Positions 1-59,124 of a stretch of 59,124 nt of DNA are shown in pieces. The stretch comes from Streptacidiphilus carbonis. GTDB taxonomy: Bacteria > Actinomycetota > Actinomycetes > Streptomycetales > Streptomycetaceae. The position numbers were made by a program, and so were the translations under genes. The stretch spans positions 1-59,124 of the forward strand of contig NZ_BBPM01000004.1 of NCBI RefSeq assembly GCF_000787775.1, given 5' to 3'. The notes beneath the pieces were generated by a model. That model was not told the origin of the DNA, made no database searches, and was given only the letters and a program-made list of their open reading frames with translations. Within the stretch, counting starts at the first letter, position 1. The number at the start of each line of letters is the position of its first letter.

Positions 1-1014
1 ACCGGCGCCATCGGCATGGTGCTCACCCTGGTCATCGTCACCGACGAGGGCAGCGCCTACGACGCGCTCAAGGCGGCCGGCGAGGCCTCCCGCGAGCACC
101 CCTCGCGCATCCTCGCGGTCATCCGCAGGCCCGGGCGTTCGCCCCGGGCCCGCGCGGAGGCCCGCCTGGACGCCGAGATCCGGGTCGGCTCCGACGCCGG
201 CACCGGCGAGACCGTGCTGCTCCGGCTGCACGGCGAACTCGCGTCGCAGGCCCAGTCGGTGGTGCTGCCCCTGCTGCTGCCCGACGCCCCCGTGGTCGTC
301 TGGTGGCCGGAGAACGCACCCGAGAACGCCGCCAAGGACCCGCTGGGCGCACTCGCCCAGCGCCGGATCACCGACGCCGTCTCCGCCGAGTCCCCGGTCG
401 AGCAGCTCGGCGTCCGGGCCGCCTCCTACACCCCCGGCGACACCGACCTCGCCTGGACCCGGATCACCCCCTGGCGCTCCATGCTGGCGGCGGCCCTGGA
501 CCAGCGGCGGGTCAAGGTCGCCTCGGCGGTCGTCGAGGGCGAGTCCTACAACCCCAGCGCGGAACTGCTGGCGCTGTGGCTCGCCGACCGGCTGAACATC
601 AAGGTGGACCGGGTCGTCACCGACGGCCCCGGCCTGACCGCCGTACGCCTGCACACCGCGGGCGGCGACGTCACCCTGGAGCGTTCGGACGGCCTGCTGG
701 CCAAGCTCTCCATGCCGGACCAGCCGGACCGGATGGTGGCGCTCAAGCGCCGCGAGACGGCCGAGCTGATCGCCGAGGAGCTGCGCCGGCTAGACCCGGA
801 CGACATCTACGCGGCGGCGGTGCGCTACGGCGTGGAGAAGCTGCACCAGGACGGTTCGCCGGTCGGGCACGAGGTCGTCGACGCCAGGACCGCGGCCGGT
901 CAGGCCCGGTCCGAGCAGGCGGAGGCGAAGTCGGCGGAGAAGGCAGCCGCCAAGCCCGCCACCATGGCCCCGGCCAAGAAGTCCGCCGCCTCGGCGAACC
1001 GGACCCAGAAGTGA
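1..1014 (+). CDS. opcA: OpcA, glucose-6-phosphate dehydrogenase assembly protein (5' end cut by window)
   Basis: OpcA is needed for assembly or activity of glucose-6-phosphate dehydrogenase (Zwf) in actinomycetes and cyanobacteria and acts in the cytosol in the oxidative pentose phosphate pathway. The frame is open from base 1; the first in-frame ATG (16) is internal, because family members have roughly 30 more residues before this point, so the gene is partial. Family signatures seen are the segment around VVLPLLLPDAPVVVWWP, the AQRRITDA stretch and the TPGDTDLAWTRITPWR stretch. The C-terminus is an Ala/Lys-rich tail. Its stop overlaps the pgl start by 4 bases (GTGA), so the two are translationally coupled; zwf is expected just upstream, outside the window. 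Confidence 0.95.
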   Translation, partial: TGAIGMVLTLVIVTDEGSAYDALKAAGEASREHPSRILAVIRRPGRSPRARAEARLDAEIRVGSDAGTGETVLLRLHGELASQAQSVVLPLLLPDAPVVVWWPENAPENAAKDPLGALAQRRITDAVSAESPVEQLGVRAASYTPGDTDLAWTRITPWRSMLAAALDQRRVKVASAVVEGESYNPSAELLALWLADRLNIKVDRVVTDGPGLTAVRLHTAGGDVTLERSDGLLAKLSMPDQPDRMVALKRRETAELIAEELRRLDPDDIYAAAVRYGVEKLHQDGSPVGHEVVDARTAAGQARSEQAEAKSAEKAAAKPATMAPAKKSAASANRTQK

Positions 1015-1793
1015 CAGCGCCGCAACTGGTGGTCCACCGCGACAAGGAGCTCATGGCCCTTGCCGCGGCGGCCCGGCTGATCACCCGGATCGTGGACGCC
1101 CAGTCCGCCCGCGGCACCGCCTCGGTGGTGCTGACGGGCGGCCGCAACGGCAACGCGCTGCTCGCGGCGCTGGCGTCGTCACCGGCCCGGGACGCGGTGG
1201 ACTGGTCCAGGCTCGACCTGTGGTGGGGCGACGAACGCTTCCTGCCGGAGGGCGACCCGGAGCGCAATGTCACCCAGGCCCGCGACGAACTGCTCGACGC
1301 GGTGCCGCTCGACCCGGCGCGGGTGCATGCCATGCCCGCGTCGGGCGGGGTGGACGGCGACAACGCGGAGGCGGCGGCGGAACGATACGCCGCCGAACTC
1401 GCCAAGGCGGCACGGCCGGGTGACCACGCGGGCGTGCCCAGCTTCGACGTGCTGCTGCTGGGTGTCGGCCCCGACACCCACATCGCCTCGCTGTTCCCCG
1501 AACACCCCGGCGTGCGGGAGACCTCCCGCACCGTGGTGGGCGTCCGGGGAGCGCCCAAGCCCCCGCCGGTCCGGGTCTCGCTGACTCTGCCGGCGATCCG
1601 GGCGGCACGCGAGGTGTGGCTGCTCGCCGCGGGCGAGGACAAGGCCGAGGCCGTCGCCCTGGCCCTGAGCAGCCCCGGCGAGATCCAGGCCCCCGCCTCC
1701 GGCGCCTACGGCCAGCAGCGCACGCTCTGGCTGCTGGACCGGGCGGCGGCGGCGAAGATCCCGGCGGAGATGTACCCACCGGCTTCCGCCTGA
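1011..1793 (+). CDS. pgl: 6-phosphogluconolactonase
   Basis: Hydrolyses 6-phosphogluconolactone to 6-phosphogluconate, the second step of the oxidative pentose phosphate pathway. The protein is 260 residues, normal for the NagB/Pgl fold. Visible motifs are LTGGRNG (41-47, phosphate loop), WWGDERF (71-77) and LLLGVGPDTHIASLFP (148-163); the family usually has DGH where this has DTH. The GTG start at 1011 overlaps the opcA stop (GTGA) and leaves no other sensible start, since the frame upstream is antisense-type noise inside opcA. A hairpin follows at 1814-1848. Confidence 0.96.
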   Translation: MTAPQLVVHRDKELMALAAAARLITRIVDAQSARGTASVVLTGGRNGNALLAALASSPARDAVDWSRLDLWWGDERFLPEGDPERNVTQARDELLDAVPLDPARVHAMPASGGVDGDNAEAAAERYAAELAKAARPGDHAGVPSFDVLLLGVGPDTHIASLFPEHPGVRETSRTVVGVRGAPKPPPVRVSLTLPAIRAAREVWLLAAGEDKAEAVALALSSPGEIQAPASGAYGQQRTLWLLDRAAAAKIPAEMYPPASA

Positions 1794-1813
1794 CGGCTCG
1801 TCAAAACCCTGAT

Positions 1814-1848
1814 GGCCCGGTGCCGCCGTGAACGGCGGTCGCCGGGCC
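1814..1848 (+). terminator. Hairpin downstream of pgl
   Basis: Two arms (1814-1829 and 1832-1848) are complementary apart from one bulged base and a wobble position, with a very short GA loop. There is no T-run, which is common for terminators in this kind of genome. It probably ends the opcA-pgl transcript. Confidence 0.5.
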
Positions 1849-1866
1849 GTCGGCGTTTCCGCCCCG

Positions 1867-1896
1867 TCGACAGCTCGACCGCGCCGCGCCTACGAT
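1867..1896 (+). promoter_or_regulatory. Promoter of the GNAT gene (leaderless)
   Basis: TCGACA (1867-1872) and TACGAT (1891-1896) are separated by 18 bases, a good housekeeping-type promoter for an actinomycete. The ATG at 1903 lies 6 bases after the -10 box, so transcription would begin at or next to the start codon. This decides the start against an upstream ATG at 1828. Confidence 0.6.
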
Positions 1897-1902
1897 CGGG
1901 CC

Positions 1903-2523
1903 ATGGGGGATTCAGGGATCACCGTCCGTCCGGCCGTCGAGTCCGACATCGAGGAGGCGGCCGGGACGCTGGCACTGGCCTTCCACGACGATCCGCAGTG
2001 GTTCTGGTCGCTGCCGGACGATCGGACCAGGCCGAGGCGGCTCCGCGGGATCTTCCGGACCATGCTGCGCCACGAGGTGCTGAAGCACGGCGGGGTCGAG
2101 GTGGCCTGCGACGAGGGCGGCCGGATCGTCGGCGCAGCGCTCTGGCTGCCGCCGGGGAAGGCCAGACCCAGCACGCCGGACCAGCTCGCCGCCGTCCCCG
2201 GCTACCTGCGCGCCTACGGACGCCGGATCCGGTACGGCGACGCCCTGCAGTCCGCCTGCTTCAAGGCCCACCCGCAGGACGAGCCGCACTGGTACCTCTT
2301 CATCCTCGGCGTCGAGCCCGACCTGCACGGCAAAGGCGTGGGCGCGGCCCTGCTGCGCTCCCGGCTGGACCGGGTGGACCAGGAGGGCCTGGCCGCCTAC
2401 CTGGAGTCCAGCAACCCGGCCAACGTCCCGCTGTACGAGCACTTCGGCTTCCAGGTCACCGGCGCCCTCAAGCTCCCGAAGCACGCCCCCCGGATGGACA
2501 CCATGTGGCGGCCCGGACGGTAG
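1903..2523 (+). CDS. GNAT-family N-acetyltransferase
   Basis: A 206-residue acetyl-CoA-dependent acyltransferase of the GNAT superfamily; the substrate is not predictable. Motif A, the pyrophosphate-binding loop, is VEPDLHGKGVGAAL (137-150), and the motif B region ESSNPANVPLYEHFGF (168-183) contains the usual Tyr near the thiolate of CoA. The start at ATG 1903 is chosen because a leaderless promoter ends just before it. The gene stands alone between pgl and an unrelated gene and is probably expressed by itself. Confidence 0.85.
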   Translation: MGDSGITVRPAVESDIEEAAGTLALAFHDDPQWFWSLPDDRTRPRRLRGIFRTMLRHEVLKHGGVEVACDEGGRIVGAALWLPPGKARPSTPDQLAAVPGYLRAYGRRIRYGDALQSACFKAHPQDEPHWYLFILGVEPDLHGKGVGAALLRSRLDRVDQEGLAAYLESSNPANVPLYEHFGFQVTGALKLPKHAPRMDTMWRPGR

Positions 2524-2654
2524 GTCGGTGCCCTCGCTGCTGGGGGTGAGCGGTCATCTGCTGACTGTTGCCGTGCATTACTGATTATCAATCAACTACC
2601 TTTCGGTCATGGGTAGATCAGCTACCGGACCGATGCTTGGACTACGATCCGAGC

Positions 2655-3254
2655 ATGAAGCCTCCAGCCACCCAAGGCACGACATGGGACCTCCTCACCG
2701 AGGCGCACCAGGCACTGCGCACCGCTGTCATGGGCATCCCGGCCGACGGCTGGGACCGCCCCACCCCCGCCGAGGCCTGGAATGTCACCCAGGTGCTGCA
2801 GCACGCGGCGGGTGACCAACTGGCCTACGCGTCAGCCCTGACCGGTGGGCCGAAGCCGGCGGAAGACCCCTTCTCGCCCTCCGGGTCGTTCGAGGGCAGC
2901 CCGGCCGAACTGCTGGAGCCGGCGCTGGCCGCCGTCGTCGCGGCGTTCGGGACGGTGGACTCCCCGGACACCGAGATCGGCGTGCCGCTGCCGCCGTTCA
3001 AGCTGCCCGCCGGGGTGGGCGTGGCAGCGGCCTCGCTGGACGCGGCGATCCATGCCTGGGACATCGCGGTGGCCACCGGGCAGCCCTCCCCGCTGCGGCC
3101 GGGGCTCGCGCTCGCGCTGCGGCCGGCCGCCGACGCCCTGGTGGAGCCGCTGCGCGGGTTCGCCTTCGGCCCGGCGATCGAGCCGGCCATCGACGCGGAC
3201 GAGGCCGACTCGCTGCTCAACTTCCTGGGCCGCAGGGCGGACTGGAGGGCCTGA
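2655..3254 (+). CDS. TIGR03086-like metal-binding protein (mycothiol-S-transferase/DinB-like fold)
   Basis: 199 residues. The N-terminal half resembles the mycothiol-dependent maleylpyruvate isomerase N-domain (DinB-like four-helix bundle): a helix with WNVTQVLQH (His50) and a later helix with LDAAIHAWDIA (His133), the usual metal-ligand positions of the TIGR03086 group. Substrate unknown. A TACGAT box at 2643-2648 lies 6 bases before the ATG at 2655, so the message is probably leaderless and the in-frame ATG at 2568 is unlikely. It converges with the SDR gene at 3264. Confidence 0.72.
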   Translation: MKPPATQGTTWDLLTEAHQALRTAVMGIPADGWDRPTPAEAWNVTQVLQHAAGDQLAYASALTGGPKPAEDPFSPSGSFEGSPAELLEPALAAVVAAFGTVDSPDTEIGVPLPPFKLPAGVGVAAASLDAAIHAWDIAVATGQPSPLRPGLALALRPAADALVEPLRGFAFGPAIEPAIDADEADSLLNFLGRRADWRA

Positions 3255-3263
3255 GGGTTCGGA

Positions 3264-4151
3264 CTAGGACTTGCGCGCCCCGTAGACCGGCGCGGGCGGT
3301 TCGGCTGCTGCCAGCAGCTTCCGGGCCGCCTCGCCCGCCTCGACCGGGGTCCAGCGACCGGCGTTGCGCGCGGCGGGGCCGGCCCGCCAGCCCTCCATCA
3401 CCGTGATCCTACCCCCCTCCACCTCGAGCACCCGCCCGGTGACCCCGGCGCTGGCGTCGCTGCCGAGCCACACCACCAGCGGGGACACGTCCTCGGGTTC
3501 GGGCAGCGCGGTGGCGATCGCACCCTCGGTCATCCTGGTCCTGGCGGACGGCGCGATCGCGTTGACCTGCACGCCGTAGCCGGCGAACTCGGCCGCGGCG
3601 ACGAAGGTCAGCCCGAGGATCCCGGCCTTGGCGGCGGAGTAGTTGCCCTGGCCGACACTCCCCTGCAGCCCGGCCCCGGAGCTGGTGTTGACGATCCGTC
3701 CGGCCACCGGCCGCCCGGCCTTGGCCTCGGCCCGCCAGTGCGCGGCGGCCTGCCGCAGCGGCAGGAAGTGGCCGCGCAGATGGACCCGCATCACCGCGTC
3801 CCAGTCGTCGGCGTCCAGGTTGACCAGCATCCGGTCGCGAAGGAACCCGGCGTTGTTGACCAGGGTGTCCAAGCGGCCATAGGTGTCGAGGGCGAGGGCG
3901 ACCAGGTCGGCGGCGCCCTGCTCGGTGGTGATGTCGCCGCCGTGGGCGACCGCCCGGCCGCCGAGCGCCTCGATCTCGGCGACCACGGCTGCGGCGGGGC
4001 TGTCCGGGTCCGGGGTCCCGTCCCTGCCGACGCCCAGGTCGTTGACCACGACCGCAGCGCCCTCGGCAGCGAAGGCGAGCGCATGGGCGCGGCCGAGCCC
4101 GCGCCCCGCGCCGGTGACGATGACGGTACGGCCCTCGGCCAGTCCTGGCAT
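3264..4151 (-). CDS. SDR-family oxidoreductase of the KstR2 cluster (Rv3548c-like)
   Basis: 295-residue classical-type short-chain dehydrogenase/reductase using NAD(P). It shows TGAGRGLG (13-20), NNAG (99-102), Ser157/158 and YSAAK (Tyr171, Lys175). The long insert near the N-terminus (about 40-60) is like the bacterial relatives of the 3-hydroxyacyl-CoA dehydrogenase domain of MFE-2. Its place, second in a leftward pair divergent from echA20-ipdABC, matches Rv3548c-Rv3549c next to echA20 in Mycobacterium tuberculosis, so a role in steroid C/D-ring catabolism is inferred; the substrate is not known. GAAGGAG stands 7 bases before the ATG at 4151. Confidence 0.85.
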   Translation of the reverse strand: MPGLAEGRTVIVTGAGRGLGRAHALAFAAEGAAVVVNDLGVGRDGTPDPDSPAAAVVAEIEALGGRAVAHGGDITTEQGAADLVALALDTYGRLDTLVNNAGFLRDRMLVNLDADDWDAVMRVHLRGHFLPLRQAAAHWRAEAKAGRPVAGRIVNTSSGAGLQGSVGQGNYSAAKAGILGLTFVAAAEFAGYGVQVNAIAPSARTRMTEGAIATALPEPEDVSPLVVWLGSDASAGVTGRVLEVEGGRITVMEGWRAGPAARNAGRWTPVEAGEAARKLLAAAEPPAPVYGARKS

Positions 4152-4179
4152 GGCGGGAGACTCCTTCGGGAGTGGGAGG

Positions 4180-4956
4180 TCAGTGGTTGGCGGTGGCGGC
4201 GTCGAGGAAGGCGGGGCGTTCGCCGCCGCCGTGCAGCAGCAGCGAGGCGCCGCTGATGTAGCCTGCCCGGGGCGAGGCCAGGAAGACCACCGCCTCGCCG
4301 ACCTCGTCCGGCTCGGCGAGGCGGCCCAGCGGGACGGTCCGGCCGACCGCGGCGACTCCCTCCTCGTCCCCGTAGTGCAGCGCCGAGGCCTCGGTCCGCA
4401 CCATGCCGAGGACCAGGGTGTTCACCCGCACCGCCGGGGCCCACTCCACGGCGAGGGTGCGGGCGAGGTGGTCGAGTCCGGCCTTGGCCGCGCCGTAGGC
4501 GGCGCTGCCGGGCGAGGGGCGCGAGCCGCTGACGCTGCCGATCATGACGATCGATCCGCCGTCGGGCTGCTTGCGCATCACCGCGTGCGCGGCCCGCGAC
4601 AGCAGCAGCGGCGCGATCAGGTTCAGCTCCAGGACCCGGCGGTGCCGTTCGGCATCGCCCTCGGCCAGCGGCAGGTAGGGCGTCCCGCCGGCGTTGTTGA
4701 CCAGCAGGTCCAACCGGCCGTGGTCGGCGGCGACCTGCGCCAGCAGCGCCGCCCCGGCCTTCGGGTCGCGTACGTCCAGCGCACGGAACTCGGCCTTGCC
4801 GCCCGGCACTTCGACGCTGGTCGCCGGGGGCCTGCGGGACGCGGCGACCACGACCGCACCGGCCGCGAGCAGCGACCTGGCAATGCCTGCGCCCACCCCG
4901 CGGGTGCCCCCGGTGACCACGGCGACACGGCCGGACAGTTCCTGACGGTGTGTCAT
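4180..4956 (-). CDS. SDR-family oxidoreductase of the KstR2 cluster (Rv3549c-like)
   Basis: 258-residue classical SDR: TGGTRGVG (15-22), NNAG (87-90), Ser141/143 and YGAAK (Tyr154, Lys158). First gene of the leftward two-gene operon, 28 bases before the next SDR. The ATG at 4956 is preceded by AGGGGAG at good spacing; a GTG at 4983 would add nine residues but has no ribosome site. It shares its divergent promoter region, with a KstR2-like palindrome at 5009-5022, with echA20. An oxidation or reduction of a HIP-derived hydroxy/keto acyl-CoA is inferred from context only. Confidence 0.85.
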   Translation of the reverse strand: MTHRQELSGRVAVVTGGTRGVGAGIARSLLAAGAVVVAASRRPPATSVEVPGGKAEFRALDVRDPKAGAALLAQVAADHGRLDLLVNNAGGTPYLPLAEGDAERHRRVLELNLIAPLLLSRAAHAVMRKQPDGGSIVMIGSVSGSRPSPGSAAYGAAKAGLDHLARTLAVEWAPAVRVNTLVLGMVRTEASALHYGDEEGVAAVGRTVPLGRLAEPDEVGEAVVFLASPRAGYISGASLLLHGGGERPAFLDAATANH

Positions 4957-5008
4957 CCGGGGCTCCCCTACCGCTGGTTGCACTGCTACCGTCGACCCTG
5001 ACGTACCT

Positions 5009-5022
5009 AACTAACGTTTGGT
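5009..5022. promoter_or_regulatory. Possible KstR2 operator between the SDR operon and echA20
   Basis: AACTAACGTTTGGT sits in the 87-base gap between the divergent operons. It agrees with the mycobacterial/rhodococcal KstR2 motif AnCAAGnnCTTGnT at 7 of 10 fixed positions and lies in a longer imperfect dyad (CCTAACTAAC...GTTTGGTGG). It is weaker than the site at 13747. That it is an operator is inference. Confidence 0.5.
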
Positions 5023-5043
5023 GGAAAGGTAGCCGAGAATCCC

Positions 5044-5814
5044 ATGGGTGTCTCCACCTCGATCGCCGACAGCACCGGACCGGACGCCGGCATCGCCGTC
5101 GTCACCGTCTCCTACCCGCCCGTCAACGCCCTGCCGGTGGCCGGCTGGTACGAGCTCGCCCAGGCGCTTCGGGAGGCCGGGCAGGACCCCGCCGTCCGGG
5201 TGGTGCTGCTGGAGGCGCCCGGGCGGGGGTTCAACGCCGGGGTCGACATCAAGGAGATCCAGCGCGACCCCGGACCGCAGGCGCTGATCGGCGCCAACCG
5301 GGGCTGCGCCGAGGCCTTCGCCGCCGTCTACGAGTGCCAGGTGCCGGTCGTCGCCGCGGTCCAGGGGTTCTGCCTCGGCGGCGGGATCGGCCTGGTCGGC
5401 AACGCCGACGCGATCGTCGCCTCAGAGGACGCCGTCTTCGGCCTGCCCGAGCTCGACCGCGGCGCGCTGGGCGCGGCCACCCATCTGGCCCGGCTGGTGC
5501 CACCGCACCTGATGCGCCCGATGTACTTCACCGGACGGACCGTCAGCGCCCAGGAGCTGCACCGCTTCGGGACGGTCTGGGAGGTGGTCCCGCGCGAGCG
5601 GCTGCAGGACGCCGCCTTGGCCCTGGCCCGGCAGATCGCCGCCAAGGACGGCTATCTGCTGCGGCTGGCCAAGGAGGCCATCAACGGCATCGACCCGGTC
5701 GACGTCCGCCGCAGCTACCGCTTCGAGCAGGGGTTCACCTTCGAGGCCAACCTCGCCGGCGCCTCGGACGCCCACCGCGAGGCCTTCATCGCGACCGGGA
5801 CGAGGGGCGAGTGA
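5044..5814 (+). CDS. echA20: EchA20-like (6-ring) HIEC-CoA hydrolase, crotonase family
   Basis: 256-residue crotonase. In characterised actinobacteria EchA20 hydrolytically opens steroid ring D in HIEC-CoA to give COCHEA-CoA. The oxyanion-hole segments GRGFNAGVDIK (60-70) and GFCLGGGIGL (108-117), the FGLPELDRGALGAATHL stretch (132-148) and the C-terminal YRFEQGFTFEANLAG read like EchA20 rather than an ordinary enoyl-CoA hydratase. First gene of a rightward operon; its stop overlaps ipdA by 4 bases (GTGA). The order echA20-ipdA-ipdB-ipdC is the same as in M. tuberculosis. Confidence 0.92.
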   Translation: MGVSTSIADSTGPDAGIAVVTVSYPPVNALPVAGWYELAQALREAGQDPAVRVVLLEAPGRGFNAGVDIKEIQRDPGPQALIGANRGCAEAFAAVYECQVPVVAAVQGFCLGGGIGLVGNADAIVASEDAVFGLPELDRGALGAATHLARLVPPHLMRPMYFTGRTVSAQELHRFGTVWEVVPRERLQDAALALARQIAAKDGYLLRLAKEAINGIDPVDVRRSYRFEQGFTFEANLAGASDAHREAFIATGTRGE

Positions 5815-6686
5815 GCGCCATGGACAAGAGGATGAACGCCGACGAGGCCGTCTCCCGGCTCAGCAGCGGAATGACCGTGGGGATCGGTGGCTGGGGTTCA
5901 CGGCGCAAGCCGATGGCCCTGGTCAGGGCCATCCTGCGGGCCGGCCTGCGGGATCTCACCGTGGTCTCCTACGGCGGCCCCGACATCGGCCTGCTGGCCG
6001 CGGCCGGACGGATCCAGCACCTGGTCACCGCCTTCGTCACGCTGGACTCGATCCCGCTGGAGCCGCACTTCCGGGCCGCCCGGGAGAGCGGGGCGCTGGA
6101 GCGGCTGACCGAGTACGACGAGGGCATGCTGCTGCAGGGGCTGACCGCCGCCGCCCACCGGCTCCCCTTCCTGCCGACCCGGGCCGGCCTGGGCTCGGAC
6201 GTGCTGCGGGTCAACCCGGAGCTGCGGACCGTCGTCTCGCCCTACCCCGACGGCGAGGAACTGGTCGCCGTACCGGCGCTGCGGCTGGACGCCGCGCTGG
6301 TCCACCTCAACCGCGCGGACCGGCTCGGCAACGGCCAGTGCCTGGGCCCCGACCCCTACATGGACGACCTGTTCTGCGCGGCCGCCGACACCGCCTACCT
6401 CAGCTGCGAGCGGCTGGTCGACACCGCCGAGCTGCAGAAGGAGGGTCCGCCGGGATCCGTGCTGGTCCCCCGCTGGTCGGTCACCGGCGTGGTGGAGGCG
6501 CCCGGCGGCGCCCACTTCACCTCCTGCGCCCCCGACTACGACCGCGACGAGTCCTTCCAGCGCGCCTACGCCCAGGCCGCCGCGGACCCCTCGGCGTGGG
6601 CGGCCTTCGAGCAGCGCTTCCTCTCCGGGGACGAGCAGGACTACCGGGCCGCCGTGGCGGCCCTGCGGGCGGAGGCGAACCGGTGA
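5811..6686 (+). CDS. ipdA: IpdA, alpha subunit of COCHEA-CoA hydrolase
   Basis: With IpdB it forms a class-I CoA-transferase-fold enzyme that hydrolyses the last steroid ring (ring C) of COCHEA-CoA. 291 residues, close to the family length. GIGGWGSRRKP (24-34) is the N-terminal loop; EYDEGM (101-106) lies where the catalytic glutamate of characterised IpdA (reported near residue 105) is expected. The GTG start at 5811 has GAGGGG upstream and overlaps the echA20 stop; an ATG at 5820 is the alternative (288 aa). The stop overlaps ipdB by 4 bases. Confidence 0.92.
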   Translation: MSAMDKRMNADEAVSRLSSGMTVGIGGWGSRRKPMALVRAILRAGLRDLTVVSYGGPDIGLLAAAGRIQHLVTAFVTLDSIPLEPHFRAARESGALERLTEYDEGMLLQGLTAAAHRLPFLPTRAGLGSDVLRVNPELRTVVSPYPDGEELVAVPALRLDAALVHLNRADRLGNGQCLGPDPYMDDLFCAAADTAYLSCERLVDTAELQKEGPPGSVLVPRWSVTGVVEAPGGAHFTSCAPDYDRDESFQRAYAQAAADPSAWAAFEQRFLSGDEQDYRAAVAALRAEANR

Positions 6687-7456
6687 CCACGTCGACGACC
6701 GGCACCGAACCAGGAGTGAGCAGGGCCGAGTACTGCGTGATCGCCTGCGCCGAGGCCTGGCGCGGGGACGGCGAGGTGCTGGCCGCGGCGATGGGGGTGG
6801 TGCCGACCCTGGGCGCCCGGCTGGCCAAGCTCACCTTCGAACCGGACCTGCTGATCACCGACGGCGAGGCGCTGCTCGCGGCCGACGTCCCCGCGCTCGG
6901 CGCGACCCCGGCGGCGGTGGAGGGCGCGCTGCCCTACCGGAAGCACCTGGAGCTGGTGGCGATGGGCCACCGTCATGTGATGATGGGCGCCGGCCAGCTG
7001 GACCGGCACGGCAACCAGAACATCTCCGCCATCGGCGACTGGTCCCGGCCGGCCCGGCAACTGCTGGGCGTGCGCGGCGCTCCCGGGAACACCGTCAACA
7101 ACCCCACCAGCTACTGGATCCCGCGCCACAGCACCCGGGTGTTCGTAACCGGACGGGTGGACGTGGTGAGCGGAGTCGGACACGGGCGGCTGCACGGTAC
7201 CGCGGGGCGGTTCCAGGACCTCCGACGGATCGTCACCGACCTGGCCGTACTGGACTTCGGCGGCCCGGAGCGGGCGATCCGGCTGGTCTCGGTGCACCCG
7301 GGAGCGACGGTCGAACAGGTGGTGGCCGCGACCGGCTTCCCCCTGGTCCTGCCGGATGCGGTTCCGTCCACCCGCGAACCCTCCGCCGAGGAGCTCCGGC
7401 TGATCCGGGACGTACTCGACCCGCGCGGGGCCCGCGATCGGGAGGTGCGCGGATGA
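6683..7456 (+). CDS. ipdB: IpdB, beta subunit of COCHEA-CoA hydrolase
   Basis: 257-residue CoA-transferase beta-type subunit and partner of IpdA. Recognisable stretches are AEYCVIACAEAWRGDGE near the N-terminus, GHRHVMMGAGQLDRHGNQN, the GAPGNTVNNPTSYW loop and FVTGRVDVVSGVGHGR. The GTG start (6683) overlaps the ipdA stop and the stop (7454-7456) overlaps the ipdC ATG, so four genes are linked by 4-base overlaps, consistent with equimolar expression of the two subunits. Confidence 0.92.
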   Translation: MTTSTTGTEPGVSRAEYCVIACAEAWRGDGEVLAAAMGVVPTLGARLAKLTFEPDLLITDGEALLAADVPALGATPAAVEGALPYRKHLELVAMGHRHVMMGAGQLDRHGNQNISAIGDWSRPARQLLGVRGAPGNTVNNPTSYWIPRHSTRVFVTGRVDVVSGVGHGRLHGTAGRFQDLRRIVTDLAVLDFGGPERAIRLVSVHPGATVEQVVAATGFPLVLPDAVPSTREPSAEELRLIRDVLDPRGARDREVRG

Positions 7457-8535
7457 CCCCGGCCTCCCCGTTCCGGCTGGACACCCCGCTCACCCGGCTG
7501 GCCGGAATCCGCCACCCCGTCGTCCAGACCGGTATGGGCTGGGTCGCCGGCCCCCGCCTGGTCACCGCGACGGCCCGGGCCGGCGGGCTGGGGATCCTCG
7601 CCTCGGCGACCATGACGCCTGATCAACTACGTTCCGCAGTACGAGAGGTGAAGGCCCGCACGGATGCGCCTTTCGGGGTGAACCTGCGCGCCGACACGGG
7701 CGACGCGGCCGAACGCGCCGAGATCATCGCCACGGAGGGCGTCCGGATCGCCTCCTTCGCGCTGGCGCCCTCGCGCGAGCTGATCGCCAGGCTCAAGGAC
7801 GCCGGGGTGGTCGTCATCCCCAGCATCGGCGCGCGCCGGCACGCCGAGAAGGTCGCCGCCTGGGGCGCGGACGCCGTCCTGGTCCAGGGCGGCGAGGGCG
7901 GCGGGCACACCGGCGCGGTCGCCACCACCGTGCTGCTCCCCCAGGTCGTGGACGCCGTCGACATCCCGGTCATCGCCGCAGGCGGCTTCCGTGACGGCCG
8001 GGGCCTGGTAGCCGCGCTCGCCTTCGGCGCGGCCGGCATCGCCATGGGCACCCGCTTCCTGCTCACCTCCGACAGCACCGTCCCCGACGCGGTCAAGTCC
8101 CGCTACCTCGCCGCCGGAGTCCATGACGTCACCGTCACCACCAAGGTGGACGGCCTGCCGCACCGGATGCTCCGCAGCGACCTGGTCACCGCCCTGGAGC
8201 AGGCGGGCCGCACCCGCGCACTGGCCCGGGCGCTGCGGCACGCCGCCGCGTTCCGCGCCGTCTCGGGGCTCTCCTGGTCCGCGATGATCCGCGACGGCCT
8301 GGCCATGAAGCACGGGCAGCAGCTGAGCTGGAGCCAGGTGCTGCTCGCCGCCAACACCCCGATGCTGCTCAAGGCCGCCATGGTCGACGGCCGCACCGAC
8401 CTCGGCGTGATGGCCTCCGGCCAGGTCGCCGGACTGATCGAGGACCTGCCCTCGGTACGGGAGCTGATGGACCGCATCATGGGGGAGGCGGAGGCCGCGC
8501 TGTCGGGTGTGGCGGGGGCGGTGGTGACTGTGTAG
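7453..8535 (+). CDS. ipdC: IpdC, flavin-dependent oxidoreductase (nitronate monooxygenase-like)
   Basis: 360-residue TIM-barrel FMN enzyme of the nitronate-monooxygenase/2-nitropropane-dioxygenase family. Motifs are QTGMGWVAGP (25-34), QGGEGGGHTG (145-154), AAGGFRDGRGL (175-185) and GAAGIAMGTRFL (192-203), which form the FMN phosphate site. In the HIP pathway IpdC is thought to act before EchA20, introducing unsaturation into the bicyclic CoA thioester; here that role rests on position, last in echA20-ipdABC, and sequence type. A palindromic element begins one base after the stop. Confidence 0.9.
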   Translation: MTPASPFRLDTPLTRLAGIRHPVVQTGMGWVAGPRLVTATARAGGLGILASATMTPDQLRSAVREVKARTDAPFGVNLRADTGDAAERAEIIATEGVRIASFALAPSRELIARLKDAGVVVIPSIGARRHAEKVAAWGADAVLVQGGEGGGHTGAVATTVLLPQVVDAVDIPVIAAGGFRDGRGLVAALAFGAAGIAMGTRFLLTSDSTVPDAVKSRYLAAGVHDVTVTTKVDGLPHRMLRSDLVTALEQAGRTRALARALRHAAAFRAVSGLSWSAMIRDGLAMKHGQQLSWSQVLLAANTPMLLKAAMVDGRTDLGVMASGQVAGLIEDLPSVRELMDRIMGEAEAALSGVAGAVVTV

Positions 8536-8536
8536 T

Positions 8537-8676
8537 CCTTCGGGCGCGGCCTGTGCCTGGTCGATCGCGCAGTTCCCCGCGCCCCTGGGGGCTGCAACTG
8601 ACCCACGGCGGGCAAGTTGCACTATCAGGGGCGCGGGGAACGGCGCGACCAGCCATGCACGGCCCGCACCCGAAGG
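8537..8676. repeat. Dispersed palindromic intergenic element, copy 1
   Basis: Two arms of about 62 bases are imperfect inverted repeats: outer CCTTCGGG...CGAAGG, inner GTTCCCCGCGCCCCT against its complement, closing near a short spacer. It fills the gap between the convergent ipdC and DUF5937 genes, one base from each stop. Related copies lie at 36369-36511 and 56397-56530, also between convergent genes. It probably works as a bidirectional terminator; it encodes nothing. Confidence 0.85.
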
Positions 8677-8677
8677 C

Positions 8678-9649
8678 TCAACCCAGCAGCCCGTCCCCCG
8701 CCTCGGTCCGCCGGTACACCACCCGCCGTCCGACCCTGGTACCCACGACCAGTTCGGCCTCCCGCAGAACGCCGAGGTGACCGCCGATCGTGCCGAGCGA
8801 CTGCCCCAGCTGTACAGCGAGCTCGCTGCTCGTGGCCGGCCGGTCCAGCTCCCGCAGGATCCCCGCACGACCGGCGCCGATCAGCCGGTCCAGAGCCCGC
8901 CGGGGCCGGCCCTCCACGGGGCCCGAGGCCGCCCCGCGGGCCGGGTAGACCAGGGCGTACCGGTCGTCCGCGCTCTCGCAGAGCCAGGTGCCGCGGGACA
9001 GGGTCACCGGGACGAACAGGATGCCGTCGTCGCCGATCATGCGGTCGGGGTAGGTCTGGCGGCTGAAGCGGATCGCGTCGGCGCCGACCCAGGCGCTCTG
9101 GCGGCTCATGAACTCCAGCGCCCGGGGCCAGCCGTAGGCGGCCAGCAGCCCGGCCCGGTAGGTGACGTCCCGCTCCAGCAGCGCACGCCGTCGCGGCCAG
9201 TCAGGTTCCACGTAGGTGGTCCATACGTGACGGAACACCTCGACGGCGCGGTCGAACCAGTCCCGGCCGGTGAGCCAGCGCGACAGGTCGTGCTGCTCCC
9301 AGCTCTTCGCCACCGACTCCTCCAGTTCGGCACGTACCTGCTGGTCGGAGAAGGGCGGGAGGGCCGCGACCTCGTCGTCGAAGGCGGTGCGCATCCCGCC
9401 GCGCGGCGGCGCTACGACGAAGCCGGGCAGCCACTTGGTGGAGCTGATCAGCCGGACGAAGCCCTTGGCGAACGGGTCCGCGTCCAGGACGGCCGTGAAC
9501 GCGTCGTGATGGCGGGTGTACCAGGCCGCCATCCACGGGTCGCAGTGGTCCGCGTGCAGCACCTTGATCGAGCCCAGCGTCTCGGCCAGCGGGGACAGTG
9601 CGAACCGGGACCGCGACAGGGCCAGCGGGGTCAGCCGCAGCAGGGTCAT
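8678..9649 (-). CDS. DUF5937/ArsR-type winged-helix regulator
   Basis: 323 residues. The first about 250 form a DUF5937-like domain (LTPLALSRSRFALSPLAETLGS at the start), of unknown ligand. The last about 70 form an ArsR-like winged helix: RAGILRELDRPATSSELAVQ, then LGTIGGHLGVLREAELV as recognition region and wing VGRRVVYRR. GGAGG lies 8 bases before the ATG at 9649. It is divergent from an MFS transporter 59 bases away, so it probably controls that transporter. It interrupts the steroid cluster and need not belong to it. Confidence 0.8.
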   Translation of the reverse strand: MTLLRLTPLALSRSRFALSPLAETLGSIKVLHADHCDPWMAAWYTRHHDAFTAVLDADPFAKGFVRLISSTKWLPGFVVAPPRGGMRTAFDDEVAALPPFSDQQVRAELEESVAKSWEQHDLSRWLTGRDWFDRAVEVFRHVWTTYVEPDWPRRRALLERDVTYRAGLLAAYGWPRALEFMSRQSAWVGADAIRFSRQTYPDRMIGDDGILFVPVTLSRGTWLCESADDRYALVYPARGAASGPVEGRPRRALDRLIGAGRAGILRELDRPATSSELAVQLGQSLGTIGGHLGVLREAELVVGTRVGRRVVYRRTEAGDGLLG

Positions 9650-9708
9650 CTTTCGCCTCCTGCCGAAACAATAGTGCGCGTCCCTCCGGGCCCCGCAGAC
9701 TGCCGCCC

Positions 9709-10992
9709 ATGCCCTCCCTCTCCCTCCAGCGCTTCGCCCTGCTCGGGCTGCCGAACTTCCGCTGGTTCTTCAGCGCACAGCTGGTGTCCCTGCTGGGTTC
9801 GTCGATGGCGCCGGTCGCACTGGCGTTCGCGGTGCTCAACGCCTCGGGGAGCACCGGCGACCTCGGCATCGTCGTCACCGCCCGGATGGTCCCGCTGCTG
9901 GGCTTCCTGCTGCTCGGCGGTGCCGTCGCCGACCGGTTCCCGCGCCGGACGGTGCTGCTGACCGCCAACCTCGGTTCGGGGGTCACCCAGGGCGGGGTGG
10001 CCGTGCTGCTGCTGACCGGGCGCTACTCACTGGCTCCGATCGCCGTACTGAGCCTGCTCAACGGCGTCCTGGACGCCTTCACCACCCCGGCGCTGCGCGG
10101 GGTGGTGCCGCAGTTGGTGGGCCGGGGCCAGCTGCGGCAGGCCAATGCGCTGCTGGGGTCGATGCGCAATGCCACCAAGATCCTCGGCCCCAGCCTTTCC
10201 GGCGTCCTGGTGGTGGCCTTCGGCGGTGGTCCGGCCATCGCCTTCGACGCCCTCACCTTTGTGCTGGCAGCGCTGTGCCTGGTCCGACTCGACCTCAGCG
10301 ACCGGATGCCGGCCGCGCGGGGCACCGGGATTCTGACGTCCCTGCGCGAGGGCTGGACCGGGTTCCGCCGCATCCGCTGGGTCTGGACGGTGGCGCTGTC
10401 CTTCTGTGCGATCAACCTGGTGCAGGTCGGCACCTGGCAGGTCCTCGGCCCCTCGCTCACCAGGCAGGTCAGCGGCGAGGCCGCCTGGGGCTTCGTGCTC
10501 AGCGCCCGGGGCGTCGGGCTGCTGCTGACCAGCGCGCTGATGTACCGGTTGACGGTCCGTCACCTGCTGCGGCTGGGGCAGTCGGTGACGGTCCTGGGGG
10601 CGCTGCCGCTGCTGGCGCTGGGTGCCGGGCTGCACGCCCCATGGCTGATCGCGGCCTCGTTCGTCGCCGGTCTGAGCGCCTCCGTGGTCGGCATCGGCTG
10701 GGACACCTCGCTGCAGGAGCACGTCCCGCCCGAGGTGCTGTCCCGGGTCTCCTCCTACGACGATCTGCTGTCCTATCTGGCCATTCCGATCGGCCAGTTG
10801 AGTGTGGGACCGCTGGCGCACGCCTTCGGCGGCTTCCGGGTGGCCACCGTCGCGGGCATCGTCTACGCCCTCGCGGCCGTGGCCCCGCTCGGCTCGGCCG
10901 CCGTGCGGCGGCTGCCGCACGGCATGGCGAAGGACTCCGGTGGAACGGCCGCCGAACCGCCGACGGCCTCGCTGCCTACAACCGCTCGATAA
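9709..10992 (+). CDS. MFS transporter (drug-efflux type)
   Basis: 427 residues with the hydrophobic pattern of 12 membrane segments; the loop between segments 2 and 3 has the MFS signature GGAVADRFPRRTVL. Closest in type to MFS_3/EntS-like drug or siderophore exporters. The ATG at 9709 is chosen because the sequence MPSLSLQRFALLGLPNFRWFF matches the family start. It is divergent from the DUF5937 regulator. Its 3' end overlaps the 3' end of fadA6, which runs the other way, by 17 bases. A role in steroid uptake cannot be excluded but nothing shows it. Confidence 0.82.
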   Translation: MPSLSLQRFALLGLPNFRWFFSAQLVSLLGSSMAPVALAFAVLNASGSTGDLGIVVTARMVPLLGFLLLGGAVADRFPRRTVLLTANLGSGVTQGGVAVLLLTGRYSLAPIAVLSLLNGVLDAFTTPALRGVVPQLVGRGQLRQANALLGSMRNATKILGPSLSGVLVVAFGGGPAIAFDALTFVLAALCLVRLDLSDRMPAARGTGILTSLREGWTGFRRIRWVWTVALSFCAINLVQVGTWQVLGPSLTRQVSGEAAWGFVLSARGVGLLLTSALMYRLTVRHLLRLGQSVTVLGALPLLALGAGLHAPWLIAASFVAGLSASVVGIGWDTSLQEHVPPEVLSRVSSYDDLLSYLAIPIGQLSVGPLAHAFGGFRVATVAGIVYALAAVAPLGSAAVRRLPHGMAKDSGGTAAEPPTASLPTTAR

Positions 10993-12133
10993 TGGTCACA
11001 TTGGCCTGGCCGCCGCCCTCGCACATGGTCTGCAGGCCGTAGCGGCCGCCGGTGCGCTCCAACTCGTGCAGCAGGGTGGTCATCAGCCGCACGCCGGTCG
11101 CACCCAGCGGGTGCCCCAGGGCGATGGCGCCGCCGTTGACGTTCACCCGGGCCGGATCGGCGCCGGTCTCCTTGAGCCAGGCCAGCACGACCGGGGCGAA
11201 GGCCTCGTTGATCTCCACCAGGTCCATGTCGTCGATGGTCATGCCGGCCTTCTTCAGCGCGTACGCGGTGGCCGGGATGGGGGCGGAGAGCATCCGGATC
11301 GGGTCCTCGCCGCGCACCGAGAGGTGGTGCACCCGGGCGCGCGGGGTCAGGCCGTACTCGGCGACGGCGCGCTCGGAGGCGATCAGCATCGCCGAGGCGC
11401 CGTCGGAGACCTGGGAGGAGACGGCGGCGGTCAGGCGGCCGCCCTCGGTCAGCGGCTTCAGTCCGGCCATCTTCTCCAGGGTGGTGTCCCGGCGCGGGCC
11501 CTCGTCCTGCCGGACCTCCCCGTACGGGGCGATCTGGCGGTCGAAGCGGCCCTCGTCGATGGCGCGGGCAGCCCGCTGGTGCGACTGCAGGGCGAAGCGC
11601 TCCATCTCCTCGCGGGAGATGTCCCACTTCTCGGCGATCATCTCGGCGCCGTGGAACTGGTCCACCGGCTGGTCGCCGTAGCGCTCACGCCAGCCGATCG
11701 AGCCGGCGTACGGGCCCTCGGTGAGCCCCAGCGGCAGGGCGGCCTCGCGCGAGGAGTAGGCGATCGGGATCTGCGACATGCTCTGGGTGCCGCCGGCCAC
11801 CACCAGGTCGCTGGTCCCCGACATCACGGCCTGCGCGGCGAAGTGCACCGCCTGCTGCGAGGAGCCGCACTGGCGGTCGATGGTCACACCGGGCACCTCC
11901 TCGGGCAGCCCGGCCGCCAGCCAGCTGGTCCGGGCGATGTCCCCGGCCTGCGGGCCGACGGTGTCCAGGCAGCCGAAGACCACGTCCTCGACCAGCGCCG
12001 GGTCCACTCCCGACCGCTGGACCAGCGCCTTCAGCACATGGGCGCCCAGGTCGGCGGGGTGGGCGGACGCCAGGCCGCCGCGGCGACGGCCGACGGGGGT
12101 GCGGACGGCTTCGACGATGTAGGCCTCGGGCAT
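10976..12133 (-). CDS. fadA6: FadA6-like acetyl-CoA acyltransferase (thiolase)
   Basis: 385-residue thiolase. The nucleophile is Cys89 in IDRQCGSS; NEAF, GGAIALGHPLGATG (catalytic His) and MCEGGGQAN (second Cys, about 371) are all present. In HIP catabolism FadA6 cleaves the CoA thioester released after IpdAB ring opening, shortening the chain by two carbons. It lies 84 bases downstream of kstR2, as Rv3556c lies next to Rv3557c. GGAGG lies about 9 bases before the ATG at 12133. Confidence 0.88.
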   Translation of the reverse strand: MPEAYIVEAVRTPVGRRRGGLASAHPADLGAHVLKALVQRSGVDPALVEDVVFGCLDTVGPQAGDIARTSWLAAGLPEEVPGVTIDRQCGSSQQAVHFAAQAVMSGTSDLVVAGGTQSMSQIPIAYSSREAALPLGLTEGPYAGSIGWRERYGDQPVDQFHGAEMIAEKWDISREEMERFALQSHQRAARAIDEGRFDRQIAPYGEVRQDEGPRRDTTLEKMAGLKPLTEGGRLTAAVSSQVSDGASAMLIASERAVAEYGLTPRARVHHLSVRGEDPIRMLSAPIPATAYALKKAGMTIDDMDLVEINEAFAPVVLAWLKETGADPARVNVNGGAIALGHPLGATGVRLMTTLLHELERTGGRYGLQTMCEGGGQANVTIIERL

Positions 12134-12217
12134 GGTGGTCGTTCCTCCTGCTGGGTGGGGGCTGTGGGCTGGGACGGGGGGCTGCGGCCGGGGCTGCGGC
12201 CGGGGGCTGGGACGGTC

Positions 12218-12835
12218 TCAGGGGCGGGTCGTCGTCGAGATGCCGTCGAGCAGCATGCTCAGGTACTGCCGGGCGATCTCGGCGGCGTCGTGGCGGCCGC
12301 CCGGCCGGTACCAGGAGGCGGCCACCCACACCGTGTCGCGGACGAAGCGGTACACCAACCGTAGGTCGAGGTCGGCCCGGAAGGCCCCCTCGGCGACGCC
12401 ACGCTCCAGCGTCCCCTGCCAGGCGGCCTCGAAGCGGTTCATCGAGTCGGTCAGGTAGCCGAACCTCGGCTGCCCGGCGAGATGGCGTTCGCGCTGGTAG
12501 ATGGCGACGGCGTCGCGGTGCCGGTCGATCTCCCGGAACGACTCGACGACCAGTGCCTCCAGGGTCTCCCGGGGGCCGAGACCTGCCGAGAGCACCGCGT
12601 CGTAGCCGGTCCAGAGCTCGTCGAGGAAGCCGGAGAGGATCTCGTCCAGCATCGACTCCTTGGAGTCGAAGTGGTAGTAGAGGCTGCCGGCCAGCATGCC
12701 GGCGGCATCGGCGATCTCGCGAACGGTGGTGGCGTCGTAGCCCTGTCTGGCGAACACCTGAGCGGCTGTGGCCAGCAGCTCGTCCCGCCTGGTGGCCGGG
12801 GCGGCCGCTGCCGTTGTCGGCCGGGACGTCGTCAT
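12218..12835 (-). CDS. kstR2: KstR2, TetR-family repressor of HIP catabolism
   Basis: 205 residues. The N-terminal TetR helix-turn-helix spans about 17-62 (TTVREIADAAGMLAGSLYYHFDSKE). The ligand domain carries KstR2-like stretches: QPRFGYLTD, LRLVYRFVRDTVWVAASWYRPGG and QYLSMLLDGIS. KstR2 represses the steroid C/D-ring genes and is released by HIP-CoA. It is flanked by ipdF upstream and fadA6 downstream on the same strand, like Rv3557c. GAGGAG precedes the ATG at 12835. Confidence 0.93.
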   Translation of the reverse strand: MTTSRPTTAAAAPATRRDELLATAAQVFARQGYDATTVREIADAAGMLAGSLYYHFDSKESMLDEILSGFLDELWTGYDAVLSAGLGPRETLEALVVESFREIDRHRDAVAIYQRERHLAGQPRFGYLTDSMNRFEAAWQGTLERGVAEGAFRADLDLRLVYRFVRDTVWVAASWYRPGGRHDAAEIARQYLSMLLDGISTTTRP

Positions 12836-12880
12836 CGCGGGTCTGCTCCTCGTAGCGGGTGCTGGGTCAAGGTTGCTGGG

Positions 12881-13705
12881 TCACGGGTGCTGGCTGCTGA
12901 CGGAGACGACCTCGCCCGTCAGATAGGACGAGTATCCGCTCGCCAGGAAGACGATGACGTTCGCCACCTCCCACGGCTCGGCCCAGCGGCCGAAGGCCTC
13001 CCGCGCGGTCAGCTCCTCCAGCAGCTCCGGCGTGGTGACCTTGGCCAGGTGCGGGTGCATCGCCAGGCTCGGCGCGACCGCGTTGACCCGTATCCCCAGG
13101 TCGGCGGCCTCGACGGCGGCGCAGCGGGTCAGCGCCATCACCCCGGCCTTCGCCGCCGCGTAGTGGGACTGCCCGGCCTGGGCCCGCCAGCCCACCACCG
13201 ACGCGTTGTTGACGATCACCCCGGCACCCGCCCCGGTACTCGGACCAGTACTCGCTCCGGCGGCGCCGCGGGCCCGGAACCGGCGCAGCGCCGCGCGGGT
13301 GCAGCGCATGGTGCCGGTGAGGGTGACGTCCAGGACCCGGTCCCACTGCTCGTCGGTCATCTCCTCCAGGGTCGCGGTGCCGCCCAGGCCGGCGTTGTTG
13401 ACCAGGATGTCGAGCCGGCCGTGCCGTGCCTCGGCCAGCTCCAGCAGCGCGGCCACCTGCTGCTCGTCGGTGACGTCGCAGACCGTGCCGGCCACCCGGT
13501 CCGCGCCGAACTCCCCGGCCAGCGCCTCGACGGTCTCCTTGAGCCGGCGCGCATGGGCGTCGCCGAGGACGACCTCGGCGCCCTCCTCCAGGAACCGCCG
13601 CGCGGTGGCGCCGCCGATCCCGGCCCCGGCCGCGGCCGTGACCACGGCGCTGCGACCGTTCAGCAGCCCATGTGCTGACGGGTAGTCAGGTGATGCGTTC
13701 GCCAC
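12881..13705 (-). CDS. ipdF: IpdF-like SDR dehydrogenase
   Basis: Classical SDR, 274 residues from the GTG at 13705 (VANASPDYPSAHGLL); a GTG at 13738 would add 11 residues but lies nearer the operator. Motifs are TAAAGAGIGGATARRF, NNAG and NNASVVGWRAQAGQSHYAAAKAG with Ser, Tyr and Lys of the catalytic triad. In the pathway IpdF oxidises the 5-hydroxy group of the bicyclic CoA thioester. Between the active-site helix and the Ser strand is a Gly/Ala/Ser/Thr-rich insert (RARGAAGASTGPSTGAGAG) that looks lineage-specific. Divergent from the fadE31-like gene; upstream of kstR2. Confidence 0.85.
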   Translation of the reverse strand: MANASPDYPSAHGLLNGRSAVVTAAAGAGIGGATARRFLEEGAEVVLGDAHARRLKETVEALAGEFGADRVAGTVCDVTDEQQVAALLELAEARHGRLDILVNNAGLGGTATLEEMTDEQWDRVLDVTLTGTMRCTRAALRRFRARGAAGASTGPSTGAGAGVIVNNASVVGWRAQAGQSHYAAAKAGVMALTRCAAVEAADLGIRVNAVAPSLAMHPHLAKVTTPELLEELTAREAFGRWAEPWEVANVIVFLASGYSSYLTGEVVSVSSQHP

Positions 13706-13746
13706 CGGGCCCACCTCTCGACGGCCGACTCCTCGCACGTTAACCT

Positions 13747-13760
13747 ACCAAACACTTGTT
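13747..13760. promoter_or_regulatory. KstR2 operator between ipdF and the fadE31-like gene
   Basis: ACCAAACACTTGTT matches the KstR2 motif AnCAAGnnCTTGnT at 9 of 10 fixed positions and lies inside the dyad CCTACCAAACACTTGTTAGG (13744-13763). It covers the divergent promoter of ipdF-kstR2-fadA6 and the fadE pair. Binding is inferred from the motif and the presence of kstR2. Confidence 0.75.
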
Positions 13761-13781
13761 AGGGAAGGAGGACCTGCGGTG

Positions 13782-14933
13782 ATGGACCTTCGGATCAGCG
13801 GCGCGGACCAGGAGTTCCGCGACGAGGCCAGGGACTGGCTGCGCCGGCACGTCCCCGCGCACCGGCTGCCCTCGCTGGAGACCGGGCCCGGATTCGCCGC
13901 CCACCGCGCCTGGGAGCAGGAACTCCACGCGGACCGCTGGTCCGTGGTCTCCTGGCCGCGGCAGTACGGCGGCCGGGACGCCTCGCTGCTGCGCTGGCTG
14001 CTCTTCGAGGAGGAGTACTACGCCGCCGGGGCGCCGGGGCGGGTCAGCCAGAACGGCATCAATCTGCTGGCCCCGACCCTGTTCGAGCACGGCACCGGCG
14101 AGCAGCGGGCCCGCATCCTCCCGGAGATGGCGAGCGGGGCGACCGTCTGGGCCCAGGCCTGGTCCGAGCCGGGCGCCGGCAGCGACCTGGCCGCGCTGCG
14201 CTCCACCGCCCGCCGCGCCGACGGCGGTTGGCTGCTGGACGGGTCCAAGACCTGGTCCTCCCGGGCCGCCTTCGCCGACCGCGCCTTCGGCCTGTTCCGG
14301 TCCACCCCGGTCGAGGAGTCCGGGGCCCGGCACCGCGGCCTCACCTATCTGATGTTCCCGCTGGACGCACCGGGGGTGACGGTGCGCCCGATCGGACGGC
14401 TGGACGGCAAGCCGGCCTTCGCCGAGATCTTCCTGGACGGCGTGTTCGTGCCGGACCGCGATGTGATCGGCGAGGCCGGGCGGGGCTGGCGGGCCGCGAT
14501 GAGCACGGCCGGCAACGAGCGCGGACTGACCCTGCGCAGCCCGGGGCGCTTCCTGGCCGCGGCGGACCGGCTGGTGGCTCTGTGGCGCCGGCTCGGCGAC
14601 CCCGGTGACGCCGCGCTCGCCGAGCGGGTCGCCGACGCCGTGATCGGCGCGCGGGCCTACCAGTTGTCAGCCTTCGCGGCGGCCTCCGGCGAGGGCGGGC
14701 CGACCGGGGCCGCGTCCAGCCTCAACAAGCTGCACTGGTCCGAACTGGACCTGACGCTCCATGAGACGGCGCTCGACCTGCTGGGCCCGGAGGGCGAGTT
14801 GGCCGATGCGGAGGAGTGGTCCGAGGGCTATGTCTTCGCCCTCGCGGGGCCGATCTACGGCGGCACCAACGAGATCCAGCGGGACATCGTCGCCGAGCGG
14901 CTGCTCGGCCTGCCGAAGGGACGGCGCGGATGA
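13782..14933 (+). CDS. fadE31: Acyl-CoA dehydrogenase, FadE31-like
   Basis: 383-residue FAD acyl-CoA dehydrogenase. AQAWSEPGAGSDLA (124-137) is the FAD/substrate signature. Near the end YGGTNEIQRDIVAERLLGL (from 359) has Gly where MCAD has its catalytic Glu (YEGT), so the base must be elsewhere or in the partner. Long stretches (SWPRQYGGRD, FEEEYYAAGAPGR, NERGLTLRSPGRFLA) resemble FadE31 of the KstR2 regulon, which forms a heterotetramer with FadE32 and acts late in HIP degradation. The ATG at 13782 has AAGGAGG 10 bases upstream; the GTG at 13779 is an equal alternative. Overlaps the next gene by 4 bases. Confidence 0.82.
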   Translation: MDLRISGADQEFRDEARDWLRRHVPAHRLPSLETGPGFAAHRAWEQELHADRWSVVSWPRQYGGRDASLLRWLLFEEEYYAAGAPGRVSQNGINLLAPTLFEHGTGEQRARILPEMASGATVWAQAWSEPGAGSDLAALRSTARRADGGWLLDGSKTWSSRAAFADRAFGLFRSTPVEESGARHRGLTYLMFPLDAPGVTVRPIGRLDGKPAFAEIFLDGVFVPDRDVIGEAGRGWRAAMSTAGNERGLTLRSPGRFLAAADRLVALWRRLGDPGDAALAERVADAVIGARAYQLSAFAAASGEGGPTGAASSLNKLHWSELDLTLHETALDLLGPEGELADAEEWSEGYVFALAGPIYGGTNEIQRDIVAERLLGLPKGRRG

Positions 14934-15871
14934 GGTTCCTCCTCGACGCCGAGCAGCGGGGCTTCGCCGCCAGCCTGGACGCGCTGCTCTCCGCCGCCGA
15001 CGTCCCCGCCGTGATCCGGTCCCGCGCGGCGGGCGACGACGCACCGCTGCGGGCGCTCTGGCGGCGGCTGGCCGACGTCGGGGTGTTCGCGCTCGCGGTG
15101 CCCGAGACGTACGGCGGCACCGGGCTGCTGCCGGTCGAACTGGTGCTCAGCTGCGTCGAACTGGGACGCCACGGGATGCCGGGACCGCTGGCCGAGACCT
15201 TCGCCGCGAGCACCCTGCTGGAGTCGGTCGGGCAGACGGCGCTGCTCCCCGGGGTGGCGTCGGGGCAGGTGATCCTTTCCCTGGCGGCCGAGGGCGGCTA
15301 CGCGGCCGACCCCGACCTGGCGGACGCGGTGCTGCGCGTCGGCGAAGGAAAGGCACCGCTGCGGCAGTCCCTGGACCCGGCCCGCCGGGTCGGACTGCCC
15401 GAGGACGCGATCGCCGTGGAGTCCGGCGCCGAACGCGCCACCGGGCTGGCCGCCCTCTGTACCGCGGCGCTCGCCCTGGGGACCGGGCGCCACCTGCTCG
15501 CCGCGACCGTCGAGTACGCCAGGACCCGCACCCAGTTCGGCACCCCCATCGGCGGCTTCCAGGCGGTCAAGCACCGGCTCGCCGACGTACTGCTCCAACT
15601 CGACTTCGCCGAACCGCTGTTGTACGGCGCGGCGGTGGCCCTGCAGGATGCCCTGCCGAGCGCCGGCAGCGATATCGCCGCGGCGAAGGCCGCCTGCGGC
15701 GAGGCCGGCTATGCCGCCGCCCGGGCCGCGCTGCAACTGCACGGCGCGATCGGCTACACCGACGAGTTCGACCTCTCGCTGTGGATCCGCCGGGCCCGGG
15801 TGCTGCGCAACGCCTGGGGCACGCCGTCCGCCTGCCGCCGCAGGGTCCTGGCCGGCCGGATCGACGGATGA
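14930..15871 (+). CDS. fadE32: Acyl-CoA dehydrogenase, FadE32-like partner subunit
   Basis: 313 residues, about 70 shorter than a full acyl-CoA dehydrogenase and close to FadE32/FadE33. It keeps the N-terminal helical domain (VPETYGGTGLLPVELVLSC) and the C-terminal FAD domain (YARTRTQFGTPIGGFQAVKHRLAD, LQLHGAIGYTDEFDLSLWIRRA) but has a shortened middle beta domain. Translation is coupled to the fadE31-like gene through ATGA (14930-14933), as expected for an alpha2beta2 enzyme. The reaction proposed for this pair is dehydrogenation of MOODA-CoA. Confidence 0.8.
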   Translation: MRFLLDAEQRGFAASLDALLSAADVPAVIRSRAAGDDAPLRALWRRLADVGVFALAVPETYGGTGLLPVELVLSCVELGRHGMPGPLAETFAASTLLESVGQTALLPGVASGQVILSLAAEGGYAADPDLADAVLRVGEGKAPLRQSLDPARRVGLPEDAIAVESGAERATGLAALCTAALALGTGRHLLAATVEYARTRTQFGTPIGGFQAVKHRLADVLLQLDFAEPLLYGAAVALQDALPSAGSDIAAAKAACGEAGYAAARAALQLHGAIGYTDEFDLSLWIRRARVLRNAWGTPSACRRRVLAGRIDG

Positions 15872-15992
15872 GCGGAAAAGCCACAGGGGCTCCGGCCCGG
15901 ACCGCCTGGTGAGGTAGGTGTCCGGGGCGGCGCCCCTGCGTCAGTCCTGCTTACCGCTGTTGCTGCTTGCCCTTGTTGCTGCTTGCCGCTGC

Positions 15993-16328
15993 TCAGATCT
16001 CCCCGCGCAGCTTCGCCAGCGCCTCAGCGAGGATCGCCTCGCCGTCGGCGTCGCTGCGGCGCTCGCGGACATACGCGAGGTGCGTCTTGTACGGCTCGGT
16101 ACGCGGCGGGGCCGGCGGGTTCTCCTCGTCCTGCCCGGCCGGGAATCCGCAGCGCGGGCAGTCCCAGGTGTCCGGGATCTGTGCGTCGGAGGCGAACGAC
16201 GGGCGGGTCTCATGCCCGTTGGCACACCAGAAGGAGATACGGAGCCGAGGAGCGGACTCGCCGCGCTCGGCTTCCCCCATGGGGCCTGCCCCGACCCTGC
16301 TGCCACGGATGGCGTTGCCACTTGCCAC
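15993..16328 (-). CDS. rbpA: RbpA-family RNA polymerase-binding protein (paralogue type)
   Basis: 111 residues from the GTG at 16328 (VASGNAIRGSRVGAGPMGEAERG). It has a zinc-ribbon-like set Cys35, His39, Cys57, Cys60 (FWCANGH...DCPRCG) and a C-terminal stretch YKTHLAYVRERR like the sigma-contacting RTHWDMLLERR of RbpA. RbpA binds RNA polymerase and stabilises sigma-HrdB holoenzyme. This is the shorter paralogue found next to secG in streptomycetes, not the RbpA of the RsrA regulon, so its exact job is uncertain. It is leftward, separated from secG by 248 bases with its own likely promoter. Confidence 0.82.
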   Translation of the reverse strand: MASGNAIRGSRVGAGPMGEAERGESAPRLRISFWCANGHETRPSFASDAQIPDTWDCPRCGFPAGQDEENPPAPPRTEPYKTHLAYVRERRSDADGEAILAEALAKLRGEI

Positions 16329-16482
16329 GGTCTGACTCCCTGCGTGCTGGTGCGTTGCGATAGTCACGTGGGAGGAATCCGCGCCCCCGAGGCCCGGCCC
16401 CCACAGTGTCCCGTCGCCCCCCTTCTCCGACGGAGTCGTCCCAGTGTACGGACCGCATAAGTACCGCCCGACACCGCCACCG

Positions 16483-16496
16483 GTGACAACTGTCAC
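16483..16496. promoter_or_regulatory. 14-bp palindrome upstream of the rbpA-like gene
   Basis: GTGACAACTGTCAC is a perfect 6+2+6 dyad about 155 bases before the GTG of the rbpA-like gene. On the minus strand it contains TTGTCA, a possible -35 box. The rest of the gap (16329-16576) holds no gene. Whether it is an operator is unknown. Confidence 0.35.
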
Positions 16497-16576
16497 TCAT
16501 GATAGGCGGCCGGGCGACACTCCGTCAGCTTTCGGGGCAGGGGTGCTCCGCAGACGTTCTGCCGCCAGCGGGCTGA

Positions 16577-16816
16577 TCAGCCGTTCTTGGCCTTCAGCAG
16601 CAGCGACAGAATGATGATGCAGGCGAACCAACCGACACCCATGAAGATGGTGATGCGGTCGAGGTTGCGCTCGGCGACGGCGGAGCCACCGCCGGTGGAG
16701 GACATACCGCCACCGAACATGTCGGAAAGGCCGCCGCCCTTGCCCTTGTGCAGCAGGACGAGGACGACCATCATCACGCTGAAGAAGATCAACGCGATCG
16801 AGAAGCCGAGGATCAC
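16577..16816 (-). CDS. secG: SecG, preprotein translocase subunit
   Basis: 79 residues. Two membrane helices (about 3-22 and 55-75) flank the conserved cytosolic loop HKGKGGGLSDMFGGG. SecG associates with SecYE in the plasma membrane and assists protein export. The GTG at 16816 (VILGFSIALIFF) matches the family start; longer readings add unrelated residues. It follows tpiA at the end of the glycolytic block, as in other streptomycetes. Confidence 0.93.
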   Translation of the reverse strand: MILGFSIALIFFSVMMVVLVLLHKGKGGGLSDMFGGGMSSTGGGSAVAERNLDRITIFMGVGWFACIIILSLLLKAKNG

Positions 16817-16927
16817 GGCGGGACCAATCTCTCGTAATCGATGTGTGGAGTTGTACTCCAATGTGCCACAGGGCCGGGTCGGCAGGCACCGCCTGTCCGT
16901 CCCGGCCCTGCATACTCTAGACCGAGG

Positions 16928-17716
<789 letters not shown>

Positions 17717-17721
17717 GTGCT

Positions 17722-18927
17722 TCAGTTCTCCAGTGCGGCCAGGCCGGGGAGGGTCTTGCCCTCCAGGTACTCGAGGCTGGCGCCGCCACCCGTCGAGATG
17801 TGTCCGAACTTCTTCTCGTCGAAGCCCAGGATGCGGACGGCTGCGGCCGAGTCGCCGCCGCCGACCACCGAGAACGCGTCGCCGTCGGCCAGCGCCTCGG
17901 CGACGGCCCGGGTGCCCGCGGCGAAGTCCGGGTGCTCGAAGACGCCCATCGGGCCGTTCCAGAACACCGTCGCCGCGTCCGCCAGCTTGGCCGCGAACAG
18001 CTCGCCGGTGGCCGGGCCGAGGTCCAGGCCGATCTTGCCGGCCGGCATCGCGTCGGCGGCGACCACCTCGAAGTCCTCGACCGGGGTCTTGGCCTTCAGA
18101 TCGGGGAAGCTCGCGGAGACCGCGACGTCGACGGGGAGCACGAACTCCACGCCGTTCTTCTCGGCGCGCGCCAGGTACTCCAGCACGACCGGGATCTGGT
18201 CCTCCTGCAGCAGGCTGCTGCCGACGTCGTGGCCCTGCGCCTTGAGGAAGGTGAAGGCCATGCCGCCGCCGATGAGGATCCGGTCGGCCTTGCCCAGCAG
18301 GTTGTCGATCACGCCGAGCTTGTCGGAGACCTTGGAGCCGCCGAGCACCACCACGTAGGGGCGCTCGACCTGCTCGGTGAGCCGCTTGAGCACGCCGACC
18401 TCGGTGGCGATCAGCAGGCCGACGGCGTGCGGCAGCCGGGCCGGCAGGTCGAAGACGGAGGCGTGCTTGCGGTGCACGGCGCCGAAGCCGTCGCCGACGT
18501 AGAGGTCCGCCAGGGCCGCCAGCCGGTCCGCGAAGGCGCCGCGCTCGGCGTCGTCCTTGCTGGTCTCGCCCGCGTTGAAGCGCAGGTTCTCCAGCAGCGC
18601 GACCTGGCCGTCCTTGAGGGCGGCCGTGGTGGCGGCGGCGCTGTCGCCGACGGTGTCGGTCGCGAAGGCGACGTCCTGGCCGAGGATGGCGCCTAGGCGC
18701 ACCGCGACCGGCGCCAGGCTGTACTGCGGGTCGGGCGCGCCCTTGGGACGGCCCAGGTGGGAGGCGACGATCACCTTGGCGCCGGCCGCGGCCAGCTTGG
18801 CGATGGTCGGCGCGACGGCGCGGATCCGGCCGTCGTCGGTGATGTCGGTGCCGGACAGCGGCACATTGAGGTCGGCGCGGACGAACACCCGCTTGCCTGC
18901 GACGTCGAGGTCGTCGATGGTCTGCAC
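17722..18927 (-). CDS. pgk: Phosphoglycerate kinase
   Basis: 401 residues, normal for bacterial Pgk. RADLNVPL and SHLGRPKG near the N-terminus bind 3-phosphoglycerate; [19 protein letters not shown] and [12 protein letters not shown] mark the nucleotide side. Substrate-level ATP formation in glycolysis. GTG start at 18927 with AGGAG 9 bases upstream. A strong hairpin lies between gap and pgk, so pgk-tpiA may be transcribed less than gap or from its own promoter. Confidence 0.98.
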
Positions 18928-18979
18928 GTCAGAACGCTCCTGGGGAGGTGGTACGACGGATGGAGGTGGGTCATGAGAA

Positions 18980-19011
18980 CAGGACCCGGACCTTTCGAAG
19001 TCCGGGTCCTG
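18980..19011 (-). terminator. Hairpin between gap and pgk
   Basis: A perfect 12-base-pair stem (18980-18991 with 19000-19011) closes an 8-base loop containing TTCGAA. It lies directly after the gap stop on the minus strand and probably terminates or attenuates the gap transcript before pgk. Confidence 0.65.
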
Positions 19012-19040
19012 CTCCGTCTACTTCTCTTCCGCGCAGCTCG

Positions 19041-20216
<1,176 letters not shown>

Positions 20217-20286
20217 TCACGGGGATTTCACCGGTATTTCCGTGGATTACCGCGGTGCCCGATGCGCGAACGGGTGTACGTCGGCC

Positions 20287-21348
20287 TCAGTGCGCGGCCA
20301 GCTCCTGTGCGCCGTAGGCGCCGGACCGGTGCGGCTCGCCGCCGTACCCGTCGCCGCCGTAGGAGTCGCCACCGTAGGAGTCGCCCTCGGAGAGGTTGTG
20401 CTCGGTGCTGGGCAGCCCCAGCTCCGAGGCCCGTTTGTCGGCCATCGCCAGCAGCCGGCGGATCCGCCCGGCCACCGCGTCCTTGGTCAGCGGCGGGTCG
20501 GCCAGCGAGCCCAGCTCCTCCAGCGAGGCCTGCTTGTGCTCCATCCGCAGCCGTCCGGCGGCGGCCAGGTGCTCCGGGACCTCCTCGCCGAGGATCTCCA
20601 GCGCCCGCTGCACCCGCGCGCCGGCGGCCACCGCGGCACGGGCCGAGCGGCGCAGGTTGGCGTCGTCGAAGTTGGCCAGCCGGTTGGCGGTCGCCCGGAC
20701 CTCGCGGCGCATCCGCCGCTCCTCCCAGGCCAGCACCGACTCGTGCGCGCCCAGCCGGGTCAGCAGCGCGCCGATGGCGTCGCCGTCCCTGATCACCACC
20801 CGGTCCACCCCGCGCACCTCGCGGGCCTTGGCCGGGATGCCGAGCCGCCGCGCCGCGCCGACCAGGGCCAGCGCCGCCTCGGAGCCGGGGCAGGTGATCT
20901 CCAGCGAGGAGGACCTGCCGGGCTCGGTGAGCGAGCCGTGCGCCAGGAAGGCTCCGCGCCAGGCCGCCTCGGCGTCGCAGGTCGCCCCGGACACCACCGC
21001 CGGGGGGAGGCCCCGGATCGGCCGTCCGCGCCCGTCCACCAGCCCGGTCTGCCGGGCCAGCAGATCGCCGTCCTTCACCACCCGCACCACGTACCGGCTG
21101 CCGCGTCGCAGACCGCCGGGGGCCATCACCACCAGGTCGGAGGAGTGTCCGAAGATCTCCAACAGGTCCTTGCGCAACCGCCGTGCCGCAACGCCGGTGT
21201 CCAGCTCCGCCTCGATCACGATGCGTCCGCTCACCAGGTGCAGACCGCCCGCGAACCGCAGGATCGCCGACACCTCCGCCTTGCGGCAACAGGCCCGGGT
21301 GACGGGGAGCCGGCTGATTTCGTCCTTCACCGCTGCCGTCATCGCCAT
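20287..21348 (-). CDS. whiA: WhiA, sporulation transcription factor
   Basis: 353 residues. The N-terminal two-thirds is the LAGLIDADG-like domain ([15 protein letters not shown], then [16 protein letters not shown]) and the C-terminal part carries the helix-turn-helix ([23 protein letters not shown]). WhiA works with WhiB to switch on sporulation septation genes and binds GACAC-type sites. It is about 24 residues longer than usual because of a tail with SYGGD-type repeats ([16 protein letters not shown]). The start at 21348 gives the usual MAMTAAV; MTAAV at 21342 is also possible. Overlaps yvcK by 10 bases. Confidence 0.95.
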
Positions 21349-22349
21349 GGCGCGATCCTTCCATGCATCCTGAAGATCCGGTCGTACGCTGCGGCCAGAA
21401 GCTCCGGGTCGTGTCGCCCGGAGGAGCCGTCCGTGGCTGCGACGTTGTCGAGTACCAGTTCGGCTCCGAGACGCTTGGCCGCGCTGCGCAGAGCCTCGGG
21501 GTCGGCCACCGTGCCCGCGTTGGCGAGCACGAAGTCCACGGTGAGGTCCGGGGCGTGGGCCCCGAGCACCTCCAGGTGGCGCTGCGGCGAGAAGCCCTCG
21601 GTCTCCCCCGGCTGCGCCACCAGGTTGAGCGCCAGCACCTTCCGGGACCGGGTCTGCACCAGGGCGTCCCGCAGGTCCGGGACCATCAGGTGCGGCAGCA
21701 CGCTGGTGAACCACGAGCCCGGGCCGAGCACCACCCAGTCCGCCTGGAGCACCGCGGCCACCGCCTCGGGCACCGCCGGCGGGTCCTGCGGCAGCAGCCG
21801 CACCGACTCCACCTCCCCCGGGGTGACCGCGACTTCGGCCTGCCCGCGGACGGTGGAGAGCCGCTCGGGACGGTCCGGGTCCAGGCCGCGCACGGTGGCC
21901 TCGATGTCCAGCGGCACCGCGGACATGGGCAGCACCCGGCCGTGCGCGCCGAGCAGTCTGCCGACGTACGCCAGCGCCTCGACCGGGTCGCCGAGCTTCT
22001 CCCACAGGGCCACGATCAGCAGGTTCCCCACCGCGTGGCCGTGCAGTTCGCCGTCGCTCTGGAAGCGGTGCTGGATCACCTCGGACCAGGTCCGGCCCCA
22101 GTCGTCGTCGCCGCACAGCGCGGCCAGCGCCTTGCGCAGGTCACCGGGCGGCAGCACGCCCAACTCGGCACGCAGGCGCCCGCTGGAGCCGCCGTCGTCG
22201 GCGACGGTGACCACCGCGGTGAGGTCGCCGGTCAGTCTCCGCAGGGCCCGCAGCGAGGCCGCCAGACCCTGACCGCCGCCCAGGGCGGTGATCATCGGAG
22301 CGCCCCGGCGTCGCGCCTGCTGCCGTCCAGCAACGATGTGTGACGCCAC
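21339..22349 (-). CDS. yvcK: YvcK/CuvA-family protein (gluconeogenesis factor)
   Basis: 336 residues, Rossmann-type fold related to 2-phospho-L-lactate transferase (CofD). [12 protein letters not shown] is the N-terminal loop, [12 protein letters not shown] and HAVGNLL are family signatures. YvcK binds UDP-sugars and influences carbon flow into cell wall precursors. GTG at 22349 with GAGGGG close upstream. It is the third gene of uvrC-rapZ-yvcK-whiA. Confidence 0.94.
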
Positions 22350-22409
22350 TCGTGCCCCTCGTCCGTCCGCGCTGCAGTTTTCTTCGGGGCCGTGCCCGGG
22401 CTCCGGCCG

Positions 22410-23291
22410 CTACTCGCGCCCCATGTCCCGGTGCACCAGCACCGTCTCCAGCCCGTCGGCGATCAAGCGCTTCGCCAGCCGCTCCGACATCGCCACACTG
22501 CGGTGCTTCCCTCCGGTGCAGCCTACGGCAAGTGTCATATAGCGCTTGCCTTCCCGGCGATAGCCCTCGGTGACGATCCGGAGCAGATCCGCGTACTGGT
22601 CCAGGAACTCCTTGGCGCCCGGCTGGTCGAAGACGTAGCGGGCCACCTCCTCGTCCGTGCCGGTGCGCGGGCGCAGTTCGGGGACCCAGTGCGGATTGGG
22701 CAGGAAGCGGCAGTCCACCACCAGGTCGGCGTCGACCGGCAGGCCGTACTTGAAGCCGAAGGACATCACCGTGGCCCGGAGCTGCGGCTCCTGGTCGTCG
22801 GAGAACTGGGCGTCCATCTTGGCGCGCAGCTCATGGACGTTGAGGCTGGAGGTGTCGATCACCAGGTCGGCCTCGCCGCGCAGGTCGCGCAGCAGGGTGC
22901 GCTCCTGTTCGATGCCGTCCACGATCCGGCCGTCGCCCTGCAGCGGGTGCGGCCGGCGCACGCTCTCGAAACGGCGCACCAGGGCGTCGTCGGAGGCCTC
23001 CAGGAAGAGCACCCGCAACCGGACGCCGCGCCGCTCCAGGTCCTCCAGGGAGGCCAGCAGGTCGTCGAAGAAGCTGCGGCCGCGCACATCCACGACGGCG
23101 CCTATCCGCGCCACCGCGCCCTGCGAGCGCGCGCCGAGGTCGACCATCGTCGGTATCAGCGACGGCGGCAGGTTGTCGACGACGAACCAACCGAGGTCCT
23201 CCAGGCACTTCGCGGCCGTACTGCGGCCGGCCCCGGACATACCGGAGATGATCACCAGCTCGGGTACGTTCTCACCGCCGGACTCACTCAC
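22410..23291 (-). CDS. rapZ: RapZ-family nucleotide-binding protein
   Basis: 293 residues. The P-loop is GMSGAGRST (17-25), with Arg in place of the usual Walker Lys, as in other streptomycete members. The C-terminal domain has [17 protein letters not shown]. In enterobacteria RapZ binds glucosamine-6-phosphate and small RNAs; in actinomycetes the function is unsettled. The GTG start overlaps the uvrC stop (GTGA). Confidence 0.94.
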
Positions 23292-25318
23292 GTGGGCTCC
23301 CCTGTTTCGGACATGTCGTCCTTCTTCTCATTGGTGTCAACGCCCGGCACGGGCTCCGGCTTCCCGTTTTCACTCGCATGAGTGACATGGTCACCGGGTT
23401 CCTCGAGGATCTCACCGGTCGCCGTGTTGACCGCAGGGGCCGAAGGCCGCTTCTCGGCCAGCGCCGCGGCCACCGCCTCGGCGGTCCGCCGGCCGACGCC
23501 GGGGACCTCGCAGATCTCCTCCACTGTCGCCGCCCTGAGCCGCTTCAGCGACCCGAAGTGCTTGAGCAGCGCCTGCCGCCGGCTCTCCCCGAGCCCCGGC
23601 ACCGAATCCAGGGCGCCGGTGGTGAGCCGCTTGGCGCGCTTCTGCCGCTGGTAGCTGATCGCGAAGCGGTGCGCCTCGTCCCGGACCCGCTGCAGCAGGT
23701 AGAGGCCCTCGCTGCTGCGCGGCAGCACCACCGGGTCGTCCTCGTCCGGCAGCCAGACCTCCTCCAGCCGCTTGGCCAGGCCGCAGAGCGCCACATCGGT
23801 GACGCCCAGCTCGGTCAGCGCCCGCTGGGCCGCCGCGACCTGCGGCTCGCCGCCGTCCACCACGATCAGCTGCGGCGGGTAGGCGAACCGGCGCGGCTTG
23901 CCGGTCTCCTCGTCCCGCTCGCTCGGCTGCTCCTGGTGCCGGAAGCGGCGGGTGATCACCTCGTGCATCGAGCGGACGTCGTCCTGGCCCTCGAAGCCCT
24001 TGATGGCGAACCGGCGGTACTCGGACTTGCGGGCCAGCCCGTCCTCGAACACCACCATGGAGGCGACCACGTCCTGCCCCTGGAGGTGGGAGATGTCGTA
24101 GCACTCGATCCGCAGCGGAGCGGTCTCGAGATCGAGCGCGTCGGCGATCTCCTGGAGTGCGACGCTGCGGGTGGTCAGGTCCGCGGCGCGCTTGGTCTTG
24201 TGCAGGGCCAGGGCCTGGGCGGCGTTGCGCTCCACGGTGACCATCAGCTCGCGCTTGTCGCCGCGCTGCGGCACCCGCAGGTCCACCGCGCCGCCCCGGC
24301 GTTCGCCCAGCCACACCGCCACCGGCTCCAGCGGCTGCGGCAGCGCCGGCACCAGCACCTCGCGCGGGACGGCCTCGCCGGTCTCCTCCCCGTACAGCTG
24401 CAGCAGCGCGTGCTCGACCAGGCCGGCCGTGTCGACGTTCTCGACCTTGTCGGTGACCCAGCCGCGCTGCCCCCTGACCCGGCCGCCGCGGACGTGGAAG
24501 ATCTGGACCGCGGCCTCGAGTTCGTCCTCGGCGATGGCCAGCAGGTCGGCGTCGGTGCCGTCGGAGAGCACGACCGCGTTCTTCTCCATGGCGCGGTTCA
24601 GCGCCTCGATGTCGTCGCGCAGCCGTCCGGCCCGCTCGTACTCCATCTCGGCGGCGGCCTCCTTCATCTCCCGTTCCAGCCGGCGGAGATAGGTGCCGGT
24701 GCGGCCGGCCATGAAGTCGCAGAACTCCTCGGCGAGTTCACGGTGCTGCTCCGGGGTGACCCGGCCCACGCAGGGCGCCGAGCACTTCCCGATGTAGCCC
24801 AGCAGGCAGGGCCGGCCGACCTGTTCCGCACGCTTGAACACCCCGGCGGAACAGGTGCGCACCGGGAAGACCCGCAGCAACAGGTCCACCGTCTCCCGGA
24901 TCGCCCAGGCGTGACCGTACGGGCCGAAATAGCGCACCCCGCGCTTCTTGGGCCCGCGCATCACCTGCACCCGGGGGAACTCCTCGTTCAGCGTCACCGC
25001 CAGCGAGGGGTAGCTCTTGTCGTCGCGGTACTTGACGTTGAAGCGCGGGTCGAACTCCTTGATCCAGCTGTACTCCAGCTGCAGCGCCTCGACCTCGGTG
25101 CCGACCACGGTCCACTCCACCGAGGCGGCGGTGGTGACCATCTGCCGGGTACGCGGGTGCAGGTTGGCCAGGTCCTGGAAGTAGGAGGACAGCCTGGGCC
25201 GCAGGCTCTTCGCCTTGCCGACGTAGATCACCCGCGAGTTGGCGTCACGGAACTTGTAGACGCCGGGCGACGTCGGAATCTGCCCCGGTGCTGGACGGTA
25301 CGTGGACGGGTCGGCCAT
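23288..25318 (-). CDS. uvrC: UvrC, excinuclease ABC subunit C
   Basis: 676 residues. GIY-YIG nuclease at about 18-95 (GVYKFRD...[10 protein letters not shown]) makes the 3' incision, a UVR motif ([17 protein letters not shown]) contacts UvrB, an RNase-H-like domain makes the 5' incision, and helix-hairpin-helix repeats ([29 protein letters not shown]) follow. The tail to the end is charged and not conserved. The ATG at 25318 gives [21 protein letters not shown]. First gene of uvrC-rapZ-yvcK-whiA. Confidence 0.97.
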
Positions 25319-25403
25319 GGGATTACCGTACCTACTGGCGGTGACATTCCCGCTTGTCCACCCTGCACAGAGCGCGGGGGTCCTGATAGGACGGTCAGGA
25401 CGT

Positions 25404-25871
25404 TCAGGCGGTGACGACCAGCTTGCCGTTCTGCACGGCCACTGTCCTGGCGGGGAGCGCGCTGGTCGCCGGGCCGTTGGCGACGGAGCCGTCGGCGATC
25501 TTGAACTGGCTGCCGTGGCAGGGACACTGGATGGTGCCGTCCTGCACGCCGTCGACCAGGCAGCCGGCGTGGGTGCAGACGGCGCTGAACGCCTTGAACC
25601 GGCCGGAAGTCGGCTGGGTGACCACGACCTTCTCGTCCTTGTAGACCTTGCCGCCGCCCACCGGGACGTCGCTGGTCGGGCCCAGCGTGGTCGGCCCGGA
25701 GGCGGCGTTGGTGCTGCCGGAGGAGGACGAGCAGGCGGCGAGCGCCAGGCCGGCGACACCGGCCACGCCCACCGCGGCGGCGCCGCGCAGCAGTCCGCGC
25801 CGGTCGGTGCCGCAGCCCTCGCAGGCGGCGGTCTCCTGGGCAGGGGCGGGGGCGGCGTCGAACTGGGTCAT
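25404..25871 (-). CDS. Tat-exported Rieske [2Fe-2S] lipoprotein
   Basis: 155 residues. Twin-arginine region [11 protein letters not shown] (Arg24-Arg25), hydrophobic stretch and lipobox ALAAC (Cys47) mark export by Tat and lipid anchoring. The Rieske cluster ligands are Cys99/His101 in CTHAGC and Cys116/His119 in CPCHG; both outer cysteines for the disulfide (Cys104, Cys118) are present. It is a stand-alone ferredoxin-like protein, not the cytochrome bc1 subunit; the electron partner is unknown. GGAG precedes the ATG at 25871. Confidence 0.88.
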
Positions 25872-25919
25872 GATCGTGGGGCTCCGTCGGCAGGTGCGGC
25901 GGTGCACCACGCCCAACGC

Positions 25920-25955
25920 GGTGCACCCGGGGCGGCTTGCGGCCCCGGGTGCACC
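25920..25955 (-). terminator. Terminator downstream of uvrA
   Basis: Perfect 14-base-pair stem (25920-25933 with 25942-25955) and an 8-base loop, 20 bases past the uvrA stop on the minus strand and just before the Rieske gene's upstream region. Confidence 0.7.
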
Positions 25956-25974
25956 CTATGCGGCGTTGCTGTGA

Positions 25975-28956
<2,982 letters not shown>

Positions 28957-29040
28957 GCTTCTGCGCCTTCCGGATTGTGTGGGGACGTCGGGCGGCTCTG
29001 GATGGGGCGATCCGGCACCGCCCGACGCTCAGACTCTATG

Positions 29041-29054
29041 GGAGCACGTGTTCG
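29041..29054 (-). promoter_or_regulatory. LexA-like SOS box upstream of uvrA
   Basis: On the minus strand CGAACACGTGCTCC differs from the actinobacterial LexA consensus CGAACRNRYGTTCG by two positions, and a TAGAGT -10-like box follows on the uvrA side. The rest of the 236-base gap to the divergent isomerase-like gene shows no further gene. Confidence 0.6.
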
Positions 29055-29192
29055 ATTTCTGAGGCAATCGAGAACCGTCACCCGAAGGGATGAACACGAC
29101 GCTAGCGTGAGACCTTCCCCACCGTGGGAAACGAGAGAAAACGAAGCGGGACACGCACACCCGGACCCGCACCGGACGTGACGGGAGACACA

Positions 29193-29927
29193 ATGACCGC
29201 CCCCGACCGAATCCCCACCCGGACCATGGCCCAGGCCGCCGAGTCCGCGGCACGACTGCTGCGCAGCGTCGAGGAGATGGCCCCCGAGCAGGTCCAGCAG
29301 CGCTCCGCACTGCCCGGCTGGACCCGCGGCCATGTGCTCACCCACATCTCGCGCAACGCCGACGCGCTCTGCAACCTGCTGCGCGGTGCGCGCATCTCGC
29401 AGTCCGTCCCGATGTACCCGAGCCCGGAGGCTCGCGAGCGCGACATCGAGGACGGCGCCAAGCGGCCGCCGGCCGACCAGTTGGCCGACCTGCGCGCCTC
29501 CGGGCTGCGTTTCACCGCCGCCACCGAGGCGATGCCGGACGAGGCCTGGTCGTTCGAGGTCCCGCACCGGCTCGGCCCCTTCCCCGCCTTCGGCGTCCCG
29601 TACAAGCGGGTCTCCGAGATCGAGTACCACCATGTCGACCTGGGCCTGGACTACACCCCGGCGCACTGGCCGACCGAATTCGTCACCCGTGAGCTGACCT
29701 CGCTCACCAACCGCTTCCGCGACTCCGCGGACCTGCCGTCGCTGCGGCTGCACGACTCCGACGCCGACACCACCTACCGCATCGGCGCCGGTCCGCAGCA
29801 GGGACCCGAGCCGCTGCGGCTCTCCGGACCGGCCCGGGCGCTGGTCGCCTGGCTCTCCGGCCGCGCCGACGGCTCCGCGCTGGGCGCGGCCGCCGCCGAC
29901 CTGCCGGCGCTCCCGCCGCTAGGCTGA
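29193..29927 (+). CDS. Maleylpyruvate isomerase family mycothiol-dependent enzyme
   Basis: 244 residues. The N-terminal DinB-like bundle has the metal ligands expected for mycothiol-dependent maleylpyruvate isomerase: His51 in GHVLTHISRNADAL and EIEYHHVDLGLDY (Glu142/144, His146/147). A C-terminal SCP2-like domain follows (LRLSGPARALVAWLSGRADG). It uses mycothiol, the actinomycete thiol; the true substrate is not known. GGGAGA lies 5 bases before the ATG at 29193. The MBL-fold gene starts 4 bases after its stop, so both form an operon. Confidence 0.85.
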   Translation: MTAPDRIPTRTMAQAAESAARLLRSVEEMAPEQVQQRSALPGWTRGHVLTHISRNADALCNLLRGARISQSVPMYPSPEARERDIEDGAKRPPADQLADLRASGLRFTAATEAMPDEAWSFEVPHRLGPFPAFGVPYKRVSEIEYHHVDLGLDYTPAHWPTEFVTRELTSLTNRFRDSADLPSLRLHDSDADTTYRIGAGPQQGPEPLRLSGPARALVAWLSGRADGSALGAAAADLPALPPLG

Positions 29928-29931
29928 CGCC

Positions 29932-30585
29932 ATGTCGTACCACGGAGCGGTGAAGGTCGGCGGGACACCCGCGGTGCGGGAGCTCCCGCAGCTCATGATC
30001 ACCAAAGTGGCCGTCGGGCCCATGAACAACAACGCGTACCTGCTACGCTGCCGGTCCACCGACCAGCAGTTGCTGATCGACGCCGCCGCGGACGCACCGG
30101 TCCTGCTGGAGACCGTCGGCGGCAGCCTCTCCACCGTGGTCACCACCCACCGGCACCAGGACCACTGGAACGCCCTCGCCGCCGTCGTCCAGGCCACCGG
30201 CGCCCGCACGGCGGCCGGCCGCCTGGATGCCGAGGGCATCCCGGTCCCCACCGACCTGCTCCTCGACGACGGCGACGCACTCCGCTTCGGCGAGGTCGAG
30301 CTCGCCGTCCACCACCTGGCGGGCCACACCCCGGGCGCGATCGCCCTGGTCTACGACGACCCCAAGGGCCACCCCCACCTCTTCACCGGCGACTGCCTCT
30401 TCCCCGGCGGCATCGGCAACACCTGGGGCGACCCCGCGGCCTTCACCAGGCTCCTCGACGGCGTCGAGGCCAAACTCTTCGCCCGCCTCCCCGACGAGAC
30501 CTGGGTCTACCCCGGCCACGGCGACGACACCACCCTCGGCACCGAACGCCCCCACCTCACCGAATGGCGCACCCGCGGCTGGTAG
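29932..30585 (+). CDS. MBL-fold metallo-hydrolase
   Basis: 217 residues. THRHQDHWNA (72-81, HxHxDH), the later GHTPGA, the metal-bridging Asp in TGDCLF and His in YPGHGDD complete the dinuclear metal site of glyoxalase II-like hydrolases. Thiol-ester or thiol-adduct hydrolysis is likely; pairing with a mycothiol-dependent enzyme suggests a role in mycothiol-linked detoxification, an inference from the operon. A 10-base-pair hairpin follows at 30628-30660. Confidence 0.85.
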   Translation: MSYHGAVKVGGTPAVRELPQLMITKVAVGPMNNNAYLLRCRSTDQQLLIDAAADAPVLLETVGGSLSTVVTTHRHQDHWNALAAVVQATGARTAAGRLDAEGIPVPTDLLLDDGDALRFGEVELAVHHLAGHTPGAIALVYDDPKGHPHLFTGDCLFPGGIGNTWGDPAAFTRLLDGVEAKLFARLPDETWVYPGHGDDTTLGTERPHLTEWRTRGW

Positions 30586-30627
30586 CCGCTCCGCGAGCGC
30601 CTGCAGCAGCCCTCGCAACCCCCGGGA

Positions 30628-30660
30628 CGGTGCCCCGCATCCACGCGACCCGGGGCACCG
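30628..30660 (+). terminator. Hairpin downstream of the MBL-fold gene
   Basis: CGGTGCCCCG pairs perfectly with CGGGGCACCG across a 13-base loop, 43 bases past the stop. It ends the two-gene operon. The remainder of the gap to 30896 contains a 12-bp palindrome GGCAGTACTGCC (30722-30733) and a short AT-rich stretch (GAATATATATTGAG) before the STAS gene, and no gene that I can support. Confidence 0.5.
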
Positions 30661-30895
30661 GTACGCGACCGGGGGATGCGCGCACACCAAGATCTTGTCC
30701 ATGCTCCGGCAATTTATGCACGGCAGTACTGCCATGGTTGCCGCGGCAGCCGTCCGGCTGTCCGGAGCGCGCCTCCGCTAGGCTCTGACGTGCCGCCTCG
30801 CTGACACATGCGCGGGGAATATATATTGAGACGTGTACACGCCATGCTTGCTTCAACTACCTTGCTCCAGTCACCGTTGGCGCATCGGAGATGAC

Positions 30896-31219
30896 ATGGG
30901 CACCCGTTCAGACATAGCCGTACTCCTGATGGACGGCTCCAGGACCGCAGAGGTCATGCTCACCGGCCGCGTTGACCGGCGGGCCGACGCGATGCTGGCC
31001 GAAGCCCTGGAGCTGCTGCTCACCGATCCGCAGGTGGAGCGCATCGAGATCGACACCGCCATGGTGAACTTCTGCGACCGCGGGGGGCTCACCGTGTTCA
31101 TCCGGGCGCAGCGCCAGGCCGCCCACTTCGGGGTCCCGCTGTACATCGTCCGGGCGGCGCCGCTGGTGCAGCACGTGCTGATGTCCACCGGGCTGACCGC
31201 CATGCTCACGTCGGCCTAG
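30896..31219 (+). CDS. STAS-domain protein (anti-sigma factor antagonist-like)
   Basis: 107 residues covering one STAS domain. The usual phospho-acceptor region D-S-S-G-L reads CDRGGL here (Asp61, Arg62, Gly63), so the serine that anti-sigma kinases phosphorylate is missing. It could be a constitutively active antagonist, a scaffold or a degenerate member. GGAG lies 5 bases before the ATG at 30896. No anti-sigma kinase gene is adjacent. Confidence 0.8.
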   Translation: MGTRSDIAVLLMDGSRTAEVMLTGRVDRRADAMLAEALELLLTDPQVERIEIDTAMVNFCDRGGLTVFIRAQRQAAHFGVPLYIVRAAPLVQHVLMSTGLTAMLTSA

Positions 31220-31320
31220 ACCGCGGCGGCGCGTGGAGCCCGGGCCGCCCGACAGGCGGGAACGCGGCGGCGGAGGGACGATGGCTGCCACCGCAACTGC
31301 CGCGCGAGAGGTTGCCGACC

Positions 31321-31956
31321 ATGAGCGTCTCCTCCGATCCGTACTCCGGTCCGCATCGTGACCGTCCCGCTGCGGGCACCCGTTCGGGGCTCACGGTGGA
31401 GGCCCTGGCCAACGCCGCCTGGCAGGTGCTGGCGGCCGCCGGCGCGGCCTCGATCGTCCTGGGCGTCCTGGTCCTGGTGTGGCCGCACGTCACCCTCGCC
31501 GTCGTCGGCATCCTCTTCGGTATCTACCTGCTGGCCAGCGGCGTCTTCCAGATCGCCGGGGCGTTCGGCAACCATGTGCCGGGTGCACTGCGCGCTGTCG
31601 GCTTCGTCAGCGGCGCGATCTGCATCATGCTGGGTCTGATCTGCTTCCGCGGTGCCGCCGAGTCCACCTTTCTGCTGGGGCTGTGGATCGGCTTCGGCTG
31701 GCTGCTGCAGGGCGTCATGCTGACGGCCGTCGCGCTGTCCACCGAGGGACTGCCGGCCCGCGGCTGGCAGCTGTTCCTGGGCGTGATCACCGCCGCCGCC
31801 GGCATCGTGCTGATCGTCGCCCCGTTCCACTCGCTGACCGTGCTCACCGTGGTGGCCGGGATCTGGCTACTGGTGCTGGGCGCTACCGGCATCGTCCACG
31901 CGTTCCAGCTGCGCTCGCTCACCAGGTCGCTCAGCGGATCGCTCAGCGGATCCTGA
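31321..31956 (+). CDS. HdeD-family (DUF308) membrane protein
   Basis: 211 residues with about six membrane helices in three pairs, the DUF308/HdeD pattern (for example SIVLGVLVLVWPHVTLAVVGILFGIYLLASG). HdeD is linked to acid stress in enterobacteria; the role in actinomycetes is unknown. The ATG at 31321 is preceded by AGAGG; a TTG at 31312 would add three residues. The C-terminus has a Leu-Ser-Gly-Ser repeat. Confidence 0.8.
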   Translation: MSVSSDPYSGPHRDRPAAGTRSGLTVEALANAAWQVLAAAGAASIVLGVLVLVWPHVTLAVVGILFGIYLLASGVFQIAGAFGNHVPGALRAVGFVSGAICIMLGLICFRGAAESTFLLGLWIGFGWLLQGVMLTAVALSTEGLPARGWQLFLGVITAAAGIVLIVAPFHSLTVLTVVAGIWLLVLGATGIVHAFQLRSLTRSLSGSLSGS

Positions 31957-32542
31957 ACACCCGTCAGCACGGCCGCCCGGCCCGGGCCCTGGCCGCGGCC
32001 TTTCGCCGAACCATCGATCGTCATATGCTGACTGCGCTGCCTCGGACCCCGACTGTGCGCACCTGAAGGGCGTGGATGCCCAGCCTGGCGGGACCAGGAG
32101 GAGAAGGCAGCCCTGCACGGCGGCACCTTCTGTCACCCGGTTCCACTCCACCGCTTCGGCGGCCGGGGAGGCGCGTCCGCTTGCGGGTGCGGCCCGAGGT
32201 ATTCGCGCCCGAGCGCCCTGACGCTGATGGGTTCTCCCGTCGGGGCCGCCTCCGGCCGCCGCCCCAGGGCACGCGGCGGCAGATGGTCCGCACCGGTCCG
32301 GCCACCGGTGCGGACCATCCCGACCGGCACCGCCTCCGCCGACACCACCGCGACCGCCCGGTCCACCGCCGAGACCGGCTCCGCGGGCACCCTGCCAGCC
32401 CCTGATGGAACAGTGAATCGTGCCGTCATGGGCGTAGTGCCCGGACCGCCCGGTTTCCTACGATGATCGCCGCAAGGGCCCGTTCTGCCCCTGTGCGGCC
32501 CCGGCGGCCCCGAACGCCATGCTGATACGGAGCATTCGCGCG
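31957..32542. other. 586-base region without a supported gene; strong hairpin
   Basis: No frame here shows recognisable protein features; open frames on both strands are short and rich in Arg/Pro as in non-coding high-GC DNA. A perfect 16-base-pair stem with a CCGGCC loop occupies 32282-32319 and may be a terminator. A TACGAT box at 32459-32464 may be the -10 of the promoter for the small gene at 32543. Confidence 0.5.
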
Positions 32543-32776
32543 ATGACAGCTCTGCACTGGCGAACCGCGCGCGAACTGCGCCTGATCGCCAAGATCATCC
32601 CCGACCCGGGCCACCCCGGCGAGTGCCTCGACCGGCTCGCCGACGTCCGGGTCGCCGCGCTCGGGCCGGTCCTCTACGTGGACGCCCGGCCGACCGGGAC
32701 GCGCGACCCGGACGCGGCGGAGCCGGGGGTCTACGCCATACCCAGCTCCTCGGTGGTCTTCCTGTCCTTCCGCTGA
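32543..32776 (+). CDS. Small hypothetical protein
   Basis: 77 residues, not recognised. It reads as a plausible protein (RTARELRLIAKIIPDPGHPGECLDRLADVRVAALGPVLYVDARP...VYAIPSSSVVFLSFR) with balanced composition. CGGAG lies about 10 bases before the ATG at 32543; an ATG at 32519 has no ribosome site. It converges closely with the next gene (10 bases between stops). Confidence 0.45.
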   Translation: MTALHWRTARELRLIAKIIPDPGHPGECLDRLADVRVAALGPVLYVDARPTGTRDPDAAEPGVYAIPSSSVVFLSFR

Positions 32777-32786
32777 CAGCCGACCG

Positions 32787-33050
32787 CTACTCGCCGGCGT
32801 CCCCGCCCCAGAAGCCGGGACCGCCGCCGACCCAGGCCACCGCGTCGGACTGGGCCACGTCGACGTCCTCCAGCCCGGCCCTGCGGGCGAACTCCTCCAC
32901 GTCGGCCACGTTGTAGGCCTTCCCGACCACGGTGCCGAGGATCTCGACGCCGCGGTAGGGCGGGCGCGTGGTCATCGTCGGCGGGTGGACCACGATGTGG
33001 GCGGAGTGAGCGGACCGGCCGCTGTGCTCGGTGCTGTCGCTGTGGTTCAT
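32787..33050 (-). CDS. Conserved small hypothetical protein
   Basis: 87 residues, no known domain. The core TTRPPYRGVEILGTVVGKAYNVADVEEFARRAGL and the end AVAWVGGGPGFWGG look conserved and soluble. An AGGA site lies before the ATG at 33050; an ATG at 33059 adds three residues. It is divergent from the small membrane gene at 33190. Confidence 0.55.
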   Translation of the reverse strand: MNHSDSTEHSGRSAHSAHIVVHPPTMTTRPPYRGVEILGTVVGKAYNVADVEEFARRAGLEDVDVAQSDAVAWVGGGPGFWGGDAGE

Positions 33051-33189
33051 GCCCTCCATCCTGCCGCCCGCACCCGGCGAAAGCGCGCCGTCGACATGGC
33101 GCGGCGTTGAACCGCGACCGTCCCCGCCGCGTACCCCTGGACGGACCGCCGAACCAGTCGCGGGCGGCCGAGGCGGAGCGGAGTGGCTC

Positions 33190-33393
33190 ATGTGGGTACG
33201 CGGGGTCGGAGGGGTGCTGCTCATCGTGCTGGGGGCGGTCTGGGTCGCCCAGGGCACGGGGGCCGTGCACGGTTCGATGATGAGCGGCAACAGCCAGTAC
33301 GCGGCGCTCGGGGCGCTGGTGATCGTGGTGGGGGTCGCGCTGCTCGGATGGGCCTGGCGGGTCCGGGCAGGACGGTCCCGCGGCGGACGCTGA
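33190..33393 (+). CDS. Small two-helix membrane protein
   Basis: 67 residues with two hydrophobic helices (VGGVLLIVLGAVWVAQG and ALGALVIVVGVALLGWAW) joined by a short loop and an Arg-rich C-terminus. Similar tiny membrane proteins are common in streptomycetes; function unknown. GGAG lies about 7 bases before the ATG at 33190. Confidence 0.6.
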   Translation: MWVRGVGGVLLIVLGAVWVAQGTGAVHGSMMSGNSQYAALGALVIVVGVALLGWAWRVRAGRSRGGR

Positions 33394-33422
33394 CCGCCGC
33401 GGGACCGCACGCGCACAACGCG

Positions 33423-33459
33423 GAACGCCCCGCACCGGTGGAACCGGTGCGGGGCGTTC
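33423..33459. terminator. Bidirectional terminator between the small membrane gene and csp copy 1
   Basis: Perfect 16-base-pair stem (33423-33438 with 33444-33459) with a TGGAA loop, between convergent genes, so it can serve both. Confidence 0.7.
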
Positions 33460-33505
33460 GCTGGTCGTTCGCGGTCGGGGCCTGCGGCCCCTGGAGCGGA
33501 GGACC

Positions 33506-34051
<546 letters not shown>

Positions 34052-34052
34052 T

Positions 34053-34417
<365 letters not shown>

Positions 34418-34434
34418 CGATCGCCGCGCGTCGA

Positions 34435-34466
34435 GGACGCCCCCGCACTTCGGTGCGGGGGCGTCC
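34435..34466 (+). terminator. Terminator downstream of csp copy 2
   Basis: Perfect 14-base-pair stem (34435-34448 with 34453-34466) closed by a stable TTCG tetraloop, followed by TTGC. It lies between csp copy 2 and the convergent MFS gene. Confidence 0.75.
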
Positions 34467-34508
34467 TTGCGTTCACCCTGCGGGTCACCGTTCGCGGGGC
34501 GCTCCTTG

Positions 34509-35771
34509 CTACGCGATGAGGGAGCGGTCAGCCGCACGGGCCGCCGCCTCGGCCGCTACGGTCCCGGCTCCGATTCCGGTTCCGATTCCGGTTCCGGCCC
34601 CCGCCCCCGCCCCGGCGGCCTCGCGCGCGGTCCGGCGCTCCAGGGCCGAGGAGAGCAGGGCCAGCCCCAGGGCGGCCGCGGCGAAGGCGGCGCCGACCCA
34701 GTTGGGGGCGGTGTAGCCGAGGCCGCCCGAGATCGCCAGGCCGCCCGCCCAGGCGGCCAGCGCGTTGCCGAGGTTGAAGGCGCCGATGTTCAGGGCCGAG
34801 GCCAGCGTGGGCGCGCCGGCCGCCTGGTCCAGCACCCACTTCTGCAGCGGCGGTACGGTCGCGAAGCCGAGGGCGCCGATCAGGAAGACGGTGACGGTGG
34901 CCGTGACCTCGTCGTGCGCGGTCACCGTGAACAGCGCCAGCACCACAGCCAGTGCGCCGAGCGCGACATAGAGCATCCGCATCAGCGAACGGTCCGCGTA
35001 GCGGCCGCCAACCAGGTTCCCGGCCACCATGCCCAGGCCGAACAGGGCCATCAGCCAGGTCACCGAGGCGTCCGCGAATCCGGCCACCTCGGTCATCATC
35101 GGCGCCACATACGTGATCGCGGCGAACACCCCGCCGAAGCCCAGCACGGTCATCGCCATCGCCAGCAGCACCTGCGGATTGCGCAGCACCGCCAGCTCGT
35201 GGCGCAGCCGCACCTCCCCCGAGCGCGCCTGCTCCGGAATCAGCCGGGCCACGCCCAGCAGGCCCAGCACGCCCAGTCCGGCGATGAACAGGAATGTGGC
35301 GCGCCAGCCGAGGTGCTGCCCGACCAGGGTGCCCAGCGGCACACCGACCACATTGGCGACGGTCAGCCCGGTGAACATCATGGCGATGGCTCCGGCCTTC
35401 TTCTGCGGCGCCACCAGGTCGGCGGCGACCACCGAGCCGATGCCGAAGAAGGCCCCGTGCGCCAGCGAGGCGACGATCCGTCCGGCCAGCATCACCCCGA
35501 AGGAGGGGGCCAGCGCGGAGACGGTGTTGCCGATCACGAACAGGCCCATGAGCAGCATCAGCATCCGCTTGCGCGGTATCCGGGTGCCCAGCACGGTCAT
35601 CAGGGGGGCTCCGGCCACCACGCCCAGCGCATAGCCGGTGACCAGCAGGCCCGCGGTGGGGACGGCGACGCCGAAGGAGTCGCCGATCTGCGGCAGCAGC
35701 CCCATCACCACGAATTCGGTGGTGCCGATGCCGAAGGCCCCGATGGCGAGGGCCAGGAGTGCGAGAGGCAT
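34509..35771 (-). CDS. MFS transporter (DHA1, AraJ/Cml-type efflux)
   Basis: 420 residues, 12 predicted membrane helices. The start LALAIGAFGIGTTEFVVMGLLPQI is typical of the chloramphenicol/arabinose-efflux DHA1 group, and the loop after helix 2 reads GTRIPRKRM. The C-terminal cytosolic tail is a Gly/Ala/Thr repeat (GAGAGAGTGIGTGIGAG), which is low-complexity. Divergent from a MarR regulator with tandem repeats in between, so it is most likely an efflux pump derepressed by the MarR ligand. Confidence 0.85.
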   Translation of the reverse strand: MPLALLALAIGAFGIGTTEFVVMGLLPQIGDSFGVAVPTAGLLVTGYALGVVAGAPLMTVLGTRIPRKRMLMLLMGLFVIGNTVSALAPSFGVMLAGRIVASLAHGAFFGIGSVVAADLVAPQKKAGAIAMMFTGLTVANVVGVPLGTLVGQHLGWRATFLFIAGLGVLGLLGVARLIPEQARSGEVRLRHELAVLRNPQVLLAMAMTVLGFGGVFAAITYVAPMMTEVAGFADASVTWLMALFGLGMVAGNLVGGRYADRSLMRMLYVALGALAVVLALFTVTAHDEVTATVTVFLIGALGFATVPPLQKWVLDQAAGAPTLASALNIGAFNLGNALAAWAGGLAISGGLGYTAPNWVGAAFAAAALGLALLSSALERRTAREAAGAGAGAGTGIGTGIGAGTVAAEAAARAADRSLIA

Positions 35772-35830
35772 GGTCTGCCTTCCAGGAGTGCGGGCTTCCC
35801 AGGATTCGGAAGCGGGTACCTGGACGACAT

Positions 35831-35864
35831 TAGTTGCACGCGCTGGTTAGTTGCAAACGCTGGT
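35831..35864. promoter_or_regulatory. Tandem 17-bp repeats, probable MarR operator
   Basis: TAGTTGCACGCGCTGGT (35831-35847) is followed without gap by TAGTTGCAAACGCTGGT (35848-35864), two mismatches apart, and then by TATTGCA. They occupy the divergent promoter of the MFS and MarR genes. A TATCAT box (35881-35886) lies 6 bases before the marR ATG. Confidence 0.6.
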
Positions 35865-35892
35865 TATTGCAGCGGTGCCGTATCATCGAGGC

Positions 35893-36354
35893 ATGACCGC
35901 AACGGACCCAGACCTCACAGCGCTGGCCCAGGGCTGGTGCGCCCTCTCGCTGCTGCACGGACGGATCGAGTCGCACATCGAGCAGGCCCTGCAGTCCGGG
36001 CACGACCTCAGCGTGCGGGAGTACTCACTGCTGGACGTCCTGAGCCGGCAGCACAGCGGCACCGGCGGCCACCTGCGGATGTCCCAGGTGGCCGAGGCCG
36101 TGGTGCTGAGCCAGAGCGCGACGACCCGGCTGGTCTCCCGCCTGGAGGACCGCGGACTGCTGGCCCGCTACCTCTGCCCCACGGACCGGCGCGGCATCTA
36201 CACCGATGTCACCGAGGCGGGGCTGGCACTGCTGGAGCAGGCGCGGCCCACCAATGAGCGGACTCTGCGCGAGGCGCTGGACGCGGCGGGGCAGAACCCC
36301 GAACTGGCCCCGCTGGTGCGCGCCGTCAGCACGCTCCACGCCGTCCACGCGTAG
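35893..36354 (+). CDS. MarR-family transcriptional regulator
   Basis: 153 residues. The winged helix includes LRMSQVAEAVVLSQSATTRLVSRLEDRGLLAR and the wing CPTDRRGIYTDVTEAG. The ATG at 35893 is preceded by TATCAT at leaderless distance, which decides it over the upstream ATG at 35851. It most likely represses the divergent MFS pump and itself. Confidence 0.88.
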   Translation: MTATDPDLTALAQGWCALSLLHGRIESHIEQALQSGHDLSVREYSLLDVLSRQHSGTGGHLRMSQVAEAVVLSQSATTRLVSRLEDRGLLARYLCPTDRRGIYTDVTEAGLALLEQARPTNERTLREALDAAGQNPELAPLVRAVSTLHAVHA

Positions 36355-36368
36355 GAGGTTCCGTCCGG

Positions 36369-36511
36369 CCTTCGGGTGCGGGTCGTGCGTGGCTTGTCGC
36401 GCAGTCCCCCGCGCCCCTACGGAGGTGCAACCGTCCCGCCGCGGTTCAGTTGCAGCCCCCTGGGGGCGCGGGGGACTGCGCGACAAGCCACGCACCGCCC
36501 GCACCCGAAAG
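36369..36511. repeat. Dispersed palindromic intergenic element, copy 2
   Basis: Arms of about 64 bases: CCTTCGGGTGCGGG...GTGGCTTGTCGCGCAG with near-perfect complements on the right side, and the same core CCCCCGCGCCCC as the other two copies. It lies between the convergent marR and LAL-type genes, two bases from the latter's stop. Probable bidirectional terminator. Confidence 0.85.
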
Positions 36512-36513
36512 TG

Positions 36514-39204
36514 CTACCCCAGCCCCCGGCGGGCGTCCTCGGCGAGCTCGTCCGCACCGCACCCCTCGGCCAGCGCCAGGGCCGTACGGAACCGTTCGGC
36601 CGCTTCCGCCTCGCGACCGTCCTCGCGCAGCGCCGTCGCCAGGTCGATTACGGCCCGGCTGTGCTCGTAGGGGGCCACGCAGCCCTCGAACCGGTCGACC
36701 GCCCTGCGCAGCAGCTCGACTTTGGCCCTGCGGTCCTCCGCGAACTCGGCGACCGCCCGCAGCGCCGTGCCGACGGCGGAGTCGGTGCCGAACCGTTCCG
36801 CCCGGACCAGCTGGTCCGCGGCCAGGGCCCGGGCCGTCCCGAGATCGCCCGACTGGGCGTGGGCCTGGGCCAGTGCCCGCTGCCACCCGCACCAGCCCGG
36901 GTTGCTCATCTCCCGGTGGTCCAACCGCTCCCCGGCGGCGGTGAGTTCGGCCAACGCCCCCTCCGCGTCGCCGAGCGCGAGCAGCAGCCCGCCGCGTACC
37001 GTCTGCGAGTCCGGGAAGACCACGGCCGCCGAGTACGGGGCCTGGAAGCGGTAGCGCTCGACCAGTTCGCGGGCGTCCGCCACCTTGCCGCGCGCCATCA
37101 GCACCGCCGCCAGTGTCCCCACCGCGAACCAGTGCACCGGCACGCCCTCGCCGCCGACGCGGTTGGCGATGGCCAGCCCCTCGCGGGCGCTGAGCTCGGC
37201 ATCGGCCAGGCTGCCGGTGCGGTAGCGGATGTAGCCGAGGATGGTGTGCCCGAAGGCGAGATGGGCGCCGCGCCACCCGGCCTCCTCGTACTCGGCGATG
37301 CCCTGGGCGAACAGCTCCTCGGCGCGCTCGGGCAGGTCGGCGAACATGTAGACCAGCGACGCCAGGGTCGGCACCTCGAAGGCCCACTCCTGGTCGGTCC
37401 AGCTCAGCCCCTCCTCCTGGGCGAGGTCGGCGTAGTGCACGGCGGTGGCCACCGGCTCGCCGCGTACCACGGCGTCCCAGGCGCGCAGCCCGAACACATA
37501 GCGCTCCGCGGTGCCGATGGTCTGCTCGCCGCGCTCCAGCAGCAGAGCGAGGTCGGCCAGGCGTTCGGAGCGGTCCGCCGACCCCTCCTCGGCGGCGTCG
37601 AAGGCGCACCACATGAAGTTCCAGACCAGAAGCCGCAGCCGGGTCTGGTCGGATTCCGCCAGCGCGGCCGCCTCCGCGGTGGTCCGCGACGCCTCCAGCA
37701 GGCTGTTGCTGTGCGCCAGCGACTGGGCCAACCGGACGGTGATGCCCTCGTGCAGTTGGTCCGGCAGCTGCGGCTGCTCCAGCGCGGCCCGCAGATGGCC
37801 CACGGTCTGGGCCGGGTCGTAGAGCAGGGTGGAGCAGCCCAGCTCGAACAGCACCTCGGCCCGCTGGGCCGACGACGGGGGCTCCCGCAGCGCCCTGGCC
37901 AGGCAGCGCTGCGCCGTCTCCGGGGCGCCGGCCTGCATGAACGCCCTTGCCGCCGCGCGCAGTTGCTCGACCACCGCGGTGTCGCCCTGCGGCGGGATCT
38001 CCAGCCAGTGCCGGGCCGCGGTGATCGGGCCCTTGCCTGCGCCGAGGACGATCCAGCCGGCCCGGCCGTGCATACCGGTGCGCAGGTCGTCCGGGATGCC
38101 CCGGTAGACCGAGGTGGCGACCAGCGGGTGGATGAACTCCAGGATCTGATGGCCGGTCAGAATGCGGGCCTCGCGCAGCCGGTCGGCCGCCTCGGCGGCG
38201 TCGGCGGGGGTCAGTGCGGCGGTGGCGGCGGCGAGTTCCAGTGGGGTGTGGATGCCCAGCACCGACACCGCCCAGGCCAGTCGCACCGAGGAGGCGCCGA
38301 GCCGCTCCAGCCGCGCCAGCAGACCGCTGCCCTTGGTGGCCGCGGCCACGTCGCGCAGCAGCGGGCAGGACTCCTCGACCGGGGCCAGCCCGCGCTCCTG
38401 GGACTTGGCCAGCAGTTCGACCGTCTCGAAGGGGTTGCCGCCGGTCACCGCCCAGACCTCGCGGCAGAAGGCGTCCTCGACCCGTACCGGCGGGCTGCCG
38501 AACATCCTGCGCACCAGCGCCGCCACCGCGTCCGGGGTCAGCGCGGTGAGCCCCAGCGGCGTGGCCCCGTTGGCCCCGGCCATGGTGCGGAAGGAGGCCG
38601 GGTTGTCCGGGAGTTCGTCCGGGCGGTAGGCGGTGACCAGCAGCACCGGCAGGCCGTCGACCCGGGTCGCGAAGGAGGCCAGCCAGCTCAGCGACTCCGC
38701 GTCGGCCCAGTGCGCGTCGTCCACCACCAGGACCAGCGGGCCCCGGGAGACGGCGAGGTTGGTGACCACCCAGTCCAGACCGTCCCGGACGCCCTGCGGG
38801 TCGGGGGCGGCGGAGGCGGCCGCCTCGTCGTCCTGGGCCAGGCCGATCGCCGGGCCGACGATGTCCATCCAGCCGCCCAGGAGATCGCGCCGCTGCTGCT
38901 CACCGAGGCCGGCCAGCATCGGTTTCAGCAGCGCGCGGACCACGTGGAAGGCGGACAACTGCTCCTGCTCGCCGCCTCGGGCCGCCAGCACCAGCAGCCC
39001 GCGGTCAGCCGCCTCCTGGCGCACGGCTGCCAGCAGGCTGGTCTTGCCGAGGCCGGCGGCGCCCGTGTAGACGAGCAGCCGCTCGCCCGGCCGTGCGGGG
39101 ACCGCACTGGCCGCCAGGCTGTCCAACGCGCCGCGAGCGGCTTCGAGTTCGACGCCGCGTTCCAGCAGAACGCCGCCGCCACCTGCATGCCTCTGCTCCG
39201 CCAC
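36514..39204 (-). CDS. LAL-type STAND ATPase lacking the LuxR DNA-binding domain
   Basis: 896 residues. N-terminal ATPase: Walker A GAAGLGKTS (48-56), Walker B PLVLVVDDAHWAD (156-168), sensor-like TAYRPDELP and VTGGNPFETVEL. A long helical TPR-like region (about 400-890) follows. Large ATP-binding LuxR regulators normally continue after the DAR-type end with a LuxR helix-turn-helix of about 60 residues; here the frame stops (GLG, TAG) at that border. It may be a truncated regulator or act through a partner. GTG start at 39204, probably leaderless. Confidence 0.82.
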   Translation of the reverse strand: MAEQRHAGGGGVLLERGVELEAARGALDSLAASAVPARPGERLLVYTGAAGLGKTSLLAAVRQEAADRGLLVLAARGGEQEQLSAFHVVRALLKPMLAGLGEQQRRDLLGGWMDIVGPAIGLAQDDEAAASAAPDPQGVRDGLDWVVTNLAVSRGPLVLVVDDAHWADAESLSWLASFATRVDGLPVLLVTAYRPDELPDNPASFRTMAGANGATPLGLTALTPDAVAALVRRMFGSPPVRVEDAFCREVWAVTGGNPFETVELLAKSQERGLAPVEESCPLLRDVAAATKGSGLLARLERLGASSVRLAWAVSVLGIHTPLELAAATAALTPADAAEAADRLREARILTGHQILEFIHPLVATSVYRGIPDDLRTGMHGRAGWIVLGAGKGPITAARHWLEIPPQGDTAVVEQLRAAARAFMQAGAPETAQRCLARALREPPSSAQRAEVLFELGCSTLLYDPAQTVGHLRAALEQPQLPDQLHEGITVRLAQSLAHSNSLLEASRTTAEAAALAESDQTRLRLLVWNFMWCAFDAAEEGSADRSERLADLALLLERGEQTIGTAERYVFGLRAWDAVVRGEPVATAVHYADLAQEEGLSWTDQEWAFEVPTLASLVYMFADLPERAEELFAQGIAEYEEAGWRGAHLAFGHTILGYIRYRTGSLADAELSAREGLAIANRVGGEGVPVHWFAVGTLAAVLMARGKVADARELVERYRFQAPYSAAVVFPDSQTVRGGLLLALGDAEGALAELTAAGERLDHREMSNPGWCGWQRALAQAHAQSGDLGTARALAADQLVRAERFGTDSAVGTALRAVAEFAEDRRAKVELLRRAVDRFEGCVAPYEHSRAVIDLATALREDGREAEAAERFRTALALAEGCGADELAEDARRGLG

Positions 39205-39233
39205 GGTCCGAGCCTAGCGTCAACACGCCTGAC

Positions 39234-39260
39234 GGGCGGGCCCCTTGCCGGAACCCGCCC
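39234..39260 (-). terminator. Possible terminator downstream of terC
   Basis: GGGCGGG (39234-39240) pairs with CCCGCCC (39254-39260) across a 13-base loop, about 90 bases past the terC stop. Modest stem, so low confidence. Confidence 0.35.
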
Positions 39261-39351
39261 GCCATCGAACTGCAGGAATCTTTGACGCTCCGTCACGGTT
39301 CCTACACAAACGGAGCTGTGACCCCGCTGTCTCCCGGTGGCGCCGCCGCGG

Positions 39352-40332
39352 CTACTGCTTCTGCAGCTCGCGCTCCGGCAGGGACTGCTCCTCCTTGCGG
39401 GAGGCGACCAGGCTGGTGACCGTGGTCACCGCCAGCACCACCACGATGAAGCCGAGCGAGAACGGGATGCCGATCTCCGGGGCCCAGTGCGCACCGGCCT
39501 CATGCAGGGCGTGCAGCAGCAGCTTCACGCCGATGAAGCCGAGGATCACCGAGAGGCCGTAGGAGAGGTGGACCAGCTTCTTCAGCAGACCGCCGATCAG
39601 GAAGTACAGCTGGCGCAGGCCCATCAGCGCGAAGGCGTTCGCGGTGAAGACGATGTAGGCGTCCTGGGTGAGGCCGAAGATGGCCGGGATGGAGTCCATC
39701 GCGAACAGGACGTCGGTGGTACCGATGGCCAGCATCACGATCAGCATCGGGGTGATCAGCCGCTTGCCGTTCTGCACCACCAGGAGCTTGGTGCCGTGGT
39801 AGCGGTCGGTCGCCGGGAAGCGGTTCTCGACGGCCCTGAGGAGCCGGTTCTCCTCGAACTCCTCCTCCGCACCGGCCCCGGCCTCCTTGATGAGCTTCCA
39901 GGCGGTCCAGATCAGGAAGGCACCGAAGATGAAGAAGACCCAGGAGAAGCCGGCGATGATCGCGGCGCCGGCGGCGATGAAGGCCGCCCGCAGCACCAGC
40001 GCGATCAGCACCCCGACCATCAGCACCCGCTGCTGGTAGATGCTGGGCACGGCGAACTTGGCCATGATCAGGATGAAGACGAACAGGTTGTCGACGCTCA
40101 GCGACTTCTCGGTGATGTACCCGGCGAAGAACTGCCCGGCAGGGGCCGAGCCGGAGTGCCACCAGAGGAAGCCGCCGAAGGCGACGGCCAGCAGGACCCA
40201 GACGGCCGTCCAGGTCCCCGCCTCCTTGAGCGAGACGTCGTGCGGCTTGCGTCCGCCGATGAAGAAATCTGCGGCGATCAGGGCGACCAGCACCCCGATG
40301 GTGGTGGCCCACATGGCCATGGAAACGTCCAC
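39352..40332 (-). CDS. terC: TerC-family membrane protein (probable Mn2+ exporter)
   Basis: 326 residues, about eight membrane helices. Conserved acidic motifs of the family are SLSVDNLFVF and GTTDVLFAMDSIPAIFG. TerC proteins are linked to tellurite resistance and, in several bacteria, export manganese, often to metallate exoenzymes. The GTG at 40332 (VDVSMAMWATTIG) has AAGGAG at good spacing. A yybP-ykoY type Mn2+ riboswitch lies in its leader, which strongly supports manganese as the physiological signal. The nearby terD gene is a separate unit. Confidence 0.9.
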   Translation of the reverse strand: MDVSMAMWATTIGVLVALIAADFFIGGRKPHDVSLKEAGTWTAVWVLLAVAFGGFLWWHSGSAPAGQFFAGYITEKSLSVDNLFVFILIMAKFAVPSIYQQRVLMVGVLIALVLRAAFIAAGAAIIAGFSWVFFIFGAFLIWTAWKLIKEAGAGAEEEFEENRLLRAVENRFPATDRYHGTKLLVVQNGKRLITPMLIVMLAIGTTDVLFAMDSIPAIFGLTQDAYIVFTANAFALMGLRQLYFLIGGLLKKLVHLSYGLSVILGFIGVKLLLHALHEAGAHWAPEIGIPFSLGFIVVVLAVTTVTSLVASRKEEQSLPERELQKQ

Positions 40333-40365
40333 GAACTGCTCCTTCGGCAAGTCGGATGGGCTGGC

Positions 40366-40478
40366 CGAAGGTCTCCTCCGCCCCGCCGCCATGGCGAACG
40401 GGGCCGATATTTCCGGGCGCGGTACGGACCGCCGCCGTGTTGACGGAAACATCGTTCTAGGGAGTACTCCCCTTCGAG
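40366..40478 (-). ncRNA. yybP-ykoY (manganese) riboswitch upstream of terC
   Basis: Read on the minus strand, P1 is CGAAGG (40478-40473) pairing with CCTTCG (40371-40366). Between them, in the family order, are GGGGAGTA (40472-40465), CGTCAAC (40445-40439), GCCCGG (40418-40413) and GAGACC (40375-40370). These are the conserved loops of the yybP-ykoY aptamer, which binds Mn2+. The element ends 33 bases before the terC GTG, so control of translation initiation is more likely than a terminator. Confidence 0.85.
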
Positions 40479-40579
40479 ATCCCATCATCCTCAGCGCTTG
40501 GTAAAACGCTGGTAAAGGAGGTGCATCTCGAAGGAAAGTGCAGGTCAGGGGCGTGTGCGCCGAGGTCTGAGCTGCAGGA

Positions 40580-41158
40580 TCAGAGGTAGGGGGCGATGGC
40601 CGGGAGCATGTCCTGGAAGGTGCGGCCGCGGGCCGGCGCGCCGATGGCCGACATCTGCCAGCCGCCGCCGGAGTCCCGCTGCACCTTGGCCATCACCTGG
40701 CCGGTGTGCGCGCCGCCGCCGGTGAGGCTGTAGCGGGCCAGCTCCTGGCCGGTGCTCTCGTCGACCAGGCGGCAGTGCGCGTTCTCGACCTCCTGGAAGG
40801 TCTGGCCGGTGTAGGAGTTCACCGTGAACACGATCTGGTTGACGTGCTCGGGAACCCTGGAGAGGTCCACCAGGATCGACTCGTCGTCCTCGCCGCCGGC
40901 GCCACCGGTGAGGTTGTCGCCGGTGTGCCGCACCGAGCCGTCATTGCTCACCAGATGCTGGAAGAAGACCACATCGGCCAGTTGGTGGTCGGCGAAGAGC
41001 ACCGCCGAGGCGTCCAGGTCGATCTGCCGGGCGCGCCGGCCGAACAGCCCCTTGCGCGGAGCGGCCTGCCAGCCCAGGCCCATCCGCACCACCGTGAGCG
41101 TGCCCCCGCCCGCCTTCTCCAGGCTGACGCTCTGACCCTTGTTCAGACTTACCGACAT
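40580..41158 (-). CDS. terD: TerD-family protein
   Basis: 192 residues, the standard length. It begins MSVSLNKGQSVSLEK and has the calcium-binding acidic segments DLDASAVLF, SNDGSVRHTGDN and GEDDESILVDL. TerD-domain proteins bind Ca2+ and in Streptomyces affect calcium-linked differentiation and tellurite resistance. GGAGG lies about 10 bases before the ATG at 41158. The 247-base gap to terC contains the riboswitch and the terC promoter. Confidence 0.92.
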   Translation of the reverse strand: MSVSLNKGQSVSLEKAGGGTLTVVRMGLGWQAAPRKGLFGRRARQIDLDASAVLFADHQLADVVFFQHLVSNDGSVRHTGDNLTGGAGGEDDESILVDLSRVPEHVNQIVFTVNSYTGQTFQEVENAHCRLVDESTGQELARYSLTGGGAHTGQVMAKVQRDSGGGWQMSAIGAPARGRTFQDMLPAIAPYL

Positions 41159-41293
41159 GACGGACATCCTCCCCGTTCCCGACGCGCTCAGACGCCTTGA
41201 AAGCAAGCCCGGCCGTCCAAAAGCAACCACGGCCTTCCAAAGACAAGCACTGACGCCCGACAGCAAACTCTACGCATGGAACGGGCGCGACGC

Positions 41294-43414
41294 TCACGCC
41301 ATTCCGGCCTCGCGCATCTGGCGCAACTCCTTCTTCAGTTCGTTGACTTCGTCGCGCAGTCTGGCCGCCACCTCGAACTGCAGCTCGGCGGCGGCGGTGT
41401 GCATCCGGTCGGTCAGCTCGGCGATGAGCTCGGCGAGCTCGGCCGCGGGCAGTCCCTTGGCGTCGGCGGCGCCGCGCTTGCCGGCCGCGCCGAGCGCCGG
41501 GACCGGCGCCTTCGCTCCCCGGCCGCCCTTCACTCCGCCCGGCTGGCGGTAGCCGGTGCTCAGCAGCTCGCCGGTGTCGATGTCCTCGCGGGCGATGGAG
41601 TCGAGGATGTCGCCGATCTTCTTCCGCAGCGGCTGCGGGTCGATGCCGTGTTCGGCGTTGTAGGCCTGCTGGATCTCGCGGCGGCGGTTGGTCTCCTCGA
41701 TCGCCTTCTCCATCCCCGGGGTGATCCGGTCCGCGTACATGTGGACCTGGCCGGAGACATTGCGGGCGGCGCGGCCGATGGTCTGGATCAGCGAGGTGCC
41801 GGAGCGCAGGAAGCCCTCCTTGTCCGCGTCCAGGATCGCCACCAGCGAGACCTCGGGCAGGTCCAGGCCCTCACGGAGCAGGTTGATGCCGACCAGGACG
41901 TCGTACTCGCCGGCCCGCAGCTCGCGCAGCAGCTCCACCCGGCGCAGGGTGTCGATGTCGCTGTGCAGGTACCGGACCCGGATGTCCAGGTCGAGCATGT
42001 AGTCGGTGAGGTCCTCGGCCATCTTCTTGGTGAGGGTGGTGACCAGGATCCGCTCGTCCTTCTCGGTGCGCAGCCGGATCTCGTGGATCAGGTCGTCGAT
42101 CTGGCCCTCGGTGGGCTTGACCACGACCTCCGGGTCGATCAGGCCGGTCGGACGGATGATCTGGTCGACCTGGCCGTCGCCGCGCGCCAGCTCGAACTTG
42201 CCCGGCGTCGCCGAGAGGTAGACGGTCTGGCCGATCCGCTCCAGGAACTCCTCCCACTTCAGCGGGCGGTTGTCCATCGCCGAGGGCAGCCGGAAGCCGT
42301 GCTCGACCAGGGCGCGCTTGCGGGAGGCATCGCCCTCGTACATCGCGCCGATCTGCGGGACGGTGACATGGGACTCGTCGATGACCAGGAGGAAGTCCTC
42401 CGGGAAGAAGTCCAGCAGGGTGTTGGGCGCGGTGCCCGCGTCACGGCCGTCGATGTGCCGGGAGTAGTTCTCGATGCCCGCGCAGGTGCCGATCTGACGC
42501 ATCATCTCGATGTCGTACGTGGTGCGCATCCGCAGCCGCTGGGCCTCCAGCAGCTTGCCCTGCTTGTCCATGGTGGCCAGGGTCTGCTCCAGCTCCGCCT
42601 CGATCCCGGCGATGGCGCGCTCCATCCGCTCCGGGCCCGCGACGTAGTGCGAGGCCGGGAAGACGTAGAGCTCCTGGTCCTCGCTGATGACCTCGCCGGT
42701 GAGCGGGTGCAGGGTGGTCAGCGCCTCGATCTCGTCGCCGAACATCTCGATCCGGACCGCGAGCTCCTCGTACACCGGGAAGATCTCGATGGTGTCGCCG
42801 CGGACCCGGAAGGTGCCGCGGGTGAAGGCGACGTCGTTGCGGGTGTACTGGATGTCGACGAAACGGCGCAGCAGCGCGTCCCGGTCGAACTCCTGGCCGA
42901 CCTTGAGCTGCACCATCCGGTCGACGTACTCCTGGGGCGTGCCCAGGCCGTAGATGCAGGACACCGAGGCGACCACGATCACGTCGCGACGGGTCAGCAG
43001 CGAGTTGGTGGTGGAGTGCCGCAGCCGCTCCACCTCCTCGTTGATGGAGGAGTCCTTCTCGATGTAGGTGTCGGTCTGGGCGATGTACGCCTCGGGCTGG
43101 TAGTAGTCGTAGTACGAGACGAAGTACTCGACCGCGTTGTTGGGGAACAGCTCGCGGAACTCGTTGGCCAGCTGCGCGGCCAGGGTCTTGTTGGGCGCCA
43201 TCACCAGAGTCGGCCGCTGGAGCTTCTCGACCATCCAGGCGGTGGTGGCGGACTTGCCGGTACCGGTGGCGCCGAGCAGGACGACATCCTTCTCACCTGC
43301 GCGGATACGGCGTTCCAGCTCGGCGATCGCGGTCGGCTGGTCGCCGCTGGGCTGGTAGGGACTGACGACCTCGAAGGGCGCCACTGTTCGCTCTAGATCG
43401 GTGATGGGTCTCAC
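41294..43414 (-). CDS. uvrB: UvrB, excinuclease ABC subunit B
   Basis: 706 residues. Walker [13 protein letters not shown] (about 48-59), the beta-hairpin region [22 protein letters not shown] that locks onto DNA, Walker B VIDESHVT, helicase motif QTIGRAARN and a C-terminal UVR motif ([20 protein letters not shown]). UvrB verifies damage between UvrA and UvrC. The GTG at 43414 ([20 protein letters not shown]) matches the family start. A TACGGT box 7 bases upstream suggests a leaderless message. No LexA box was seen here. Confidence 0.98.
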
Positions 43415-43535
43415 GGAACCAACCGTACGGCCCGGCACTGACAATCCGGCTCCGCCCGCCTGATTCCCGCTCGCGGTCGGCGCGGCCGGCCGCCCGCAGC
43501 CGATCCCCCCTCGGTCCCCGCCGCCGGTTCCGCCG

Positions 43536-44666
43536 TCAGCGCACCTTGGCGCTGTCGCGCGCCAGCGCCACCAGCCGGGACACCGCCCGCAGGTACTTCT
43601 TGCGGTAGCCGCCGTTCAGCATCTCCTCGCTGAATATCCGGTCGAACGGCAGCCCGGAGGCCACCACCGGCAGCTCCCGGTCGTACATCCGGTCGGCCAG
43701 CACCACCAGTCGCAGCGCGGTGCTCTGGTCCGCCACCGGGACCACCCCGGTCAGGCAGACCGCCCCGACGCCGTCCAGCAGGGCGCCGTACCGGCTGGGG
43801 TGCACGGCCGCCAGGTGCGCCAGCAGCTCCTCGAAGCCGTCCAGGGAGGCGGACCCGCCGAGCCCGGCGGCGACCGCGCCGACCTCCGCGTCGCTGTACG
43901 GCGCCGGGGCCTCGGGCAGACCGCGGTGCCGATAGTCCTGGCCGTCGATCCGGACGCTGTGGAACCGCGAGGACAGGCCCTGTATCTCGCGCAGGAAGTC
44001 GGCGGCGGCGAAGCGGCCCTCGCCGAGTTTGCCGGGCAGCGTGTTGGAGGTCGCCGCGAGCTTCACGCCGGCCTCGGCCAGCCGGCTCAGCAGCGTGGAC
44101 ACCAGCACGGTGTCGCCCGGGTCGTCCAGCTCGAACTCGTCGATGCACAGCAGCCGGTGCCCGGACAGCGCCTGGACGGCCTGCTGGAAGCCCAGCGCGC
44201 CGACCAGGTTGGTCAGCTCCACAAACGTGCCGAAGGCCTTGGGGCCGGGCGCGGCATGCCACAGCGAGGCCAGCAGGTGGGTCTTGCCGACGCCGTAGCC
44301 GCCGTCGAGGTAGATGCCGCCGGGACCGGCCGGGACCGGGATGGGGCGGCCGAACCAGCGCTTCTTCCCCGCCTGACCCTGCTTGGCCTGCTTGCCCTGC
44401 AGCATCGCGCCGGCGAAGGACTCCAGCACCCGGACCGCCTCGGCCTGGCTGGGCTGGGCCGGGTCGGGGATGTACGTGCTGAAGCGCGCGCCCTGGAACC
44501 GCGGCGGGGGCACCATCTCGGCGACCATCCGGTCGGCGGGCACCACCGGGCTGCGCGAGGTCAGCGAGGCGGGGCGCAGCTCCACCGTGGCGGAGGCCGT
44601 GGCGCAGGGGGTGGCGGAGGCCATGGCGTGCGCGGTGGCGGGGGCGGGCGTTTCAGCAGTCGGCAC
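43536..44666 (-). CDS. zapE: ZapE/AFG1-like ATPase
   Basis: 376 residues. Walker [14 protein letters not shown], Walker [15 protein letters not shown], sensor TSNTLP, and the FAEELCxxPxG-type region [14 protein letters not shown] are typical of AFG1-like AAA ATPases (ZapE in E. coli, tied to cell division). The N-terminus is an Ala/Thr-rich low-complexity stretch. The GTG at 44666 follows a TACGCT box at leaderless distance; an ATG at 44624 is an alternative. Divergent from the RibD-like gene. Confidence 0.85.
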
Positions 44667-44711
44667 AGCTCCCAAGCGTACGGTCCCCCCACCCGTGGAA
44701 GACTCACGACT

Positions 44712-45473
44712 ATGCGCCGACTGCTGCCGGAGACCCCGGATGTGACAGACCTCACCAGCCTGGCCGGGCTGGCCGAGGCCTACGCCTACCCCGAACCGCC
44801 CGGCCTGCCGTGGCTGCGCGCCAACATGGTGTCCAGCCTGGACGGCGCCTCGCGGCTGGAGGGCCTCTCCGACGGCCTCTCCTCCGAGGGCGACAAACGG
44901 GTCTTCGGGGTGCTGCGGGCGCTGGCCGACGTGGTCCTGGTGGGCGCGCAGACCGTACGCGCCGAGGGCTACCGTCCGGCCAGGGCCCGGGACGACTTCG
45001 CCGAGGCCAGGGCGGCCCGGGGCCAGCAGCCCGCCGCCGCGATCGCCGTCGTCACCCGCAGCCTGGACCTGGACCTGGACCAGCCGCTGTTCACCGAGCC
45101 GCTGGTGCCGACGGTGGTGGTCACCTGCGCGGGCGCCCCGGCGGACGCGCTCAAGGCGGCCGGCAGGGTGACCGAGGTGATCGTCGCCGGGGAGCAGCAG
45201 GTCGATCTGGCGGCAGCGGTCACCGCACTGGCCGAACGCGGCTGGACCAGGCAGCTCACCGAGGGCGGCCCGCGGCTGCTGGGCCAGCTCGTGGAGGCCG
45301 GCCTGCTGGACGAGCTGTGCCTCACCCTGGGGCCGCTGCTCTCGCCCGGGGACGCGCCCAGGATCACCGTTGGCCCGCCGGGTCTCACCCGGCCGATGGA
45401 ACTGGTGGCTCTGCTTGAGGAGAAAGGTTTCCTCTTCGCCCGATACGCCCGTAGCGTGAACAGTCGTACCTAA
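44712..45473 (+). CDS. Pyrimidine reductase family protein (RibD C-terminal domain)
   Basis: 253 residues with the dihydrofolate-reductase-like fold of the RibD C-terminal domain: RANMVSSLDGASRLEG near the start, DVVLVGAQTVRAEGY for NADPH, and TEGGPRLLGQLVEAGLLDELCLT. It lacks the deaminase half of RibD. It may reduce a pyrimidine intermediate of riboflavin or deazaflavin metabolism, but no riboflavin genes are nearby. ATG at 44712, close to the divergent zapE start. Confidence 0.82.
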   Translation: MRRLLPETPDVTDLTSLAGLAEAYAYPEPPGLPWLRANMVSSLDGASRLEGLSDGLSSEGDKRVFGVLRALADVVLVGAQTVRAEGYRPARARDDFAEARAARGQQPAAAIAVVTRSLDLDLDQPLFTEPLVPTVVVTCAGAPADALKAAGRVTEVIVAGEQQVDLAAAVTALAERGWTRQLTEGGPRLLGQLVEAGLLDELCLTLGPLLSPGDAPRITVGPPGLTRPMELVALLEEKGFLFARYARSVNSRT

Positions 45474-45561
45474 CGGAAGCGGATCATCCGCCTGCGAAGC
45501 GTGTCGGTCGTGCCATTCGTACCAGCGGTGCCGGGGGAAGCAGAAGGAGAAGGGGACGCGC

Positions 45562-46029
45562 GTGTTCACCACCGTACTTTTGATCGAGAAGGCTCTCTCC
45601 GCCGCCGATGTCGAACTGCTGACCACCTTGCACGGCGAGGAGCCGGTCTCCTTCCATGTGCTGATGCAGCCGCGTGGACGGCAGGACGAGTTCCTGCGCG
45701 CCGTCGACGACGTGGCCTTCGGCTACCTGGACCGGGCCGCCCACGAACGCGACGAGCCGCACGGCGCCGATGCCGTGGACACCGCGGCCGCGGGGCTCGC
45801 ACACACCCTGGAGGAACTGCGGGCGGCCGGTGCCGAGGCCACCGGGCGGGTGGTCGAGAAGAACCCGCTGCAGGACCTCAGGGCCCTGGTCGCCGACGTG
45901 TCGGCGGACGAGGTCATCGTGCTGGCCGCGCCGCACTGGATCGAGGGGCTGTTCCACCGCGACTGGGCCTCGCAGGCCCGGCACAAGGTCGGCGTCCCGG
46001 TGCTGCAGCTCTTCGCCCAGCAGGACTGA
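45562..46029 (+). CDS. Conserved hypothetical protein, Usp-like fold
   Basis: 155 residues, conserved in streptomycetes. It starts FTTVLLIEKALSAADVELLTTLHG, has a helical middle and ends DEVIVLAAPHWIEGLFHRDWASQARHKVGVPVLQLFAQQD, which looks like the last strand-helix of a nucleotide-binding alpha/beta fold such as universal stress proteins. Relatives have been labelled indole-3-glycerol-phosphate synthase, but the length and motifs do not fit a TIM barrel. GAAGGAG lies before the GTG at 45562. murC follows 74 bases later. Confidence 0.65.
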   Translation: MFTTVLLIEKALSAADVELLTTLHGEEPVSFHVLMQPRGRQDEFLRAVDDVAFGYLDRAAHERDEPHGADAVDTAAAGLAHTLEELRAAGAEATGRVVEKNPLQDLRALVADVSADEVIVLAAPHWIEGLFHRDWASQARHKVGVPVLQLFAQQD

Positions 46030-46103
46030 CGCCGGACCGCCGGCCGCCGGACTGCTGGCAGAATCGTGCCAGCCCGTCCCGCCGCAACCCCCGGAGAGCA
46101 CCA

Positions 46104-47504
46104 GTGACGTCCCCTGCCCCCGCCAGTGCCGCCGACCTCGCCGCACCGCACTTCATCGGGATCGGCGGCGCGGGCATGTCCGGCCTGGCCAAGATCCTGG
46201 CGCTGCGCGGGGCGAAGGTCTCCGGCAGCGACGCCAAGGAGTCCACCGTCGTGCTGGCGCTCAAGCAGCTCGGCGCCGAGGTCTTCGTCGGACACGCGGC
46301 CGAGCACGTTCCGGCCGGGGCGAGCTGCATCGTCGTCTCCAGCGCCATCCGCGAGGACAACCCGGAGCTGGTCGCCGCGCACGAGCGCGGGCTGCCGGTG
46401 ATCCACCGCGCGGACGCGCTGGCCGCGCTGATGCGGGACCGCCGCGCGCTGGCGATCGCCGGCACCCACGGCAAGACCACCACCACCAGCATGCTCGCGG
46501 TCAGCCTCACCGCCCTCGGCCTGGACCCCTCCTTCGCCATCGGCGGGGACCTCAACGAACCCGGCAGCAACGCCCACGACGGCACCGGCGAGATCTTCGT
46601 CGCCGAGGCAGACGAGAGCGACCGCAGCTTCCAGAAGTACTCCCCCGAGGTCGCCGTCGTCCTCAACGTGGAGCTGGACCACCACGCCAACTACGCCTCC
46701 ATGGACGAGATCTACGAGTCCTTCGAGGCCTTCGTCGCCCGGATCGTGCCCGGCGGCACCCTGGTCGTGGACACCGACCACGCGGGCGCGGCGGAGCTCG
46801 CGGCGCGGGTGTCCGGCCGCGAGGACCTGACCGTGGTCCGGGTCGGCGAGTCCGAGGGCGCCGACGTCCGCATCCTGTCGATCGCCGCCCGCGGAATGAC
46901 CAGCGAGGTCACCGTACGGCTCGACGGCCGCGAGCTGGTGTTCACCGTCTCCGTCCCCGGCCGCCACTACGCCCACAACGCCGTAGCCGCGCTGGCCGCG
47001 GGCGTCGCGCTGGGCGTGCCGGCCGCCGAGCTGGCCCAGGCCCTCAGCAGCTACCAGGGCGTGCGCCGCCGACTCCAGCTCAAGGGCGAGGCCCGCGGCG
47101 TCCAGGTGATCGACTCCTATGCCCACCACCCCACCGAGATCGCCGCCGACCTGGAGGCCATCAACGCCGCAGCCGGCGCCGGCCGGGTCCTGGTGGTCTT
47201 CCAGCCGCACCTGTTCAGCCGCACCCAGCAGCTCGGCGCCGAGATGGGCGAGGCGCTGTCGCACGCCGACGCCGCGGTCGTCCTGGACATCTACCCGGCC
47301 CGCGAGGACCCGGTCCCCGGTGTCACCAGCGACCTGGTCATCGCCGCCGCCCGGGCCCACGGCGCCGACGTCATCCCGGCCCACTCGCTCGCGGACGTGC
47401 CCGACCTGGTCGCGGGAATGGCCAAGGAGGGCGACCTTGTTCTCACCATGGGCGCCGGCGACGTCACGTTCCTCGGCCCCGAGATCCTCGCCCGCCTCGC
47501 CTGA
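46104..47504 (+). CDS. murC: UDP-N-acetylmuramate--L-alanine ligase
   Basis: 466 residues. GIGGAGMSGLA (19-29) binds the UDP-sugar, GTHGKTTTTSM is the ATP loop, EADESDRSF and VLNVELDHHANY are Mur ligase motifs, and DSYAHHPTEI and FQPHLFSRT mark MurC. It adds L-alanine to UDP-MurNAc in peptidoglycan synthesis. It lies outside the main dcw cluster, as in streptomycetes. GGAGAG stands before the GTG at 46104. Confidence 0.97.
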   Translation: MTSPAPASAADLAAPHFIGIGGAGMSGLAKILALRGAKVSGSDAKESTVVLALKQLGAEVFVGHAAEHVPAGASCIVVSSAIREDNPELVAAHERGLPVIHRADALAALMRDRRALAIAGTHGKTTTTSMLAVSLTALGLDPSFAIGGDLNEPGSNAHDGTGEIFVAEADESDRSFQKYSPEVAVVLNVELDHHANYASMDEIYESFEAFVARIVPGGTLVVDTDHAGAAELAARVSGREDLTVVRVGESEGADVRILSIAARGMTSEVTVRLDGRELVFTVSVPGRHYAHNAVAALAAGVALGVPAAELAQALSSYQGVRRRLQLKGEARGVQVIDSYAHHPTEIAADLEAINAAAGAGRVLVVFQPHLFSRTQQLGAEMGEALSHADAAVVLDIYPAREDPVPGVTSDLVIAAARAHGADVIPAHSLADVPDLVAGMAKEGDLVLTMGAGDVTFLGPEILARLA

Positions 47505-47519
47505 AAGGCAGGACATCTG

Positions 47520-47927
47520 ATGTCGTACGAGATCGAGAAGACCGACGCGGAGTGGCGCGAGCAGCTCACCCCTGCCGAGTACGCCGTCCTGCGCGAGGCC
47601 GGGACCGAGCGCCCGGGGGTCGGCGAGTACACCGACACCAAGACCGAGGGCGTCTACTCCTGTCGCGCCTGCGGCAACGAGCTGTTCAGCTCCGAGACCA
47701 AGTTCGACAGCCACTGCGGCTGGCCCAGCTACTTCTCCCCCCTCGCCGAGGACCGGGTGCAGTACATCGAGGACACCACCATGGGCATGCGCCGCGTCGA
47801 GGTCCGCTGCGCCAAGTGCGGTTCCCACCTCGGCCACGTCTTCGAGGGCGAGGGCTACGACACCCCCACCGACCAGCGCTACTGCATCAACAGCATCTCC
47901 CTGAAACTGCGCCCCGCCGGGGAGTGA
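47520..47927 (+). CDS. msrB: Peptide-methionine (R)-S-oxide reductase MsrB
   Basis: 135 residues. Zinc cysteines CRAC (48, 51) and CAKC (97, 100), substrate loop HCGWPSYF, and the catalytic Cys122 in RYCINSISL. It repairs methionine-R-sulfoxide with thioredoxin. AGGA lies 6 bases before the ATG at 47520, 15 bases after murC, so it is probably co-transcribed. Confidence 0.96.
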   Translation: MSYEIEKTDAEWREQLTPAEYAVLREAGTERPGVGEYTDTKTEGVYSCRACGNELFSSETKFDSHCGWPSYFSPLAEDRVQYIEDTTMGMRRVEVRCAKCGSHLGHVFEGEGYDTPTDQRYCINSISLKLRPAGE

Positions 47928-48291
47928 CCACGGGGGCACCCACGAAGTACCACCGCTTGTTGGAGCCTCCCGTGCTGCGACCGCAGCAGGGGAGGTTCCC
48001 GGCCGCTCGGCCCTTTCGTGGTGGCCGGGAAGGGCGGCTGTCGCACCGTGGAGAGGGTCAGCGCTGCTCCCACTGCTCCGGCCATCGTCTCGGCCCGGAC
48101 CATGCGCAGGCCGAGGGCGCGGCGAACAGGCCGAGATCGCCGTTCCGCTTCTCGTAACCCGCGATGACGAACGGCAGTTGGCGTTCGCGGACGATGTCCG
48201 GGGCGGTCGCCCAACGGCTTTCCGCCGACACCGTCCCTGACGCTTGCGGCGCTCGGCGCGATGCCGCTGCCTGCGGCGGCATCGACCGCGG
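47928..48291. other. 364-base region between msrB and a TetR gene: two hairpins and a possible gene remnant
   Basis: A 14-base stem with one mismatch (47966-47979 with 47982-47995) is a likely msrB terminator, and a 9-base-pair stem (48259-48267 with 48276-48284) a terminator for the leftward TetR gene. On the minus strand a frame at 48058-48282 (74 codons) contains DIVRERQLPFVIAGYEKRNGDLGLFA, which looks protein-like but has no clear start and no family that I recognise; it may be a decayed gene. Confidence 0.4.
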
Positions 48292-48918
48292 TCAGGTGTC
48301 GAGCCAGTGGCGGCGGCCGATGCTGATCAGGCGGAGTTGTCGGCGGGCGGTGGCGACTATGCGCTGTTCGGTGTCGCGGTCGCCGTCGGCTTCCAGGAGG
48401 GCGGCGACCGTGGTGACCGTGTGGTCCGCGTAGAGGTCGGCCAGCATCCGCAGGTCCGCCTGGTCCCAGCCGGCCGACTGGGGTTGCGCGGCGAGGTCGT
48501 CGGCCAGGTCATCTGCGAACTGGCGGATCCGGGCGGCGATGGCGTCGCGTACCGGGCGCACGCCGCCGTGCCGCTCGCGGATCAGGAAGCGGAGGCGCGC
48601 GCGGTGCTCGTGGACGTACCGGGCGACCACGTCGATGCTGCGGTCGATCACCTCGTCGGCGTCGGCCTGCTCGGAGCGGATGGCCCGGACCATCGTGCGC
48701 AGGCTGCCGAAGGACTCCTCGACCAGCGCCATGCCGAACGCGGGCAGGTCGGGGAAGTGCCGGTAGAAGCCGCTGGGGGTGAGGCCGGCCTCCCGGGTGA
48801 CCTCGCGCAGGCCCAGGCTGCTCAGGCCCTGGTGCTCCAGCAGTCGCAGCCCGGCGTCCAGGAGGGACTGCCGGGTCTGCTGCTTCTGGGACTGTCGCGG
48901 ACCTAGGGTGTGGCTCAT
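48292..48918 (-). CDS. TetR-family regulator, FabR-like
   Basis: 208 residues. The helix-turn-helix spans about 17-60 (LREVTREAGLTPSGFYRHFPDLPAFGMALVEESF). The SGFYRHF and FGMALVEE stretches resemble FabR/DesT-type lipid regulators, and the C-terminal GRRHWLDT is typical of that subgroup in actinomycetes. ATG at 48918. Two copies of a CAGT-n5-ACTG dyad lie in the divergent region, so it probably controls itself and the small membrane genes. Confidence 0.85.
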   Translation of the reverse strand: MSHTLGPRQSQKQQTRQSLLDAGLRLLEHQGLSSLGLREVTREAGLTPSGFYRHFPDLPAFGMALVEESFGSLRTMVRAIRSEQADADEVIDRSIDVVARYVHEHRARLRFLIRERHGGVRPVRDAIAARIRQFADDLADDLAAQPQSAGWDQADLRMLADLYADHTVTTVAALLEADGDRDTEQRIVATARRQLRLISIGRRHWLDT

Positions 48919-48924
48919 CTCATA

Positions 48925-48937
48925 CAGTAAACAACTG
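48925..48937. promoter_or_regulatory. TetR operator copy 1
   Basis: CAGTAAACAACTG, with 4-bp inverted CAGT/ACTG ends and flanking A...T extending it to 15 bases. It begins 7 bases upstream of the tetR ATG. Confidence 0.6.
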
Positions 48938-48983
48938 TTCTCCGACGTTGGCGAATGCGGGGCAACGGTACGATCGAGTCATT

Positions 48984-48996
48984 CAGTGAACGACTG
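48984..48996. promoter_or_regulatory. TetR operator copy 2
   Basis: CAGTGAACGACTG, differing from copy 1 at two internal positions. It lies 28 bases before the GTG of the first small membrane gene, so it can block that promoter. Confidence 0.6.
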
Positions 48997-49024
48997 TGCT
49001 CTGAATTCTCGCGAAGGAAGCACC

Positions 49025-49198
49025 GTGGTCCTCCTCCTTGCCCTTCTCGCCCTGAGCACCACGCTCTGGGGCGCCGCCTCCTACCTCAGTCCCTCCGCCC
49101 TGGCCCTCGGCTGCACCGTGATCGGCTGCTGGCTGCTGGTCTTCGCCGTCCGCGAGCGGATCGCCCGGACCCGCCGTCGCACCGACCTGGAGGGCTGA
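49025..49198 (+). CDS. Small two-helix membrane protein
   Basis: 57 residues: helix VVLLLALLALSTTLWGAASYL, short turn, helix ALALGCTVIGCWLLVFAV, then a basic tail RERIARTRRRTDLEG that should face the cytosol. No known family. AAGGAAG lies before the GTG at 49025. Two bases separate it from the next gene; both are probably under the FabR-like TetR. Confidence 0.6.
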   Translation: MVLLLALLALSTTLWGAASYLSPSALALGCTVIGCWLLVFAVRERIARTRRRTDLEG

Positions 49199-49201
49199 CC
49201 C

Positions 49202-49477
49202 ATGACCGCAGTACGTGCGCAGGCCGCATCGACGCACAGCCGGGAGGGCGACGACACCGCCGTCGCATCGTTCGTCCTCGGCCTGCTCGGACTGTTCTTC
49301 CTCAACATCGCTCTCGGCCCGCTGGCGATCGCCCTGGGCGGCGTCTCCCTGGCCCGTGGGACCGGCCGCCGCGGCCGCGCCCTGCTGGGCCTGGCCCTCG
49401 GCATCGCCGACCTGGCGGTGCTCGCCGCGGTGATCGGCATGCACCAGGGCGGCGTCAGCTGGAGCACCATCGTCTGA
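49202..49477 (+). CDS. DUF4190-like small membrane protein
   Basis: 91 residues. A polar N-terminus is followed by ASFVLGLLGLFFLNIALGPLAIALGGVSLARGT and a second hydrophobic hairpin LGLALGIADLAVLAAVIGMH, as in DUF4190 proteins. GGAGGG stands 8 bases before the ATG. Co-transcribed with the preceding 57-residue gene. Function unknown. Confidence 0.65.
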   Translation: MTAVRAQAASTHSREGDDTAVASFVLGLLGLFFLNIALGPLAIALGGVSLARGTGRRGRALLGLALGIADLAVLAAVIGMHQGGVSWSTIV

Positions 49478-49494
49478 CCGCGGGGCCCGTCCCT

Positions 49495-50394
49495 TCAGGA
49501 CGACGGGTCGAGGTCGTGGGCGAGGCGGCGGAGGCGGGGGCCGTAGTCGGGGTGGGCCAGGGCGTGGGCGAACTGGGCGACGAGGTAGTCGGCGGGGTTG
49601 CCGGTGTCGTACCACCGGCCCTGGATGACCTGGCCGTAGGCGGCGCGGGTGGCGGCGTAGGCGTTGACGGCATCGGTGAGGTAGATCTCGCCGGTGCGGT
49701 GCTCGTACCAGCGGCGGGTCAGCTCGCGCAACTCGTCGACGATGCCCGGGGTGATCACATAGCCGCCGATCGCCGCGTAGGAGCTGGGCGCCTGCTCCGG
49801 GTCGGGTTTCTCGACCAGGGCGTTGATCCGCAGCAGGCCCCCGCCCAGATCCTCCTTGACCTGCGGGACGCCGTAGCGGCCGGCCTCGGACGGGTCGATC
49901 GGCAGCAGCGCCAGGACCGGGCAGCCGGTCTGCTCGTGGGCGCGGATCAGTTGCTGGGCGCGGGGCACCTCCGCCACGAAGACGTCGTCCGGCCAGAGCA
50001 CCAGCACCGGCTCGTCGCCGAACGAGCGGGCGGCGTTGAGCACCGGGGTGCCGTTGCCGTACGGGCCGTGCTGGTCCAGGTAGGTGATGTGGCCGCGCCG
50101 GGCCAGCTCCGCGACCTCCTCCACCGCGTCGGCGAAGGCCGCCTTCCCGTCCGACCGCAACTGCTGCACCAGTGCCGGGTTCGGCCGGAAGTGGTCCTGG
50201 ATCAGCGACTTGCCGCCGCTCACCACGATGGTGATGTCGGTGATCCCGGAGGCCACCAGCTCCCGTACCGTGTGCTCGATCACCGGCTTGTCGCCGACCG
50301 GCAGCATCTCCTTCGGCGTCGCCTTGGTCAGCGGCAGCAGGCGCGAGCCCAGCCCGGCGGCGGGAATCACCGCCCTACGGATCGTCGTGGCCAT
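49495..50394 (-). CDS. galU: UTP--glucose-1-phosphate uridylyltransferase
   Basis: 299-residue nucleotidyltransferase making UDP-glucose. PAAGLGSRLLPLTKATPKEMLPV is the nucleotide loop, VEKPDPEQAPSSYAAIGGYV and GRWYDTGNPADYL are GalU signatures. AAGGGGA lies upstream of the ATG at 50394 (MATTIRRAVIP). Converges with the DUF4190-like gene and follows the FAD monooxygenase by 99 bases. Confidence 0.92.
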   Translation of the reverse strand: MATTIRRAVIPAAGLGSRLLPLTKATPKEMLPVGDKPVIEHTVRELVASGITDITIVVSGGKSLIQDHFRPNPALVQQLRSDGKAAFADAVEEVAELARRGHITYLDQHGPYGNGTPVLNAARSFGDEPVLVLWPDDVFVAEVPRAQQLIRAHEQTGCPVLALLPIDPSEAGRYGVPQVKEDLGGGLLRINALVEKPDPEQAPSSYAAIGGYVITPGIVDELRELTRRWYEHRTGEIYLTDAVNAYAATRAAYGQVIQGRWYDTGNPADYLVAQFAHALAHPDYGPRLRRLAHDLDPSS

Positions 50395-50493
50395 CAGCAG
50401 TCCCCTTGCTCGACAGGGTCTTGCCCGGCAGGACCGGGCCGGTCGGCACAGCCCCGGCGACGCTACCAACCCGGCCCGGTGTGCGGCACCCGG

Positions 50494-51627
50494 CTAGCGG
50501 TAGCGGAGCTCGGCGAGTTCGGTGGTGAGCTTGGTGCGGACGGCCGGGATCCGGGCCAGAACCGGGAGCAGGGCGTTGCGCGCGGCCCTGGCCAGCGGGT
50601 TGCGGGTGGTCGCGACGCGGGTCATCCGGTCGGTGAAGGCGACCACCCGCAGGGCGACCGGGCGGCGCTGCGGCTCGTAGCGGTCCGGCTCGGCCTCGGC
50701 CAGGGCCCGGCCGAGGGCGTAGGCGTCCTGGATGCCCGTGTTCATGCCCTGGCCGCCCGCAGGGCTGTGCACATGGGCGGCGTCGCCGGCCAGGAACAGG
50801 CGTCCGGCCCGGTAGTGGTCGGCGACCCGGTGGTGCACCCGGAACCGCGAGGACCAGGCGACAGCGGTGACCTTGGCCTGCCCGGGGGCCCGCTCGTCGA
50901 GCAGTTGCTGGACGAAGGGCAGGCCGGGCTCGGCCGGGGCCTCGTCCACGGTCGCGACCACGCGGTAGTGGCCACCGGGGAGCGGGGCGACCACGCTGAT
51001 CCCGAGGACGCCGAAGTTCAGCGAGACCTCCTCGCGACCGGGGGCCCAGTCCATCTCGACGTCGGCGAGGACGAAGGACTCGCCGTAGGCGGAGCCGGCG
51101 AAGCCGATCCCGGCCGCCTCCCTGACCGCGCTGTGCATGCCGTCCGCGCCGACGGCGTAGGCGGCGCGCAGGGTCTCGCCGGTGCTGGTGGTGACGGTCA
51201 CGCCGTCCTCGTCCTGCTGCACGTCGCTGACCTCGTACGGGCGGTGGACGTCGCCGCCGAGCTCGCGCAGCCGGGCCAGGAGCACTGCCTCGGTCTGGTC
51301 CTGAGGCACCATCAGCGCGTACGGGTAGGCCGTCGGCAGCTTGCCGAAGGTGGTGCCGACCAGCTCGCGGGCGCCGTCGCGGACGGTGAACCGGTCGATC
51401 TTCAACCCGCGGGCGACCAGTTCCCGGTCCGCACCGAGTTCGTGCAGCACCTCCAGGGTGCGGGCGTGGACCACGGCGGCGCGGGAGGTGTTTGCCCCCT
51501 CGGCCAGCCGGTCCAGCAGGACGTAGTCGATGCCGGCCCCGGCCAGCGTGACGGCGAGCGCGAGGCCGGTAGGACCGGTCCCGACGATGGCGACCGTGGT
51601 GCTTGCGGGAAGAGCTGTGGCGTTCAT
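50494..51627 (-). CDS. FAD-dependent monooxygenase (PheA/TetX type)
   Basis: 377 residues. GTGPTGLALAVTLAGAG (16-32) binds FAD ADP, VGADGMHSAVR is the DG motif, and LFLAGDAAHVHSPAGGQGMN is the GD motif of group A aromatic hydroxylases. Substrate unknown; aromatic compounds or antibiotics are typical. GGAGG lies before the ATG at 51627. Divergent from a TetR gene with three operator-like dyads between them, so it is probably inducible by its own substrate. Confidence 0.88.
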   Translation of the reverse strand: MNATALPASTTVAIVGTGPTGLALAVTLAGAGIDYVLLDRLAEGANTSRAAVVHARTLEVLHELGADRELVARGLKIDRFTVRDGARELVGTTFGKLPTAYPYALMVPQDQTEAVLLARLRELGGDVHRPYEVSDVQQDEDGVTVTTSTGETLRAAYAVGADGMHSAVREAAGIGFAGSAYGESFVLADVEMDWAPGREEVSLNFGVLGISVVAPLPGGHYRVVATVDEAPAEPGLPFVQQLLDERAPGQAKVTAVAWSSRFRVHHRVADHYRAGRLFLAGDAAHVHSPAGGQGMNTGIQDAYALGRALAEAEPDRYEPQRRPVALRVVAFTDRMTRVATTRNPLARAARNALLPVLARIPAVRTKLTTELAELRYR

Positions 51628-51645
51628 CCGAGCCTCCGAGTGTCG

Positions 51646-51663
51646 TGCCAACGTCTGTTGGCA
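51646..51663. promoter_or_regulatory. TetR operator A (FMO side)
   Basis: TGCCAACGTCTGTTGGCA is a perfect 7+4+7 dyad, 19 bases upstream of the monooxygenase ATG. Confidence 0.7.
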
Positions 51664-51684
51664 TTACTGTCCCGCAGCCTCCGC

Positions 51685-51713
51685 TTGAATGTCAACAGGT
51701 GTTGGCCTACGTT
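51685..51713 (+). promoter_or_regulatory. Leaderless tetR promoter with a third operator half-overlap
   Basis: TTGAAT (51685-51690), 17-base spacer, TACGTT (51708-51713), then the ATG 7 bases on. A third, weaker dyad copy (51704-51721, three mismatches to operator A) overlies the -10 box and the first base of the start codon. Confidence 0.65.
51690..51707. promoter_or_regulatory. TetR operator B
   Basis: TGTCAACAGGTGTTGGCC follows the TGCCAAC-n4-GTTGGCA pattern with two changes and covers the spacer of the tetR promoter. Confidence 0.65.
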
Positions 51714-51720
51714 TGTTGGC

Positions 51721-52365
51721 ATGACTTCCGCACAAGATCCTCAAGCACCCCGCCCTGCGGAGAAGCGCTCCGACCGCACCAAGGCCGTCATCCTCCGCGC
51801 GGCCCGCGACCGCTTCGCCTCCGACGGCTACGAGCGCACCACCATCCGCGCCGTGGCGGCCGACGCCGCCATCGACCCGTCGATGGTGATGCGTTACTTC
51901 GGCAGCAAGGAGCGGCTGTTCGACGCGGCCCTCGCCATCGACCTGCGCCTGCCGGACCTCACCGCCGTCGCCCCGCAGGATCTGGCCCGCACGCTGGTCC
52001 GGCACTTCCTCGACCGCTGGGAGAGCGACCCGGCCGACGACGCGCTGCTGGTGCTGCTGCGCTCGGCGGTCACCAATGAGCGGGCCGCGCTGCGGATGCA
52101 CGAGATCTTCGCGACCCAGGTGGCCCCCGCCCTGGGGGCCGCGCTGGGACCGCAGGCCGCGGCGGTCGCCCCGGTGCTGACCACGCAGTTGCTCGGCCTG
52201 GCCCTGACCCGCTATCTGATCCGGCTGCCCGCGATCACCGCGCTCGCCCCGGAGCAGCTCGTCGACGCCCTGGCACCGGCCGTGCAGGCAACGGTGCTCG
52301 CGGCGGCGGACGCGGCGCAGGCCGGCTCCCGGTCGGCGGTCCCACGGTCGGCCGACCCGCGCTGA
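51721..52365 (+). CDS. TetR-family regulator of the divergent monooxygenase
   Basis: 214 residues. Helix-turn-helix about 20-66 (RAARDRFASDGYERTTIRAVAADAAIDPSMVMRYFGSKERLF). The C-terminal domain (TetR_C, LVRHFLDRWESDPADDALLVLLRSAVTNE) is common in regulators of drug or aromatic responses. Leaderless ATG. It most likely represses itself and the monooxygenase through the three dyads. Confidence 0.88.
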   Translation: MTSAQDPQAPRPAEKRSDRTKAVILRAARDRFASDGYERTTIRAVAADAAIDPSMVMRYFGSKERLFDAALAIDLRLPDLTAVAPQDLARTLVRHFLDRWESDPADDALLVLLRSAVTNERAALRMHEIFATQVAPALGAALGPQAAAVAPVLTTQLLGLALTRYLIRLPAITALAPEQLVDALAPAVQATVLAAADAAQAGSRSAVPRSADPR

Positions 52366-52492
52366 CCCCGGTGCGGCGAATCGGGCGAACGGAGCAAGTC
52401 GCGCGCCACGCCGCCGGAAAGCTCAAATCTAGCTCTGAGAATGGTGGCCGGGGCTTCCCCCTTCGGCGGCCCGGGGAGATGCTCAGCACCAT

Positions 52493-52519
52493 GGAGCCGG
52501 GTGCGGGGGACCCGGCTCC
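52493..52519 (+). terminator. Hairpin between tetR and the next gene
   Basis: GGAGCCGGGT pairs with ACCCGGCTCC across a 7-base loop, followed by CTCTGCCTTTT, the closest to a classical T-run terminator in this area. It lies 22 bases before the GTG of the next gene and after tetR. Confidence 0.6.
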
Positions 52520-52540
52520 TCTGCCTTTTGGAGGTGCGGG

Positions 52541-52969
52541 GTGAGCCTTGACGTCTCGTTCACCGTCTCCGGGGCCGCTGTAGGGGCGGCCTCGTTGAAT
52601 CTGCTCAGGTGCGCGGTCCGTGAGCGGGGGCGGAACCGCCCCTGGTCGGAGCCGCCCGCGCTGCCGGAACCGTCGGAGCGGTCCGGGCGGGCCACCGCCA
52701 ACCGGCTGATGGCCTGGGCCCTGCTGCTGACACTCGCGTTGGGCACGGTGGCGACGCTCGGCTGGGCCGACGACAGCATCCAGGGCACCCAGGGGCTGGA
52801 CCGCGATCCGCCGCTGCTGGGGACCGCGGTGCTGTGCGCGGCCGGCACGGTCGTGCTGATCGCGGTCAACGCCTTGGCCCGCAGGGTCCCTGACCGACCG
52901 TCAGCAGGCCGCGGCGCCGTGGCCGGACGCCAGGACCGGTGGAGATCCGTGTCCGGCGTCGGCCGCTGA
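52541..52969 (+). CDS. Hypothetical membrane protein
   Basis: 142 residues, not recognised. Two hydrophobic segments (MAWALLLTLALGTVATLGW and LLGTAVLCAAGTVVLIAVNAL) lie in the second half; the N-terminal part has a short apolar stretch and a basic region. GGAGG lies about 7 bases before the GTG at 52541. Stands alone, converging with hemQ. Confidence 0.5.
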   Translation: MSLDVSFTVSGAAVGAASLNLLRCAVRERGRNRPWSEPPALPEPSERSGRATANRLMAWALLLTLALGTVATLGWADDSIQGTQGLDRDPPLLGTAVLCAAGTVVLIAVNALARRVPDRPSAGRGAVAGRQDRWRSVSGVGR

Positions 52970-53035
52970 CCAAAGCCCCCCGCTTCCGCCCGGCACTTCG
53001 GCCCGGGACGGCACCGCGGCCCGGGCCGGTGCGGC

Positions 53036-53740
53036 TCAGGCCAGTCCGGCCAGCAGCTCCGCGATCGGCCTGCGGCGCCCGGTGAAGAAGGGCACCTCCT
53101 CGCGGACGTGCCGCCGGGTCTCCGAGGCGCGCAGGTCGCGCATCAGGTCGACGATCCGGTAGAGGTCGTTCGCCTCGAACGCCAGCAGCCACTCGTAGTC
53201 GCCGAGCGCGAAGGAGGCGACCGTGTTGGCCCGGACGTCGGGGTAGCCGCGGGCCAGCATCCCGTGCTCCATCAGCAGCCGGCGGCGCTCGGTGTCCTCC
53301 AGCAGGTACCACTCGTAGGAGCGGACGAAGGGGTAGACGCAGATGTAGTCGCGCGGGGTCTCGTCCGCGAGGAACGCCGGGACGTGCGACTTGTTGAACT
53401 CGGCGGGGCGGTGCAGCGCCATGCTCGACCAGACCGGCTCCAGTGCGCGGCCCAGCCGGGTGCGGCGGAAGCGGTTGTACGCCTCCTGCAGGTCGTCGCT
53501 GTCCTCGGCGTGCCACCAGATCATCAGGTCGGCGTCGGCGCGCAGCCCGGAGACGTCGTAGGTGCCGCGGACGGTGACGTCCTTCTCGGCGAGCTGCGCG
53601 AACAGCTCCTCGACCTCGGCCGCGTGGGCGGTGCGGTCGTCCGGGAGCACGTCCCTGAGCCGGAACACCGACCACAGGGTGTACCGGATGACCTTGTTGA
53701 GGTCGCGTGCCTTCGGCTTGTTCTCACTGCTTTCGGTCAT
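53036..53740 (-). CDS. hemQ: HemQ, coproheme decarboxylase
   Basis: 234 residues, chlorite-dismutase-like fold. In actinomycetes HemQ oxidatively decarboxylates coproheme to haem b, the last step of the coproporphyrin-dependent route. RYTLWSVFR, the [10 protein letters not shown] stretch (catalytic Tyr region) and [10 protein letters not shown] with the [16 protein letters not shown] helix are typical. The ATG at 53740 overlaps the hemY stop by 4 bases, coupling the two. Confidence 0.94.
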
Positions 53741-55170
53741 GCGCCCATTGTCCCTTCCCGGGCGAGCGCCCCCTGCACCAGGGTTGCCGCCCGCCAGGCA
53801 CTGGCGATGCAGGCGGGGATGCCGACGCCCTGGTACGCAGCGCCGCACAGGGCCAGCCCCGGCAGTCCGGCGATTTGCTTCTCGATCCGGTCGACCCGGT
53901 CGAGATGGCCCACCGGGTACTGCGGCAGGCCGGCCCGCCAGCGGGTGACCGTACTGGCCCGCGGCACGGCGGTGATGCCGGCGGCCTCGGCCAGGTCCCG
54001 CAGTGAGCGGGCGACCAGGTCGGCGTCGTCCCGGTCCAGGTCCTGCTCCTCGTTGTGCCGCCCGACCGAGGTGCGCAGCACGAAGGTGTCGGGGGCGGCC
54101 TCGGCCAGCCAGCGCCACTTGTTGCTGGAGAAGGTGGAGGCCTTGATCGAGCGTCCGTCGACCGGCGGCACCAGGAAGCCGCTGCCGGCCGGCTCGCCGA
54201 GCTCGGAGCGGTCGAAGGCCAGCGTGACCAGCGCCATCCCGGCGTACTCCACCTCGGCCAGCTCGGCGGCGGCGGCCGGTGCCTCGGCGGCCAGCAGTCG
54301 CGCCGCGGCCGGGGCCGGAACGGCCAGCACGACGGCGTCGGCCGCCAGCAGCTCCTCCCCCGCACCGACCTGCCAGCCGTCGGGGGTACGGCTGAGCGAG
54401 CGCACCTCGGTACCGAGACGCAGCTCGACCCCGGCGGCACGGCAGGCCTCCGCGACGGCGAGCGGGAGGCGGCCGATTCCGCCGTCGATGCCCTGGAAGA
54501 CCGGGGCGGGGTTGGCCGGAGTGGCCGCCTGCAGCGCCCGCACGCCCTGGACCAGCGAGCCGCCGCCGCGTGCGGTGGCCAGCAGCTGCGGGACCGCGGC
54601 GCGCAGCGACAGCTGGTCGGCGTGCCCGGCGTAGACGCCGCCGAGCAGCGGTTCGACCAGCCGGTCGACGACCTCGCGGCCGAGCCGCTCGGCGATGTAG
54701 GCGCCGACGGCGACGTCGTCGCCGACCTCGGAGGCCGGGCGGTCCGGATCCAGGTCCTCGTCGATCCTGGCCAGGCCCTCGGGCGAGAGCACGCCGGAGT
54801 CGGCGAGCGCCTCCAGGTCTCCGGGGACGCCCATCACCTGCCCGGTGGGCATGGGGCGCAGCGCGCCCCTGGTCCAGATCGCCGCCTTGGCGGTGGCCGG
54901 CGGCTGCAGGGCGTCGCCCAGGCGTACGGCACGGGCCAGCGCGACCGCCTCCGGCCGGCGGGCCAGCATGGACTCGGCCCCGAGGTCGACCCGGATGCCG
55001 GCCAGCTCACCCGTTCGGAGCTTGCCGCCGAGGCGGTCGCCCGACTCCAGCAGGGTGACCCGCGCGCTGCGGGGCGAACCGTCGGCGCCGGACAGCCGGG
55101 CGGCGGCGGCCAGGCCGGCGATTCCTCCGCCGACGACCACGACATGGGGCAGGGGGCCTGTGCTCTGCAT
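53737..55170 (-). CDS. hemY: Coproporphyrinogen III / protoporphyrinogen oxidase (HemY/CgoX type)
   Basis: 477 residues. [16 protein letters not shown] (11-26) binds [13 protein letters not shown] and the end [25 protein letters not shown] are family signatures. It oxidises coproporphyrinogen III (or protoporphyrinogen IX) with oxygen. The ATG at 55170 gives [16 protein letters not shown]; the reading upstream is not family-like. Together with hemQ and the nearby hemE it forms part of the haem route. Confidence 0.94.
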
Positions 55171-55315
55171 GGACGTCACTCTCGCACATGCGCCCGCGTT
55201 GCCCCGATCGTGACCTCGATGTGATGCCAGCGTGCGGAACCGGTCACCGGGCAGCGGGGTCCCATTGGCGAACCGGCCCGCGGCGGGCGGGCCCAGCGGA
55301 GGGGGAGGACCGGAC

Positions 55316-56389
55316 ATGAGGCAGTCAGGCAGCAGACGGAGCAGGCGCCGGGGCACGGCGCTCGGGGCGGTGGTACTGGCCGGCGGGCTGGCGCTCGGGG
55401 CGTGCAGCGCGAGCAGCGAGCACGGCAGCTCGACCGCCGCCGGCGGCGCGGCGAACAGGGCGGCGTCGGCGCCCCAGGCCCAGGCCGGAACTGCCGGCAG
55501 CGGTTCGAGCGCGGCCGGCAAGAGCGCCGGGGGCACCTCATCGGCGCAGCTGCAGGCCGCCCAGGCCGCGCGGTCGATCATCTACACCGGTGAGATCCAG
55601 CTGCGCACCGGCGGGGTGGACGCGGCCGCCGCCCGGGCGGAGGCGCTGGTGAAGTCGGTGGGCGGCTACATCGACTCGGAGGTGACCGGCACCGTCGGCA
55701 GCATCCCCTATGTCCCCTACCCGGCGGCCTCCGACGGCGGCACAGGCTCGACGGCGCAGACCCTCTCCCCGCCCGCGGACGCCAGCGGCGACTCGGCCCA
55801 GCTGGTGCTGCGGGTGCCGGCCGCCTCCTACGACGGCGTCTTCAGCCAGCTGCAGACCCTCGGCACGGTGCTGGCGCAGCAGCGCACCGCGCAGGACGTC
55901 ACCCAGCAGGTGGTGGACCTGGACAGCCGGGTGAAGTCGGCGCAGGCCAGCGTGGCCCGGGTGCGGGCGCTCTACGACAAGGCGCAGAGCATCGCCGACA
56001 TCACCACGCTGGAGCAGGACCTCACCCAGCGCGAGTCCGACCTGGAGTCGCTGGAGGCGCAGCAGCAGGCCCTGGAGTCGCAGGCGGCGATGTCGACGGT
56101 GACGCTGGAGCTCTACGCCAAGGCGACCGCCCCGGCGGCGCCGCACGGCAGGAGCGCGGGGGGCGCCGCGCTCTCGGCTCTGAAGAGCGGCTGGCACGCG
56201 CTCTATCTGACGTTCCGTTGGCTGCTGGTCGTGCTCGCGGCGGTGCTGCCGTTCCTGGTGCCGATCGGGCTCCTGATGTGGCTGGTCCAGGTGCTGGCCC
56301 GGCGCAGGCGGCTCCGCGCCGAGCCGGAGCTGGAGCTGGAGGCTCAGCCCGCGGGGGGCGGATCGCCGTCGTCGGACCAGGGGGCTTAA
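55316..56389 (+). CDS. DUF4349 lipoprotein with coiled coil
   Basis: 357 residues. Signal region RRSRRRGTALGAVVLAGGLALGAC with lipobox LGAC (Cys30). A Ser/Ala/Gly-rich linker is followed by the DUF4349 domain (SIIYTGEIQLRTGGVDAAAARAEALVKSVGGYIDSE), a coiled coil (TTLEQDLTQRESDLESLEAQQQALESQ) and a membrane helix near 300-320 before a basic tail. Function unknown; the fold resembles periplasmic coiled-coil proteins of transport machines. GGAGG lies before the ATG at 55316. Confidence 0.85.
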   Translation: MRQSGSRRSRRRGTALGAVVLAGGLALGACSASSEHGSSTAAGGAANRAASAPQAQAGTAGSGSSAAGKSAGGTSSAQLQAAQAARSIIYTGEIQLRTGGVDAAAARAEALVKSVGGYIDSEVTGTVGSIPYVPYPAASDGGTGSTAQTLSPPADASGDSAQLVLRVPAASYDGVFSQLQTLGTVLAQQRTAQDVTQQVVDLDSRVKSAQASVARVRALYDKAQSIADITTLEQDLTQRESDLESLEAQQQALESQAAMSTVTLELYAKATAPAAPHGRSAGGAALSALKSGWHALYLTFRWLLVVLAAVLPFLVPIGLLMWLVQVLARRRRLRAEPELELEAQPAGGGSPSSDQGA

Positions 56390-56396
56390 GACGGTA

Positions 56397-56530
56397 CTTC
56401 GGATGCGGTGTGCGCATGTCTCCGCGCGCAGTTCCCCGCGCCCCTATTGGCTCTGCAACCGGCCCAGTTGCAATCGTCAGGGGCGCGGGGAACTGCGCGG
56501 ACAGAAACCATGGACGTGCCGCACCCGAAG
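56397..56530. repeat. Dispersed palindromic intergenic element, copy 3
   Basis: CTTCGGATGCGG...GCGCAGTTCCCCGCGCCCCT on the left and its complement on the right, with the same core as the other copies (GCAGTTCCCCGCGCCCCT). It lies between the convergent DUF4349 and hemE genes. Confidence 0.85.
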
Positions 56531-56552
56531 AACCACCGGACCGCCGGAGCCG

Positions 56553-57623
56553 TCAGCGCTGGGTGGCCTCGTGCACGTGGGCGACCAGGCGGGTCAGGGT
56601 GTCGGGGTCGGTGCTGGGCAGCACCCCGTGGCCGAGGTTGAAGACATGTCCGCGTCCGCTCGCCTCGGCCGCCGCCAGCACCTCCTCGGTCTTGGCGCGG
56701 ACCGCCGCCTCCGGCGCGAACAGCAGCGTCGGGTCGAGGTTGCCCTGCAGCGCCTTGCCGGGGGCGACCCGGCGGGCGGCCTCGTCCAGCGGCACCCGCC
56801 AGTCGACGCCCACCACGTCCGCGCCGGTGTCGCCCATCAGGCCGAGCAGCTCGCCGGTGCCCACGCCGAAGTGGATCCGGGGCACCCCGTAGCCGGCGAC
56901 CGCGTCGAACACCTTGGCGCTGGCCGGCATCACCGAGCGGCGGTAGTCCTCGGGGGCCAGCGCGCCGACCCAGGAGTCGAACATCTGCACCGCCGAGACC
57001 CCGGCCTCGATCTGCACCTTGAGGAACCCGGCGGTGATGTCGGCGAGCCGGTCCAGCAGCTCCGCCCACAGCTCCGGGTCGCCGTACATCAGCGCCTTGG
57101 TGTTCTCGTGGTTCTTCGACGGGCCGCCCTCGACCAGGTAGCTGGCCAGCGTGTAGGGCGCGCCGGTGAAGCCGATCAGCGGGGTGGCGCCCAGCTCGGC
57201 GGTGAGCAGCCCGACGGCCTCGGTGACGTAGGTCACGTCGCCGGGCTCCAGCGGCCGCAGCTGCTGCAGGTCGGCGCGGCTGCGGATCGGGTTGGCGACG
57301 ACCGGGCCGATGCCGGGCTTGATGTCGAGGTCCACGCCGATCGCCTTGAGCGGCACCATGATGTCGCTGTAGTAGATGGCGGCGTCCACCTGGTGGCGGC
57401 GCACCGGCTGCAGGGTGATCTCCTTGACCAGCTCCGGCATCATGCAGGAGTCCAGCATGGCGATGCCCTCACGGACCTTCAGGTACTCGGGCAGCGACCG
57501 CCCGGCCTGGCGCATGAACCACACCGGGGTGTGCGGCACCTCCTCACCCCGACAGGCCCTCAGGAACGCCGAGTCTTGCACCGCACCGGACTTCGCCACC
57601 GTCTCACTCCCGCTGTCGCTCAC
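56553..57623 (-). CDS. hemE: Uroporphyrinogen decarboxylase
   Basis: 356 residues. [15 protein letters not shown] is the active-site motif, [31 protein letters not shown] and [13 protein letters not shown] are family signatures. It decarboxylates uroporphyrinogen III to coproporphyrinogen III, the substrate of HemY and then HemQ. GTG at 57623 with GAGGA 8 bases upstream. Divergent from the DUF3000 gene. Confidence 0.97.
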
Positions 57624-57713
57624 GGCACAAATCCTCGCATGCGCGCAACGCGGTCCGTGACCGGCCCGTGGTGCCTCCCGCACGCGAAGGTGCCCGCGTC
57701 TTACTCTTCCGGC

Positions 57714-58379
57714 ATGGCAGCGGTCAGCGGGCACCCAGCGAGCGAGGACGGAACCCCCGGCGTACCGCCGGCCTTCCGTGAGGCCGTGGAGGCGCTGCGC
57801 GGTACGCGGCTGCGCCCCGAGGTGGTCATCGGCGACACCCCGGCGCCGCGCAAGCTCGCCTCCTACGCCTTCGCTCTGACGGCCACCGTGGAGGTGGACG
57901 GCGAAGAGCTGGCGGACGGACGGCTGGTGCTGCTGCACGAACCGGGCGGGCACGATGCCTGGGACGGCGAGTTCCGGCTGGTCTCGATGGGCCGAGCGGA
58001 GCTGGAGCCGGAGATGGGCTCCGACCCGCTGCTGGGCGAGGTCGGCTGGTCCTGGCTGATGGATGCGCTGACCCAGCAGGGCGCCCGCTGGACCGAGCCG
58101 AGCGGCACGGTCACCCGCTGCTCCTCGCAGTACTTCGGCGGGCTGGCCGAACGCGAGGGCTCCACCGAGATCGAGATCCGCGCCTCCTGGACCCCGCTCC
58201 GGCACGACCTGCCCGGCGCGGGCTTCGGCGAGCACCTGCGGGCCTGGTGCGAACTCCTCTGCCAGTGCGCCGGCCTGCCCCCCGCCCCGCCGACCGGCGC
58301 CGACCCGGGCGGTTCCACGGCCGGCGCGGGCACTGTGGCGGGCGTGGTGCCGATGCCCACGCGCCGCCGTCCGGTCTGA
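57714..58379 (+). CDS. DUF3000 protein
   Basis: 221 residues. The DUF3000 domain covers about 20-190 ([38 protein letters not shown], then [11 protein letters not shown] and [23 protein letters not shown]). It is conserved in actinomycetes next to hemE and ribonuclease D genes; function unknown. A TACTCT box ends 6 bases before the ATG at 57714, so the message is probably leaderless. Confidence 0.9.
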
Positions 58380-58625
58380 CCGCCCTGCCGCACACATTTC
58401 GGTCAGGCGTTCGGCGTGTCGACCGCTTTTGATCACTTTAGGGTGACTTACGCTCGGTCGAGCTGGTCAAAATGCACGAACTGCCCGATTTGGCGCTCAC
58501 TCAATCGTGATCATTCGCTAAAGCCGGGCAAGCATCATGCCGAAGCAGTCAGTGACCCTTTCCACACGAGGACCCCACCCCATCTGCAGCTGACCGGGTC
58601 TTCGCGCCATCCCTCAGGAGGCCTG
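58380..58625 (+). promoter_or_regulatory. 246-base leader region of the response regulator
   Basis: Contains a less GC-rich block (about 58425-58525) with TTGATC, TACGCT and TGATCATT stretches but no spacing good enough for a named promoter. CAGGAGG stands 5 bases before the GTG at 58626. No gene seen. Confidence 0.3.
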
Positions 58626-59124
58626 GTGTCTGTTCTTCTCGAGCACCCCGCAAACCTGGTCGCCTATCGTCCGACCAAGCCCACCGCGATGGTGGTCGTC
58701 GCGGACCCGCGGGTCCGCAGCACCGTCACCCGGCACCTCTGGGCCCTGGGCGTTCGCGACGTGATCGAGGCTTCCTCACTCGCCGAGGCCCGTCCCCGGG
58801 TCGGCACCCCCCGCGACATCTGCATCGCCGACGTCCACCTCCCCGACGGGTCCGGGCTGGCGATCCTCGCCGAGACCCGCGCCGCGGGCTGGCCCAACGG
58901 CCTGGCCCTGTCCGCGGCCGACGACATCGGCGCGGTCCGCAGCGCGCTGGCCGGCGGGGTGAAGGGGTACGTGGTCACCGGCACCCGGGTCAACACCGGC
59001 CTGCCGCAGCGTCCGGGCATGGCCGGCGCCCCCGGGCTGGGCGGCCGGCCCGGCCTGCCGGGCCACCTCCGCCGTCCGGGGATGCCCCCCGGCGCACCGG
59101 GCGGCGCCCCCGGCACCGCCACCG
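58626..59124 (+). CDS. Orphan response regulator, NarL/LuxR type (3' end cut by window)
   Basis: 166 residues are visible and the frame is open to the window end. The receiver domain has Asp69 as phospho-acceptor in CIADVHLPDGSGL and KGYVVTGT near the end, but only one acid (Asp27) in the first acidic pocket. A Gly/Pro/Arg-rich linker (about 125-166) has begun; relatives in Streptomyces end with a LuxR helix-turn-helix, which should lie outside. No histidine kinase gene is adjacent. CAGGAGG precedes the GTG at 58626. Confidence 0.85.
   Translation, partial: MSVLLEHPANLVAYRPTKPTAMVVVADPRVRSTVTRHLWALGVRDVIEASSLAEARPRVGTPRDICIADVHLPDGSGLAILAETRAAGWPNGLALSAADDIGAVRSALAGGVKGYVVTGTRVNTGLPQRPGMAGAPGLGGRPGLPGHLRRPGMPPGAPGGAPGTAT

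Follow-up and report, generated by a model that had tools for sequence, protein, structure and literature searches.

The window, a 59,124-nucleotide stretch of DNA from the soil bacterium Streptacidiphilus carbonis, carries at positions 3264–15871 a KstR2/HIP (steroid ring C/D) cassette, and profile searches and PDB matches confirmed the genes and the gene order that the initial annotation had listed there (Table 1). EchA20, FadA6, IpdF and the two SDRs each score above the curated cut-off of the matching family, with PRK models that we take to correspond to the Rv35xx genes. IpdA retains the glutamate that is changed in entry 6coj, and in IpdB a glycine, a non-transferase residue, replaces the Glu of the ESG motif of glutaconate CoA-transferase 1poi; compared with PMC5380842, these residues are of the hydrolase rather than the transferase type. 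The TetR protein is matched by the named KstR2 chains 4w1u and 4w97 at about 1.1e-56, and by the next TetR at 9.5e-22. The reading frames are open and the pathway genes have dN/dS ratios of 0.06–0.31 (NG86), a rough scale on which tpiA itself gives 0.30–0.50 because its dS is low. Counts over family loci refer to 40 Streptomycetaceae loci picked from IpdA matches (13 from the genus), with heuristic gene calls whose starts are often wrong; each locus spans only 12–20 kb, so some absences are edge effects (e.g., L048, L068, L070, L071 and L076).

Table 1. Features of the cassette, with positions in the window.
Feature	Position	Strand	Evidence and remarks
SDR, Rv3548c-like (PRK07791)	3264..4151	-	427 bits, cut-off 373; in 39/40 family loci
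SDR, Rv3549c-like (PRK07856)	4180..4983	-	372 bits, cut-off 255; in 36/40 family loci
Predicted KstR2-type operator ACCAAACGTTAGTTAGGT	5005..5022	-	39 bases upstream of echA20; motif compared with part of PMC3068626
EchA20, proposed ring-D hydrolase (PRK07938)	5044..5814	+	411 bits, cut-off 260
IpdA, predicted COCHEA-CoA hydrolase alpha subunit	5820..6686	+	6co6, E 2.4e-98; next-best family 1.3e-24 (PDB chains)
IpdB, beta subunit	6683..7456	+	6co6, E 1.2e-89; next-best family 4.3e-13 (PDB chains)
IpdC-type FabK-like flavoprotein	7453..8535	+	FabK model 240 bits, below cut-off 453; adjoins ipdB in 40/40 family loci
Inverted repeat, 51-nt arms, 84% complementary	8537..8676	.	Lies between ipdC and the inserted pair; position suits a terminator
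ArsR/HTH_20 regulator, inserted	8678..9649	-	HTH_20 above cut-off
MFS transporter, inserted	9598..10992	+	TIGR00900 193 bits, below cut-off 320; start uncertain
FadA6 thiolase (PRK07801)	10976..12133	-	709 bits, cut-off 591
KstR2 repressor (TetR)	12218..12835	-	2ibd, E 9.4e-65
IpdF (PRK07831)	12881..13738	-	425 bits, cut-off 336
Predicted KstR2-type operator ACCAAACACTTGTTAGGG	13747..13764	+	Between ipdF and fadE31; predicted by sequence
FadE31-like acyl-CoA dehydrogenase	13779..14933	+	Start is GTG 13779 or ATG 13782
FadE32-like acyl-CoA dehydrogenase	14930..15871	+	117 bits on IpdE2 model NF050027

Predicted KstR2 operators

Operators are predicted at both divergent promoters of the cassette (SDR/echA20 and ipdF/fadE31), and together with the orthology of IpdA, IpdB and KstR2 they bear out the proposed membership of these genes in a KstR2 regulon. 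The two sites are the only matches in the genome with at most one mismatch; their position within the cluster follows by construction, because the pattern was derived from the same loci, and the new information is that the genome holds no further matches. Scores of 13–15 out of 18 on the operator scale are common in unrelated stretches, and a few such stretches score 16–17. The predicted site upstream of echA20 recurs in 35 of the 40 family loci.

In genome G009, a KstR2-type operator is immediately flanked by an SDR-esterase pair. In G003 the pair is approximately 3 kb downstream of such an operator and in G001 approximately 2 kb from one; the S. carbonis genome gave no match to the pair at 1e-50.

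The FadE pair and the side-chain genes

The initial annotation called the second acyl-CoA dehydrogenase FadE32, and in Tsukamurella the gene that occupies the FadE32 position indeed obtains the same NF050027 score (117 bits), with its next neighbour at 300; the cut-off of 450 was reached by no gene among 21 genomes or records. In four Tsukamurella loci, the gene that occupies the fadE31 position encodes a protein 66–70% identical to the FadE31-like one. We rejected the assignment of the pair as the side-chain dehydrogenase IpdE1-IpdE2 (presumably the former FadE30 and FadE33), as the small FadE scores like FadE32 on NF050027, and we dropped the IpdE2 label that NF050027 and Tcur3481 matches had given the small FadE, the Tcur chains being distant from both FadE31 and FadE30.

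In other actinobacteria, fadD3, fadE30 and fadE33 handle the HIP side chain. All three, and an echA13-like gene, are absent from the S. carbonis cluster. No FadD3 HIP-CoA ligase lies within the fetched S. carbonis locus or in any of the 40 family loci; a FadD3-family ligase (704 bits, cut-off 657) is encoded on an unlinked contig, C78, at a locus that also holds thiolase-like proteins and an acyl-CoA dehydrogenase and gave no KstR2-type operator match in the genome-wide pattern scan. The FadD3 homologue of Steroidobacter denitrificans is likewise unlinked, according to the portion of PMC5380842 consulted, so the missing linked fadD3 lowers, and does not end, the case for cluster membership. 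FadE30 had no match at 1e-120 in S. carbonis (best 4 of 39 candidates scored) or in any of the 14 genus genomes (best 4 candidates scored in each) and is present in 3 of the 40 family loci. The best NF050027 match of S. carbonis, as a FadE33 candidate, reaches 151 bits and lies outside the cluster on contig C78.

The inserted gene pair and the pgl-tpiA site

The cluster is split by an ArsR-type regulator and an MFS transporter, a pair absent from the initial annotation and found in only two family loci (L050 and L056). The odd part of the locus is its placement between pgl and tpiA, which is common to two further species, with a remnant in a third (G001) where kstR2 and fadA6 alone remain of the cassette. 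The pgl-tpiA interval differs among the seven relatives with ORFs listed, in support of the claim that it is a hot spot for insertion. None of the ORFs listed in these intervals was recognised as pgi.

In both the FadA6 and the KstR2 tree, the four genomes that carry cassette genes between pgl and tpiA form one clade (99% SH-aLRT each; the trees are quick and carry SH-aLRT support alone), which fits a single insertion at this site followed by decay in G001. An ancestral position of the cluster is not borne out by the other loci examined, where it is not at this site. IpdA stays with the characterised IpdA family, in a tree whose deep splits are weak (74%) and in which the RHA1 and M. tuberculosis chains occupy a separate long branch. 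We also considered whether the cluster is specific to the pgl-tpiA site or to the genus and rejected this, as the cassette occurs elsewhere across the family.

Distribution of the lower and upper pathways

In family-wide scans scoring the best 4–6 first-look candidates per genome, a strong IpdA was present in 205 of 394 Streptomycetaceae genomes, and all 14 genomes of the genus (probably Streptacidiphilus) gave an IpdA match. Contrary to what had been supposed, the cluster is therefore not unusual in a streptomycete: roughly half of the genomes sampled from the family carry the cassette, at another genomic location. HsaA, a marker of ring-A/B degradation, exceeded its cut-off in only nine of the 394 genomes, all nine with a strong IpdA as well, and had no match at 1e-100 in S. 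carbonis or any genus genome (best 4 candidates scored in each); thus the cassette mostly represents a lower pathway without the upper one. KshA had no match at 1e-3 in the S. carbonis genome (a draft of 139 contigs, completeness given as 99.88) and was found in one of the 14 genus genomes (G011) with all first-look candidates scored. Of the earlier proposal of steroid C/D-ring or analogous bicyclic use, the capacity is supported by sequence, and a working steroid pathway is not, given the lack of HsaA and KshA matches at these thresholds. Orthologues of FadE30 with 76% identity or more accompany HsaA in 8 of 9 genomes, versus 16 of the other 196 IpdA-positive genomes (Fisher p 9e-8, uncorrected for descent).

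The consulted part of a survey of steroid degraders (PMC4810484) reports 55 of 57 Streptomyces genomes to be without a steroid pathway, and a narrow search, including the Streptomyces mentions in PMC5380842, PMC6678751, PMC4810484, PMC8399759 and PMC5790920, found no description of the cassette's distribution in Streptomycetaceae.

Proposed function

The cluster probably works as a module under KstR2 control for the breakdown of hydrindane (steroid ring C/D) acyl-CoAs, retained without a ring-A/B pathway. Both divergent promoters would be repressed by KstR2 and released on binding of a ligand resembling HIP-CoA. The most likely input would be HIP, or similar acids, that other steroid-degrading organisms excrete and that a CoA ligase encoded outside the cluster activates; by analogy the reactions would proceed in the order known from mycobacteria and RHA1. 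This reading is favoured by the orthology of the genes, the operator-like sites here and in the family loci, the dN/dS ratios, the FadD3-family ligase on contig C78, the occurrence of the cassette in complete steroid clusters of the family and a 1977 report of a streptomycete growing on HIP. The absence of fadD3, fadE30 and fadE33 from the cluster and the lack of an operator match at the C78 ligase locus speak against it. Direct observations comprise the identities of the genes, their key residues, the sites resembling operators, the dN/dS ratios and the lack of HsaA and KshA matches; we infer the ligand, the substrate and the cross-feeding. The results suggest that ring fragments that other organisms leave behind, or a comparable compound with two rings, serve many Streptomyces relatives as food.

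A rather improbable alternative is a substrate other than a steroid, namely a bicyclic acid that joins the pathway at the level of HIC-CoA, for example a plant or microbial 1-indanone-4-carboxylate, a type exemplified by coronafacic acid. Such a substrate would have no propionyl chain, so that the side-chain genes would be missing. The lack of FadD3 and scarcity of FadE30 in the family loci, the concentration of FadE30 in HsaA-positive genomes and a crotonase at the echA13 position in 22 of the 40 loci speak for it. However, that crotonase is lost in the S. carbonis window, no conserved ligase, amidase, oxygenase or transporter was found beside the orphan cassette (matches mostly resembled antisense ORFs), and a literature search at listing level returned nothing relevant on coronafacic acid degradation. 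Moreover, a 1977 report cited in the consulted part of PMC5380842 concerns HIP itself, on which a streptomycete grew while accumulating MOODA. More tentative still is the extension of this alternative to about half of Streptomycetaceae, in which a module without side-chain or ring-A/B enzymes would serve some widespread bicyclic acid, not a steroid, that enters as far down as HIC-CoA, and the mycobacterial C/D pathway would be a specialised use of an older hydrindane module.

It is very unlikely that whole steroids are degraded through ring-A/B enzymes, unlinked or divergent, that escaped the searches: the assembly is a draft and nine family genomes do combine HsaA with a strong IpdA, but HsaA gave no match at 1e-100 in any of the 14 genus genomes (best 4 candidates scored in each), the only KshA match among them lies in a genome other than that of S. 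carbonis, and the listed completeness is high. We give the least credence to a decaying relic, out of use after transfer; the lost echA13-like gene and the two-gene remnant in G001 would agree with decay, but the open genes with their dN/dS of 0.06–0.31, the retained operators and an IpdA match in all 14 genus genomes argue against it.

If roughly half of Streptomycetaceae retain a functioning lower pathway, streptomycetes could be overlooked soil consumers of HIP-type fragments; alternatively, they could use an unrecognised natural bicyclic substrate. The streptomycete growth on HIP reported in 1977 would also gain a candidate genetic explanation, and ring-C/D chemistry could be studied in non-pathogenic hosts.

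Comparison with known systems

With the KstR2 regulon of mycobacteria and Rhodococcus jostii RHA1, as described in the consulted parts of PMC5380842 and PMC3068626, the cluster shares two SDR genes, echA20, ipdABC, fadA6, kstR2, ipdF, fadE31 and fadE32, as well as the operators of the SDR/echA20 promoter and of the divergent promoter that precedes fadE31. It differs in having no clustered fadD3, fadE30 or fadE33, in the ArsR-MFS insert and in that no ring-A/B marker was found in the genome; it has two operators where mycobacteria have three, with half-sites that differ slightly (CAAAC versus CAAGC). Streptacidiphilus jeojiense NRRL B-24555 (L050, L201) has the same cassette at the same pgl-tpiA site with the same insert, the compared cassette genes being 83–97% identical to those of S. 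carbonis, and retains between ipdF and fadE31 the echA13-like gene that S. carbonis lacks. In complete steroid clusters of Streptomycetaceae, the same cassette accompanies HsaA and KshA. The complete cluster on the plasmid of Streptomyces sp. NBC_00841 (NZ_CP108854.1) additionally encodes fadE30, an echA13-like gene, a FadD3-family ligase, HsaA and HsaD above their cut-offs, HsaC- and KstD-like proteins below theirs and a KshA-domain protein, and its cassette has the same genes in the same order, at 55–86% protein identity.

Cassette Identity and Predicted Operators

The window (G000:C136:1-59124) comes from a draft assembly of 8.46 Mb (139 contigs). IpdA and IpdB from the window matched the solved chains of 6co6 with E-values of 2.4e-98 and 1.2e-89, respectively, the next family in both cases being glutaconate CoA-transferase (1.3e-24 and 4.3e-13). 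IpdA retains the glutamate that is replaced by alanine in entry 6coj, and IpdB has a glycine at the position of the ESG-motif Glu in transferase chain 1poi; a glycine of this kind is presented in PMC5380842 as a mark separating IpdAB from true CoA transferases. For the TetR repressor, 2ibd and the chains bearing the KstR2 name were much stronger matches than other TetR proteins. EchA20, FadA6, IpdF, and both SDRs all exceeded curated NCBIfam cut-offs. These matches confirm the steroid-type KstR2/HIP cluster proposed in the initial annotation and, judged by its sequences, the window cluster is a true KstR2/HIP-type module.

Features of the cassette and related loci
Feature	Sequence	Position	Content or context
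KstR2/HIP cassette	window	3264-15871	SDR, SDR, echA20, ipdA, ipdB, ipdC, ArsR-MFS pair, fadA6, kstR2, ipdF, fadE31, fadE32
Inverted repeat (51-nt arms), then divergent ArsR-MFS pair	window	8537-10992	inserted between ipdC and fadA6
Predicted KstR2-type operator ACCAAACGTTAGTTAGGT	window		39 bases upstream of echA20
Predicted KstR2-type operator ACCAAACACTTGTTAGGG	window		between ipdF and fadE31
kstR2 and fadA6 of genome G001	L187 (G001:C1:6621000-6640900)	about 3671-5649	corresponding pgl-tpiA interval
FadD3-family CoA ligase	L311 (G000:C78:6000-25900)	about 17820-19431	704 bits (cut-off 657)

PMC3068626 gives the mycobacterial KstR2 motif as AnCAAGnnCTTGnT, with three promoter sites, and the ACCAAACACTTGTTAGGG site of the window resembles the Rv3560c/Rv3561 probe printed there. 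Allowing at most one mismatch, the two predicted operators are the sole matches in the genome; a reversed control pattern matched nowhere in this genome and once across all 14 genomes of the genus, taken to be Streptacidiphilus. We scored (maximum 18) 40 loci picked from IpdA matches, 13 of them from the genus (L047-L086). A site scoring 17-18 lies upstream of echA20 in 35, and in 32 of these ipdF or fadE31 is also preceded by a site (score 16 or more); L083 is without one, and L071 and L076 end before that region. The other five loci (L047, L057, L058, L059, and L067, from G001, G011, G012, G013, and G024) hold a rearranged “type B” ipd cluster with its operator upstream of ipdA, where four of the five have a score-18 site.

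A separate ipdF (83%) also occurs in G001, accompanied by its own operator. In L194, L195, and L196 (G003, G009, and G001), a pair comprising an SDR and an Abhydrolase_3 esterase adjoins an additional KstR2-type operator or is separated from it by a few kb, and the G001 locus also holds a luciferase-like monooxygenase. This pair is a possible extension of the KstR2 regulon; it had no match at 1e-50 in the window's genome.

A Common Module Mostly Decoupled from Ring-A/B Degradation

Scoring the best four to six candidates per genome, we found that 224 of 394 Streptomycetaceae genomes have an IpdA match of E 1e-30 or better; 19 were weaker than 1e-36 and the others 1e-100 or better, giving 205 strong matches. 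Within the genus, each of the 14 genomes has a match. With author-set identity thresholds, and with some absences reflecting edge effects, the 40 loci contained echA20 and ipdABC (40 each), SDR1 (39), ipdF (37), SDR2 (36), fadA6 (35), fadE31 (34), kstR2 (31), fadE32 (30), an echA13-like gene (22), FadE30 (3), and FadD3 (0). The initial interpretation is partly supported: the module type stands; its supposed rarity is not supported, the module being common in the family.

Markers of the upper pathway are far scarcer. HsaA, scanned in the same way, was above its cut-off in 9 of the 394 genomes and in none of the 14 from the genus, where KshA occurred once (G011) and was not found in the window's genome. 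Each of the nine genomes passing the HsaA cut-off also carries a strong IpdA. FadE30 orthologues (at least 76% identity) were present in 24 of the 394 genomes: eight of the nine with HsaA (all except G296) versus 16 of the 196 other strong-IpdA genomes (Fisher p 9e-8, uncorrected for descent). As these 16 demonstrate, FadE30 can persist in the absence of HsaA. In most carriers sampled, the module is decoupled from ring-A/B steroid degradation, which we consider the more interesting part of the result.

Proposed Insertion and Decay at the pgl-tpiA Interval

The cassette's chromosomal position in the window is unusual. It is preceded by a mycothiol-maleylpyruvate-isomerase-type protein and followed by tpiA, among neighbors that we take to be opcA, pgl, pgk, gap, secG, and rbpA. 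Besides the window, only two of the 40 loci (L050, from Streptacidiphilus jeojiense NRRL B-24555, and L056) have the cassette flanked by pgl and opcA. In G001, another Streptacidiphilus, the corresponding interval has kstR2 and fadA6 (86% and 91% identical to those of the window) and an operator-like site with one mismatch, the rest of the cassette being missing. In the FadA6 and KstR2 trees alike, the four genomes with cassette genes at this site form one clade (99% SH-aLRT in each), the KstR2 tree carrying a long-branch warning elsewhere. A four-protein tree (opcA, pgl, tpiA, and pgk) joins the window, G001, G011, and G012 with 100% support. The G012 interval has a single small called ORF, and the others listed contain different genes; this variable gene content among listed relatives supports the proposed insertion hot spot. 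The simplest reading is one insertion at pgl-tpiA with later decay in G001.

Compared with S. jeojiense and G010, the pathway genes gave dN/dS values of 0.06-0.31, ArsR and MFS 0.32-0.45, and tpiA 0.30-0.50, the last at low dS. Among the 40 loci, the ArsR-MFS insert occurs only in these two genomes besides the window. The echA13-like gene retained in S. jeojiense has been lost from the window, where the operator at the loss site and the bases after it are retained.

Candidate Substrates

The enzymes removing the HIP propionyl side chain are absent from the window cluster, and R. equi without fadE30 accumulates 5-OH-HIP (PMC3161971). Unlinked enzymes might process the side chain, such as the FadD3-family ligase on contig C78, a candidate activation step by sequence whose neighbors encode thiolase-like proteins and an acyl-CoA dehydrogenase. 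The substrate could instead be 3'-OH-HIP, whose breakdown may not require FadE30 (PMC6678751), or a compound lacking the propionyl side chain. HIP use is favored by a 1977 report, as cited in PMC5380842, of a streptomycete that grew on HIP and accumulated MOODA. We infer that the window's organism may cross-feed on excreted intermediates, as discussed for bile-acid degraders in PMC8399759.

Relation to Other Clusters

A 60-row tree of IpdA, whose deep splits are weak (74%), joins the window, S. jeojiense, and G010 (100% SH-aLRT) within a larger group of 28 rows from streptomycetes (86%). Nested in this larger group are G363, G230, and NBC_00841, three streptomycetes that carry genes of the upper pathway; IpdA of a fourth such streptomycete, G024, is placed with the rearranged clusters found in G001, G011, G012, and G013. 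Chains 6co6 and 6con share a long branch of their own with Nocardia. Many Actinomadura genomes (L203-L239) have SDR-SDR-echA20-ipdABC adjoining differing genes, with fadA6-kstR2-ipdF-fadE30 nearby in some loci only.

Six loci of Tsukamurella and Nocardioides (mycobacterial order), some ending inside the cluster, have fadE30 (6/6) and fadD3 (5/6), and all four from Tsukamurella have an echA13-like gene and fadE31. A linear plasmid of 1.5 Mb in Streptomyces sp. NBC_00841 (NZ_CP108854.1; L091, L093, and L094), classed as mobilizable, carries a complete-looking steroid cluster. Alongside the cassette it includes HsaA and HsaD above their cut-offs, HsaC- and KstD-like genes below theirs, a protein with a KshA domain, fadE30, a gene resembling echA13, and a ligase of the FadD3 family.
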